From the NCBI GenBank assembly GCA_021324295.1, contig JAJPJJ010000102.1, positions 1 to 46,882 of the forward strand: a stretch of 46,882 nt of DNA, in the 5' to 3' direction. Every line of letters starts with the position of its first letter. Position 1 is the first letter of the stretch. The DNA is from Bacillota bacterium (lineage in GTDB: Bacteria; Sysuimicrobiota; Sysuimicrobiia; Sysuimicrobiales; Segetimicrobiaceae). A program made the translations under genes and the position numbers. The notes beneath the pieces are model-generated. The model worked only from the letters and a program-made list of their open reading frames with translations. It had not been told where the DNA came from and did not search any database. Below are positions 1-46,882 of the stretch, in pieces.

Positions 1-348
1 ACGCAGCGGCTGACGCGGGCGGTCGGGAAGTCGCGCGCGATGGAGATGGTGCTCACGGGGCGGCCGATCACCGCGCAGGAGGCGCTCGCGGCGGGGCTCG
101 TCTCGCGCGTCGTGCCGCCCGAGCTGTGCCTGGAGGAAGCGACGCGCCTGGCCCGCGAGATCGCGCGCCAGGCGCCGCTGGCGGTCCGCATGGCCAAGGA
201 GGCGGTCCTGCAGGCGTTCGAGACGGCCCTCGAGAGCGGCCTCCTGTTCGAGCGGCGGTGCTTCCATTCGCTGTTCAGCACCGATGATACCCGCGAGGGC
301 ATCGCTGCCTTCCTCGCCAAGCGGCCTCCGCAGTTCACGGGCCGGTGA
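1..348 (+). CDS. Enoyl-CoA hydratase/isomerase family protein, C-terminal part (5' end outside window)
   Basis: The frame is open from base 1 with no start, so the N-terminal half, including the oxyanion-hole region, lies upstream of the window. The 115 visible residues match the C-terminal third of crotonase-fold enzymes: TQRLTRAVG, then MEMVLTGRPITAQEALAAGL, then the family's closing motif EGIAAFLAKRPPQFTGR. The same ending (EGVAAFLAKRPPSYLGR) is found in the paralogue at 1103-1879, so the two belong to one family and probably one acyl-CoA pathway. The substrate cannot be read from this fragment. In context (PaaJ-like thiolase and PaaX-like regulator downstream), a PaaF-like hydratase role in aromatic acyl-CoA breakdown is a reasonable inference. 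Confidence 0.85.
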   Translation, partial: TQRLTRAVGKSRAMEMVLTGRPITAQEALAAGLVSRVVPPELCLEEATRLAREIARQAPLAVRMAKEAVLQAFETALESGLLFERRCFHSLFSTDDTREGIAAFLAKRPPQFTGR

Positions 349-352
349 GCGC

Positions 353-1090
353 GTGGAGGCGAGGGCGCCCGGGCGCGATTCGCTCGCGGCCGTCGCGCGC
401 GACGTCGTCGCCTGCGCCGCGTGCCCGCGGCTGCGGCGCTACTGTCTTGCGGTCGCCCGGCGGGGCAAGCCCGAGCACAAGGGCTGGACGTACTGGGGGA
501 AACCGGTCCCCGGGTTCGGCGACCCGCGGGCGGACCTCGTCGTGGTCGGGCTCGCGCCCGCGGCCCACGGCGCCAACCGCACGGGCCGGATGTTCACCGG
601 CGACAGCTCGGGGACGTGGCTGGTCCGCGCGATGTACCGTGCCGGGTTCGCCAGCCAGCCGACCTCCCTCCACCGCGGGGACGGGCTCCGCCTCCTCCGT
701 GCCTACCTGACCGCGCCGGTCCGCTGCGCGCCGCCGCAGAACAAGCCGACCCGTGCGGAGATCGCGCGGTGCCTCCCGTTCCTGGAGCGAGAGCTGGCGC
801 TGCTCCCGCGCGCCCGCGTCATCGTGGCCCTCGGCCGCATCGCGTTCGATGTCTGCCGGCGCCTGCTCGCATCCCGAGGGGCGGACCTCAGAGGCGCCCG
901 GTTTGCGCACGGGGCATCCTACGATCCGGGCTCGGCCCTCCCCGTGGTCCTGGCCTGCTACCACCCCAGCCGGCAAAACACCAACACGGGGAAGTTGACG
1001 GAGGCGATGCTCGACAGCGTCTTCGAGCGGGCGCGCGCGATCATCGAAGCGCCCGGGCCTCGGCGCGCGCGGCGCCGCCCGCCGAGGTGA
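353..1090 (+). CDS. Uracil-DNA glycosylase, family 5 (UDGb type)
   Basis: Removes uracil and related deaminated bases from DNA in base excision repair. The 245-residue product has the iron-sulfur cysteines of family 4/5 enzymes near the N-terminus (CAACPRLRRYC). It then has the family 5 motif GLAPAAHGANRTGRMFTGD, where family 4 would have GEAPG, and a C-terminal HPSRQNTNTGK motif. The GTG at 353 is 4 bases after the preceding stop and gives a normal family length. In-frame starts further upstream would overlap the hydratase gene, so the start is uncertain by about 20 residues. No clear Shine-Dalgarno sequence is visible, so translation is probably coupled to the upstream gene. Its position inside a catabolic cluster looks incidental. 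Confidence 0.88.
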   Translation: MEARAPGRDSLAAVARDVVACAACPRLRRYCLAVARRGKPEHKGWTYWGKPVPGFGDPRADLVVVGLAPAAHGANRTGRMFTGDSSGTWLVRAMYRAGFASQPTSLHRGDGLRLLRAYLTAPVRCAPPQNKPTRAEIARCLPFLERELALLPRARVIVALGRIAFDVCRRLLASRGADLRGARFAHGASYDPGSALPVVLACYHPSRQNTNTGKLTEAMLDSVFERARAIIEAPGPRRARRRPPR

Positions 1091-1102
1091 GGAGGGGCAG
1101 CC

Positions 1103-1879
1103 ATGTACGAGACGCTCCTGATCGAGACCCATGACGGCGTCCGCATCGTCACCCTGAACCGGCCGGAGGTGCTCAACGCGATCGACGCCCGCAGCGGCGA
1201 GGAGCTGCTGGACGCGCTGCGCGGCGCCGAGCAGGCCGCCGACGTGCGCTGCCTGATCCTGACCGGCGCCGGGCGGGCCTTCTGCGCCGGCGCCGATCTC
1301 AAGGATCACGTGCCCGGGGGGACCTCCCTCGGCGAGGTGCTCCGGGACCGGTACAACCGGATCGTCCTCCGCCTGCGGTCGATGGAGAAGCCGGTCATCG
1401 CAGCCCTGAACGGGGTCGCCGCGGGCGCCGGCTGCAACCTGGCGCTGGCGGCCGACCTGCGCATCGCCTCGGACCGGGCCTCCTTCATCGAGGTGTTCGC
1501 GCGCGTGGGGCTCATCCCGGACTCCGGCGGGACGTGGCTCCTCCCGCGTCTGGTGGGCGTGGGTCGCGCGCTCGAGATGATGCTGCTCGCGGAGCCCGTG
1601 GACGCGGCCACCGCCGAGCGGATCGGGCTCGTGAACCGTGTCGTACCGCACGACGAGCTCCGTGCGCGGGCGATGGAGTGGGCGGTGCGCTTGGCGCAGG
1701 GGCCGACCCGCGCGTACGGCCTCACCAAGCGCGCGGTCGACCACAACCTCGCGGTCGATCTCCGCGCCGCGCTGGAGTACGAGGCGTTCCTCCAGGAGAT
1801 CGCCGGGCGGACCGAGGATCACCGGGAGGGGGTGGCGGCGTTCCTTGCAAAGCGTCCGCCCTCCTACCTCGGCCGCTAG
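1103..1879 (+). CDS. paaG: PaaG-like enoyl-CoA isomerase/hydratase (crotonase fold)
   Basis: 258 residues, the usual crotonase length, with AGGAGGGG about 6 bases before the ATG. The oxyanion-hole segments are present (CAGADL near residue 61 and GVAAGAGCNLALA near 104). The segment FARVGLIPDSGGTWLLPR (about 132-149) carries Asp140 where PaaG has its catalytic Asp. The Glu pair of true hydratases is not conserved (Asn112 occupies the first position). This favours an isomerase such as 1,2-epoxyphenylacetyl-CoA isomerase, acting in phenylacetate degradation, over a simple hydratase. The PaaJ-like thiolase and PaaX-like repressor that follow support this, but only part of the pathway is in view, so the exact substrate is inferred. 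Confidence 0.75.
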   Translation: MYETLLIETHDGVRIVTLNRPEVLNAIDARSGEELLDALRGAEQAADVRCLILTGAGRAFCAGADLKDHVPGGTSLGEVLRDRYNRIVLRLRSMEKPVIAALNGVAAGAGCNLALAADLRIASDRASFIEVFARVGLIPDSGGTWLLPRLVGVGRALEMMLLAEPVDAATAERIGLVNRVVPHDELRARAMEWAVRLAQGPTRAYGLTKRAVDHNLAVDLRAALEYEAFLQEIAGRTEDHREGVAAFLAKRPPSYLGR

Positions 1880-1952
1880 CCCACCGCCCCGCCCCCAGCA
1901 AATCGCCGGGGGAGTGCGGTCTGCCGAGGGCCCCGGGGAGAGTTGGCTGAGA

Positions 1953-1978
1953 CGATGCGAGCGCACCCACACGCATCG
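1953..1978. repeat. Inverted repeat CGATGCG-N12-CGCATCG in the isomerase-thiolase gap
   Basis: A perfect 7-base inverted repeat sits in the otherwise featureless 249-base gap between the PaaG-like gene and the thiolase gene. It could be an operator, for example for the PaaX-like regulator encoded downstream, or a hairpin in the mRNA. There is no T-run, so it is not a classical terminator. A repeat of this length can arise by chance in GC-rich DNA. Confidence 0.3.
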
Positions 1979-2128
1979 GCTCGCGGGGAATCGGCAGTGG
2001 ACGGGGGGCGTGCTGTCCCGGCCGATGGGGGCCCGGGCCTGTAGCCCCCAGCCCCGGGCCGTCCGGTGGCGGGGCTCCCGGGGCATGGTCGTGGCGTGTC
2101 ATCGTGTGAGGGAAGGGGGCACGGCGAG

Positions 2129-3331
2129 ATGCGCGATGTGGTGATCCTGGACGCGATCCGTACCCCGATCGGGCGGTACGGCGGCGCGCTGCGCGATGTC
2201 CGGCCGGACGACATGGCGGCGCACATCATCCGGTCGCTGGTCCAGCGCAACGTCCTCGATCCGCAGGCGATCGAGGACGTCGTGCTCGGGTGCAGCAACC
2301 AGGCGGGCGAGGACAACCGGAACGTCGCGCGCATGGCGGTCCTGCTCGCGGGGCTTCCGGACGAGGTGCCGGGCCAGACCGTGAACCGGCTCTGCGGATC
2401 CGGGATGCAGGCGGTGCACACCGCCGCCCACGCGATCGCGCAGGGGAACGGGGACCTCTACCTCGCCGGCGGCGTGGAGAGCATGACGCGCGCGCCGTTC
2501 GTGCTGGGGAAGCCCTCCCAGCCGTTTCCCCGCGGGGTGATGCCGCTGCAGGATACGACGATCGGCTGGCGGTTCCCCAACCCGCGCCTGGAGGAGCGGT
2601 TCCCGCTGTACAGCATGGGCGAGACCGCGGAGAACGTCGCGGAGCGCTACGGGATCTCGCGGGAGGCGCAGGACGCCTTCGCCCTGGAGAGCCAGACGCG
2701 CGCCGCGGCGGCGCAGCGCGAGGGACGGTTCGCCGAGGAAATCGTCCCGATCGCCGTCCCGCAGCGCCGGGGCGAGCCGGTCATCGTCGAGGCCGACGAG
2801 CACCCGCGCCCGGACACCACGATGGAGGCCCTGGCCGCGCTGCCCCCCGCGTTTCGCCCCGGTGGGACGGTGACCGCGGGCAACTCGTCGGGGATCAACG
2901 ACGGCGCCGCCGGATTGGTGCTGGCGTCCGCCGAGTGGGCGGAGCGCGAGGGTCGCCGGCCGCTCGCGCGCATCGTCGCCACCGCCGTGGCGGGCGTGGA
3001 TCCCTCGTACATGGGGATCGGTCCCGTGCCGGCGACCCGCAAGGCCCTCCAGCGGGCCGGTAAGGCGCTCGACGAGATGGCGGTGATCGAGCTCAACGAG
3101 GCGTTCGCCGCGCAGGTGCTCGCGTGCGTGCAGGACCTGGGGATCGATCGCTCGCGCCTCAATCCGAACGGCGGCGCGATCGCGCTCGGGCATCCCATCG
3201 GGGCGAGCGGCGCCCGCATCCTGGTGACCCTCGTGCACGAGCTGCGGCGCCGCGAGGAGGCGTTGGGGCTCGCGACGATGTGCATCGGCGTGGGCCAGGG
3301 GATCGCCACGGTCGTGGAGCGGCTCGCATGA
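2129..3331 (+). CDS. paaJ: Acetyl-CoA acyltransferase, 3-oxoadipyl-CoA thiolase-like
   Basis: 400-residue thiolase that cleaves a 3-oxoacyl-CoA with CoA. The acyl-accepting cysteine is Cys89 in NRLCGSG. The catalytic His lies in [13 protein letters not shown] and the second cysteine in CIGVGQG near the C-terminus. The segment [12 protein letters not shown] followed by [11 protein letters not shown] is typical of beta-ketoadipyl/3-oxoadipyl-CoA thiolases (PaaJ/PcaF) rather than acetoacetyl-CoA thiolases. The ATG at 2129 follows a purine-rich GGGAAGGGGG and begins directly with the family N-terminus [14 protein letters not shown]. With the PaaG-like gene upstream and the PaaX-like gene 31 bases downstream, a last step of phenylacetate or a related aromatic acid pathway is likely. 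General beta-oxidation remains possible. Confidence 0.82.
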
Positions 3332-3362
3332 GCGGCCCGCGCGCCGCGTAGGCCCCGACGCC

Positions 3363-4295
3363 GTGCGCGCCCGCTCGATGCTGTTCACGCTCTTCGGCGA
3401 CTACGTCCGCCACTACGGGGGGACGGTCTGGGTCGGGAGCCTCATCGTGCTGATGGGAGAGCTCGGGTTCACGGCGGCGGCGGTCCGGGCCGCCGTCTCG
3501 CGGATGGCGCGGCAGGGCTGGCTCACCCCGATCCGCGCGGGCCGGGCGAGCTACTACGCGCTCAGCCCGCGGGGCCAAGACCGCATCGAGGAGGCGGCGC
3601 GGCGGATCTTCAAGCTGCACCCCGAGCGGTGGGACGGCCTGTGGCGGCTCCTGCTCGTGCCCGCGGCCCGGCGGGATCGCGCGCAGCGCGCCGCCTTGCG
3701 GCGAGAGCTGGGATGGATGGGCTTTGCCGCGCTCTCCCGGGGCGTGTACATCACCCCGAACGATCTCCTCGAGCGCACCGGGGCGGTCGCCCAACGGTAC
3801 GGGATCCTCGGCGGGATCGAGACGTTCACGGTGCGCCACCACGGGCCGGCGGCGGCCGCCCAGCTCGCGGCGCGCTACTGGGATCTCGGCGCGATCGACG
3901 CGGCCTACGGACGGTTCGTCGACGAGTGGAAGCCCCGCCTGGACGCCCGCCGCCAGGGGGGCGCCGCGCTCCCCGATGCGACCGCGTTTGCGGAGAAGAC
4001 CAGGCTCGTGCACGCGTTCCGGAAGTTCTTGTTCGTCGATCCGGGCCTGCCGCAGGAGCTGCTGCCGGAGCGGTGGAGCGGCCTGGAGGCGCGCGCGGTG
4101 TTCTCGGCGTACTACCACCTGCTCGCGGAGGGGGCACTGCGGTTCTTCGAGCAGCACTACCGGCCGGCGCCCGGACACGAGGGCGACGTGCCGGAGGGCC
4201 GCCGCGCCGCGCGGCGCGATCCCTTCCGTCCGATCCCGTCCGCCGGGTCGCGGACCGGTGCGTTGTTTGACACTGGACCGGGCCGGCCTATATAA
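3363..4295 (+). CDS. paaX: PaaX-family transcriptional repressor
   Basis: 310 residues, as usual for PaaX. It opens with the diagnostic stretch RARSMLFTLFGDYVRHYGG. A winged-helix domain follows (about 20-75, with AAVRAAVSRMARQGWL as the recognition region), then the PaaX effector domain. PaaX represses phenylacetate catabolism until phenylacetyl-CoA binds. The GTG at 3363 is chosen because it gives the full conserved N-terminus; an ATG at 3378 would remove part of it. The gene lies just after the thiolase gene and probably controls that cluster. Its last codons overlap the -10 box of the secD promoter: the TAA at 4293-4295 is part of TATAAT. The C-terminal 40 residues are Arg/Pro-rich and not conserved as far as I can judge. 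Confidence 0.85.
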   Translation: MRARSMLFTLFGDYVRHYGGTVWVGSLIVLMGELGFTAAAVRAAVSRMARQGWLTPIRAGRASYYALSPRGQDRIEEAARRIFKLHPERWDGLWRLLLVPAARRDRAQRAALRRELGWMGFAALSRGVYITPNDLLERTGAVAQRYGILGGIETFTVRHHGPAAAAQLAARYWDLGAIDAAYGRFVDEWKPRLDARRQGGAALPDATAFAEKTRLVHAFRKFLFVDPGLPQELLPERWSGLEARAVFSAYYHLLAEGALRFFEQHYRPAPGHEGDVPEGRRAARRDPFRPIPSAGSRTGALFDTGPGRPI

Positions 4296-4296
4296 T
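4267..4296 (+). promoter_or_regulatory. Consensus sigma-70/A promoter for secD-secF
   Basis: TTGACA at 4267-4272, an 18-base spacer, and TATAAT at 4291-4296: both hexamers match the consensus perfectly. Transcription should start near 4303, about 45 bases before the secD start codon. The -10 box overlaps the stop codon of the paaX-like gene. It is the strongest housekeeping promoter I can see in the window. Confidence 0.85.
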
Positions 4297-4346
4297 GAAC
4301 GCGGTCTGGGGGGCTTTTTTTGTTTGTGCGGGAGGGATCCGTCCGC

Positions 4347-5708
4347 GTGAAGATCAGCCATCCCGTCCGGCTGCTCGGCGTCGTCCTGATCACGCTGGCG
4401 GCGTTTTTGATCGCGTTCCAGCCGGTCCGCCTGAACGGGGCCACGCCTGTTCTCCAGCGGCCGGCCCTGCACGTCAACCTCGGGCTGGACCTCCAGGGCG
4501 GCAGCCACATCGTGCTGCAGGCCGCGCCGACGCCGCAGACGCCGATCAGCAACGACGCGATGGACGGGGTGCTGCGCATCATCCGCAACCGGGTGGACCA
4601 GCTCGGCGTCGCCGAGCCCGCGATCACCCGGCAGGGCCGGGACCGCGTCCTCGTCGAGCTGCCGGGCATCCAGAACCCGCAGCGGGCGATCGAGATCATC
4701 GGCAAGACGGCGCTGCTGGAGTTCGTGGACACGGGCAGCCAGTCGCTGCCCCAGGGTGCCGAGTGGCGGGGCACCGGCACGGTGGTGTTGCCGGACCGCT
4801 CGACGCTGCGGGTGCCCAAGAAGGTGATCCTGACCGGCGCCGACCTCGCCGACGCGCAGGTGACGTTCGACCAGTTCGGCCGGCCGCAGGTCGGGTTCAC
4901 GTTCAAGAGCTCGGCGGCACGGAAGTTCGAGGACTACACGACCAAGAACATCGGCAAGTACCTGACGATCGTCCTGGACAACCGCGTGATCAGCTCGCCG
5001 GTGATCAACAGCCCGATCCCCGGCGGGAAGGGCGTCATCGAGGGCGGGTTCACCCTGGACTCGGCGCGCGACCTCGCGGTGCTCCTGCGGGGCGGTGCGC
5101 TGCCGCTGCCGGTCCGGGTCGTGGAGAACCGGACCGTCGGCCCGCTCCTCGGCCGCGACTCGATCGACCGCAGCCTCCACGCCGGCGGGATCGCGATCGT
5201 GATGGTGGGCCTGTTCATGTTCCTCTACTACCGGTTCGCGGGCTTCCTGGCCGACGTCGCGCTCGGCGTGTACACGCTGATCCTCTTTGCGCTCTTGACC
5301 CTGCTCGGCGCCACGCTGACCCTGCCCGGGATCGCGGGGTTCATCCTCTCGCTCGGCGTGGCCGTCGACGCGAACGTCATCATCTTCGAGAAGGTCAAGG
5401 AGGAGCTACGGGCACACAAGACCCTGCGCACGGCCGTGGGCGCCGGGTGGAGCCGGGCGATCGTCACGATCTTCGACTCGAACACGACGACGCTGATCGG
5501 CGCCGTGGTCCTCCTGTGGTTGGGCACCGGCCCGGTCCGGGGATTCGCGGTCACGCTGATCCTCGGCATCCTGACCAGCATCTTTACCGCGATCGTGGTC
5601 ACCCGGGTGTTCGTGGACCTCGTCCTCGAGACGTCGCTGGCCCGGTGGATCCAGAGCCTCGCGTCGGTCGGGAGGGCCGCCGCACCGCCTGCCGGGGTGA
5701 CCCAGTGA
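4347..5708 (+). CDS. secD: Protein translocase subunit SecD
   Basis: Inner-membrane subunit that, with SecF, uses the proton gradient to help pull proteins through SecYEG. The 453-residue product starts with one membrane helix (about 9-25). The SecD periplasmic region follows, with NLGLDLQGGSHIVLQA and RNRVDQLGVAEPAI, and then the SecD P1 and head parts. About five membrane helices occupy the C-terminal third, including the family motifs near GVAVDANVIIFEKVKEEL. The GTG at 4347 follows GGAGGG by 10 bases; TTG 4320 and GTG 4326 are alternatives without as good a site. SecF follows after 56 bases, so the two are separate genes here, not the fused SecDF of B. subtilis. Confidence 0.95.
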   Translation: MKISHPVRLLGVVLITLAAFLIAFQPVRLNGATPVLQRPALHVNLGLDLQGGSHIVLQAAPTPQTPISNDAMDGVLRIIRNRVDQLGVAEPAITRQGRDRVLVELPGIQNPQRAIEIIGKTALLEFVDTGSQSLPQGAEWRGTGTVVLPDRSTLRVPKKVILTGADLADAQVTFDQFGRPQVGFTFKSSAARKFEDYTTKNIGKYLTIVLDNRVISSPVINSPIPGGKGVIEGGFTLDSARDLAVLLRGGALPLPVRVVENRTVGPLLGRDSIDRSLHAGGIAIVMVGLFMFLYYRFAGFLADVALGVYTLILFALLTLLGATLTLPGIAGFILSLGVAVDANVIIFEKVKEELRAHKTLRTAVGAGWSRAIVTIFDSNTTTLIGAVVLLWLGTGPVRGFAVTLILGILTSIFTAIVVTRVFVDLVLETSLARWIQSLASVGRAAAPPAGVTQ

Positions 5709-5764
5709 GGCGGGAGGGCGCGGGGCGCCGCGTCGCGCGGGCCGGCGGGGCGGGGGAGTAGCGG

Positions 5765-6859
5765 ATGGCGCAGGCATTCAACCTCATCGGGCGCCGGCGC
5801 TGGTGGTACGCGCTCTCGCTGGCGGTCATCATCCCGGGCCTCATCGCGCTCTACTACCACCACGTCCACGACCACCACGCGCTCAACTGGGGCGTCGACT
5901 TCACCGGCGGCAACTCGCTCGAGCTGCGGATCACCCAGCCGTTCACGATCGGGGAGATCCGGCAGGTGATGGACCGGTTCGGGCTAGGCGACGCGGTGAT
6001 CCAGCGGTCCGGCGAGAGCGAGGTGTTCGTCCGCACCCGGCCCCTCACCCAGGCGCAGACCAACCAGATCATCGACGCCATGCGTGGCCGCTTCCCCAGC
6101 ACGGTCATGCTGCGGGAGGATACCGTCGGTCCCGAGATCGGTGCCGAGCTGCGGAACATCGCGATCGTGGGCGTCGTCGTCGGCCTCGTCCTGCAGGTGA
6201 TCTTCATCTCGATCCGGTTCCGGTCGGTGCGTTTTGCGATCGCGGCGGACATCGCGCTGCTGCACGATCTCCTCGTCGTGATCGGCGCGTTCGCGCTGAC
6301 CCAGCGGGAGGTCAACAGTTCGTTCCTGGCGGTCCTGCTGACGGTCGCCGGCTACTCGATCAACGATACGATCGTGATCTTCGACCGGATCCGCGAGAAC
6401 CTGAGCTTCCGGACGCGCGAGCCGTTCGAGCACCTCGTGAACCGCAGCGTGCTGGAGGCGCTCGTCCGGTCGATCAACACCGCGATGACGGCCGTGCTCG
6501 CGATCGGCGCGGTGTACGTCTTCGGCGGGGAGACGATCCGGGACGTCGCGTTCGGCCTGGTCGTCAGCATCATCACCGGCGGCTATTCCTCGATCTTCAA
6601 CGCGAGCCCGATCCTGGTGGACTGGCACAACTGGGCGGAGCGCCGGCGCGCGCGCGCCGCAGGCCGCGAGCCCGGACCCGCCGCGCGGCCCGCGCCGGCC
6701 CCGCGCGAGGGCTCCGCGCTCTCGCCTGACGGCACCTCCCCGGCCGCGGGCTCGCTCGAGGTGCCGGCCATCGCGCCGGGCCAGCCCTACCCGCCGGCGA
6801 GACCCGCCCCGGTTCGTCCGGCCGGCGGCCGGCGGCGCCGCGGCCGCCGGCGGCGCTAG
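5765..6859 (+). CDS. secF: Protein translocase subunit SecF
   Basis: Partner of SecD in the accessory translocon complex of the cytoplasmic membrane. 364 residues. The N-terminal helix is followed by the SecF signature NWGVDFTGGNSLELRI (about 40-55). The conserved membrane part has AGYSINDTIVIFDRIRENL, the SecF family hallmark, and FGGETIRDVAFGLVVSIITGGYSSIF. A purine-rich GGGGGAG lies about 8 bases before the ATG. The last 75 residues or so, after VDWHNWAERRR, are a Pro/Ala/Arg-rich tail ending in an Arg cluster. The tail would lie on the cytoplasmic side and looks like a lineage extension. Transcribed with secD. Confidence 0.95.
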   Translation: MAQAFNLIGRRRWWYALSLAVIIPGLIALYYHHVHDHHALNWGVDFTGGNSLELRITQPFTIGEIRQVMDRFGLGDAVIQRSGESEVFVRTRPLTQAQTNQIIDAMRGRFPSTVMLREDTVGPEIGAELRNIAIVGVVVGLVLQVIFISIRFRSVRFAIAADIALLHDLLVVIGAFALTQREVNSSFLAVLLTVAGYSINDTIVIFDRIRENLSFRTREPFEHLVNRSVLEALVRSINTAMTAVLAIGAVYVFGGETIRDVAFGLVVSIITGGYSSIFNASPILVDWHNWAERRRARAAGREPGPAARPAPAPREGSALSPDGTSPAAGSLEVPAIAPGQPYPPARPAPVRPAGGRRRRGRRRR

Positions 6860-6871
6860 GTCGATCCGGCG

Positions 6872-7192
6872 ATGCGCGCTGCGGCGGTCTGGCTGATCGT
6901 GCTCCTGCTCGCCGTCACGATCTTCGCGCTCAGCAACACGGCCTCCGTCACGGTGATGTTCTGGCAGTGGCCGATCTACACGGGGTCGCTCGGGCTGGCC
7001 ATCGTCGCCGCCGGCGTGATCGGGTCGGTCCTCACGTTGCTGCCCGCCCTCGTGCGACAGTATCACCTCGGCAGCCGGATTCGCGATCTCGAGCGCCAGA
7101 TGCGGGCGCACGCCGCGGGGTCCGCCGCGCCGCCGCCTCCGCCGGGCCCGCCGCCCCCCGATCGCGTCGAGGATACCCGCCGGCTCACCTAG
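6872..7192 (+). CDS. LapA-domain (DUF1049) membrane protein, YrvD-like
   Basis: 106 residues: an N-terminal membrane helix (about 5-22), the typical link FALSNTASVTVMFWQWP, a second helix (about 38-60), then a short cytoplasmic coiled segment SRIRDLERQMRAHA and a Pro-rich tail. This is the layout of LapA/DUF1049 proteins, whose job in Gram-positive-type bacteria is unknown. B. subtilis has a DUF1049 gene, yrvD, in the same place between secDF and recJ, so the synteny supports the call. It starts 12 bases after secF and is probably in the same transcript. Confidence 0.8.
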   Translation: MRAAAVWLIVLLLAVTIFALSNTASVTVMFWQWPIYTGSLGLAIVAAGVIGSVLTLLPALVRQYHLGSRIRDLERQMRAHAAGSAAPPPPPGPPPPDRVEDTRRLT

Positions 7193-7404
7193 TGCCTCCC
7201 CGCGAGCCTGCTCGCCGGGTGGACGCTCTCCGCCGCGGGCGCGCCGTCCCTTCGAGCCCCCGACCCCCGCGCGCGTGCGTCGGCGCCTTGGGGATATAAA
7301 GAAGTGATACGCGCTTCCGTGGTGGGGGGAATCGGCGTCCGTGCAGAGTCGGTGGGGGAGGGGATGCGGGCGGACCAGGGCCCCACGCATCCTCCGGTAT
7401 CGGC

Positions 7405-9036
7405 GTGGAGAGTGACGTGCCGGCAGAGCCCGGCGGGGGGCCGCCCGACGCACCCCGCCCGCGCGAGCCCGCTCTGGAGGGCCCCTCCGCCGAGGAGCAG
7501 GGCCAGGGGGGCGTGGCGACGCCGGCGCAGGAACGGGCGATCCTGCGCGAGGTGATCGCGCGCGCCCCTGCGGCGATCGCGTTGGTGTGGGGCCCCGAGC
7601 ACCGCGTCCGGCTGGTCAACGACCGCTGGCTGCGGCTCTTCCCGCAGCGCGGGCCGGTCCTCGGGCGGGCGGTGGCGGACGCCTTCCCGGACGTCGCACC
7701 GCTGGTGCTCCCGCTGCTCGACCGCGTCCGCGCGACGGGCCAGCCGTTCCGGGGCGAGGACACCCCGCTTCCGTTCGCCGGGGCGGCTGCGCACGACGCC
7801 TCTCGCTATTTCGCGTTCACGCTGAGCCCGATCCCCGGCCCCGGCGTCCCGCCCGCAGGGGTGCTCGTGATGGGCGCCGAGACCACCCGGGACGTACGGC
7901 GCCGGCGGCAGCTCGAGCAGGAGCTCGCGACGGAGCGCGGTGTCATCGAGGTGCTGCAGCGCAGCCTCTTGCCGGCGGCGCTCCCCGAGCTTCCCGGCGC
8001 GGTCCTGGCTGCCCGCTACGTGCCGGCGACCGACGAGGCGGTCGCCGGCGACTGGTACGATGCGATTCCGCTGGGAGACGCGCGCCTGGCGGTGGTGGTC
8101 GGGGACGTGGCCGGGCACGGCCTGCAGGCGGCCTCCGCGATGGCGCAGACGCGCAACGCGGTGCGCGCCTACGCCGTCGAGCACCAGGTCCCGGCCGTGG
8201 TGCTGGAGCGCGTGCACGCGTTGCTGCGGCGCCTGCTCCCGCACCTGATGGCGACCGTGCTGTACGGCGTCTTCGAGGTGAGCACGGGGACGTTCCGGTT
8301 CGCCTCGGCCGGACATCCGCCGCCGCTGCTCGTCACCCCGGCCGGCGCCGCCGGCTACGTCGAGGCACGCGCGCGGGTGCCGCTCGGCGTGAGCGCCTGC
8401 CGTGCCCAGCCCCCTCCGGGAGACGCCGTCGTGAGGCTCGCGCCGCATTCGACGCTGGTGCTGTACACGGATGGCCTCGTGGAGGAGCGGGGCGCGCCTC
8501 TCGACGAGGGGCTGGAGCGCCTGCGGCAGATTGTCCGGGGGGGACCGGCCGAGCCCGACCTTCTGTGCGATCACGTGCTGCGGACGCTCCGTCCCCACGG
8601 ATCGGTGGATGATCTGGCGCTGCTCGTGCTGCGCGTCGTACCGCTCCCCAGGGATCGGCTCGAGATGCACCTTCCCGCGGAGCCGGCGTCTCTCGACACG
8701 CTGCGACAGACCTTCTGGAGATGGCTGGAGGCCGCCGGAGCCGGGCCGGACGAGGTGAGCGCGCTCACCGCCGCGGCGACCGAGGCCTGCCGGAACGCCA
8801 TCCGGCATGCGTACGGCGGGGCCGCCGGCTCGCTCGGCGTGGAGGCGGTCAACCGCGACGGCGAGATCACCATCGTCGTGGGCGATCGCGGGCGCTGGCG
8901 GCCCCCCCGTACAGGATCCCCCGCCAGGGGGCTTGCCCTCATGCGTTCCCTCACCGACGCGGCCGTGGTCGAGCCGACACCGGGGGGCACGGTGGTGCAG
9001 CTCCGGCGCCGGCTGCGGAGGCAGGCGCTCCCATGA
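7405..9036 (+). CDS. PAS-like / SpoIIE-type PP2C phosphatase / HATPase fusion (stress-signalling regulator)
   Basis: 543 residues. Residues about 45-165 resemble a PAS sensor (REVIARAPAAIALVWGPEHRVRLVNDRW). Residues about 190-405 are a SpoIIE/RsbU-type Ser/Thr phosphatase with metal-binding motifs AGDWYDAIPL, VVGDVAGHGLQAA and LYTDGLVEER. Residues about 415-540 are an RsbW-like ATPase with an intact N box (TEACRNAIRHAY) and GDRG and RGLALMRSL motifs. Such proteins can both phosphorylate and dephosphorylate a STAS antagonist, and the next gene encodes one, overlapping by ATGA. The start is uncertain: GTG 7405 has no good ribosome site, and GTG 7513 behind a G-rich run is an alternative. The 212-base gap upstream holds only a lone TATAAA (7295-7300). 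Confidence 0.85.
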   Translation: MESDVPAEPGGGPPDAPRPREPALEGPSAEEQGQGGVATPAQERAILREVIARAPAAIALVWGPEHRVRLVNDRWLRLFPQRGPVLGRAVADAFPDVAPLVLPLLDRVRATGQPFRGEDTPLPFAGAAAHDASRYFAFTLSPIPGPGVPPAGVLVMGAETTRDVRRRRQLEQELATERGVIEVLQRSLLPAALPELPGAVLAARYVPATDEAVAGDWYDAIPLGDARLAVVVGDVAGHGLQAASAMAQTRNAVRAYAVEHQVPAVVLERVHALLRRLLPHLMATVLYGVFEVSTGTFRFASAGHPPPLLVTPAGAAGYVEARARVPLGVSACRAQPPPGDAVVRLAPHSTLVLYTDGLVEERGAPLDEGLERLRQIVRGGPAEPDLLCDHVLRTLRPHGSVDDLALLVLRVVPLPRDRLEMHLPAEPASLDTLRQTFWRWLEAAGAGPDEVSALTAAATEACRNAIRHAYGGAAGSLGVEAVNRDGEITIVVGDRGRWRPPRTGSPARGLALMRSLTDAAVVEPTPGGTVVQLRRRLRRQALP

Positions 9037-9416
9037 TCGGCATGCCTGCCCGGGTCACCGTTGTCGATCGCGAGGGCGTGCCGATCGCGTACGTGGAGGG
9101 GGAGATCGATCTCCAGAACGCCGAGGCCGTCGGCGATGCGCTGGGAGGGGCCGTCGCGCCGGCCTCCCCGGGACTCATCGTCGACCTCTCCGGCGTCACG
9201 TATCTCGACAGCGCCGGGCTGCACATCCTGTTCGATCTCGAGCGCAGGCTGTCCCGGGGCGGGCGGGCGCTCCGCTTGGTCATCCCCGACCGGGCGGTCA
9301 TCCGCCGCGTGCTGCTGATCGCCGGCGTGGGCGACCGCATCGCGCTCCACCCCGACGTGGACGACGCGGTACGCAGCCTGGCGGCGGGGGGCGACCGTCG
9401 AGATCTGCCGAGTTAG
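9033..9416 (+). CDS. STAS-domain anti-sigma factor antagonist (RsbV/SpoIIAA-like)
   Basis: 127 residues, essentially one STAS domain. The segment VTYLDSAGLHILF carries Ser60 in the Asp-Ser-Ala-Gly context that is phosphorylated in RsbV and SpoIIAA. Unphosphorylated antagonist binds the anti-sigma factor and frees the sigma factor. The ATG overlaps the stop of the preceding phosphatase/kinase gene (ATGA at 9033-9036), so translation is coupled and the two very likely form a regulatory pair. Its target may be the RsbW-like protein at 34966-35400, next to sigB. That link across 25 kb is inference. Confidence 0.88.
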   Translation: MIGMPARVTVVDREGVPIAYVEGEIDLQNAEAVGDALGGAVAPASPGLIVDLSGVTYLDSAGLHILFDLERRLSRGGRALRLVIPDRAVIRRVLLIAGVGDRIALHPDVDDAVRSLAAGGDRRDLPS

Positions 9417-9446
9417 CCGCGCCGGGCACGGCCGGGACCACCGAGA

Positions 9447-9452
9447 TATAAT
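9447..9452 (+). promoter_or_regulatory. Candidate -10 box (TATAAT) for recJ, near-leaderless
   Basis: A perfect TATAAT lies 9 bases before the recJ ATG, so the transcript would begin at or within about 3 bases of the start codon. No convincing -35 hexamer is present at 16-18 bases upstream, so activity may need an activator. No Shine-Dalgarno sequence fits between the box and the ATG, which agrees with leaderless initiation. Confidence 0.55.
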
Positions 9453-9461
9453 ATCGGTAAC

Positions 9462-12400
9462 ATGGCCGTGCTCGATCGAGCGGCGTGGGTTGTGGCGCCT
9501 CCCGACCCGGAGGCCGTGGAGCTCGCCCGGGCGCTCGGCGTGCCCCCGCTCCTCGCGGCACTGCTGCGCCGCCGCGGGGCGACGACGGTGGAGGCCGCGC
9601 GTGCGTTTCTGGACCCGCGGCTCGAGGACCTCTCCGATCCCCTCGCGACTCCCGGCATGTCCGAGGCGGTGGAGGCGATCGCGGATGCGCTGCGCTCGGG
9701 GCGGCGGATCGCCGTGCACGGCGACTACGACGTGGACGGGATCTCGGCGACCGCGATCCTGCTGCGCGCGCTGCGCGCGCTCGGCGCCGACCCGCTCTGG
9801 TACCTCCCCCACCGCGTCCACGACGGGTACGGGTTGAGCGCCGCCGCGGTCGAGCGGCTCGCGGCGCAGGGTGCGCGGCTGCTGATCGCGGTGGACTGCG
9901 GCATCACCGCGGAGCACGCCGTGGCCCGGGCGCGCGCCCTCGGGTGCGAGGTCGTCGTGCTCGACCACCACGTCCCCGGAGCGGGGCGCCCGATCGCGGT
10001 GGTGGCATCCCCGCCGCCCGGGGCGGCCGCGCCCCCGTGTGCCGCCGGGCTGGCGTTCCTCTGCGTGTGGGCGCTGCGGCGGCGCCTCGGCCACGTCTCG
10101 CCGCTTCCCGCCGACCTGGCGGCCCTCGCCGCGCTCGGCACGGTGGCCGATGTCGTTCCGCTGCGCGACGATAACCGGCGCCTCGCGGCCGCCGGGCTCG
10201 CGCAGATGCGGGACGCGCCGCCGGCCGGGGTGCGTGCCTTGATCGACGACGCCGGCGTCCAGGGCCCGGTGGACGCCTGGCACATCGGGTGGGTGCTCGG
10301 TCCCCGCCTGAACGCGCCGGGCCGGCTCGGCGACCCGGAGCCGGCCCTCCGGCTGCTCGTGACCGACGACGCGGCCGAGGCGCGCGACCTCGCGCGCCGG
10401 CTCGGCGAGCTGAACCGCGAGCGGCAGGCGATCCTGGAGCAGGTCCTCGCCGAGGCGGCAGCCCAGGCGGAGAGCGATCCCTCGTGCCCGGCGCTCGTGG
10501 TCGCGGGCCAGGGCTGGCACCCGGGCGTCGTGGGCCTGGTGGCCGGCCGCCTCGTCGAGCAGTACCGCCGCCCCGCCATCGCGATCGCGCTCGACGGAGA
10601 CGCCGGGCGCGGATCCGGCCGCAGCGTCGAGGGGTTCCATCTCGTGGAGGCGCTCGCGGCGTGCCAGGCCCACCTCCTCGGCTTCGGCGGTCACGCGATG
10701 GCCGCGGGGCTCTCGATCGCGGCGTGCGAGGTCGACGCGTTCCGCCGGGCGTTCTCCCAGGTCGCCTCCGCCCGCCCGGCGGCGGCGCCCGGTCGCATCA
10801 CGGTGGACGCGGAGGTGGCCCTCGGGGATCTCCGTCCGTCGCTCGCCGCGGACCTGGAGCGCCTGGCGCCGTTTGGCGTCGGGAACCCGCCCCCGGTGCT
10901 CGCGGTGCGCGGGGTCCGGGCGGTCGCGCGTCGCCTCGTCGGCGACGGCGCGCACCTCTGGCTCGGGGTGACCGACGGCAGCGCGTTCGTCGAGGCGATC
11001 GGCTTCGCGATGGCCGCGTGGGGAGAACTGCTTGCGTTCACGGACGCGCCGGTCGACCTCGCCTTCGTGCTCGAGCGGGACCGGATCGACCGCGAGCGCA
11101 TCCGGATCCGGTTGTGCGCGCTGGACGCGCCGGGCGTCGATCCGGACACCATCCTCGCCGATACCGGGCTCCTGATCGACCGCCTGTTCCGCCGCGCCTC
11201 CGACTACCTCGACGGGCAGCGGTACGCCGGGGTCGAGGATGCCGGGGAGCTGTACACGAAGGTCGTCGGCGTGACGTTCGAGGCGCGTCAGGCCGCCGTG
11301 GCGTCGCTGCGGGACGGCGATCCGCTCCGCCTGCGGCGCGAGCCGGCCAACCCGCACGATCCGCACGCGATCCAGGTGACCACCGACGACGGCCGGATGG
11401 TCGGCTACCTCAACGCGCAGCTCGCCGCGCGGCTCGCGCCCGCGATCGACATGGGCGCCCGGTACCGCGCGACGGTCGTGCGCGTCACCGGGGGCGGGGA
11501 CCGCGCGCTCGGCGTGAACGTCTACCTCGCGCGCGCCGACGACACGTCCCAGGGCGCGGACGGAGTCCGCCGCGCGTGGATCGCGACCGCGCCCGGGCGC
11601 GTCGTCGAGCGGCTGCCGCTCTACCTGACGGACGGCCGGCCGCTGCGGCCGGCGCTCGCCGAGGCGCTCGACGCCCTCGCCGGCGGGCGCTCGGCCGTGC
11701 TGTCCGTCCCGTGGGGGCGCGGCCGGGCGACCGCGGCCGCCGCCGGCTGCGCCCTCGCGGCGGGCCGGGGGACGTGGGCGCTCGTGGTGGCGCCCCGGCG
11801 CCGCCGGACGCTGCACCGCGCGGCACAGCTCGTGTCCCGTCTGTCCCCGCTCGGGCTCCGGATCGTCTCGGTCCACGGGCTGGCGGGCATGCGCGACCGC
11901 GAGCGCGCGGCGGCCGCGCTGCGGTCGGGCGAGGTCGATGTCATCGTGGCGAGCGTGGAGGCGGTGCGGGAGGGAGGTCTCCTCGCGCCGGCCCTCGCGC
12001 GCGTCGGCGTCGTCGTGCTGGACGGCCTCTCCCCCGACGAGATCCACGCGCTCGACGCCGTGCTGGCCGGCCCGCCGGCGCTGGCCGTGACCGCGGCGTT
12101 GACGTCTCACGCCTGCGCCCGGGCGATGCGCAGCCCCGTCATCCTGCACGACTACGGGCCCCGGCCGCCCCTTGGCATCGTCGACCGGCGTGGGAGCGCG
12201 TCCCGCGAGGACGAGGTGGAGGAAGTGCTGGCGAGGGGCGAGAAGACAGTGGTTTATGCCGTCGGTCGGGAGGAGTGCGTCCGGCTCGCGGCGCGCCTGC
12301 GCGATCGCATCGAGGCGGCGGGCCGGCGGATCGGCTACGTGCACGGCGGCCTTCCCGAGCGCCTCCGGCAGATCGTGACGCAGGGGTTCCGCGACGGGCG

Positions 12401-13022
12401 GATCGATGTTCTCGTCGCGACCCCGGCGCTCGACGAGGAGGCGCTGCCGCCGGACCTCCGGCACGTCGTCTTCTGGGACCTCCCCTGGGACCGCGAGGAG
12501 TTCCTCGCCGCCTGCGGGAGCGCGGGAGGCGACCGCCGGCCTGCCACGGTGACGATGGTGTTCGACCGGGACGATCGCGAGGCACGTCGGCGTCTGGACG
12601 CGGCAGCCCCGGATCGCCAGGCGCTGGTCGCGGTCTACCGGGCCCTGCGGGCGTGGAAGGGGGAGGAGCCGTTTCTCTGGCCCGACGACGGGACGTGGGC
12701 GTATCTCGCCGACGCGGTCCCCGGGCTCTCCCGGGCGACCGTGGGAGCGGCGTGCGCGATCTTCGAGGAGGCCGGGCTCGCCTCGCGGGAGAGTGCTGCG
12801 GGGCGTCCCCGTGCGGAGGGGCCCGACGGCGCCCCGGTCGCATCCGGCGGGCGTGGAAGCGCAGGCTGGCTCGTGCAGTTGACCTCTGTGGGGGGCCGGC
12901 GAGATCTCCTGACGTCGCTCCGGTACCGGGAGGGCCGGCGGGAGCGGAGGGCCTGGGAGACGCTCGCCGCGTGGGCCCACACGGCGGAGCCAGGGGAGAT
13001 CCTGCGGGCCGTGCTGGCCTAG
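9462..13022 (+). CDS. recJ: RecJ single-strand DNA exonuclease fused to a HIRAN domain and a degenerate RecQ-like helicase region
   Basis: RecJ digests single-stranded DNA 5' to 3' in recombination and mismatch repair. Residues 1-560 are a complete RecJ: GDYDVDGISA (Asp88, Asp90, Asp92), VDCGI, DHH (168-170), and the DHHA1 motif FGGHAMAAGL (His411). At 1186 residues it is far longer than ordinary RecJ (about 560-800). Residues about 595-690 look like a HIRAN domain (TKVVGVTFEARQ ... REPANPHDPHAIQV ... VGYLNAQLA). From about 700 a RecQ/SF2-like helicase follows, but its catalytic residues are gone. Walker A is GRGRAT with Arg755 for Lys, DEAH is DGLS at 854-857, and motif VI is GSAGGD at 1019-1024 instead of GRAGRD. 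The fused part is probably a DNA-binding scaffold, not a motor. Confidence 0.9.
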   Translation: MAVLDRAAWVVAPPDPEAVELARALGVPPLLAALLRRRGATTVEAARAFLDPRLEDLSDPLATPGMSEAVEAIADALRSGRRIAVHGDYDVDGISATAILLRALRALGADPLWYLPHRVHDGYGLSAAAVERLAAQGARLLIAVDCGITAEHAVARARALGCEVVVLDHHVPGAGRPIAVVASPPPGAAAPPCAAGLAFLCVWALRRRLGHVSPLPADLAALAALGTVADVVPLRDDNRRLAAAGLAQMRDAPPAGVRALIDDAGVQGPVDAWHIGWVLGPRLNAPGRLGDPEPALRLLVTDDAAEARDLARRLGELNRERQAILEQVLAEAAAQAESDPSCPALVVAGQGWHPGVVGLVAGRLVEQYRRPAIAIALDGDAGRGSGRSVEGFHLVEALAACQAHLLGFGGHAMAAGLSIAACEVDAFRRAFSQVASARPAAAPGRITVDAEVALGDLRPSLAADLERLAPFGVGNPPPVLAVRGVRAVARRLVGDGAHLWLGVTDGSAFVEAIGFAMAAWGELLAFTDAPVDLAFVLERDRIDRERIRIRLCALDAPGVDPDTILADTGLLIDRLFRRASDYLDGQRYAGVEDAGELYTKVVGVTFEARQAAVASLRDGDPLRLRREPANPHDPHAIQVTTDDGRMVGYLNAQLAARLAPAIDMGARYRATVVRVTGGGDRALGVNVYLARADDTSQGADGVRRAWIATAPGRVVERLPLYLTDGRPLRPALAEALDALAGGRSAVLSVPWGRGRATAAAAGCALAAGRGTWALVVAPRRRRTLHRAAQLVSRLSPLGLRIVSVHGLAGMRDRERAAAALRSGEVDVIVASVEAVREGGLLAPALARVGVVVLDGLSPDEIHALDAVLAGPPALAVTAALTSHACARAMRSPVILHDYGPRPPLGIVDRRGSASREDEVEEVLARGEKTVVYAVGREECVRLAARLRDRIEAAGRRIGYVHGGLPERLRQIVTQGFRDGRIDVLVATPALDEEALPPDLRHVVFWDLPWDREEFLAACGSAGGDRRPATVTMVFDRDDREARRRLDAAAPDRQALVAVYRALRAWKGEEPFLWPDDGTWAYLADAVPGLSRATVGAACAIFEEAGLASRESAAGRPRAEGPDGAPVASGGRGSAGWLVQLTSVGGRRDLLTSLRYREGRRERRAWETLAAWAHTAEPGEILRAVLA

Positions 13023-13044
13023 CGCTGCGGTGCCAGCACGCGAG

Positions 13045-13058
13045 GCCGCTCTAGCGGC
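13045..13058. repeat. Small palindrome between recJ and relA
   Basis: GCCGCT and AGCGGC are separated by 2 bases in the 63-base gap between recJ and relA. It could be a weak hairpin or a protein site. There is no T-run. Noted for completeness. Confidence 0.2.
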
Positions 13059-13085
13059 GGCCGGCCCGGGGCGCGGCGTACGGTG

Positions 13086-15341
13086 ATGGCGGACGAGGGG
13101 ACTCGCCCGAAGACCGGAATGGTCACAGAGGTGATGAAGCGGTTCCATCTCGCGCGGGGAGCCGCGGAGGAGCATCTGCTCCCCGACGCGGTCGACCTCC
13201 TGCGGCGCGTCCGCGAGACGATGCCCCACGCGGACCTGGACCTCCTCCGCCGCGCGTACCTCTTTGCCCAGGAGGCGCACGCGAGCCAGACGCGGGCGTC
13301 CGGGGAGCCCTACGTGAGCCACAGCGTCGCGGTCGCCTCGATCCTCGTGGGGCTGCGCCTCGACACCCCCACGATCGCCGCGGCCCTGCTGCACGACGTG
13401 CCGGAGGATACGCCGCACTCGATCGACGAGATCCGGGAGAAGTTCGGTCCGGAGATCGCCGGGCTCGTGGACGGCGTGACCAAACTGGGCCGTATCGAGT
13501 GGAAGAGCCGGGAGGAGCGCCAGGCCGAAAACCTGCGGAAGATGTTCCTGGCGATGGCGAGCGATATCCGCATCATCCTGATCAAGCTCGCCGACCGCGT
13601 GCACAACATGCGCACGATCGAGTTCCTGCCGGAGTGGAAGCAGAAGCGCACCGCGCAAGAGACGCTGGAGATCTACGCGCCGCTGACCGAGCGGCTGGGC
13701 ATCGGGAGCATCAAGCGCGAGCTGGAGGACCGCGCCTTCCGCCTCCTCGAGCCCGAGGCGTACCGCGAGATCGCGGGACAGATCGAGCGGAGCAGCCAGG
13801 AGCAGGAGGCCCTCCTGGGTCGCGTCATCGACACGCTCCACCGGGAGCTGAACCGTGCCGGCATCCGCGTCGACCGCGCCGGCGTCACCGGCCGCCCCAA
13901 GCACGTGTACAGCATCTACCAGAAGATGCAGCGTCCCAAGTACCAGGGCCAGGGCGTGGGACGCGTGTATGACCGGCTGGCCGTCCGCGTGGTCGTCAAC
14001 GACGTCCGCGAGTGCTACGAGACGCTCGGGATCGTCCACTCGCTGTGGAAGCCGATCCCGGGCGAGGTCGACGACTACATCGCCAACCCCAAGACGAGCG
14101 GCTACCAGTCGCTGCACACGGCCGTGCTGTGCGAGGGGCAGCCGCTGGAGGTCCAGATCCGGACGCACGAGATGCACCGGGTCGCCGAGCACGGGATCGC
14201 CGCGCACTGGCGATACAAGGAAGGCGGCGCCAAGGCCGAGCCGGGGTTCGAACAGAAGCTCTCGTGGCTCCGCCAGCTCCTGGAGTGGCACCAGGAGATG
14301 CAGGACGCGCGCGAGTTCATGCACTCGGTCAAGCTGGACCTCTTTCAGAACGAGGTGTTCGTCTTCACCCCGAAGGGGGACGTGATCGACCTGCCCGCCG
14401 GCGCCACGCCGGTCGACTTCGCCTTCCGCATCCACACGGACGTCGGGTACCACACGACCGGCGCCCGGGTGAACGGGCGGCTGGTGCCCCTGAGCTACCG
14501 CCTGCAGTCCGGCGACATCGTCGAGGTGCTGACCCACAAGAGCAGCGGGGGCCCCAGTCGGGACTGGCTGGGGTTCGTGCAGACGAGCAACGCGCGGACG
14601 AAGATCCAGCAATGGTTCAAGCGCGAGCGCCGCGACGAGAACATCGTCCGCGGGCGGGAGCTCCTGGAGAAGGAGCTTCGCCGCAGCGGCCCCGTGGCGG
14701 CGGCGATGAAGCCGGAACGCCTCCGGGACGTGGCCGGACGCTTTGGGCTGCCGAACGAAGAGGAGCTGTACGCGGCGCTCGGCAACGGCGACGTATCGCT
14801 GCTGCACGTGGTCCAGGCGCTGCGCGGCGAGCCTGCGTCCGAGGAGGAGGAGGCCCCGGCCCAACCGCCCGCCAAGCCGGCGCCGTCCGCCGCGCACGGG
14901 ATCCGCGTCCGGGGCGTGGACAACGTGCTGATGCGGTTCGGGAGGTGCTGCAGCCCGCTGCCCGGTGACCGGGTGATCGGCTACATCACGCAGGGCCGCG
15001 GCGTGAGCATCCACCGCGCCGACTGCCCTAACATCCAGTTCCTCCGGGCCCACCCGGAGCGGCTGATCGAGGTGGAGTGGGACGCCTCCGCGGACGGCAC
15101 GTACCAGGTGGAGATCGAGGTGGAGGCGCTGGACCGCGTCGGCCTGCTCAAGGACATCCTGTCCGCGATCACGGAGACAAAGACCAACGTTGTATCGGTC
15201 AACGCCCGCGTGCGCAAGGACAAGGTCGGGATCGTGAACATCGTGGTGGACATCCGCAACGTGACGCAGCTCGCGGGCGTGATGCACCGGATCGGCCAGG
15301 TCAAGGAGGTCTACAGCGTCGAGCGGGTCGTGCCCCACTGA
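13086..15341 (+). CDS. relA: Bifunctional (p)ppGpp synthetase/hydrolase, Rel/SpoT type
   Basis: Makes and degrades the stringent-response alarmone. 751 residues with the full long-RSH layout. The hydrolase domain (about 60-200) has an intact HD motif in AALLHDVPEDT. The synthetase domain (about 250-370) has GRPKHVYSIYQKM, YDRLAVRVVV and PKTSGYQSLHTAV. A TGS domain starts near 415 (VFVFTPKGDVIDLPAGATPVDFAF) and a C-terminal ACT domain covers about the last 75 residues. Intact hydrolase and synthetase motifs suggest the bifunctional Rel of Gram-positive-type bacteria. A GTG directly before the ATG at 13086 could also serve as start. In B. subtilis apt lies between recJ and relA; it is missing here. 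Confidence 0.95.
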   Translation: MADEGTRPKTGMVTEVMKRFHLARGAAEEHLLPDAVDLLRRVRETMPHADLDLLRRAYLFAQEAHASQTRASGEPYVSHSVAVASILVGLRLDTPTIAAALLHDVPEDTPHSIDEIREKFGPEIAGLVDGVTKLGRIEWKSREERQAENLRKMFLAMASDIRIILIKLADRVHNMRTIEFLPEWKQKRTAQETLEIYAPLTERLGIGSIKRELEDRAFRLLEPEAYREIAGQIERSSQEQEALLGRVIDTLHRELNRAGIRVDRAGVTGRPKHVYSIYQKMQRPKYQGQGVGRVYDRLAVRVVVNDVRECYETLGIVHSLWKPIPGEVDDYIANPKTSGYQSLHTAVLCEGQPLEVQIRTHEMHRVAEHGIAAHWRYKEGGAKAEPGFEQKLSWLRQLLEWHQEMQDAREFMHSVKLDLFQNEVFVFTPKGDVIDLPAGATPVDFAFRIHTDVGYHTTGARVNGRLVPLSYRLQSGDIVEVLTHKSSGGPSRDWLGFVQTSNARTKIQQWFKRERRDENIVRGRELLEKELRRSGPVAAAMKPERLRDVAGRFGLPNEEELYAALGNGDVSLLHVVQALRGEPASEEEEAPAQPPAKPAPSAAHGIRVRGVDNVLMRFGRCCSPLPGDRVIGYITQGRGVSIHRADCPNIQFLRAHPERLIEVEWDASADGTYQVEIEVEALDRVGLLKDILSAITETKTNVVSVNARVRKDKVGIVNIVVDIRNVTQLAGVMHRIGQVKEVYSVERVVPH

Positions 15342-15466
15342 GCAGCGCGCGGGGCGCAGGCGATCGACGCCAGGTCCGCGGTGCGGCCCGTGCGGCACGG
15401 CAGGCGGTGCGCGGCAGGGACGACAGGGCGCGGGGGCTGGCCCGCGCGCGTGTACAGGAGGGGGAG

Positions 15467-16660
15467 ATGGTCGAGACCGCGGCGCGCGTGGGGGTGTTCA
15501 CCGAGTCGGTGATCCGGGAGATGACCCGGCTGGCGTTGGAGCACGGCGGCATCAACCTCGCGCAGGGGTTCCCGGACTTCGCCGCGCCCCCGGAGCTGTG
15601 CGACGCCGCCGCGCGCGCGCTGGCCGACGGCCACAACCAGTACGCGATCACGTGGGGCTCCCCGCGGCTGCGCGCCGCGCTCGCCGAGAAGGTCCGGTGG
15701 TTCAATGGACTCGAGGTGGACCCGGAGCGCAACATCACGGTGACGTGCGGCGCCACCGAGGCGATGATGGCGACGATGCTCGCCACCGTGAACCCCGGGG
15801 ACGAGGTGATCGTGTTCGAGCCGTTCTACGAGAACTACGGGCCGGATGCCAAGCTCTCCGGCGCGGTGCCGCGGTTCGTCCGGCTGCGTCTGGAGCCGGG
15901 GTTCCCGTTCGATCCGGATGAGCTGCGCGCCGCCGTCACCCCGCGGACCAAGGCGGTCATCGTCAACACCCCGCATAACCCGACCGGCAAGGTGTTCAGC
16001 AGGGACGAGCTGGAGATCATCGCCGACCTCTGCCGCCGGCACGACCTCCTGGCGATCACCGACGAGGTGTACGAGCACATCGTCTACGACGGCCGGGCCC
16101 ACGTGAGCCTGGCCACGCTCCCGGGGATGGCCGAGCGCACGGTGATCGTGAACAGCGTGAGCAAGAGCTACAGCGTGACCGGATGGCGGATCGGGTGGAC
16201 GATCGCGCCGGCGCACATCGCGGACGGGATCCGCAAAGTCCACGACTTCCTCACGGTCGGGGCCGCGGCGCCCCTGCAGGAGGCCGCGGTCACGGCGCTC
16301 CGGTTCCCGCGCGAGTACTACGCCCGCCTGGCCGCGATGTACCAGCGCAAGCGGGACACGCTGCTCGCCATCCTGCGGGACGCCGGGTTCGCGTGCCTGG
16401 TGCCGGGCGGGGCGTACTACATCATGTGCGACATCACCCCGCTCGGATACGACGACGATTACGCGCTCACGATGCACCTGATCAAAGACGTCGGCGTGGC
16501 GCCGGTGCCGGGCTCCTCGTTCTTCTACGAGCCGGCCGCCGGCCGGCGGTACGTCCGGTTCGCGTTCCCGAAGCGGGAGGAGACGTTCGGCGAGGTCCGC
16601 GCACGGCTCTCGCGGCTGCGGCCCCGCACCGCCGGCCGGGCGCGCTCCGCGCCGGTGTGA
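15467..16660 (+). CDS. PLP-dependent class I/II aminotransferase
   Basis: 397 residues, fold-type I. The PLP-binding Lys is K233 in NSVSKSYSVTGWRIGW. Other markers are INLAQGFPDFAAP near the N-terminus, NTPHNPTGKVFS for substrate/cofactor contact, ITDEVYEHIVYDG, and the phosphate-tail region YVRFAFPK. The opening GGINLAQGFPDF resembles the kynurenine/methionine aminotransferase (YbdL-like) group, which often uses methionine, glutamine or aromatic amino acids; the true substrate cannot be read. A strong AGGAGGGGGAG immediately precedes the ATG. The gene is not part of the B. subtilis order, where dtd follows relA, so it is an extra gene in this block. Confidence 0.85.
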   Translation: MVETAARVGVFTESVIREMTRLALEHGGINLAQGFPDFAAPPELCDAAARALADGHNQYAITWGSPRLRAALAEKVRWFNGLEVDPERNITVTCGATEAMMATMLATVNPGDEVIVFEPFYENYGPDAKLSGAVPRFVRLRLEPGFPFDPDELRAAVTPRTKAVIVNTPHNPTGKVFSRDELEIIADLCRRHDLLAITDEVYEHIVYDGRAHVSLATLPGMAERTVIVNSVSKSYSVTGWRIGWTIAPAHIADGIRKVHDFLTVGAAAPLQEAAVTALRFPREYYARLAAMYQRKRDTLLAILRDAGFACLVPGGAYYIMCDITPLGYDDDYALTMHLIKDVGVAPVPGSSFFYEPAAGRRYVRFAFPKREETFGEVRARLSRLRPRTAGRARSAPV

Positions 16661-16726
16661 CCGCACCCAGCGCACTCCGCCCCCCTCTTCCATCACAGGG
16701 CCCCCGCCGTCGCGCGATGCGCACGT

Positions 16727-16755
16727 TTGCGGGGAGCCGGCCGTCCTGGTACTCT
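16727..16755 (+). promoter_or_regulatory. Extended -10 promoter for the dtd-hisS-aspS group
   Basis: TTGCGG at 16727-16732, a 17-base spacer, and TACTCT at 16750-16755 preceded directly by TGG (an extended -10 element). Transcription should start near 16762, about 50 bases before dtd. The rimP operon promoter has the same TTGCGG plus TGn pattern. Confidence 0.55.
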
Positions 16756-16811
16756 CAATGGGACATGATCGCCGCGCAGGGGCCAGTCCGGACGATGAGG
16801 CGCCGGCGCTG

Positions 16812-17369
16812 ATGCGGGCGCTCGTCCAGCGCGTCCGGCGGGCGGCCGTCTACATCCTGGGCGAGGACGCGTCCGGCCGGGTGGCCGGCCCGGCGGAGCC
16901 TTGCGCGGAAGCCCCGCAGCCGATCGGCCGGATCGACACCGGGTTTGCGGTGCTGCTCGGCGTGCACGTGCACGATACCCGTGAGGACGCCGACCACCTC
17001 GCGGGGCGCGTGGCCGGGCTCCGGGTGTTCAGCGACGAGGCGGGCCGGCTGAACCGATCGATCCGGGACATCGGAGGGCAGGTGCTGAGCATCCCGCAGT
17101 TCACGCTCTACGCGGACACGCGACGGGGGCGCCGGCCGAGCTTCATCGACGCGGCCCCGCCCGAGGTGGCCGAGCCGCTGTACCGGCGCTTCAACGAGCG
17201 CCTCGCGGCCGCCGGCGTGCGGGTCGTCCCAGGGCGGTTTCGCGCCCACATGGTGGTGGAGATCCACAACGACGGCCCGGTGACGATCCTCCTGGAGACG
17301 CCGGTGCGGCCGCCCGGGCCCGCGTCCGGCCGGGAGGCGCCCCTGCCCGGCGCCGACGGGACCGCGTGA
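16812..17369 (+). CDS. dtd: D-aminoacyl-tRNA deacylase
   Basis: Hydrolyses D-amino acids (and mischarged glycine) from tRNA. 185 residues versus about 145-150 usual. The family start MRALVQRVRRAAV, the active-site segment PQFTLYADTRRGRRPSF and the Gly-cisPro motif NDGPVT are present. The extra length comes from an insertion of about 17 residues after the first strand (about residues 15-37, Gly/Ala/Pro-rich) and a 22-residue Pro-rich tail. Both lie outside the catalytic motifs. The ATG at 16812 begins the family N-terminus exactly. The next gene overlaps its stop (TGATG). dtd-hisS-aspS is a conserved order in Firmicutes. Confidence 0.93.
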   Translation: MRALVQRVRRAAVYILGEDASGRVAGPAEPCAEAPQPIGRIDTGFAVLLGVHVHDTREDADHLAGRVAGLRVFSDEAGRLNRSIRDIGGQVLSIPQFTLYADTRRGRRPSFIDAAPPEVAEPLYRRFNERLAAAGVRVVPGRFRAHMVVEIHNDGPVTILLETPVRPPGPASGREAPLPGADGTA

Positions 17370-18079
17370 TGCGGCGGCCCACGCTCTGGGATCTGGCCGG
17401 CTGCGCCGTCGCAGCCGGGGGCGTCACCGGCTGGGCGGTCGCGTGGGCGGCGCGCGCCGGGCTGCTGCGGGCGGTGCTGGAGTGGTTCCCGCGGTCGAGC
17501 TGGGACGGTGTGACGTGGGGGCTGCTCCCGGCGGTGCTGCTGCTGCCGTCGGTGATCCAGGGCCTCGCGACCGCGCGGTGCGCGGGCGTGCGGCCGGCCC
17601 CGCTGGCGCGCGCGGTCGCAGGCAGCGCCGCGGGAAGCGTGGCGGCGGCGGCGGTGCTCGAGGAAGCTGCCCTTGCGATGGCGCGCCGTCTCCCGGCCCC
17701 GGTGGTGGCGCACCTCGCGCCGGCCGTGCCCGGCGTCGTGGCCACGGGGTCGGCGACCCTCGTGCTCGCGGGATCGCTGCTCGTCGCGGCGCGGCTCGCC
17801 GAGCTGCCGTGGCTGCGCGCGGCCGCCCTTCCGCTGGCCGCCGCGGTTGTGGCGCTCGGGTGGCTCGGGGCGTACGACCGGGCCCTGGCGCTCGCCTACG
17901 TGCTGGACCGGCCGGAGATGAGCGGGCTCGTGGCCTCCGTCGTCACGGGCGGCACCGCGGGGTCGGCGTGGATGGTCTGGCTCGCCGGCGCCCGGCCGGC
18001 CGCACGCGAGCCGGTTCCCCGCCGGGGAGCGCGGCCGGCGACGGACGAGCCCGGCCGCGGGGGCCAGCCGACGGCATGA
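17369..18079 (+). CDS. Unknown multi-pass membrane protein between dtd and hisS
   Basis: I do not recognise a family. The 236 residues contain about five or six hydrophobic segments (roughly 8-30, 48-68, 78-105, 118-142, 146-166 and 184-207) rich in Ala, Leu and Val. A charged Arg/Pro-rich tail of about 30 residues follows and is probably cytoplasmic. The ATG overlaps the dtd stop (TGATG at 17367-17371), so it is coupled to dtd and co-transcribed with hisS and aspS. B. subtilis has a cell-wall amidase gene (yrvJ) at this place; nothing here looks like an amidase. Confidence 0.65.
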   Translation: MRRPTLWDLAGCAVAAGGVTGWAVAWAARAGLLRAVLEWFPRSSWDGVTWGLLPAVLLLPSVIQGLATARCAGVRPAPLARAVAGSAAGSVAAAAVLEEAALAMARRLPAPVVAHLAPAVPGVVATGSATLVLAGSLLVAARLAELPWLRAAALPLAAAVVALGWLGAYDRALALAYVLDRPEMSGLVASVVTGGTAGSAWMVWLAGARPAAREPVPRRGARPATDEPGRGGQPTA

Positions 18080-18162
18080 CCCGGCGCCCCGGCGTTCCGC
18101 CCGGCGCCGCGGGCGGCCGCGTCCCGCCGCAGCGACCCGCGACGAGGGAACGGAGCGAGCGA

Positions 18163-19428
<1,266 letters not shown>

Positions 19429-19508
19429 GCGCTGCCCCGGGCTTCTGCACGCCGGACGATGGGCCTGCGGCGCGAGCTCAGACGCCCGCGGCCCGGGAAG
19501 GAGCGGGG

Positions 19509-21290
<1,782 letters not shown>

Positions 21291-21732
21291 ATGCTCGGTC
21301 TCCGACAACGCGGCCAAGACGTACCACCGGATCGCGCACATCTGCCGTCATCAGGGGAACAGCCGGCCGGTGAGCTGGCTCGTCCCGCCGCTGGCGCCGG
21401 CGATCGAGCGTCTCTACCGGCTGCGGTCCCTCCATCGCGGGCCGCATCCGATCCGGCCGGCGATCGAGCTGGGTCGCGCCTTGCGGCTCGGTCTGGGGCG
21501 CCCGCCCACCCCGGACACAGGCTGGGCACGGGCGAGACGCTCGGCTGAGGGGCCCTGTCGCTGCGTGCCTCTGCACGCCACCGAGCCCGCGTCGCGCTGA
21601 CCGAAACGCCCGCGTGGAGCCATAGAACCAACCCGCCACCGGCATCCGGTGGACGCTCGGGCCTGTCGACGTGGCCCTCCAGGGGTCGGGCGCCGCCTGA
21701 GTTCCGAAACGGCTGGCCGGCACGGGAGGACG
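21291..21732. other. Intergenic stretch after aspS with no gene I can support
   Basis: About 440 bases between aspS and the 6S RNA promoter. Open frames here are short (85 residues or fewer), Arg/Pro-rich and without ribosome sites or family motifs. I see no tRNA, riboswitch or terminator with a T-run. A frame from GTG 21370 to 21600 (76 residues) is the longest with a plausible start, but nothing speaks for it. Degraded sequence is possible. Confidence 0.5.
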
Positions 21733-21762
21733 TTGAATGTGGCCGGAGGCCGGTGCTACTAT
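21733..21762 (+). promoter_or_regulatory. Promoter of the 6S RNA gene
   Basis: TTGAAT at 21733-21738, an 18-base spacer, and TACTAT at 21757-21762 directly preceded by TGC (extended -10). The predicted start, about 7 bases downstream (21769-21770), coincides with the first base of the closing stem of the 6S RNA. Confidence 0.75.
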
Positions 21763-21769
21763 AAAGGTG

Positions 21770-21953
21770 GCTCCTGCGGTGTGCGCTAGGCCCGTGGTCC
21801 CGAGCCAACAGGAGCACGAAGGGAGCCCGGCTTCGGACGGCAACGGCACGGCCCCGTACGCGCTGACCGGCTGGGGCTAGCCGGACCCGCCCGAGAGGGC
21901 ACCCACCTGCGAGGCGCAGGTTCGGGGACTGCGGCCGGCGGCACCGCGGGAGC
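21770..21953 (+). ncRNA. ssrS: 6S RNA (regulator of the housekeeping RNA polymerase holoenzyme)
   Basis: 6S RNA mimics an open promoter and sequesters RNA polymerase. The two ends form a closing helix of 12 base pairs: GCTCCTGCGGTG at 21770-21781 with CACCGCGGGAGC at 21942-21953, with one G-U pair. The 184-base length equals that of typical 6S RNAs. The 5' half (TGGTCCCGAGCC) resembles the E. coli 6S segment around AGTCCCCTGAGCC. The 3' half has a hairpin ACCTGC-GAGGC-GCAGGT on the 3' side of the expected central bubble, followed by a GGGGACTGCGGC region like the E. coli GGGTTACAGCCTGCGGC. An apical hairpin CCGGCT-N6-AGCCGG lies at about 21870-21887. Its own promoter starts at the first stem base. 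B. subtilis 6S-1 is also next to aspS. Confidence 0.85.
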
Positions 21954-22421
21954 GTCTCCCGCCGCCGGACTGGCGCGCGCACCCGCCCGATGACGCCCGC
22001 GCACCGCACCCCCGCCGACTCCTCGCCTGCGCTGCAGTCGCATTTCATCCAGCCGGGGACCCGGTCGATCGGGATCGTGGGCGGCAAGGGGGATGCCGGC
22101 GTGCCGGCCGCCCGCGCGTTCCTCGACAGCGCCGCGGCCGTGCGCCGGCTCTGCCCCTCGCCGCCGTAGCCGCCGTCTTCGCATCCCGGCCAGAGCGCGG
22201 GTGGGGGCGAGGCCGGTCCCCCGCTCCCGGGACGCGCTCCAGCGCGGGCCGGCGGTCCGCCGGACGCGACGGCGCCGATCGGAGGGGCCGCCGGCCCGAC
22301 GGGGTCCTCCGCTGACCTACTTGGTCGAGACCGAGACCCGCGTCCGCCCCGGGGCAGATCCTCGTCGGCCCGCGCAACCGCCCCCCGATGTGGCCGCAGG
22401 ACACCGGGCCTCCGCGGCAAG
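21954..22421. other. Intergenic stretch between 6S RNA and the formate dehydrogenase operon
   Basis: About 470 bases without a gene I can support. One frame, ATG 21990 to TAG 22169 (59 residues), contains IGIVGGKGDAGVPAA, which has a nucleotide-binding look. It lacks a ribosome site and any further family match. The rest is very GC-rich with many short inverted repeats of no clear type. No tRNA-Sec or sel gene is present. Confidence 0.45.
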
Positions 22422-22447
22422 GTTTGCGGCGGGAGCGCCAGGGCAAT
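22422..22447 (+). promoter_or_regulatory. Possible SigB-like promoter for the formate dehydrogenase operon
   Basis: GTTTGC at 22422-22427, a 13-base gap, and GGGCAA at 22441-22446. The SigB consensus is GTTT..-N12-14-GGGTAT, so the -35 core fits and the -10 box fits at four of six positions. The overlapping TTGCGG (22424-22429) with AATAAA (22445-22450) is an alternative housekeeping reading but has a short spacer of 15. Two GGAGG-type ribosome sites follow before the fdh start. Confidence 0.3.
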
Positions 22448-22478
22448 AAAGGAGGCGACGCAAGGAGGATGCTGCGGC

Positions 22479-25400
22479 ATGCGTGACTGGCGTACCCTTC
22501 TCTCGCAGTGGCCGGTCGCCCGCCAGCTCCAGCAGAGAGACCCGACCGCGCTCGGCAGCGCCGCGTTCTCCCCGCGCAGCCGCGACCTGAGGCCCCGGAC
22601 GGCGACCGCAGACCGTGTCGTCCGGTCGGTGTGTCCCTACTGCGGCGTCGGCTGCGGCCAGCTCGTCTACGTCAAGGACGGGAAGATCACGGACATCGAG
22701 GGCGATCCGGACTCGCCGATCTCGGCCGGCTGCCTGTGTCCCAAGGGCGCCGCGACGTTCCAGCTCGTCACCGGTGCCCACCGCGTCCACCACGTGCTGT
22801 ACCGCCGGCCGCACGGCACGCAGTGGGAGACGATCCCGCTCGAGGTCGCGATGGACATGGTCGCCGACCGTGTCCGCAAGACGCGCGACGAGACGTGGGA
22901 GGACCGGACGCCCGAGGGGGCCCTGGCGCGGCGGACGCTCGGGATCGCGCATCTCGGCGGCGCCACGCTCGACAACGAGGAGAACTACCTGATCAAGAAG
23001 CTGTTCACGGCGCTCGGCATCGTCCAGATCGACAACCAGGCCCGTATATGACACTCCTCCACGGTCCCCGGTCTGGGGATCTCGTTTGGACGGGGCGGGG
23101 CCACTACGTTCCAGCAGGACCTGCAGCACGCGGACTGCATCGTGATCCAGGGCTCCAACATGGCGGAGTGCCACCCGGTCGGTTTCCGCTGGGTGATGGA
23201 GGCCAAGAATCGCGGCGCCACGATCGTCCACGTCGATCCCCGGTTCACGAGGACGAGCGCGGTCGCGGACATCCACGTGCCGATCCGCGCCGGGAGCGAC
23301 ATCGCGTTCCTGGGCGGCATCGTCAACTACATCATCACGCACGAGCGGTACTTCCGGGATTACGTCGTCCACTACACGAACGCCGCGGCGATCGTCTCCC
23401 CCGATTTCCAGGACACCGAGGACCTCGACGGGCTGTTCAGCGGCTACAACCCCGAGACTCGGCACTACGATATGCGGTCCTGGGAGTACGAGGGCCAGCA
23501 GCGCTCGCCCGTCGTCGAGACCCACCAGGAGTACCACGAGCTGACCGGCGAGCCGTGGTCGGAGGGGCCGCCGCAGGCCCGAGCGGAGCACTACGACGAG
23601 ACGCTGCAGCACCCCCGGTGCGTGTTCCAGATCGTCAAGCGGCACTTCTCGCGGTACACGCCGGAGGTCGTGGAGCAGATCTGTGGGGTCCCCCGGGATC
23701 TGTTCCTCAAGGTCGCCCAGACCCTGTGCGACAACTCCGGCCGGGAGCGGACGTCGGCCTTCTGCTACGCCGTCGGCTGGACGCAGCACACCGTCGGCGT
23801 GCAGTATATCCGGACGGCCGCGATCGTCCAGATGCTCCTCGGCAACATGGGCCGCCCGGGCGGCGGCATCCTCGCGCTGCGTGGCCACACGTCGATCCAG
23901 GGGTCCACGGATATCCCGACGCTCTACGACCTGCTCCCGGGCTACCTGCCGATGGCCAAGGGGCAATACGACGCGGACTTCGGCCAGTATGCCTTTCACA
24001 ACACCGGCCGGGCCGGGACGTGGAGCAGCTTCCCCGCGTACGCGGTGTCGCTGCTCAAGGCGTGGTACGGGGACGCCGCCAGGGCGGACAACGACTGGGC
24101 GTTCCACTACCTGCCCCACATCACCGGAAACCACTCGCATCTCATGACCGTCGCGGCGATGGCCGACGGCAGGGTGAGGGGCTACTTCGTGATGGGCGAG
24201 AACCCGGTGGTGGGCACGGTCCACTCGGCGCTCCACAGCAAGGGCCTGCGCGCGCTCGAGTGGCTCGTGGTGCGGGACTTCGCCCCGACCGAGACGGTGG
24301 AGTTCTGGCGCACCGGGCCGGAGATCGCCCGCGGCGAGGTGCGGCCCGAGGAGATCAAGACCGAGGTCTTCTTCTTCCCGGCCGCGGCGCCCACCGAGAA
24401 GGACGGGAGCTTCACCAACACCCAGCGCCTCCTGCAGTGGCACCACAAGGCGATCGAGCCGCCGGGGGACTGCCGGAGCGAACTGCACTTCATGTACCAC
24501 CTTGGCCGGCGCCTGAAGCGCCTGTACGCAGGGTCCGCGGATCCCAAGGACCGGCCGATCCTGGACCTCGTGTGGGACTATCCGACGATCGGGGCGATCG
24601 CGGAGCCGGATGCCGAGGCGGTGCTCAGGGAGATCAACGGCTACACGGTGGCGGACGGGAAGTTGCTCTCGCGTTACCAGGAGCTCAACGACGATGGCTC
24701 GACCGCCTGCGGATGCTGGATCTACTGCGGCTGCTACGCAGGCGGCGTGAACCGGCCGGCCCGGCGGAGGCCCCGGACGGAGCAGACGTGGGTGGCGCCG
24801 GAATGGGCGTGGGCGTGGCCCAGCAACATCCGCCTGATGTACAACCGGGCCTCGGCCGATCCCGGGGGCCGGCCGTGGTCCGAGCGCAAGAAGTACGTCT
24901 GGTGGGACGCCGAGGGGGGCCGCTGGACCGGGTACGACCACCCGGACATCGTCGAGGCCAAGCCCCCGTCCTACCGGCCCGGCCCGGATGCCGAGGGCAT
25001 GGACCTCCTCTCCGGCACCGATCCGTTTTCGCTGCACGCCGACGGCAAGGCGTGGATGTTCGCGCCGGCCGGGCTCGTGGACGGCCCGCTGCCGACCCAC
25101 TACGAGCCGCAGGAGTCCGTGATCAGGAGCCCGCTGTACGGCCAGCAGTGCAACCCGGCGCGGCTGGAGTGGGATCGGCCGGACAACCCCTATCACCGCG
25201 CGTACAACGATCCCCGCTTCCCGTATGTGCTCACGACCTACCGGCTCACCGAGCACCACACCGCGGGCGGCATGACCCGCTGGCTCTCGTGGCTCAGCGA
25301 ACTGCAGCCCGAGATGTTCTGCGAGGTCTCCCCGGAGCTCGCCAGGGAGAAGGGCCTCCGGAACGGCGGCTGGGCGACGATCACCACGGCCCGGGGCGAG

Positions 25401-25736
25401 ATCGAGGTCCGGGTGCTCGTCACGGACCGGATCCCCCCGCTGCGGCTCGAGGGGAGGACCGTTCACCAGATCGGTCTCCCGTACCACTGGGGCAGCCGGG
25501 GGCTCGTCCGGGGCGAGGCGGCGAACGCGCTGCTCCCGTTCGTCGCCGATCCGAATGTCTCGATCATGGAAAGCAAGGCCCTCACCGGCAACATCGAGCC
25601 GGGACGGCGCGGCCGCGGCCGCCGGGTTGTGACGAGCGGACCCATCGTGCCGCCGCTGGACCACGACGGCGCGCCCCGGGACCTCCGGCCCCCGGCGTCC
25701 GGCGCCGGATCGGGGAAGCGACCGAGGGAGCGATGA
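22479..25736 (+). CDS. fdhA: Formate dehydrogenase, catalytic molybdo/tungsto-selenoprotein subunit (TGA at 23049-23051 = Sec191)
   Basis: Oxidises formate to CO2 at a bis-pterin Mo/W centre. The coding sequence crosses one in-frame TGA at 23049-23051. The reading before it (IDNQARI) and after it (HSSTVPGLGISFGRGG) joins into the family active-site segment, where Sec or Cys is followed by the catalytic His. In FdnG this reads ARVUHGPTV. A SECIS-type hairpin follows the TGA. Read through, the protein has 1085 residues. Cys52, Cys55, Cys59 and Cys87 (CPYCGVGC ... CLCPKG) bind a 4Fe-4S cluster. Pterin-binding domains follow, including STACGCWIYCG and a C-terminal MopB-type domain ending near TGNIEPG. 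No Tat signal is present, so it is probably cytoplasmic. AAGGAGG (22462-22468) fixes the ATG at 22479. It overlaps the next gene by ATGA. Confidence 0.92.
23049..23081 (+). promoter_or_regulatory. SECIS-like element directing selenocysteine insertion
   Basis: Directly after the TGA, 18 bases lead to the apical loop GGTCT (23070-23074), flanked by the stem TCCCC (23065-23069) and GGGGA (23075-23079); G64-T80 and G63-C81 can extend it. The loop sequence and the 18-base distance equal those of the E. coli fdhF SECIS recognised by SelB. The bulged U of the E. coli stem is not evident. It acts on the mRNA inside the coding sequence. Confidence 0.82.
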
Positions 25737-26539
25737 TCGCGATGGGCGCAAAGGGATTCTTCACCGACACGACCGTCTGCATCGGGTGCAAGGCCTGCGA
25801 GGTCGCCTGCAAAGAGTGGAACCAGTTGCCGGACGACGGGATGTTCTTCACCGCGATGTCCTACGACAACACGGTGAGCCTCGGCGCCTCGACGTGGCGC
25901 CACGTCGCGTTCATCGAGCGCCCGGTGCCCCTCGGCGGGCAGACGACCGCGCACGGCATCTCGTGGCTCTTCATGTCCGACGTCTGCAAGCACTGCCAGC
26001 GCGCCGGGTGCCTGGAGAACTGCCCGACCGGCGCGATCGTGCGCACGGAGTTCGGCTCGGTGTACGTCCAGCCGGACGTCTGCAACGGGTGCGGGTACTG
26101 CATCGCCGGCTGCCCGTTCGGGGTGATCGACCGCCGCGCCGGGGACGGCCGTGCCTGGAAGTGCACCCTCTGCTACGACAGGCTCCGCGGCGGCCTCGAG
26201 CCCGCGTGCGCCAAGGCGTGTCCCACCGACTCGATTCGATTCGGCGACGTCGACGAGCTCCGGGCCACGGCCCGGGCGAGGCTGGAGCAGCTCCACGCGC
26301 GAGGCGTCACGGAAGCGTACCTGTACGGCGAGGACGCCGCGAGGCAGCCGGGCACCGAGGGCCTGAACGCGTTCTTCCTCCTCGTCGATCGGCCCGAAGC
26401 GTACAACCTGCCGCCCGATCCCGTGGTCCCGACCAGGAAGATCGCGCCGGCGTGGCTGTCGTTGGCCGCCGCGGCGCTCGGCATGGCCGCCGCCGCCGTC
26501 GGGGCCGTCGCGTCGAGCCAGGAGAGGGGGCACTCATGA
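25733..26539 (+). CDS. fdhB: Formate dehydrogenase iron-sulfur subunit (four 4Fe-4S clusters)
   Basis: Carries electrons from the catalytic subunit to the membrane. 268 residues. Four cysteine groups are visible: CIGCKACEVAC (about 16-26), CKHCQRAGCLENCP, CNGCGYCIAGCPFG, and CTLCYDRL with ACAKACP. This is the set for four 4Fe-4S clusters as in FdnH/HybA-type proteins. A hydrophobic C-terminal segment, about residues 240-261, could be a membrane anchor. The ATG lies in an ATGA overlap with the fdhA stop, and its own stop overlaps the next ATG in the same way. The three genes are therefore translationally coupled. No signal peptide is seen, which matches a cytoplasmic catalytic subunit. Confidence 0.93.
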   Translation: MIAMGAKGFFTDTTVCIGCKACEVACKEWNQLPDDGMFFTAMSYDNTVSLGASTWRHVAFIERPVPLGGQTTAHGISWLFMSDVCKHCQRAGCLENCPTGAIVRTEFGSVYVQPDVCNGCGYCIAGCPFGVIDRRAGDGRAWKCTLCYDRLRGGLEPACAKACPTDSIRFGDVDELRATARARLEQLHARGVTEAYLYGEDAARQPGTEGLNAFFLLVDRPEAYNLPPDPVVPTRKIAPAWLSLAAAALGMAAAAVGAVASSQERGHS

Positions 26540-27690
26540 GCGATCGCGGCAGCGTCGCGGCCGAGGCGAGGACCGCCGGCGAGCCCCGGCACGTCGATCC
26601 GGAGGTCGGGCTGCTGGTCGGCGAGGCCGCGCAGCAGCGGGTCCCGGCCGAGCGGGCAGAGGAAGGGGCGCCGCCCTACGCTGTGTGGGACCGGTCCGTC
26701 GCGCGCGAGGAACGGGCGGCTGCGGACACGACCTACTACGACCGCCCGGTGATCAAGGAGCCGGTGTGGATCTGGACGGTACCGCTGTACTTCCACGCGG
26801 GAGGGGCGGCGGGCGCGGCGGCCGTCCTCGGCGCGGTCGCGCAGGGCGTCGAACGCCGGCGACTCGGGCGGCTGGTGACGCGGTGCCGGTGGATGGGGGC
26901 CGTGGGCAGCGCGCTCGGCAGCGGGCTGCTGATCTCCGACCTCGGGCGGCCGGAGCGCTTCCTCAACATGCTGCGGGTGTTCCGGCCGACGTCCCCGATG
27001 AGCGTGGGATCGTGGCTGCTGGCCGGTGTCGGCGCGCTCTCAGGGGCCTCCGCGGTGCTCGCGTCGTCGGACGGGCTGCTCGGGCGCGCGGGCGACGCCG
27101 CCGCCTACGGCGCCGGGCTGCTCGGGATGCCGCTGGCCGGCTACACCGCCGTCCTGATCTCGCAGACCGCCGTGCCGGCGTGGCAGGAGGCACGGCGGTC
27201 GCTGCCGGTGGTGTTCATGGGATCGGCGATGGCGGCCGCGGCCTCGCTGCTCGCCCTCGCCCCGCTCGGCCCGCGCGAGGAGGACGCCGTCCGCCGCTTC
27301 GGCATGGTCGGCCAGATCGCCTCGCTCGCAGGGATGCTGGCGGTCGAACGCGAGGTGTCGCGGATCGAGCGGGTCGGCGCCCCGCTGCGGCGCGGGCCCG
27401 TGGCGGCGCTGTGGAACGCCGCGCGCGCCGCGGAAGTCGCGGCGCTGCTGCTGTCCGGGTTTCCGGGCCGGTCCCGCCCGCGGAGGACCGCCGCCGCGCT
27501 GCTCGGCACCGCCGCGGCGCTCGGCCTGCGATTCGCGGTCTTCCTCCTCGGCCGGGCGTCGGCCCGCGATCCCCGCGCGACATTCCACCAGCAGCGGGCC
27601 GGCCGCGGCGCGGCCGAGGTGACCGGCACGGCCGGCGTCGCTTCCCCCGCAGGGGACGGCGGCGAGGCCGCGACGTCCGCGGAGGGATAG
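26536..27690 (+). CDS. NrfD/PsrC-like membrane subunit (quinone-reactive), formate dehydrogenase partner
   Basis: Integral membrane protein that probably passes electrons between FdhB and menaquinone. 384 residues. An unusually long soluble N-terminus of about 75 residues comes first, then about eight or nine hydrophobic segments. The NrfD hallmark lies at about 131-162: LISDLGRPERFLNMLRVFRP followed by TSPMSVGSWLL. The sequence before it, PVIKEPVWIWTVPLYFHAGG, is also typical of the actinobacterial-type NrfD proteins that accompany formate dehydrogenases. It replaces the cytochrome b subunit FdnI; no haem-binding His pattern is seen. The start overlaps the fdhB stop by ATGA. The last 40 residues are an Ala/Gly-rich tail. 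Confidence 0.88.
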   Translation: MSDRGSVAAEARTAGEPRHVDPEVGLLVGEAAQQRVPAERAEEGAPPYAVWDRSVAREERAAADTTYYDRPVIKEPVWIWTVPLYFHAGGAAGAAAVLGAVAQGVERRRLGRLVTRCRWMGAVGSALGSGLLISDLGRPERFLNMLRVFRPTSPMSVGSWLLAGVGALSGASAVLASSDGLLGRAGDAAAYGAGLLGMPLAGYTAVLISQTAVPAWQEARRSLPVVFMGSAMAAAASLLALAPLGPREEDAVRRFGMVGQIASLAGMLAVEREVSRIERVGAPLRRGPVAALWNAARAAEVAALLLSGFPGRSRPRRTAAALLGTAAALGLRFAVFLLGRASARDPRATFHQQRAGRGAAEVTGTAGVASPAGDGGEAATSAEG

Positions 27691-27743
27691 CCGCCGGCGC
27701 CCTCGGGCGTCCGGACGGGAGCGAGGGGAAGGAGCTGATCGCG

Positions 27744-27977
27744 ATGGCGCGATGCGAGGTCTGCGGCAACGACTACGACAAGGCGTTCGAGGTCGTGCTG
27801 GCCGGCCGCCGGCACGTGTTCGACAGCTTCGAATGCGCGATCCACGCGCTGGCGCCGCGCTGCGCGCACTGCGGCTGCGCCGTGATCGGGCACGGCGTGG
27901 AAGCCGACGACACCATCTTCTGCTGCGCCCACTGCGCGGCGCAGCGCGGCGTCGCGGCCATCCGGGACCGCGCGTAG
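27744..27977 (+). CDS. Small Cys-rich metal-binding protein (prokaryotic metallothionein-like)
   Basis: 77 residues with a CEVCGNDY start (CxxC), then HVFDSFECAIHALAPRCAHCGCAV, then TIFCCAHCA. In total there are nine cysteines and several histidines in a short chain. The pattern suggests one or two zinc sites and resembles small proteins annotated as prokaryotic metallothioneins in actinobacteria. The true role is unknown. GGGGAAGGAG about 10 bases before the ATG is a good ribosome site. It lies 53 bases after the NrfD-like gene and touches the next gene at TAGTG, so it is likely part of the formate dehydrogenase transcript. Confidence 0.75.
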   Translation: MARCEVCGNDYDKAFEVVLAGRRHVFDSFECAIHALAPRCAHCGCAVIGHGVEADDTIFCCAHCAAQRGVAAIRDRA

Positions 27978-28486
27978 TGGCGTACGTCCTGGGCCTCTTC
28001 CCGCACCGGGCGGACGCCGATCGTGCGGCGGCCGCGATCGAGCAGGCCGAGGCGCCGCACGCGTCGTGCCGGACCTCCGGGCCCGCCACCCGCGTCGGCG
28101 CGTGGCTCGCGGAGCTCGCCGGCGGAGGGCACGAGGCGGGCCGCGCGGGGGGAGGCCTGCCCCCGGAGGATGCGCGCTGGTACGAGGAGGAGGTGCGGCG
28201 CGGCCGCGTGCTCCTGGTCGCGCGCACGGAGCAGGACCCCGCCCGCGTGGCCCAGATGATGCGGGAGCTGGGCGCGGCGGACGCTCGCGCGTATGGGCTT
28301 GCGGAAGGGGCGTGGGTTCGCCAGGAGCGAGCGCCGGAGGGAGCGGGCGGCAAGACCTACGAGCGCGCACCCTACACGCCGGGGGCGCCATCCGGCGGGC
28401 CCGCGGCGGAGCGCGCCCGGGAATCCGGGTACCTCCCCGAGCGGGACGAGGACCGGCGAGGCGGCGGGAAGGAACGGGGCGGCTGA
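27977..28486 (+). CDS. Hypothetical protein, possibly general-stress YflT-like
   Basis: 169 residues starting at a GTG whose first base is the last base of the preceding TAG. The first 110 residues look like an alpha/beta domain: AYVLGLFPHRADADRAAAAIEQAE at the start, later a charged helix WYEEEVRRGRVLLVARTEQDPARVAQMMRELGA (only the outline is cited). This is reminiscent of YflT/GSP17M-type stress proteins with paired ACT-like repeats, but the match is weak. The last 55 residues are hydrophilic, Gly/Glu/Arg-rich and probably disordered. The overlap with the upstream gene suggests it is the last gene of the formate dehydrogenase transcript. Confidence 0.6.
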   Translation: MAYVLGLFPHRADADRAAAAIEQAEAPHASCRTSGPATRVGAWLAELAGGGHEAGRAGGGLPPEDARWYEEEVRRGRVLLVARTEQDPARVAQMMRELGAADARAYGLAEGAWVRQERAPEGAGGKTYERAPYTPGAPSGGPAAERARESGYLPERDEDRRGGGKERGG

Positions 28487-28518
28487 CCGCCGGCAACGCG
28501 AACGCCGCGAGCACGCAT

Positions 28519-28544
28519 GTTTGAGGCCCGCAGCGCGCGGGTAT
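28519..28544 (+). promoter_or_regulatory. SigB-type general stress promoter upstream of the DUF892 gene
   Basis: GTTTGA at 28519-28524, 14 bases, and GGGTAT at 28539-28544. The SigB consensus is GTTTaa-N12-14-GGGtAt, so the -10 box is perfect and the -35 core is perfect. No TTGACA/TATAAT pair is nearby. The predicted start near 28552 leaves an 80-base leader before the ATG at 28635. A SigB-family sigma factor is encoded at 35405-36196. Confidence 0.65.
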
Positions 28545-28634
28545 CGTCCGATATGAACGACGCGCAGCCGGCGCGGCGACGTCGGTTCCACCGCCGCCCC
28601 GCCGTACCGTGATCGTCGGAAGGGAGGATGGCGC

Positions 28635-29285
28635 ATGGCTGCTAGAACCGGACGGGCCGCCACCGCGGCAAAGAGAATGGCGGCACGAACGAGGACCACG
28701 GGGAGGACAGCGGCGCGGGCGAGGACCACGCCGGCGAGGGCCCGGCGGTCCCCGGGGCCGCGGCTGGACTCGCTGCGGTCGCTGTTCATCGAGGAGATCA
28801 GGGATCTGTACGACGCGGAGCATCAGATCCTCAAGGCGCTGCCGAAGATGGTCAGCGCGGCGTCCCACTCCGACGTGAAGAGCGCGCTCGAGAATCACCG
28901 CAGGGAGACCGAGGAGCACGTGCGGCGGCTCGAGCAGGTCTTCGAGGACTGCGGCGTGCCGGCGCGGGCCCGCCGGTGTGAGGGCATGGCGGGCGTGATC
29001 CAGGAGGGGACGGAGACGGTCCAGGCCGCGGTCGACCCGGACGTCCGCGATGCGGCCATCATCGAGTCCGCGCAGAAGGTGGAGCACTACGAGATGGCTG
29101 GATACGGCACCGTGCGCACCTTTGCGCAGCGGCTCAACATGCCGGAGTGCGCCAGCGTGCTCCAGCGCACGCTCGATGAAGAGAAGCAGGCCGACCGGAA
29201 GCTCACCGACATCGCGGAGAGCGCCGTGAACGTGCACGCCGCGGAGGCCGAGGGCGGCGACGAGGAAAGCGAAGAGATGGAGTAG
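28635..29285 (+). CDS. DUF892 (YciF-like) ferritin-like stress protein with a basic N-terminal tail
   Basis: 216 residues. Residues about 45-200 form the four-helix DUF892 domain: LRSLFIEEIRDLYDAEHQIL, the helix with ENHRRETEEHVRRL, ESAQKVEHYEMAGYGT and TLDEEKQADRKL. The Glu and His residues could bind two metal ions, as in ferritin-like proteins. Relatives are induced by stress and may handle iron or oxidants. The first 43 residues are almost only Ala, Arg, Thr and Lys, like a histone H1 or Dps tail, which suggests DNA binding. AGGGAGG precedes the ATG by 7 bases. The SigB-type promoter upstream indicates stress control, and hsp20 follows. Confidence 0.88.
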   Translation: MAARTGRAATAAKRMAARTRTTGRTAARARTTPARARRSPGPRLDSLRSLFIEEIRDLYDAEHQILKALPKMVSAASHSDVKSALENHRRETEEHVRRLEQVFEDCGVPARARRCEGMAGVIQEGTETVQAAVDPDVRDAAIIESAQKVEHYEMAGYGTVRTFAQRLNMPECASVLQRTLDEEKQADRKLTDIAESAVNVHAAEAEGGDEESEEME

Positions 29286-29308
29286 GCGCCCCGCGGGCGC
29301 ATGGGCGA

Positions 29309-29347
29309 GACGGGCACGGCTCCGCGCTCCCGGGAGCCGTGCCCGTC
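29309..29347. terminator. 15-base-pair perfect hairpin between the DUF892 gene and hsp20
   Basis: GACGGGCACGGCTCC (29309-29323) and its exact complement GGAGCCGTGCCCGTC (29333-29347) are separated by 9 bases. No T-run follows, so it is not a textbook intrinsic terminator. It could stop or pause transcription, protect the 3' end of the upstream mRNA, or regulate hsp20 translation 35 bases downstream. Confidence 0.55.
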
Positions 29348-29381
29348 GGGCGTCCACGGCGCAGGCCCTGGGGGAGGACCG

Positions 29382-29810
29382 ATGACGACCGCACGCAGGA
29401 CGCCGGTCAACGTCTACCGGCAGAACAACCGCATCATGGTCGCGACGCCGGTGCCGGGGATGGAGCCCGTCAACATCCGCATCGAGGTGCACGGCCGCCG
29501 GGTCACCGTGCAGGCGACCCTGCGCGGGCCCGGCCAGGATCGGAAGCAGCAGTACCTGCGACGCGAGTGGAGCGTCGGCCCGTATGAACGAACGGTGACG
29601 CTGCCGACCTGGGTGGACCCGGCTCGGGCCAACGCGACCTACGACAACGGTGTGCTCGTGGTCATCCTGCCCATCGCCGCCCGGCGCACCTCGGGCACCA
29701 TCATGCTCCGCAAGGTCGGCACCGCGAAGGGGCGTTTGCGGAGGCACGTCGGCGCAAACCTCCGACCGGCCGACGCCACGTCCGCCGAGACCGCCCCCGC
29801 CGCCCCGTAG
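29382..29810 (+). CDS. Hsp20/alpha-crystallin family small heat shock protein
   Basis: ATP-independent chaperone that holds unfolding proteins. 142 residues. The alpha-crystallin domain is visible as NRIMVATPVPGMEPVNIRIEVHG, then REWSVGPYERTVTLPTWVDP, then the end ANATYDNGVLVVILPIA. The usual N-terminal arm is very short (about 10 residues) and the C-terminal I-x-I anchor is not evident, so oligomerisation may differ from standard Hsp20. The GGGGGAGGACCG before ATG 29382 is a good ribosome site. It follows the DUF892 gene and a strong hairpin, and may share the SigB-type promoter. Confidence 0.85.
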   Translation: MTTARRTPVNVYRQNNRIMVATPVPGMEPVNIRIEVHGRRVTVQATLRGPGQDRKQQYLRREWSVGPYERTVTLPTWVDPARANATYDNGVLVVILPIAARRTSGTIMLRKVGTAKGRLRRHVGANLRPADATSAETAPAAP

Positions 29811-29813
29811 CCA

Positions 29814-30023
29814 TCACCAGGGCGTTCCGTGCTCGATTGACAGGATCCAGCTCTTCCGGCGAAGCGGTGCCGGCAGGCGGCCGTGGACGGCGCGGAGCTC
29901 CTGCACGTATTGTTGCCGGACCGTGCGCGCCGCCACGGCATCCTCGACCTCGACGTCGGGGGAGTTGAGCATCCGCAGCCGCTTCCGGATCCGCAGCAGC
30001 GCCTGGATCACCTCGGGTCCCAT
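29814..30023 (-). CDS. Small hypothetical protein (69 residues)
   Basis: I do not recognise this gene. On the - strand, GGAGGAG lies about 7 bases before the ATG at 30023, and the frame runs 69 residues to a stop at 29814. The product MGPEVIQALLRIRKRLRM... is charged and helix-prone, with no membrane segment or metal motif. It converges with hsp20, whose stop is 4 bases away, and diverges from the glutamate dehydrogenase gene. The ribosome site and non-shadow position speak for a real gene; the short length speaks for caution. Confidence 0.5.
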   Translation of the reverse strand: MGPEVIQALLRIRKRLRMLNSPDVEVEDAVAARTVRQQYVQELRAVHGRLPAPLRRKSWILSIEHGTPW

Positions 30024-30137
30024 CGTCCACGCTCCTCCACCCGCGCCGGTCCCCGGGCCCGGCCCCGCGCCGGCGCACACGCGTCGCGCCCCGGCGTTCC
30101 GTAGGGCGCGGCCCGGAGACGGCGTCCGTAGGTGATC

Positions 30138-30187
30138 ATTCCCCGGTCAGGCGGCGGGGAATCCTCGCGGCCCCAGCCGGGGCCGCG
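30138..30187 (+). other. Two tandem hairpins in the region before the glutamate dehydrogenase gene
   Basis: Hairpin one: ATTCCCC (30138-30144) with GGGGAAT (30156-30162) around an 11-base loop. Hairpin two: CGCGGCCCC (30166-30174) with GGGGCCGCG (30179-30187) around AGCC, extendable by CCT/AGG past a 2-base bulge. They lie 3 bases apart and about 50 bases before the gdh ATG. They may be a leader structure of gdh or a boundary between the divergent units. No matching riboswitch class is recognised. Confidence 0.45.
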
Positions 30188-30236
30188 CGAGGAAGCCGGT
30201 GAGCGTGCGCGAATCACGTGAAGAGGCGCCAGACCG

Positions 30237-31505
30237 ATGCCGACACCGTCCGCCCCCGCCCGCGCCGGCGATCCTTGGGAGATGGCCCTGCGCCAGTTCC
30301 ACGGCGCTGCGGACCACCTGCGTCTCGACCCCGGCGTGCGGGAGCTCCTGAGCCGCCCGCGGCGCGAGTTCACCGTCCACTTCCCCGTCGAGATGGACGA
30401 TGGCTCCGTCCGGACGTTCACCGGCTACCGCATCTGGCACAGCCCCGCGCTGGGGCCGACGAAGGGCGGGCTGCGCTACAGCCCCGAGGTGTGGATCAAC
30501 GAGGTGCGGGCGCTCGCCATGTGGATGACGTGGAAGTGCGCGCTCCACCGCCTCCCGTACGGCGGCGCCAAAGGCGGGGTGGCGTGCGACCCGCGCGCGC
30601 TGTCCCGCGCCGAGCTGGAGCGCCTGACGCGCCGGTACGCGACCGAGATCAGCCCCCTCATCGCCGACGGGAGCGACATCCCGGCGCCGGACGTGGGGAC
30701 CGACGCGCAGGTGATGGCGTGGTTCATGGACACGTGCAGCATGCACCGCGGGTATTCCGTCCCGGCGGTCGTCACCGGGAAGCCGGTCTCGATCGGCGGG
30801 TCTGCGGGGCGCGCCGAGGCGACCGGCCGCGGGGTCATGATCGCTGCCCGCGAGGCGGCCCGCGACTGCGGGATGCGGCTCGCGGGCAGCCGCGTCGTCG
30901 TGCAGGGGTTCGGGAACGTCGGGAGCGTGGCGGCCCGCCTGATGCACGCCGAGGGGTGCCGCATCGTCGGAGTGAGCGACGTGTGCGGGGGGATCTACAA
31001 CCCGCGCGGCCTCGTGCCCGACGCGGTGGCCCGGCACGTCCGGGAGACCGGCGGCGTCGCCGGCTTCCCCGGCGCCGATCGGGTGTCCAACGCGGACCTG
31101 CTCGAGTTGCCGTGCGAGGTGCTCGTGCCGGCCGCGATCGAAGGCCAGATCACCAAGGACAACGCGCCGCGGATCTCGGCGCGCGTCATCGTGGAGGGCG
31201 CGAACGGCCCGACGACGCCGGACGCCGACGAGATCCTGGCGGCGCGCGGGATCCTCGTCGTGCCGGACATCCTCGCCAACGCGGGCGGCGTGATCGTCTC
31301 GTACTTCGAGTGGGTGCAGGACCTGCAGTCGTTCTTCTGGAGCGAGGAGGAGGTGAACGCGCACCTCGCACGGCTCCTGGTGCACAGCTACCGGGGCGTG
31401 GCCGCGTTGGCCCGCGCGCGGCGGGTGTCGCTCCGGACGGGTGCGCTCATCGTGGCCGTGGAGCGCGTCGCCGACGCGCTCCGCAGGCGCGGCCTCTATC
31501 CCTGA
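30237..31505 (+). CDS. gdhA: Glu/Leu/Phe/Val family dehydrogenase, probably glutamate dehydrogenase
   Basis: Interconverts an amino acid and its 2-oxo acid with NAD(P); glutamate is most likely. 422 residues. The N-terminal substrate domain has the conserved GPTKGGLRYSPEV and LPYGGAKGG with the two substrate Lys. The segment DIPAPDVGTDAQVMAW and a Rossmann domain with VVVQGFGNVGSVAA follow. The closing segment VPDILANAGGVIVSYFEWVQD is standard for hexameric glutamate dehydrogenases of bacteria and archaea. Only a weak GAAGAGG precedes the ATG. It stands alone after the stress genes, behind two hairpins, and ends the cassette that separates aspS/6S from rarA. Confidence 0.9.
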   Translation: MPTPSAPARAGDPWEMALRQFHGAADHLRLDPGVRELLSRPRREFTVHFPVEMDDGSVRTFTGYRIWHSPALGPTKGGLRYSPEVWINEVRALAMWMTWKCALHRLPYGGAKGGVACDPRALSRAELERLTRRYATEISPLIADGSDIPAPDVGTDAQVMAWFMDTCSMHRGYSVPAVVTGKPVSIGGSAGRAEATGRGVMIAAREAARDCGMRLAGSRVVVQGFGNVGSVAARLMHAEGCRIVGVSDVCGGIYNPRGLVPDAVARHVRETGGVAGFPGADRVSNADLLELPCEVLVPAAIEGQITKDNAPRISARVIVEGANGPTTPDADEILAARGILVVPDILANAGGVIVSYFEWVQDLQSFFWSEEEVNAHLARLLVHSYRGVAALARARRVSLRTGALIVAVERVADALRRRGLYP

Positions 31506-31659
31506 CGCCACCGAAACGCCCGCCGGCGGCAGGCGCGGGAGGGGCCGGGGTCGAGCGCCCTGTGGTCTCGGCGATGCGCTGCCGGGGCGGGGCCGTTCCG
31601 CCTCCCGCGACGCTCCCCGGGGTATATCTCATGGGGAGAGGCCGACCGCGGCGCGTTGC

Positions 31660-31688
31660 TTGACACCCCGCAGCGGCAGGGGCATGAT
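31660..31688 (+). promoter_or_regulatory. rarA promoter giving a leaderless mRNA
   Basis: TTGACA at 31660-31665, a 17-base spacer, and CATGAT at 31683-31688. Seven bases downstream is 31695, the A of the rarA ATG, so the transcript would start on the start codon. No Shine-Dalgarno sequence lies before the ATG, as expected for a leaderless message. Confidence 0.65.
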
Positions 31689-31694
31689 GGGTCC

Positions 31695-33035
31695 ATGGAG
31701 CTGTTCCAGCAGAGCCGCCGTGACGAGCGGGAGCGCCGCGCGCCGCTCGCTGCCCGGATGCGGCCGCGGACCCTCGACGAGGTGGTCGGCCAGACGCATC
31801 TGCTCGGCCCCGGCCGGCTGCTGCGGCGCGCGATCGAGACCGATACCCTGACGTCGGCGATCTTCTACGGGCCGCCGGGCACCGGGAAGACCTCTCTCGC
31901 GTACGTGATCGCCCAGGCGACGCGGGCCCACTTCGAGCCGGTCAACGCGGTCACATCCGGCGTCGCGGATCTGCGCCGCCTGGTCGAGGAGGCCCGAGAG
32001 CGTGCGGCCCTCCACGGCGCGCGCACGATCCTGTTCGTCGACGAGATCCACCGGTTCACCAGGGCCCAGCAGGACGTGCTGCTGCCGCACGTGGAGGACG
32101 GGACGGTGGTCCTGATCGGCGCGACGACGGGGAATCCCTTCGTCGACGTGACGCCCACGCTGGTCTCGCGCGCGCGTGTGTTTGCGCTCGAGCCGCTCGG
32201 TCTGGCCGAGCTGGGGACGATCCTCCGGCGGGCCCTCCTCGATCCGCGCGGGCTCGCCTCGCAGCGCGTCGAGGTCGCGCCCGAGGCGATCGACCAGATC
32301 GCCCGGGTCTCCAACGGGGATGCGCGCGCCGCGCTCAACGTCCTGGAGCTGGCCGCGCTCGTCACGCCGCCCGGCGCCGATGGGGTGCGGCGTGTCACGC
32401 TCGCTCACGTGGAGGAGGCGGCGCAGCGGCGGACGCTGGTCTACGACCGGGACGGCGACGCGCACTACGACATGATCTCGGCGTTCATCAAGAGCATGCG
32501 GGGCTCCGATCCGGACGCCGCGGTCTACTGGCTCGCGCGGATGCTGGCCGCCGGCGAGGACCCGCGGTTCATCGCCCGCCGGATGATCGTGCACGCCGCG
32601 GAGGACGTGGGGCTGGCCGACCCGCAGGCTCTCCTCGTCGCCTGCGCGGCCGCCCAGGCCGTGGAGGCGGTCGGGCTGCCGGAAGCCCGGATCCCGATGG
32701 CGGAGGCGGCGATCTATATCGCCACCGCCCCCAAGAGCAACGCCACCGTCGAGGCGATCTCCCGCGCGGCGCACGACGTGGAGCACGCCGAGGCCCAACC
32801 GGTGCCTCTGGCGCTGCGGGATGCCTCGACGCGCGGCGCGCGGGAGATCGGCCGCGGCGAGGGGTACGTGTATCCGCACGACCACCCCGGCGCGTTCGTC
32901 GTGCAGCAGCACGTGCCGGACAACGTGGCGCAGCGGGTCTACTACGAGCCCACCGAGGCCGGGTACGAGGCTGAAATCCGGCGGCGGCTGCGGGCGTGGT
33001 GGGGCGCGGTGCGCCGGCGCGGTGGGGGAGCGTGA
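31695..33035 (+). CDS. rarA: Replication-associated recombination protein A (RarA/MgsA)
   Basis: AAA+ ATPase acting at stalled replication forks. 446 residues. It starts MELFQQSRRDERERRAPLA, then MRPRTLDEVVGQTHLLGP, Walker A FYGPPGTGKTSLAY, Walker B TILFVDEIHRF, sensor 1 in VLIGATTGNP, and the arginine-finger/sensor region GDARAALNVLEL. The C-terminal tetramerisation part has HYDMISAFIKSMRGSDPDAA and YPHDHPGAFVVQQ. ATG 31695 is chosen over the upstream TTG 31656, because the promoter would start transcription at 31695. mnmA follows with a TGATG overlap. In B. subtilis rarA (yrvN) also lies between aspS and mnmA, with cymR and a cysteine desulfurase between, both absent here. Confidence 0.94.
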   Translation: MELFQQSRRDERERRAPLAARMRPRTLDEVVGQTHLLGPGRLLRRAIETDTLTSAIFYGPPGTGKTSLAYVIAQATRAHFEPVNAVTSGVADLRRLVEEARERAALHGARTILFVDEIHRFTRAQQDVLLPHVEDGTVVLIGATTGNPFVDVTPTLVSRARVFALEPLGLAELGTILRRALLDPRGLASQRVEVAPEAIDQIARVSNGDARAALNVLELAALVTPPGADGVRRVTLAHVEEAAQRRTLVYDRDGDAHYDMISAFIKSMRGSDPDAAVYWLARMLAAGEDPRFIARRMIVHAAEDVGLADPQALLVACAAAQAVEAVGLPEARIPMAEAAIYIATAPKSNATVEAISRAAHDVEHAEAQPVPLALRDASTRGAREIGRGEGYVYPHDHPGAFVVQQHVPDNVAQRVYYEPTEAGYEAEIRRRLRAWWGAVRRRGGGA

Positions 33036-34144
33036 TGGCCCGCATCGCGGTGGCCATGAGCGGCGGGGTGGACAGCGCGGTGGCGGCGGCGCTCCTCGTG
33101 TCCGCGGGCCACGAGGTCGTCGGGTTCACGATGAACCTGTGGCCGACGTGGGTGCCCGCGGGGGACGGCGGGGGAGGCTGCTGTGGCGTCGGGGCGATCG
33201 ACGACGCGCGGTCGGTGGCGCGCGCGCTCGGGATTCCCCACTACGTCGTGAACCTGCGCGCGGAGTTCGAGCGGGAGGTCATCGGGCAGTTCGCGCGCGA
33301 GTACGCGCTCGGGCGGACTCCCAACCCCTGCATCGCGTGCAACCGGGCGATCAAGTTCTCGCTGCTGCTCCGCCGCGTGCTCGGGCTCGGGATCGACGCG
33401 CTGGCCACCGGTCATTATGCGAGGCTGGACAGCGGCCCGGACGGCCGGAGGCGCCTGCTGAGGGCGGTCGACAGGCAGAAGGACCAGTCCTACGTCCTCG
33501 CGGGGCTGACCCAGGAGCAGCTCGCGCGGCTGCACTTCCCGGTGGGCGAGCACACGAAGCCGGAGATCCGGGCGATCGCGCGCGCGCGCGCGCTGCCCGT
33601 CGCCGACAAGCCGGACAGCCAGGAGATCTGCTTCGTCCCGACCGGCGACTACAGCGACGTCGTGGCACGGTTCGAGCCGCAGGCGGTCCGCCCGGGCCCG
33701 ATCTACGATCTGGCCGGGCGGCCGGTGGGGGAGCACCGCGGGCTCGCCCGCTACACGATCGGCCAGCGGCGGCGCCTCGGGCTGCGCGGCGACCGGCCCC
33801 AGTACGTCGTCGCGATCGACCCCGACCGGAACGCGCTCGTGGTGGGGGACGCGGCATCGCTGCGGTGCGCCGGGCTGGTCGTCGGGGACGTCAACTGGAT
33901 CGCGATCCCCGGGCTGCGGGAGGAGCGGCTCGCGACCGTGCGCATCCGGCACGCCGCCCCGGATCTTCCCGCCGTGATCGCGCCCGGCGCCGCCGGCCGG
34001 GTCGTGGTGCGGTTCCTGGAGCGGCCGCGCGCGGCGGCGCCGGGACAGGCCGCGGCGTTCTACGACGGAGACGTGGTCCTGGGCGGCGGCGTGATCGAGG
34101 ACGTCAGGCTCGCGGCGGAGGGCGCGGATGCCGGGCACCGGTGA
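33035..34144 (+). CDS. mnmA: tRNA-specific 2-thiouridylase MnmA
   Basis: Puts sulfur on U34 of tRNAs for Lys, Glu and Gln. 369 residues. The PP-loop ATP motif is AMSGGVDSAVAAALL. The catalytic cysteines lie in TPNPCIACNRAIKF and PDSQEICF, and TGHYARL and KDQSYVLAGL are standard family segments. The C-terminal beta-barrel domains are complete. The ATG overlaps the rarA stop (TGATG), with GGTGGGGGAG before it. The usual sulfur donor gene (iscS/nifS) is not adjacent, unlike in B. subtilis, so the donor must be encoded elsewhere. The next gene overlaps its end by 17 bases. Confidence 0.95.
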   Translation: MARIAVAMSGGVDSAVAAALLVSAGHEVVGFTMNLWPTWVPAGDGGGGCCGVGAIDDARSVARALGIPHYVVNLRAEFEREVIGQFAREYALGRTPNPCIACNRAIKFSLLLRRVLGLGIDALATGHYARLDSGPDGRRRLLRAVDRQKDQSYVLAGLTQEQLARLHFPVGEHTKPEIRAIARARALPVADKPDSQEICFVPTGDYSDVVARFEPQAVRPGPIYDLAGRPVGEHRGLARYTIGQRRRLGLRGDRPQYVVAIDPDRNALVVGDAASLRCAGLVVGDVNWIAIPGLREERLATVRIRHAAPDLPAVIAPGAAGRVVVRFLERPRAAAPGQAAAFYDGDVVLGGGVIEDVRLAAEGADAGHR

Positions 34145-34541
34145 GATCAGCCTCGCCGTGATCGCCGCGGCGGCCGCGGTGGCCACGGGCGCGCTGGTGC
34201 CGGCGCTCGTGCAGGTGCGGCGCACCGCCGCGCGCGCGGAGGAGGTCCTGCGGGCCGTCGGCGAGACGCTGCCGGGTCTCCTGCGCGATACCCGCGCGCT
34301 GGTGGACAAGCTGGACCGGGTGGCAGACACCGTGCACGACCTCGCGGGATCGGCGAGCCGCCTGGACCGGGTCGCGACCACCGCCGCGCGCACGGTGGTG
34401 GGCATGCGGGACGTCGCGCTCCAGGTGGCGCGGGAGATGGTCGTGCCGTCGATGGCCAACGCCGCGGGCCTGCTCGCGATCCTGCGTGACACCATGCAGT
34501 GGCTCAGGCCGAGACGTGACAACAGGAGGGAGGGGCCATGA
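34128..34541 (+). CDS. DUF948-like membrane-anchored protein
   Basis: 137 residues: an N-terminal hydrophobic helix (about 7-28), then a long amphipathic, probably coiled-coil region (RAEEVLRAVGETLPGLLRDTRALVDKLDRVADTVHDLAG), as in DUF948 proteins. Function is unknown; such genes often sit next to ytxH-like stress genes, as here. It begins inside mnmA (17-base overlap) with GGCGGAGGG upstream. It ends in an ATGA overlap with the ytxH-like gene, so all are coupled. Confidence 0.75.
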   Translation: MPGTGEISLAVIAAAAAVATGALVPALVQVRRTAARAEEVLRAVGETLPGLLRDTRALVDKLDRVADTVHDLAGSASRLDRVATTAARTVVGMRDVALQVAREMVVPSMANAAGLLAILRDTMQWLRPRRDNRREGP

Positions 34542-34945
34542 CTGAGCGGCGCGACTTTCTCGCCGGTGTGATCCTCGGCGCGCTCCTGGGCGCTGCCCTG
34601 GGGATGCTCTTCGCGCCACGGACCGGGAACGAGACCCGGGCGCAGCTCCGCCAGCGAAGCGAGGAGCTGCGGCGGCGGGCCCGCGAGCAGGCCGAGCGGT
34701 TGCGCACCACGGCCGACGGCATGACGGAGCGCGTGCGGGATGCGGCGGACGACCTCCTCTGGCGGGCCCGCGCGACGGCCGGGGACATGATGGGCCGGGC
34801 ACGCACGACCGCGGAAGAGATGGTGGGCCGGGGCCGAAGCCTGCTGGAGGAGCGATCGGAGCGGCTGCGCCGGGCGTTCGAGTCGGGCCGGGAGGCCGCC
34901 TCTGAGATCGGCGAGAGCTCCGGCGCCGGCCCGCAGCCGCGCTGA
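34538..34945 (+). CDS. ytxH: YtxH-like stress protein
   Basis: 135 residues. The N-terminal segment DFLAGVILGALLGAALGMLFAPRTG is one membrane helix ending in the YtxH signature APRTG. The rest is a highly charged helical part with repeating 11-22-residue units (EELRRRAREQAERLRTTADG ... ATAGDMMGRARTTAEEMVGRG), similar to apolipoprotein-like coils. In B. subtilis ytxH belongs to the SigB general stress regulon. Here it directly precedes the RsbW-like and SigB genes, so the stress link holds in this genome too. GGAGGGAGGGG precedes the ATG. Confidence 0.85.
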   Translation: MTERRDFLAGVILGALLGAALGMLFAPRTGNETRAQLRQRSEELRRRAREQAERLRTTADGMTERVRDAADDLLWRARATAGDMMGRARTTAEEMVGRGRSLLEERSERLRRAFESGREAASEIGESSGAGPQPR

Positions 34946-34965
34946 GGGGCCGGGGGAGACGCCGC

Positions 34966-35400
34966 GTGGACACCGCGGAGACCGTCGAGGTCACCATCCC
35001 CGCGCGCGCGGAGTTCGTGAGCGTCGCGCGCCTGACCGCGGCTGTCGTCGCGGGCCGGCAGGGGTTCACGTACGATGAGATCGAGGACCTGAAGATCGCC
35101 GTCGGCGAGGCATGCACGTCGCTCATCGTGTCCGGAACCACACCCGGGCACCCGCTGCGGATTCGCTTCCGGACGGAGCCCAACCTGCTCGAGATCGGGA
35201 TCGCAGCGCGCGGGGCTGGTATCGCGCTGCACGCGCCGTCCCGGCCGGCCGGCGGGGCGTCGGACCCGGAGCCGCCGTTCGACGAGAGCAGGCTCGGGAT
35301 CTTTCTTATGCAGTGTCTCGTGGACGCGGTGGAGACGCGCCGCGACGATGCGTTCGGGACCTTCGAGCTGCGCCTGGTGAAGCGTCACCACGAAGGGTAG
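34966..35400 (+). CDS. RsbW-like anti-sigma factor with degenerate ATP-binding motifs
   Basis: 144 residues of HATPase-fold anti-sigma type. It lies 4 bases before the sigma factor gene, so it is expected to bind SigB. The N box, normally E-A-C-T-N, reads IAVGEACTSLI with Ser52 in place of the Mg-binding Asn. The G1 box, normally D-x-G-x-G, reads ARGAG with Ala81 in place of Asp. The G2-like part RLGIFLMQCLVD is present. If these substitutions are real, kinase activity is doubtful and the protein may act only by binding. The intact HATPase at 7405-9036 could then supply the kinase. The GTG at 34966 follows GGGGGAG by 6 bases. Confidence 0.8.
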   Translation: MDTAETVEVTIPARAEFVSVARLTAAVVAGRQGFTYDEIEDLKIAVGEACTSLIVSGTTPGHPLRIRFRTEPNLLEIGIAARGAGIALHAPSRPAGGASDPEPPFDESRLGIFLMQCLVDAVETRRDDAFGTFELRLVKRHHEG

Positions 35401-35404
35401 CCCC

Positions 35405-36196
35405 ATGACCGCCCGCCGCCGCGCGCGTCGCGTCCTCGAGAAGGCGGAGGCGCGGATGCTGTTCCGGCGGTTCCACAAGAGCCGGGACCCCGCGCTGCGG
35501 GACGAGCTCGTGCTCGCCCACGAGAGCCTGGCGATCTACCTGGCCCGGAAGTTCGCGGACCGCGGCGAACCCCTCGAGGACATCGTGCAGGTGGCCCGGA
35601 TCGGGCTGCTCAAGGCCGTCGACCGGTACGATCCCACGCGCGGAATCGAGTTCACCACGTACGCCACGCCGACGATCGTCGGGGAGATCAAGCGGCACTT
35701 CCGGGACAAGCTGTGGGCGATCCGCGTGCCGCGGCGCCTGCGCGAGCTCAACTACACCCTCATGCGCGCGGTCGAGGAGCTGTCGCAGAGGCTCGGCCGC
35801 TCCCCGACGATCCAGGAGATCGCGGGGGCCACCGGCGTGCCCTTCGACGACGTCCTCGAGGCGCTCGAGGTCGGGCGCGCCTACAGCCTGATCTCGCTGG
35901 ACGCCGAACCCTCGGAGGGGGACGAGGAGCACGCCGTCTCGCTCATCGAATCGGTCGGCGGCGAGGACCCTGCGCTGGAGCACCTGGAGGATCGGGCGAC
36001 GCTCCAGTGGGCCCTCGGCATGCTGCCGGAACGGCTGCGCCAGATCGTGCACATGCGTTTCTTCGAGGACCTCTCCCAGGCCGAGATCGCGCGGCGGCTC
36101 GGGATCTCCCAGATGCACGTCTCGAGGATCCTGCGCGAGGCCCTCGCCCGCCTGGCGGCGCTGATCACGGACCGGCGGCGGCCGGACACGGCGTGA
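35405..36196 (+). CDS. sigB: RNA polymerase sigma factor, SigB/SigF subfamily
   Basis: 263 residues with regions 2, 3 and 4 of group 3 sigma factors. Region 2 contains EDIVQVARIGLLKAVDRYDP and IEFTTYATPTIVGEIKRHFRD. The RVPRRLRELN link is typical of SigB/F/G. Region 3 has RLGRSPTIQEIAGATGV. Region 4 ends with the helix-turn-helix DLSQAEIARRLGISQMHVSRIL. The RsbW-like gene 4 bases upstream and the ytxH-like gene before it support a general stress sigma factor. A promoter of its expected type lies before the DUF892 gene (28519-28544). The stop overlaps the next gene's GTG. Confidence 0.93.
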   Translation: MTARRRARRVLEKAEARMLFRRFHKSRDPALRDELVLAHESLAIYLARKFADRGEPLEDIVQVARIGLLKAVDRYDPTRGIEFTTYATPTIVGEIKRHFRDKLWAIRVPRRLRELNYTLMRAVEELSQRLGRSPTIQEIAGATGVPFDDVLEALEVGRAYSLISLDAEPSEGDEEHAVSLIESVGGEDPALEHLEDRATLQWALGMLPERLRQIVHMRFFEDLSQAEIARRLGISQMHVSRILREALARLAALITDRRRPDTA

Positions 36197-37599
36197 CCGC
36201 GCGCCCCGGCGCGCGGGCGGACGTGGAGCCCGGGGACCGGCCCGGTCCCATGCCGAGCTTCGACACCGCGCGCGAGATCACGCGGCGGCTCCGCCGCGCC
36301 GGCCACGAGGCGTATCTGGCCGGCGGCTGCGTGCGGGACATGCTGCTGGGGCGGCCGCCCGCGGACTACGACATCGCGACCTCGGCCACGCCCGACCAGG
36401 TGCGGGCGCTCTTCCCCCGCACGATCGAGGTCGGCGCGGCGTTCGGCGTGGTCCGTGTCGCCGCGGACGACGGCGAGTACGAGGTGGCGACGTTCCGGAC
36501 CGAGGGGCCGTACCTCGACGGGCGCCACCCGTCGTCCGTGCGCTACGCCAGCGCGCGCGAGGACGCCCTCCGGCGGGACTTCACGATCAACGGGCTGTTC
36601 TCCGATCCCGACACCGGCGACGTGCTGGACTTCGTCGGCGGCCGGGCGGACCTGGCGGCCCGCATCGTCCGGACCATCGGGGACCCCGCGGTGCGCTTCG
36701 CCGAGGACCGGCTCCGGATGCTCCGCGCCGTCCGGCAGGCCGCGGAGCTGGGGTTCGAGATCGCGTCCGAGACCCTCGATGCGCTGCGGCGGCTGCGGGA
36801 GGGCCTGCGCGGTGTCAGCCCGGAGCGCGTCCGGGACGAGCTCGTCCGCATCGTCACCGGACCCGACCCCGCCCGCGCGTTCGCGCTGTTGCGGGACACC
36901 GGCCTCCTCGAGGTCATCCTGCCCGAGGTCGCGGCAGAGGTCGGCGTCGCACAGCCGGAGGCGTTCCATCCGGAGGGCGACGTCTTCGAGCACACCCGGC
37001 TCGCGCTGGGGCACCTGCGCCGGCCGTCGGTCACGCTCGCGATGGCCACGCTGCTGCACGACATCGGCAAGCCGCCGACGTTCGAGCGGGGGGACCGGAT
37101 CAGGTTCAACCGCCACGACGAGGTCGGCGCCGCGATGGCCCGGCGGGTGATGGAGCGGCTGCGCTTCTCGCGCCGGGAGGCCGATGGCGTCGCCGGCCTC
37201 GTGGCCCGGCACATGGTCTTCAAGGATCTTCCCCAGATGCGGGAGGCCCGCCTGCGGCGCCTGCTGGCGGACGAGGCATTCCCCGAGCTGCTGGAGCTGC
37301 ACCGCGCCGACTGCCTCGCCAGCCACGGCGACTTGTCCACGTACGAGTGGGCCCGCGCGCGCCTGGCCCGCCTCGCCGGGGAGCCGCCCGTGCCGCCGCG
37401 TCTTGTGACCGGACACGACCTGCTCGCGCTCGGCCTCGCGCCCGGCCCCCGGATCGGCCAGATCCTGCGGGCCGTCGAGGACGCGCGGCTCGAGGGCCGC
37501 GTCCGCACGCGGGAGGAGGCTCTCGCGCTGGCGCGCGACCTGGCCGGCCACCCGGCGCCCCCGGCCGATGCGTCGTCTCGCCAGCACGGCGGCAGATAG
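36193..37599 (+). CDS. CCA-adding/poly(A)-type tRNA nucleotidyltransferase with HD domain
   Basis: Class II nucleotidyltransferase that builds or repairs the tRNA 3' CCA end (or part of it). 468 residues from GTG 36193, which overlaps the sigB stop (GTGA); ATG 36250 gives 449 and starts right at the conserved domain, so either may be used. The catalytic motif is YLAGGCVRDMLLGRPPADYD with the Asp pair. RRDFTINGLFSDP and EDRLRMLRAVRQAAELGF are the family's motifs B-D, and an HD phosphohydrolase motif LLHDIGKP is present near residue 290. CC-adding, A-adding and full CCA enzymes cannot be told apart by eye. Confidence 0.88.
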   Translation: MTARPGARADVEPGDRPGPMPSFDTAREITRRLRRAGHEAYLAGGCVRDMLLGRPPADYDIATSATPDQVRALFPRTIEVGAAFGVVRVAADDGEYEVATFRTEGPYLDGRHPSSVRYASAREDALRRDFTINGLFSDPDTGDVLDFVGGRADLAARIVRTIGDPAVRFAEDRLRMLRAVRQAAELGFEIASETLDALRRLREGLRGVSPERVRDELVRIVTGPDPARAFALLRDTGLLEVILPEVAAEVGVAQPEAFHPEGDVFEHTRLALGHLRRPSVTLAMATLLHDIGKPPTFERGDRIRFNRHDEVGAAMARRVMERLRFSRREADGVAGLVARHMVFKDLPQMREARLRRLLADEAFPELLELHRADCLASHGDLSTYEWARARLARLAGEPPVPPRLVTGHDLLALGLAPGPRIGQILRAVEDARLEGRVRTREEALALARDLAGHPAPPADASSRQHGGR

Positions 37600-37726
37600 A
37601 CCGGGGTCTCCGTCCGCTCCCGGCGGACGCGCCGTCGGACCCCCGGGGACCGCGGTGTGCCGCGGCCGGGGACCGGATCGGCGCGGAGGAAATCCCCCGG
37701 GGGTAGTCGAAGGTGCGCTGCTGACG

Positions 37727-38596
37727 ATGCGGGAGTCGGACGTCGACCCGGGAGGACGGATCCTGCAAGAGGTCCAGAAGGCGACAGCCCGCGTGATCGC
37801 CCTCGTCAACCAGAAGGGCGGATGCGGAAAGACCACCACCGCGGTGAACCTCGCCGCCTGCCTCGCCATCAACGGGCGCCGGGTCCTCCTGGTCGATCTC
37901 GATCCGCAGGCGAACGCGACGGTGAGCCTGGGGGTCGATCCGGGCAGCCTCTCCCGGACGGTCTACCAGGTGCTCGTGGACGAACCGGGCGCGGACGGCG
38001 CGCCGCCGGCGCTGGCCGGCGTCGTCACCCGGTCGAACGTCGACGGTCTCGATCTCGCCCCGTCCTCGATCGATCTGGCGGCCGCGGAGCTGGAGCTGTC
38101 GGCCAGGATCGGACGGGAGAACTCGCTGCGCAAGAAGCTGGCGCCGCTGCGGGAGCACTACCAGTACATCCTCATCGACACCCCGCCGTCGCTCGGGCTG
38201 CTCACCCTCAACGCGCTGGTCGCGTGCGACGAGGTGATCATCCCGATCCAGACCCACTACTACGCGCTGCTCGGCATGCGGCAGCTCCTGCGCACCTTGA
38301 GGGCCGTCAAGGAGGAGGTCGGGCACGACGTCGAGATCGCCGGGGTCGTGCCCACGATGTACGATGCGCGCACGAGCATCGGCAAGGAGATCATCCAGGG
38401 GATTCGCGATTACTTTGGCGACAAGATGTTCGCGAGCACGATCCACTTCAATATCAAGCTGGTCGAGTCGAGCATGGTCGGGGTCCCCGTGTTCGTGCAC
38501 GAGCCGGCCTCTCGCGGGGCTCAGGAATACATGAGCCTCGCCAAGGAGGTGATGGCGCTTGAGCAGAAGGCGGGACGCGCTCCGGCACGGAATTAG
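37727..38596 (+). CDS. Orphan ParA/Soj-like ATPase
   Basis: 289 residues with the deviant Walker A of ParA proteins (LVNQKGGCGKTTTAVNLA), Walker A' LLVDLDPQANAT and Walker B YILIDTPPSLGLLT. The rest is a complete Soj-type fold with no N-terminal HTH. ParA ATPases form DNA-bound gradients that move chromosomes, plasmids or protein cargo. No parB gene or parS-like site is in view. Instead a Cys-rich protein gene overlaps the end by 38 bases, so cargo positioning by that partner is possible. ATG 37727 is chosen because the longer frame upstream has no coding character; the ribosome site (AAGG) is weak. Confidence 0.85.
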   Translation: MRESDVDPGGRILQEVQKATARVIALVNQKGGCGKTTTAVNLAACLAINGRRVLLVDLDPQANATVSLGVDPGSLSRTVYQVLVDEPGADGAPPALAGVVTRSNVDGLDLAPSSIDLAAAELELSARIGRENSLRKKLAPLREHYQYILIDTPPSLGLLTLNALVACDEVIIPIQTHYYALLGMRQLLRTLRAVKEEVGHDVEIAGVVPTMYDARTSIGKEIIQGIRDYFGDKMFASTIHFNIKLVESSMVGVPVFVHEPASRGAQEYMSLAKEVMALEQKAGRAPARN

Positions 38597-39107
38597 GTCG
38601 CTCATCCACGATACGTCCCGAGAACTGGCGGATCTGGAGGGCCGCGCGGCGGCCGCGCCGCCGCCGCCGGAGGAGCCGGCCCCCCAGGCCCCACCGGCTT
38701 CCGCCCAGGGCGGGGAGGCGCGGGAGACCGGGCCGCGCCCCGCGGTGGAGTGGATCGTCGGTCCGGACTCCCCGGCGGGGAACGCCCCGCCCGCCGCTCC
38801 GCCAGCCGCGCAGGCGTCCCGCCCTCCCAGGGCGCGCCGCGCGGTGCGGAAGACGGCCCGCCGGGCGGCCCGGCCACGGTACCGGGTGGCCCCGCCGTTT
38901 GCGGCCAACGGCATCGACCCCCAGCAGGCCTACTCGCGCAAGGGCGTGTGCTCCGCCTACTTCGTGAACCACGAGTGCTGGCGCGTGCCCGACGCCTACT
39001 GTAATACGGCGCTGCAGGTCTGCGCGCTGCGCAACTGCCCGGTCTACCACCTGCACAAGGACACGCTGGAGCGCCGGTTCGCCGGGAAGTTCAAGCACCT
39101 GTGGTAG
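38559..39107 (+). CDS. Unknown ParA-linked protein with a C-terminal Cys-rich CW...CPVY domain
   Basis: I do not recognise the whole protein. From TTG 38559, inside the parA end, it has 182 residues. The first 30 are a charged helix (RRRDALRHGIRSLIHDTSREL). A long Pro/Ala-rich linker with basic patches follows (to about 115). The conserved-looking end has five cysteines in a row of fixed spacing: GVCSAYFVNHECWRVP, AYCNTALQVCALRNCPVYHL. The CW and CPVY pieces resemble small Cys-rich domains found on signalling proteins of other bacteria, which may bind a metal or iron-sulfur cluster. The 38-base overlap with parA implies a functional pair. Confidence 0.65.
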   Translation: MSRRRDALRHGIRSLIHDTSRELADLEGRAAAAPPPPEEPAPQAPPASAQGGEARETGPRPAVEWIVGPDSPAGNAPPAAPPAAQASRPPRARRAVRKTARRAARPRYRVAPPFAANGIDPQQAYSRKGVCSAYFVNHECWRVPDAYCNTALQVCALRNCPVYHLHKDTLERRFAGKFKHLW

Positions 39108-39129
39108 CCGGGGCGTACGCCGCCCGCGC

Positions 39130-39801
39130 CTACGAAGTCGGGCCCCGGGCGAGCGGCAGCGAGAGCAACTCGCCGAGGTGCATGATCACCCGCCACGGCT
39201 CGATCCCGCGCCGGCGCAGCTCCTCGGCGGACCGGCGGTACGCGATGAAGACCGCGCCCGCCTCCGCGGCCGCCGCGCCGTCGATCCACGAGTCTCCGAT
39301 GACGTAGGCCCGCGCGACGCCGCCGAGGCGCCGGAGGGCCTCCCGGACCCCGTCGCCCGCGGGCTTCAGCGCCGCCACGTCGTCCCGCGCGACGATCGTC
39401 TCCGCGCAGCCGTCCAGGCCGGCGGCGCGGAGGGCGGCGAGCGCCGGCTCGCGGCCGTTGTTGGTCAGGATCGCGATGCGGTACCCGCGATCCCGCAGCG
39501 CGCGCAGCACGGCAGGGGCCCCGTCGAGGGCGGAGGCGTCCTGGAGGCCGGCCGCCTCGTGCGCCTCGATGATCCGCCACAGCTCCGGGACGAGCTGCGT
39601 CCTGTGCGCGCGGTCGTGCGCGGCCCCCAGCGCCACGAGCTCGGCGATCGCCCGCCCCATCAGCGCGTCCGGCGCCTCCGCCGTCGCGCGCGCGGCGCGG
39701 AGGACCGAGACGAGCTCCCGGCGGATCGCCGTGAAGTCGATCCGCGAGCCGAGCACGGTGTTGTCCATGTCGAAGATGAGCGCGATCCCGCCCGGCGCCA
39801 T
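39130..39801 (-). CDS. HAD-superfamily phosphatase
   Basis: 223 residues, haloacid dehalogenase fold. Motif I is ALIFDMDNTVLGSR (nucleophile Asp and acid/base Asp), motif II is in IAILTNNG, motif III is the Lys in VAALKPAGDGV, and motif IV is VIGDSWID. The cap is a small helical insertion after motif I, as in phosphoglycolate phosphatase-like members. The substrate cannot be read. ATG 39801 is preferred over upstream in-frame ATGs, because a promoter (TTGGCC-17-TGCTACAGT) places the transcript start about 3 bases before it. It is transcribed away from asnS. Confidence 0.88.
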   Translation of the reverse strand: MAPGGIALIFDMDNTVLGSRIDFTAIRRELVSVLRAARATAEAPDALMGRAIAELVALGAAHDRAHRTQLVPELWRIIEAHEAAGLQDASALDGAPAVLRALRDRGYRIAILTNNGREPALAALRAAGLDGCAETIVARDDVAALKPAGDGVREALRRLGGVARAYVIGDSWIDGAAAAEAGAVFIAYRRSAEELRRRGIEPWRVIMHLGELLSLPLARGPTS

Positions 39802-39810
39802 CACGGATGT

Positions 39811-39839
39811 ACTGTAGCACAGGAGCGCGGCGCGGCCAA
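39811..39839 (-). promoter_or_regulatory. Promoter of the HAD phosphatase gene
   Basis: Read on the - strand: TTGGCC (39839-39834), a 17-base spacer, and TGC directly before TACAGT (39816-39811). The predicted start near 39804 is almost on the ATG at 39801, so the message is leaderless or nearly so. It lies back to back with the asnS promoter. Confidence 0.5.
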
Positions 39840-39848
39840 ATGCGGGCG

Positions 39849-39857
39849 TGGTAGAAT
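39849..39857 (+). promoter_or_regulatory. Extended -10 promoter of asnS
   Basis: TGG followed by TAGAAT (39852-39857). No -35 hexamer is recognisable; the extended -10 may compensate. The start would be near 39864, leaving a 26-base leader with GAGGGAGC before the ATG. The -35 region overlaps that of the divergent HAD gene. Confidence 0.5.
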
Positions 39858-39889
39858 CGAGTGGTAGCATCGCCGAGGGAGCACCGACC

Positions 39890-41185
39890 ATGCGACCTGT
39901 CGTGACCATCGACCGCATCGGCGAGCACGCCGGTCAGGAGGTGGAGGTCCGCGGCTGGCTCTACAACGTGCGGAGCAGCGGGGCGCTGCACTTCCTGCTC
40001 GTGCGCGACGGGACGGGCCTGCTGCAGGCGGTGGCCGCCCGCTCGGAGCTGCCGGCCGAGGTGTTCGAGGAGGCGGGCGCGCTGACCCAGGAGTCCGCGA
40101 TCGTCGTGTCCGGGCCCGTGCGCGACGATCGGCGGGCGCCCGGCGGCCACGAACTGTCGCTCCGGGAGCTCCGGGTCGTGCAGCGCGCAGAGCCGTATCC
40201 GATCACCCCCAAGGAGCACGGCATCGAGTTCCTCATGGACCACCGCCACCTCTGGCTGCGCAGCAGCCGGCAGTGGGCGATCATGCGCGTGCGCGCGGAG
40301 GTGGAGCGGGCGATGTGCGACTACCTGGACGACGCGGGCTACCTCAGGATGGACGCGCCGATCCTGACGCCCTCGGCGTGCGAGGGCACCACGACGCTGT
40401 TCGCAACCCCCTACTTCGATGCGACGGCGTACCTCACGCAGAGCGGCCAGCTCTACAACGAGGCCGCCGCCGCCGCGCAGGGGCGGGTGTACTGCTTCGG
40501 CCCGGTGTTCCGCGCCGAGAAGTCGAAGACCCGCCGCCACCTGACGGAGTTCTGGATGCTGGAGCCGGAGGCGGCCTACCTCGACCTCGACGGCTGCATG
40601 GCGCTCGCCGAGGGGCTCGTCGTGGCCGTCGTCCGCCGCGTCCTGGACCGGCGGCGGCGGGAGCTCGAGGTGCTCAAGCGGGACCTCGCCCCGCTCGAGG
40701 CGGTGCGGCCGCCCTTCCCGCGGATCACCTACGACGAGGCGGTGGAGCGCCTCCGGCAGCAGGGCTCCTCCATCGCGTGGGGCGAGGACTTCGGCGGGGA
40801 CGAGGAGACGGTCCTCAGCCGGCTCTACGACCGCCCGGTGTTCGTTCACCGTTACCCGGCCCGCTGCAAGGCGTTCTACATGCGGCCCGACCCGGAGAGG
40901 CCGGAGGTCGTCCTCGGCGCGGACCTCCTCGCGCCCGAGGGATACGGGGAGATCGTGGGCGGCGGGGAGCGGATCCACGACCGCGCCCTGCTCGAGCGGC
41001 GGCTCGAGGAGGCGCACCTGCCGCGCGCGGAGTACGCGTGGTACCTCGACCTGCGGCGGTACGGGTCCGTGCCGCACAGCGGCTTCGGCATCGGCGTCGA
41101 GCGCACCGTCGCGTGGCTCTGCGGCCTGGACCACGTCCGGGAGACGATCCCCTTCCCGCGCACGATCAACCGGCTGTATCCGTAG
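39890..41185 (+). CDS. asnS: Asparaginyl-tRNA synthetase
   Basis: Class IIb synthetase that charges tRNA-Asn. 431 residues, normal for AsnRS. The N-terminal OB-fold contains [24 protein letters not shown]. The core has [41 protein letters not shown], motif 2 [21 protein letters not shown], and motif 3 [15 protein letters not shown]. The pattern CEGTT and the FWMLEPE end separate AsnRS from AspRS. ATG 39890 follows GAGGGAG by 8 bases and starts the family N-terminus. It stands alone between the divergent HAD gene and the rimP operon. Confidence 0.94.
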
Positions 41186-41198
41186 CGGAGCCCCACCG

Positions 41199-41216
41199 GG
41201 CCCCGCTCGGGGGGCC
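41199..41216. terminator. GC-rich hairpin after asnS
   Basis: GGCCCC (41199-41204) and GGGGCC (41211-41216) around six bases, 13 bases past the asnS stop. No T-run follows, so termination is only a possibility. It precedes the rimP promoter. Confidence 0.3.
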
Positions 41217-41254
41217 ACCGGCGGCCGGCAGGCGTCGGGCGTCGGCGCCTCATC

Positions 41255-41284
41255 TTGCGGCCCGCCGACGGCGTGTGCTATACT
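41255..41284 (+). promoter_or_regulatory. Promoter of the rimP-nusA-infB operon
   Basis: TTGCGG at 41255-41260, an 18-base spacer, and TATACT at 41279-41284 directly preceded by TGC (extended -10). The predicted start is near 41291, which leaves a structured leader of about 120 bases before rimP. Confidence 0.7.
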
Positions 41285-41298
41285 ACCCCTGGCTGTCC

Positions 41299-41378
41299 GG
41301 CACGGCTCGTGCCCCAATCTTGGCGTTTCTGGGGGAGTGGGTACCTGCACCCACTCTTTCGTTTCTTCAGGGCGCCAA
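41299..41378 (+). promoter_or_regulatory. Structured 5' leader of the rimP operon (candidate attenuator)
   Basis: Hairpin one: GGCACG (41299-41304) with CGTGCC (41308-41313). Structure two is nested: an inner perfect 8-pair stem GAGTGGGT (41335-41342) with ACCCACTC (41349-41356), then CTG (41329-41331) with CAG (41368-41370), then an outer TTGGCG (41320-41325) with CGCCAA (41373-41378). The inner stem is followed at once by TTTCGTTTCTT, as in an intrinsic terminator. The outer helix would compete with or enclose it. Attenuators before rimP/nusA operons have been proposed in other bacteria. Confidence 0.6.
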
Positions 41379-41411
41379 AGGCTGGGGCGCATGCGTGTGA
41401 AGGAGCTCGTC

Positions 41412-41906
41412 ATGAAGCGGCAGGAGATCGCGCAGCAGGTGGAGAGGCTGGCCGCGCCGATCGGGGCGCGCATGGGTCTCGAGATCGTGAACGTCGAGCT
41501 GGTGGGCGACGGTCGCCAGCAGGTGCTCCGCGTCCTCGTCGACCGGGACCAAGGGGTCGGCGTCGAGGAGTGCGCGCGCCTCTCCGAGGCGCTCGGCCGG
41601 GAACTGGACCTGTACGATCTGCCGATCGGCTCGTACACCCTGGAGGTCGCGTCGCCCGGCTTGGACCGGACGCTCCGCCGGCCCGAGGAGTTCATCCGGT
41701 TCTCGGGCCGGACCGTCGCGGTGACGGCGCACGCGCCGGTCGACGGGCAGCGGCGGTTCCGCGGCCGTCTGCTGGGCCTGGTGGACGGGCGCGTCGCGCT
41801 GCGCCTGGACGATGGGCGGGAGGTCCGCCTGGAGCCGGACAACATCGCGCAGGCGAAGCTCGTCGTGGAGATGGAGGAGCTGCGACAGGACCTGAAGCGG
41901 TTCTGA
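41412..41906 (+). CDS. rimP: Ribosome maturation factor RimP
   Basis: Helps assemble the 30S subunit. 164 residues from ATG 41412, which has AGGAG 6 bases upstream; an ATG at 41391 is in frame but has no such site. The two-domain RimP fold is clear: VERLAAPIGARMGLEIVNVELVGDG, LRVLVDRDQGVGVEECARLS, LEVASPGLDRTLRRPEEF (the conserved SPGLDR), and a C-terminal barrel with VEMEELRQDLKRF. It is the first gene of the rimP-nusA-ylxR-infB-ylxP-rbfA group known from Firmicutes. Confidence 0.93.
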   Translation: MKRQEIAQQVERLAAPIGARMGLEIVNVELVGDGRQQVLRVLVDRDQGVGVEECARLSEALGRELDLYDLPIGSYTLEVASPGLDRTLRRPEEFIRFSGRTVAVTAHAPVDGQRRFRGRLLGLVDGRVALRLDDGREVRLEPDNIAQAKLVVEMEELRQDLKRF

Positions 41907-41967
41907 CGGGTCCCACGGGACTCCGGCGGAGGGGCCGGACCTGAATGTGCCGGGGGTGAGCCGCACG

Positions 41968-43164
<1,197 letters not shown>

Positions 43165-43167
43165 GCG

Positions 43168-43497
43168 ATGCCCAGGGTCCGGAGGGTGCCGCAGAGGCAG
43201 TGCGTCGCGTGCGGCACGGTTCGCGCCAAGCGCGACCTGGTGCGGATCGTGCGCACGCCCTCTGGCGAGGTGCGCGTCGATCCGACCGGGAAGCTGTCGG
43301 GGCGCGGGGCGTACGTGTGCCCGGAGGCCGGCTGCGTGGAGCGGGCCCTGGGCCAGGGACGCCTGGCCGGCGCGCTGGAGCGGCCGATCGCAGACGACGT
43401 GGCCCGGCAGATCCGGGAGGCCGCCGCGCGCCCGCCGGCGCCCCGGCCGCCGGTCGTCCGGCGGATCCCGCTCGGCCGCTCCAAGAATTCGGTGTGA
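43168..43497 (+). CDS. ylxR: YlxR-family (DUF448, RnpM) RNA-binding protein
   Basis: 109 residues. The family start PQRQCVACGTVRAKRDLVRIVR, the segment VRVDPTGKLSGRGAYVCP and the second cysteine region AGCVERAL are all present. In B. subtilis YlxR (RnpM) binds RNA and modulates RNase P. The ATG is 3 bases after the nusA stop, so it is coupled. The C-terminal 25 residues are a Pro/Arg-rich tail. The ylxQ gene (L7Ae-like) that often follows is missing. Confidence 0.9.
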   Translation: MPRVRRVPQRQCVACGTVRAKRDLVRIVRTPSGEVRVDPTGKLSGRGAYVCPEAGCVERALGQGRLAGALERPIADDVARQIREAAARPPAPRPPVVRRIPLGRSKNSV

Positions 43498-43518
43498 GAT
43501 CTGAATGGGGGGATCGGC

Positions 43519-46077
43519 GTGAAGGTACATGAGCTGGCCAGGGAACTGGGCCTGACCAGCAAGGAACTGATCGACCGGCTGGAGGGGATGAAAGTCCCGG
43601 TCCGCAACCACATGAGCCCGCTGCCGGACGAGGTGGCCGAGCGGGTGCGGCGGAGTATCGCCGCATCGCCGGCGGCCACGCCGGCCGGATCCGCGGCGCA
43701 GGCGCCGGTCCAGCCCGAGCCCCCCCGCGGGACCGCGAAGTCCGTCGACGAGGAGAAGATCCGGCAGAGCGCGTTCTTGCAGCAGAAGTACGGGGGCGAG
43801 ATCAAGGGAGTCCGCGTGATCCGCGCGCCCCGTGCCGAGGCGCCCGCGCCGGCCGCCGCCGCCGCGCCGCCCCAGGCGGCGGCCAGGCCGGAGGTCAAGG
43901 AAGCGGTCCGCCCGTCGGAGCGCCCGGCGCCGGCTCGCAAGCCGGGCGAGGCCAAGCCGGAGGCGAAGAAGCCGGTCGCCGCCGACTCCCGCGTGCCGTC
44001 CAAGGAACGGCCGGCGGCGCAGGCCACGGCCGCGCCTCCCGCACCGCCGCAGCCGGGGGCCAAGCCCGCGCCGCCGGCGAAGGAGAAGCCCACGCTGCGC
44101 TTCGCGGACGTCCGCAGGACGCCTCGCTACGAGCCGGGCGCCGTGGGCGCCGCTCCGCGGCCCCTGGCCCCGGAGCCGCCCCTGCCGCCGCGGGAGGCGC
44201 CGCCGGCCGCGCCGGCCGAACCGGCCAAGCCCGCGGAGCCGCCGCGTCCGCAACCGGCTGCGGCCGCCGCCCAGCCGCACGTCCCGGCGCCGTCGGCGCA
44301 GCCGGTGCCCGTGCGATACCTGGAGATCGACGGCCCGATCCAGGTCGGCGAGCTCGCGTCGCGGATGGGCGTGGGCGCCGGCGAGGTGATCAAGCGACTG
44401 GTCGAGAGCGGGGTCATGGCCGGGGTGAACCACATGATCCCGCTCGAGGTCGCGACCAAGGTGATGGCGGCGTTCCACTTCGCGCCCAAGCCCACGGAGG
44501 TGGCCGAGGTGCGGGAGGTGGCGCCGACCCTCGAGGTGCCGGAGGGGACGCCGGCGGAGAAGGGCAGCGCACCTCGGCCGCCCGTCGTGACCGTGATGGG
44601 CCACGTCGACCACGGCAAGACGAGCCTGCTCGATGCGATCCGCAAGACGTCCGTCGCCGCGCACGAGTTCGGCGGGATCACGCAGCACATCGGCGCCTAC
44701 ACGGTGGAGAGCGGCGGTAAGCCCATCACGTTTATCGACACGCCCGGGCACGAGGCGTTCACGCAGCTCCGCGCCCGCGGCGCCCAGGTCACCGACATCG
44801 CCGTGCTGGTGGTCGCCGCGGACGATGGCGTGATGCCGCAGACGGTGGAAGCGATCAACCACGCCAAGGCGGCCCACGTGCCGATCATCGTCGCCATCAA
44901 CAAGATCGACCTGCCGCAGGCCAACCCCGACCGCGTGAAGCAGCAGCTCGCGGATCTGGGGCTCGTGCCGGAGGACTGGGGTGGGGACACGATCATGGTG
45001 CCCGTCTCGGCCCGGCAGGCGACGGAGCTCGACGCGCTGCTCGAGATGATCCTGCTCGTCGCCGAGCTGCGGGACCTCCGCGCGACCCCGGACCGGCCGG
45101 CGCGCGGGACGGTGATCGAGGCCCGGCTCGATAAGGGCCGCGGGCCCGTGGCGACCGTCCTCGTGCAGGACGGCACGCTGCGGGTCGGGGACGCCGCGGT
45201 GGTCGGCGACACCTACGGGCGGATCCGCGCGATGACCAGCGAGACGGGCGCGCGTCGAGACAGCGCGGGCCCGAGCACGCCCGTGGAGGTGACCGGCCTG
45301 AGCGAGGTGCCGGCGGCCGGGGACCTGCTGGAGGTGGTGACCAACGACCGGATCGCGAAGGCCGTCGCCGAGGAGCGCCGCGAGCGCCGCCGGGCGGCGG
45401 AGCAGGCGCGGATCCGCCAGATCAGCGTCGAGGAGATCTCCAAGGAGACGGGCGCGCCGACCGAGCGCAAGGAGCTGCGCCTGATCGTCAAGGGCGACGT
45501 GCAGGGCTCGGTCGAGGCCCTCGTGCCCGCCCTCGAGCGGCTCACCACGCGCGAGGTGATCGTCACGATCCTCCACGCCGCGGTCGGCAACGTGACGGAG
45601 TCGGACGTGATGCTCGCGGCGGCGAGCCACGCGACGATCATCGGGTTCAACGTGCGGCCGGAGCCCCAGGTGCGCCGCCTCGCCGAGAGCGAGGGCGTCG
45701 ACGTGCGGCTCTACCGGGTGATCTACGAGGTGCTGGACGATGTGCGCAAGATGGCGGGCGGCCTCGTGGCGCCGCAGGCCGTCGAGGTCGTGCTCGGCCG
45801 GGCCGAGGTCCGGCGCGTGTTCTCGATCAGCCGCGTCGGGACGATCGCGGGATGCTACGTGACCTCCGGCCGCATCGCCCGCGGCGCCCAGGCCCGGGTG
45901 ATCCGGGACGGGGCGGTCGTCCACGAGGGCGTCATCGGGTCGCTCCGTCGATTCAAGGACGACGTCCGCGAGGTCACGGAAGGGTACGAGTGCGGGATCG
46001 GGCTCGAGCGGTACGGCGACGTCAAGGAAGGCGACGTCATCGAAGCGTTCGCCCTCGCGCAGCAACCCGCCGGCTAG
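43519..46077 (+). CDS. infB: Translation initiation factor IF-2
   Basis: GTPase that places initiator tRNA on the ribosome. 852 residues. The N-terminal IF2_N module ([20 protein letters not shown]) is followed by a long Ala/Pro/Lys-rich linker (about 50-270) typical of high-GC bacteria, then a second IF2_N-like module near 280-330. The G domain has [16 protein letters not shown] (G1 at 361-368), [10 protein letters not shown] (G2), DTPGHEAF (G3) and NKID (G4). Domains II, III and C follow, ending [16 protein letters not shown] 43519 with a GGGGGG run upstream starts the family N-terminus. It lies 21 bases after ylxR. Confidence 0.96.
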
Positions 46078-46137
46078 CGCCCGGTGACCGTCGCCACCGA
46101 TGGGAGGAGGACAGGGGGGACCGAGGTCTCGGGGCCT

Positions 46138-46419
46138 ATGGTGGTGGGCGTGCTGCACGTCGAGTGCGGCCTTCCGGGGACGCAGAGCATCAAGGACAAG
46201 CGGCGGATCGTGCGGTCTCTGCTCGACCGCCTGCACCACCGGTTCCACGTCGCCGCCGCGGAGGTCGACCATCAGGACACCTGGCGCCGGGCGGGCCTGG
46301 CGGTCGCCTACATCAGCACCGACGCGCGCCACGCGGACCAGGTGCTCGCCCGTGTCGTCGAGGAGATCGACCGCCACGGGGAGCTGGTGCTCCTCGACTA
46401 CAGCGTCGAGATGCGGTAG
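46138..46419 (+). CDS. ylxP: YlxP-like protein (DUF503)
   Basis: 93 residues, the usual DUF503 size. It starts MVVGVLHVECGLPGTQSIKDKRRIVRSL, the family signature, and contains FHVAAAEVDHQDTWRRAGLAVAYIS. ATG 46138 is preferred; GTG 46084 would add an unrelated 18 residues. Function is unknown; the family lies between infB and rbfA in many Firmicutes, as here, which suggests a ribosome-related role. The ribosome site is weak. Confidence 0.88.
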   Translation: MVVGVLHVECGLPGTQSIKDKRRIVRSLLDRLHHRFHVAAAEVDHQDTWRRAGLAVAYISTDARHADQVLARVVEEIDRHGELVLLDYSVEMR

Positions 46420-46481
46420 GGGCCGCAGGGCGCTTCGACTCCACGCCGTGATCCCACGTTGCGACGCCCGGGTCTCAGCGG

Positions 46482-46500
46482 CCCGGGCCGAGGGCCCGGG
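46482..46500. repeat. 8-base-pair hairpin between ylxP and rbfA
   Basis: CCCGGGCC (46482-46489) and GGCCCGGG (46493-46500) around GAG in the 213-base gap before rbfA. It is very stable but has no T-run. It may pause transcription or protect mRNA. The rest of the gap shows no gene or promoter I can support. Confidence 0.4.
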
Positions 46501-46632
46501 GCGCGGCGCGTGAACCCCGAGGCCGTGTGATGCCGTCGCGATACGGTGGACCGTGACCCGGTTACCGACGTCGCGTCATCGGAGCGGATTGGGGGGGCGG
46601 GCCGGCGGTGCACCGCCCGGAGGGGAGACCGT

Positions 46633-46882
46633 GTGAGCACCCCACGCATCGCCCGTCTGCGCGCGCTGTTCAAGGAGGTGACGAGCGAGATCCTGCAGCG
46701 TCAGGCGCGGGATCCCCGCATCGGGTTCGTGTCCGTCACCGACGTGGAGCTGAGCCCCGACCTCCGGCACGCCAAGATCTTCGTCAGCGTCCTCGGCGGT
46801 GCCGAGGAGAAGGCGCGGACGATGGAGGCCCTCGCGCGCGCCCAGGGATTCATCCGCACCGAGCTGGCCCGGCGGATCCGCC
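46633..46882 (+). CDS. rbfA: Ribosome-binding factor A (3' end outside window)
   Basis: Cold-shock/30S maturation factor that binds 16S rRNA. About 83 residues are visible: the start (V)STPRIARLRALFKEVTSEIL, then RDPRIGFVSVTDVELSPDLRHAKIFVSVLG, the conserved KH-like core, and a following helix GFIRTELARRIR that runs off the window. GTG 46633 follows GGAGGGGAG by 5 bases. It is the last visible gene of the rimP operon order, though the 213-base gap before it may hold a separate promoter. Confidence 0.92.
   Translation, partial: MSTPRIARLRALFKEVTSEILQRQARDPRIGFVSVTDVELSPDLRHAKIFVSVLGGAEEKARTMEALARAQGFIRTELARRIR

Follow-up and report, generated by a model that had tools for sequence, protein, structure and literature searches.

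Features of the recJ locus

The window analysed here, a stretch of 46,882 nucleotides from a Bacillota bacterium (GCA_021324295.1 JAJPJJ010000102.1:1-46882), contains a recJ gene encoding a nuclease that continues into a linker helix, a HIRAN domain and a RecQ-type helicase core (Table 1). The gene lies in the order secD-secF-(lapA-like)-recJ-relA, which was found by tblastn to be preserved throughout the phylum. An antisense ORF (8571-15398) spans the whole recJ-fusion stretch and was taken as a high-GC shadow frame.

Table 1 Features of the fusion protein and of its neighbouring genes in the window.
Feature	Residues	Coordinates	Strand	Basis
secD, upstream neighbour, defines gene slot		4320..5708	+	gene order kept (tblastn)
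secF, upstream neighbour		5765..6859	+	PF02355, 184 bits
RecJ-HIRAN-dead RecQ fusion protein	1-1186 (1186 aa)	9462..13022	+	ORF, ATG start; homologues with extension in 41/43 phylum genomes
DHH domain	82-227	9705..10142	+	PF01368, 68 bits; GDYDVDG, VDCG, DHH, GTVADVV motifs
DHHA1 domain	345-435	10494..10766	+	PF02272, 53.6 bits
RecJ OB domain (RecJ_OB)	448-541	10803..11084	+	PF17768, 61.7 bits
Linker helix before HIRAN	546-594	11097..11243	+	alignment with intact-motif relatives; helix 16-45 of model
HIRAN domain	595-681	11244..11504	+	PF08797, 57.9 bits, gathering cut-off 24.7
Dead RecA1 domain	about 715-890	11604..12131	+	profile alignment with RecQ; pLDDT mostly 73-91
Walker A remnant PWGRGRA	750-756	11709..11729	+	intact-motif relatives: GTGRGKS
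Motif II remnant DGLS	854-857	12021..12032	+	intact-motif relatives: DEAHH
Dead RecA2 domain	about 905-1045	12174..12596	+	PF00271, 54.4 bits; profile alignment
Motif VI remnant ACGSAGGDRR	1017-1026	12510..12539	+	intact-motif relatives: QQSGRAGRDG
C-terminal winged-helix-like region and RRDLxxSxRYxEG tail	1046-1186	12597..13019	+	common to intact-motif helicases and other RecJ extensions
relA/spoT, downstream neighbour, order kept in phylum		13083..15341	+	PF04607, PF13328

The fusion protein scored 437 bits against the TIGR00644 recJ equivalog model (cut-off 396.9), and the RecJ motifs were located at residues 87-93 (GDYDVDG), 144-147 (VDCG), 168-170 (DHH), 226-232 (GTVADVV), 282-288 (RLNAPGR), 351-355 (GWHPG) and 409-416 (GGHAMAAG). 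Judged by its sequence, the protein is the RecJ of a whole bacterial phylum, predicted to digest single strands as a 5'-3' exonuclease. The phylum may be Sysuimicrobiota (CSP1-3), which comprises a single class with a single order and occurs in soils and hot springs (PMC11604079). The original prediction, made from the window alone, had assigned all metal-binding motifs to the exonuclease part and a HIRAN-like plus a helicase-like region to the C-terminal 620 residues or so; the former were all present in the DHH and DHHA1 domains, and the latter were recovered by PF08797, PF00271 and a profile alignment with RecQ.

The HIRAN domain is the only one in its genome, matches the HIRAN chains of HLTF (E 5e-10) and is conserved in 43% of its columns, more than any other part of the extension. 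At the positions of the HLTF pocket, the 34 fused copies carry Phe for Y72 in 30 cases and mostly Thr and His for R71 and Y93, respectively, and Asp94 is kept in all 34. The HIRAN domain of HLTF is known to bind ssDNA 3' ends (PMC4666394). With a pocket that is only partly HLTF-like, a 3'-end specificity of the fusions is a prediction by analogy.

The RecQ-type core of the fusion protein

In Pfam searches, Helicase_C matched residues 919-1019 with 54.4 bits (cut-off 23.5), and no DEAD domain was matched in the fusion protein, owing to its degenerate RecA1. A family profile recovered RecA1 and brought the two RecA domains into alignment with RecQ (4tmu, E 2e-21; RECQL4; E. coli RecQ, 1oyw), and the likeness to helicases is therefore far beyond chance. 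The Walker A, DEAH and motif VI positions in this alignment are those of the three degenerate motifs. Alignment with the intact-motif relatives described below bore out the predicted loss (GRGRAT, DGLS, GSAGGD) of the Walker A Lys, DEAH and both motif VI arginines: the Lys is replaced by Arg, the Glu of DEAH by Gly, and the two Arg by Ser and Gly. Against the RecQ family model, the fusion protein remained below the cut-off (35.8 versus 219.8 bits). The zinc-binding cysteines of the RQC domain are absent, a single Cys being found in residues 1046-1186.

An AlphaFold2 model of residues 546-1186, based on an alignment of 13 sequences, reached a mean pLDDT of 71, with values mostly of 80-96 for HIRAN and 73-91 for RecA1 and RecA2, and low confidence for the last ~75 residues. 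The top Foldseek matches of this model were RecQ (6crm, E 5e-15; 1oyw), WRN and RECQL5, and its comparison with E. coli RecQ (1oyw) in VIA gave a Z of 21.8 and an rmsd of 5.5 over 357 residues. The structure prediction of the helicase region thus matched a RecQ fold, in agreement with the profile comparison. Family models, profile alignment and predicted structure together confirmed that the C-terminus of the fusion consists of HIRAN and a complete RecQ-type core, i.e. two RecA folds and a winged-helix-like region, without the key ATPase residues. The conserved winged-helix-like tail, comprising the C-terminal ~140 residues, had been overlooked in the original prediction.

Conservation and relatives of the extension

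In a search with the full-length protein, relatives from the same family and order matched over residues 1-1184, and genomes outside the order matched in the RecJ part only, up to about residue 550. Of the 43 phylum genomes, 41 encode the extension; every one of the 28 good genomes (completeness of 90% or more, contamination of 5% or less) is among them, and the two that lack it are 69% and 72% complete. Among 34 fused copies, none kept the Walker A Lys or the first Arg of motif VI, one kept the Glu of DEAH and three kept the second Arg, the replacements varying between lineages. In the intact-motif homologues, Lys, Glu and the motif VI Arg were all kept (11/11). No fused form with intact helicase motifs was found, as all 34 copies are degenerate at Lys and first Arg; relatives with intact motifs, which might have exposed a mis-sequenced copy, are thus not found among the fused proteins. 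Sequencing error or a local pseudogene was also ruled out by the agreement between independent assemblies of the 41 genomes.

The dN/dS ratios of 12 close pairs, calculated by the Nei-Gojobori method, were 0.05-0.22 for HIRAN, 0.18-0.41 for RecA1 and 0.15-0.34 for RecA2; every domain was well under 1, and HIRAN was usually at least as constrained as RecJ. Purifying selection acts on the dead core. Within the extension, conservation is highest in HIRAN and in the C-terminal tail (at least 80% conservation in 30% of the columns of residues 1046-1186), and both retain invariant residues. RecA1 is poorly conserved, with 9% of columns at 80% identity, and may be mainly a scaffold. Where Walker A would lie, most fused copies have a glycine-rich GPGRG loop; motif IV (YxHxGLP) shows strong conservation. 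Two genomes have a shorter and more degenerate HIRAN and core; clear truncation of the extension was seen only at contig ends. No RecJ-HIRAN fusion was detected among 343 genomes outside the phylum or among 80 named RecJ loci, and other HIRAN matches outside the phylum were, except for the intact-motif helicases, mostly small or unrelated proteins. A defence system was considered and rejected, since PADLOC returned only cross-matches to helicases (e.g. DpdF) and to HIRAN, and the locus is a housekeeping secDF-recJ-relA cluster.

In the RecF pathway, RecJ and RecQ are the textbook pair of nuclease and helicase, but they are separate proteins. The RecQ family model returned no separate RecQ scoring above its cut-off in the fusion's own genome, where the original prediction had called for such a search, and 42 of the 43 phylum genomes lack one. 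The lone match in the phylum, in which RecQ is fused to DinG, lies next to a large sacsin-like gene (named by eye) and probably represents an accessory locus. Besides the fusion protein, the genome encodes RecO, an AddB/AdnB-like nuclease and several SSBs, the best-scoring of which has the C-terminus DDDVPF.

When 386 genomes were searched with the HIRAN profile, long and strong matches outside the phylum were confined to one family of another phylum (f133). These are stand-alone proteins of 666 and 707 aa with the order linker-HIRAN-RecA1-RecA2-tail, including the linker helix of the fusion protein, and with the intact motifs GTGRGKS, DEAHH and GRAGRDG. They are near-universal in f133. L178, L179 and a third intact-motif helicase, L158 on a provirus contig, share 31-32% identity with the corresponding region of the fusion. 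The profiles of the fused and intact-motif families matched each other at 100% (E 1e-95, 606 columns). In an unrooted tree, the two groups lie on opposite sides of a single branch with a support of 100/100, a topology compatible with activity having been lost once, ahead of the diversification of the phylum. In phages and plasmids, we found RecQ-type cores only, none of them covering 80% of the intact-motif query, and the literature searched holds no description of intact-motif HIRAN-RecQ helicases. The captured helicase was likely of this HIRAN-RecQ type, whose intact form survives elsewhere.

In f133, the HIRAN-RecQ gene directly follows secD-secF (L178, L179), a slot taken by recJ in several other phyla as well (12 of the 80 named RecJ loci), and the RecJ model found no RecJ in any of the 12 f133 genomes tested, among them those of L178 and L179. 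The same gene slot thus holds a nuclease with a dead helicase in the fusion phylum and a live helicase, with no nuclease, in f133. A strict exclusion of RecJ by the live helicase was not upheld, as genomes of three families of the same phylum as f133 (f258, f265 and f267) have neither.

In other families of the phylum of f133, RecJ is often ~800 aa long and carries a ~240-aa extension. In hhalign, this extension (A5) matched RecA2 plus tail of the fusion at 98.7% (E 5e-16) and the intact-motif HIRAN-RecQ at 99.1%, compared to at most 0.3% for reversed and column-shuffled controls. RecA2 alone and the tail alone gave 94.8-97.3%, and RecA1 and HIRAN gave no match; the match to canonical RecQ was far weaker (51.7%), and other SF2 helicases did not match (3.0%). 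The family model also matched the RecJ tails of Thermoleophilaceae (L043, L104) and, more weakly, those of Solirubrobacterales (L107) and a Bacillota bacterium (L061). Among the 80 named RecJs, the majority are tailless. On these profile comparisons, the C-terminal extension of RecJs from Thermoleophilia, Bacillota and others is homologous to RecA2 plus tail of the fusion. The original prediction had also missed that many ordinary RecJs end in this piece as their C-terminal domain. By eye, a further RecJ (L200, 1004 aa) apparently has a dead RecA1, RecA2 and tail without HIRAN.

The best Foldseek match of a model of the L043 tail was S. aureus RecJ (8y30, E 0.01, probability 0.96). In VIA, the best matches were SF2 RecA-type domains (Z about 9), and residues 562-748 of 8y30 gave a Z of 9.0 but an rmsd of 13. 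The modelled tie to S. aureus RecJ and to SF2 RecA-like domains is suggestive, not strong. The C-terminal domain of Deinococcus RecJ had no sequence match to the family and was not among the fold matches listed; the HHpred search of its authors had returned no homologue either (PMC4663267). Taken together, RecJ "domain IV" seems to be a remnant of a fused helicase, which appears to have decayed to differing extents across RecJ lineages, with the live form persisting elsewhere. We regard it as an evenly balanced proposition that RecJ and its partner helicase were once one protein. In that case, the dead helicase would survive whole in the phylum and at most as a stump of RecA2 plus tail in many RecJs; one lineage, in reverse, would have lost the nuclease and retained the live helicase in the recJ slot, and the SSB-docking tail of RecJ would be a leftover of the former single protein.

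Proposed origin and function

Capture of a RecQ relative and its conversion into a non-motor part, as originally proposed, remains the best reading of degenerate fused copies that have intact-motif relatives elsewhere. We propose that recJ was joined to a live HIRAN-RecQ gene that lay beside it, or was fused with it, in the secDF-recJ-relA cluster, that the ATPase of the fused helicase was lost in a single decay preceding the diversification of the phylum, and that the dead shell was retained for docking. At a DNA end or gap, the 3'-ending strand would be held by HIRAN together with the two dead RecA domains and the winged-helix-like tail would dock on the C-terminal tip of SSB, so that both together could feed the 5' strand into the nuclease without ATP; unwinding would be left to another helicase or to SSB. 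As a whole, this explanation, i.e. a RecJ with a motor-less HIRAN-RecQ C-terminus that was joined, decayed once and was kept as a docking module for DNA ends and SSB, is given a probability of about 0.62. Docking on SSB may be expected by analogy: the genome's best-scoring SSB ends as given above, the C-terminal domain of Deinococcus RecJ (DrRecJ) binds SSB-Ct (PMC4846377), and the winged helix of RecQ binds the SSB tip (PMC7145534). The DrRecJ analogy is indirect because its C-terminal domain is not matched by sequence. No biochemistry for any member of the fusion family and no pertinent papers on RecJ-HIRAN or RecJ-RecQ fusions or pseudohelicases were found in the literature searched.

The GPGRG loop at the Walker A position of most copies and the strongly conserved motif IV are what could be expected if the core were still a motor with unorthodox ATP binding or hydrolysis. 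This is highly improbable, given that 34 of 34 copies lack the Lys of Walker A and the first Arg of motif VI and 33 lack the Glu of motif II, with replacements that vary between lineages; we know of no precedent for SF2 helicase catalysis without these three residues. The dead helicase could also be a functionless, decaying remnant which is translated only through its fusion to an important nuclease. The low conservation of RecA1, its dN/dS of up to 0.41 and the shortened HIRAN and core of two genomes point in this direction, but an extension of ~620 residues retained in 41 of 43 species-level genomes, with all domains well under a dN/dS of 1, HIRAN usually constrained at least as much as RecJ, invariant residues left in HIRAN and tail and no clear truncation except at contig ends, makes it improbable.

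Less easily set aside, though still unlikely, is an extension that makes protein contacts only, with SSB or another helicase, and does not bind DNA directly. In favour of this are the tail, where conservation within the helicase part is highest, and the C-terminal domain of Deinococcus RecJ, which contacts SSB-Ct and HerA (PMC4846377, PMC4663267). Against it, the most conserved part of the extension is HIRAN, and the known activity of this domain in HLTF is the binding of ssDNA 3' ends (PMC4666394). The most likely role of the dead part would be that of a dock without motor function, on which DNA ends and SSB are held for RecJ.

A phylum with a fused RecJ-helicase that has lost its motor, and with no other RecQ, raises the question of how DNA ends are opened. 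The fusion is a natural separation-of-function protein for the share of the helicase shell in resection without ATP, and the intact-motif HIRAN-RecQ helicases offer a ready comparison. Through its homology to the extensions of ordinary RecJs, the fusion points to an origin for a domain type without recognised relative in Deinococcus (PMC4663267) and predicts a possible source of their SSB site.

With bacterial RecJ (TIGR00644; E. coli, Thermus, Deinococcus), the fusion shares DHH, DHHA1, OB and all motifs, but it continues into HIRAN and a complete, though dead, RecQ-type core. In E. coli, RecJ digests ssDNA 5' ends and requires RecQ, a separate partner, for blunt or 3'-overhang ends (PMC4846377), whereas the genome of the fusion has no RecQ above the family cut-off. 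The RecJs of Thermoleophilia, Bacillota and others have the homologous ~240-aa extension without HIRAN and RecA1. The stand-alone HIRAN-RecQ helicases (L178, L179, L158) are alike in domain order but unfused and intact in their motifs, and two of them (L178, L179) occupy the same slot after secDF in genomes without RecJ. RecQ helicases have the fold of both RecA domains and their alignment in common with the fusion, which differs by its missing ATPase residues and zinc cysteines and by a score far under the RecQ cut-off. In the HLTF/Rad5 translocases, HIRAN is likewise joined to an SF2 core, but one with a SWI/SNF motor, a RING domain and a live ATPase (PMC4666394).

RecQ-related proteins within and outside the phylum

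Among the 43 genomes of the window's phylum, the sole RecQ scoring above the cut-off of the RecQ family model is a DinG-RecQ fusion at locus L127 (G002:C17); immediately after it comes a very large protein, identified by eye as sacsin-like. In another phylum, the entire family f133 (loci L178 and L179) was found to be without RecJ and to carry instead, after secDF, a HIRAN-RecQ helicase that is predicted to be active. In genomes of its sister families f258, f265 and f267, neither RecJ nor such a helicase is present. A further such helicase, judged from its sequence to be probably active, lies on a provirus contig (locus L158), adjoined by phage-like replication genes.

Gene and RNA features of the window

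The SpoIIE-type phosphatase and the STAS-like protein lie in the interval from the lapA-like gene to recJ. Of the relatives that were compared, only the window has the phosphatase.

Coordinates of features in the window and at two other loci
Feature	Location	Strand	Remark
SpoIIE-type phosphatase with HATPase domain, then STAS-like protein	window, 7405-9416	+	
6S RNA	window, 21768-21956	+	52.4 bits, exceeds Rfam gathering score
Putatively active HIRAN-RecQ helicase	L158:3001-4947		
RecJ-like protein	L221:946-3216		genome G059

SSB proteins and an unusual RecJ-like protein

SSB-domain matches in genome G000 numbered seven, at seven places, and the typical SSB tip (DDDVPF) was present in one of the four sequences read. 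Inspected by eye, the RecJ-like protein of G059 has an apparent DnaQ-type 3'-5' exonuclease domain inserted within its DHH region.

Follow-up and report, generated by a model that had tools for sequence, protein, structure and literature searches.

The window, that is, the whole stretch of 46,882 nucleotides analysed here, carries the operon of a predicted formate dehydrogenase whose alpha-subunit gene, fdhA (positions 22479–25736, forward strand), contains an in-frame TGA. Translation shows that this TGA (positions 23049–23051, forward strand) is the single internal stop of the frame, and that the codon after it is CAC. If selenocysteine is inserted there (Sec191, in front of His192 in the local motif UHSS), the frame gives a protein of 1085 amino acids. 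The first-pass annotation had placed a TGA at exactly these three nucleotides, at the active-site Sec/Cys position and in front of a His codon; alignment with the selenocysteine of FdnG and with 108 homologues confirms both the position and its assignment. The same annotation expected a gene caller to split the gene, and the mechanical list of open reading frames indeed gives two pieces, 22479–23051 (190 aa) and 23142–25736 (864 aa), which shows that standard ORF calling would give this enzyme a wrong annotation.

The stop codon of fdhA, TGA at positions 25734–25736, lies where fdhB begins (positions 25733–26539, forward strand; overlap ATGA). This gene encodes a 4Fe-4S electron-transfer subunit with the Pfam domain Fer4_11, and its own stop is overlapped by the start of a gene for an NrfD-like membrane subunit (positions 26536–27690, forward strand; PF03916 NrfD, E = 1e-10). 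Of 80 homologous loci, some of them cut off by the end of a contig, fdhB was found at 73 and nrfD at 69. A 77-aa cysteine-rich protein is encoded further downstream (positions 27744–27977, forward strand; from translation); it has no Pfam or NCBIfam match and no match in the 80 homologous loci, and its membership in the operon is uncertain.

The identity of FdhA follows from translation, NCBIfam and Pfam models, and solved relatives. FdhA matches the NCBIfam model NF041513 over its full length with 1852.4 bits (cut-off 1400), scores 964.5 bits against TIGR01553 (cut-off 814.2), and contains the 4Fe-4S, molybdopterin and dinucleotide-binding domains PF04879, PF00384 and PF01568. Among solved structures, those closest to it are E. 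coli FdnG (1KQF) and the formate dehydrogenase alpha subunit 1H0H; in the alignment to FdnG that had been proposed as a check, the TGA falls exactly on the selenocysteine of 1KQF (given there as X), as it does on that of 1H0H. A review gives the motif at the selenocysteine site of formate dehydrogenases as UHxP (PMC13188914), of which FdhA has U and H, with S in place of P. Judged from sequence, the product of fdhA is therefore very likely a selenocysteine-containing formate dehydrogenase. FdhA has been described as the most widespread bacterial selenoprotein (PMC13188914), and the finding adds a new case of a known kind of enzyme, not a new mechanism.

Among known systems, the enzymes of NF041513 (formate_DH_Act; Sec or Cys; Actinomycetota, Acidobacteriota, Myxococcota, Geobacteraceae) share with the window the Sec codon, the SECIS element and the order fdhA-fdhB-nrfD; only the host differs, the type not being found in the sampled genomes of the same family. 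The likeness to E. coli FdnG of FdnGHI (1KQF) comprises the alignment through the Sec site, TIGR01553, and the 4Fe-4S and molybdopterin domains. In contrast to the periplasmic FDH-N of E. coli, FdhA has no Tat signal, no twin-arginine (RRxFLK-like) motif being seen on inspection of its N-terminus (MRDWRTLLSQWPVARQLQQRD), and FdhB scores only 190.5 bits against the FDH-beta model TIGR01582, below the cut-off of 334.7. The third subunits also differ: in E. coli FdnGHI it is FdnI, a cytochrome b gamma subunit, whereas in the window it is NrfD-like.

FdhA would be a molybdenum (or tungsten) bis-MGD enzyme with selenocysteine as a metal ligand, its sulfido ligand being supplied by FdhD, for which the genome has a gene on another contig (C26, positions 16089–16862, L240). 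The electrons of formate would leave FdhA by way of the 4Fe-4S subunit FdhB and reach the quinone pool through the NrfD-like membrane subunit, and because there is no Tat signal the active site probably faces the cytoplasm. On balance we lean towards this quinone-linked, cytoplasm-facing route.

Metal-dependent formate dehydrogenases can be reversible, and FdhA might by virtue of this act mainly in the opposite direction, forming formate by CO2 reduction to feed one-carbon assimilation, e.g., by the reductive glycine pathway, rather than in formate respiration. If the genome belongs to Sysuimicrobiota, such a role would fit the wide occurrence there of fdhA/fhs/folD and glycine-cleavage genes (PMC11604079); this placement is a guess, with which the sampled relatives, of the same order and beyond it only of the same domain, would agree, since they suit a phylum of a single order. 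The NrfD-type membrane subunit, however, points to quinone-coupled formate oxidation, and the operon has no ferredoxin-, NADH- or hydrogenase-linked partner, which makes the reductive role rather unlikely.

The predicted formate dehydrogenase is encoded in a block of about 8 kb between a 6S RNA (positions 21768–21956, forward strand; Rfam RF00013, 52.4 bits), on the aspS side, and the GDH gene. The block (positions 21957–30236, boundaries approximate) holds the fdh operon together with small and stress-type genes. DUF892 (YciF-type) and Hsp20 genes occupy positions 28635–29810, between the operon and GDH; the 80 homologous FDH loci gave no match to them. Two genomes of the same family (G002, L237; G006, L238) have an uninterrupted aspS-GDH-rarA-mnmA order without a formate dehydrogenase. 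In two others (G004:C10, L236; G007:C163, L239), about 13–16 kb of other DNA lies between aspS and rarA, and insertions may have occurred at this place more than once.

No formate dehydrogenase more than 45% identical to FdhA was found in the sampled relatives, while sequences from Actinomycetota, Acidobacteriota, Myxococcota and Geobacteraceae are 69–73% identical. In a tree of 96 rows, FdhA falls into the clade of the NF041513 type and the order's own formate dehydrogenases into another, with a support of 100 each; the exact sister of FdhA is not resolved. Since the enzyme was not found in the sampled relatives, the backbone is uninterrupted in two of them, and FdhA falls outside the clade of the order's own enzymes, the simplest reading is horizontal acquisition, and we consider it likely that the fdhA-fdhB-nrfD operon was acquired in this way by a lineage already decoding selenocysteine. 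It is known that fdhA can be transferred along with clustered sel genes (PMC1794560). In the window no sel gene lies beside fdhA, and the locus would be a clear example of how a selenoprotein operon can enter a Sec-decoding genome without adjacent sel genes.

The same contrast between 69–73% identity to other phyla and no more than 45% to same-family genomes would also arise if the contig were a contaminant from another phylum and the enzyme foreign to the genome, and the assembly, a draft of 129 contigs that is 96% complete, has an estimated contamination of 4.74%. Against this, AspS, GDH, RarA and MnmA of the contig are 71–80% identical to their counterparts in same-family genomes and stand in the same order, and in tetranucleotide profile the FDH part is in agreement with the remaining genome (0.73–0.87). 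AspS of the window is 73–76% identical to same-family genomes and 61–65% to other families of the order, so that the contig belongs to the lineage; contamination is highly improbable, and acquisition by the lineage is the reading we retain.

To examine the selenocysteine reading of the TGA, 108 homologous genes were compared, taken partly from genome collections and partly from the sampled relatives (the raw total of 110 counts the window twice). The codon at the Sec position is TGA in 89, TAG in two, TGC in 15 and TGT in two, and no other codon occurs. The cysteine homologues with which a comparison had been suggested are thus present, with TGC or TGT at the same codon. The two TAG rows (L091, L093) are Geodermatophilus and Blastococcus, of the Geodermatophilaceae, a family that uses UAG for selenocysteine with a CUA tRNA-Sec (PMC5330540); their enzyme family and SECIS are those of FdhA, and the difference lies in the codon, UAG there as against UGA with a tRNA-Sec of anticodon UCA here. 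The flanks of the TGA had been described as perfectly conserved in one frame: family homology does extend on both sides, but perfect conservation is slightly too strong, the nearest homologues being about 70–73% identical. At the level of sequence, homology through the TGA and the restriction of homologues to TGA, TAG, TGC and TGT confirm that the observation is more than chance.

The TGA is followed by a bacterial SECIS element (positions 23049–23093, forward strand), identified by covariation, by our model R1 and by comparison with fdhF. Its apical hairpin (positions 23063–23081, forward strand) has the loop GGUCU (positions 23070–23074), at +19 to +23 after the UGA, and the spacing, read directly, is identical in E. 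coli fdhF. Model R1 gives 66.9 bits for fdhA, a score to be read with the fact that the sequence itself was part of model building. In an alignment of 34 sequences the covariation score is 0.376, with a shuffled mean of 0.183 and none of 500 shuffles as high; slid partners give at most 0.158, and four of the SECIS pairs show compensatory changes. Folding of the single sequence was dropped as evidence and covariation used instead, because the folding energy of the fdhA sequence alone is unremarkable (z = −0.25, not significant) and shuffles often give the stem: 23% of synonymous shuffles also form six apical pairs, 0.8% with a GU-type loop.

The hairpin bears directly on the possibility that fdhA is a pseudogene of a Cys (TGC/TGT) enzyme, its TGA having arisen by recent nonsense mutation or by a mistake in sequencing or assembly. 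Of 87 Sec genes, 81 have all six apical pairs, and none of nine Cys genes does; in fdhA the hairpin is complete and of the Sec type, and since it is intact here and broken in the Cys homologues, a misread TGC or TGT is very unlikely. Most close homologues also carry TGA, the remainder of the 1085-aa frame is intact, and sel genes are present in the genome. What can be said for error or mutation is that the assembly is a draft and that its selA on contig C106 has a likely one-base error or mutation; taken as a whole, we find this explanation barely credible.

For the decoding of UGA as selenocysteine, the first-pass annotation had predicted sel genes elsewhere in the genome and named their absence as evidence to the contrary. 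Our search of the whole genome found selA, selB, selD and a tRNA-Sec with anticodon UCA. SelD and SelA, encoded away from the window, would make the Sec-tRNA, and SelB with Sec-tRNA-Sec(UCA) would bind the hairpin just 3′ of the UGA, leading to insertion of Sec191 instead of termination. Among 28 good-quality genomes of the order, selA is present in 25 and tRNA-Sec in 24, which establishes Sec decoding in an apparently uncultured order. The gain is one of annotation and of knowledge of the lineage, the biology of Sec formate dehydrogenases being already well known.

Two further selenoprotein genes were found in the genome. The gene selD (G000:C90:137275–138198, L026) has an in-frame TGA at the position of the UxxK motif of SelD (PMC13188914), so that SelD is itself a selenoprotein. 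A second Sec formate dehydrogenase is encoded on the contig that also carries fdhD (G000:C26:8044–about 11240, L212), with an in-frame TGA at the homologous codon and a SECIS scoring 63.9 bits with the same model as fdhA. It is 41–47% identical to FdhA and, unlike FdhA, has a Tat motif (RRDFLK) and resembles the formate dehydrogenases of other members of the family and order. When the genome was scanned with the SECIS model, no convincing site apart from those of the two FDH genes was reported; the selD site was not among them, and a different strong hairpin follows the selD UGA. That TGA might be a general sense codon of an altered genetic code, without a Sec signal, would account for an in-frame TGA in a conserved gene, but its probability is negligible, given that fdhA itself ends at a TGA where fdhB begins, that tRNA-Sec(UCA) and sel genes are present, and that the TGA codons of the other two selenoprotein genes stand at known Sec positions.

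With Sec decoding of the fdhA UGA retained, the state of the decoding genes deserves attention. The principal selA (G000:C106:124414–125774, L024) has lost one base from a C run that directly follows the GDKLLGGP motif, and so falls into two frames. A frame break in selA also occurs in G014, another draft genome of the order, which makes an assembly error plausible; the break could also be a real mutation.

The genome has in addition a divergent selA/selB pair on contig C42 (positions 39206–43130, L025), consisting of selB2 (39206–41392) and an intact selA2 (41751–43130), with a PemK/MazF-like ORF between them. No SelA more than 46% identical to SelA2 was found among 386 genomes, and its plasmid relatives are only about 40% identical. 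SelB2 matches TIGR00475 over positions 2–342 of 581 only, whereas SelB1 matches over the full length; the family match of SelB2 is confined to domains I–III. Contig C42 was searched for a second tRNA-Sec near selA2, and none was found. It can be imagined that the genome has two separate Sec-insertion systems, SelA1/SelB1/tRNA-Sec and SelA2/SelB2, the latter perhaps with a different RNA signal or tRNA in view of the match of SelB2 to domains I–III only, and that SelA2, because selA1 is broken, might have taken over Sec synthesis and perhaps now makes the selenocysteine for the fdhA UGA; we regard this as improbable. SelA2 retains the lysine region, which reads GDKLIGGPQAG when aligned to 3W1H.

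It should be noted that in another genome of the same family a tRNA-Sec, selA and a Sec formate dehydrogenase lie close together on one contig (G007:C34:5051–14002), and that this genome has a second selA and tRNA-Sec on its contig C11; the cluster on C34 suggests a transferable Sec module.
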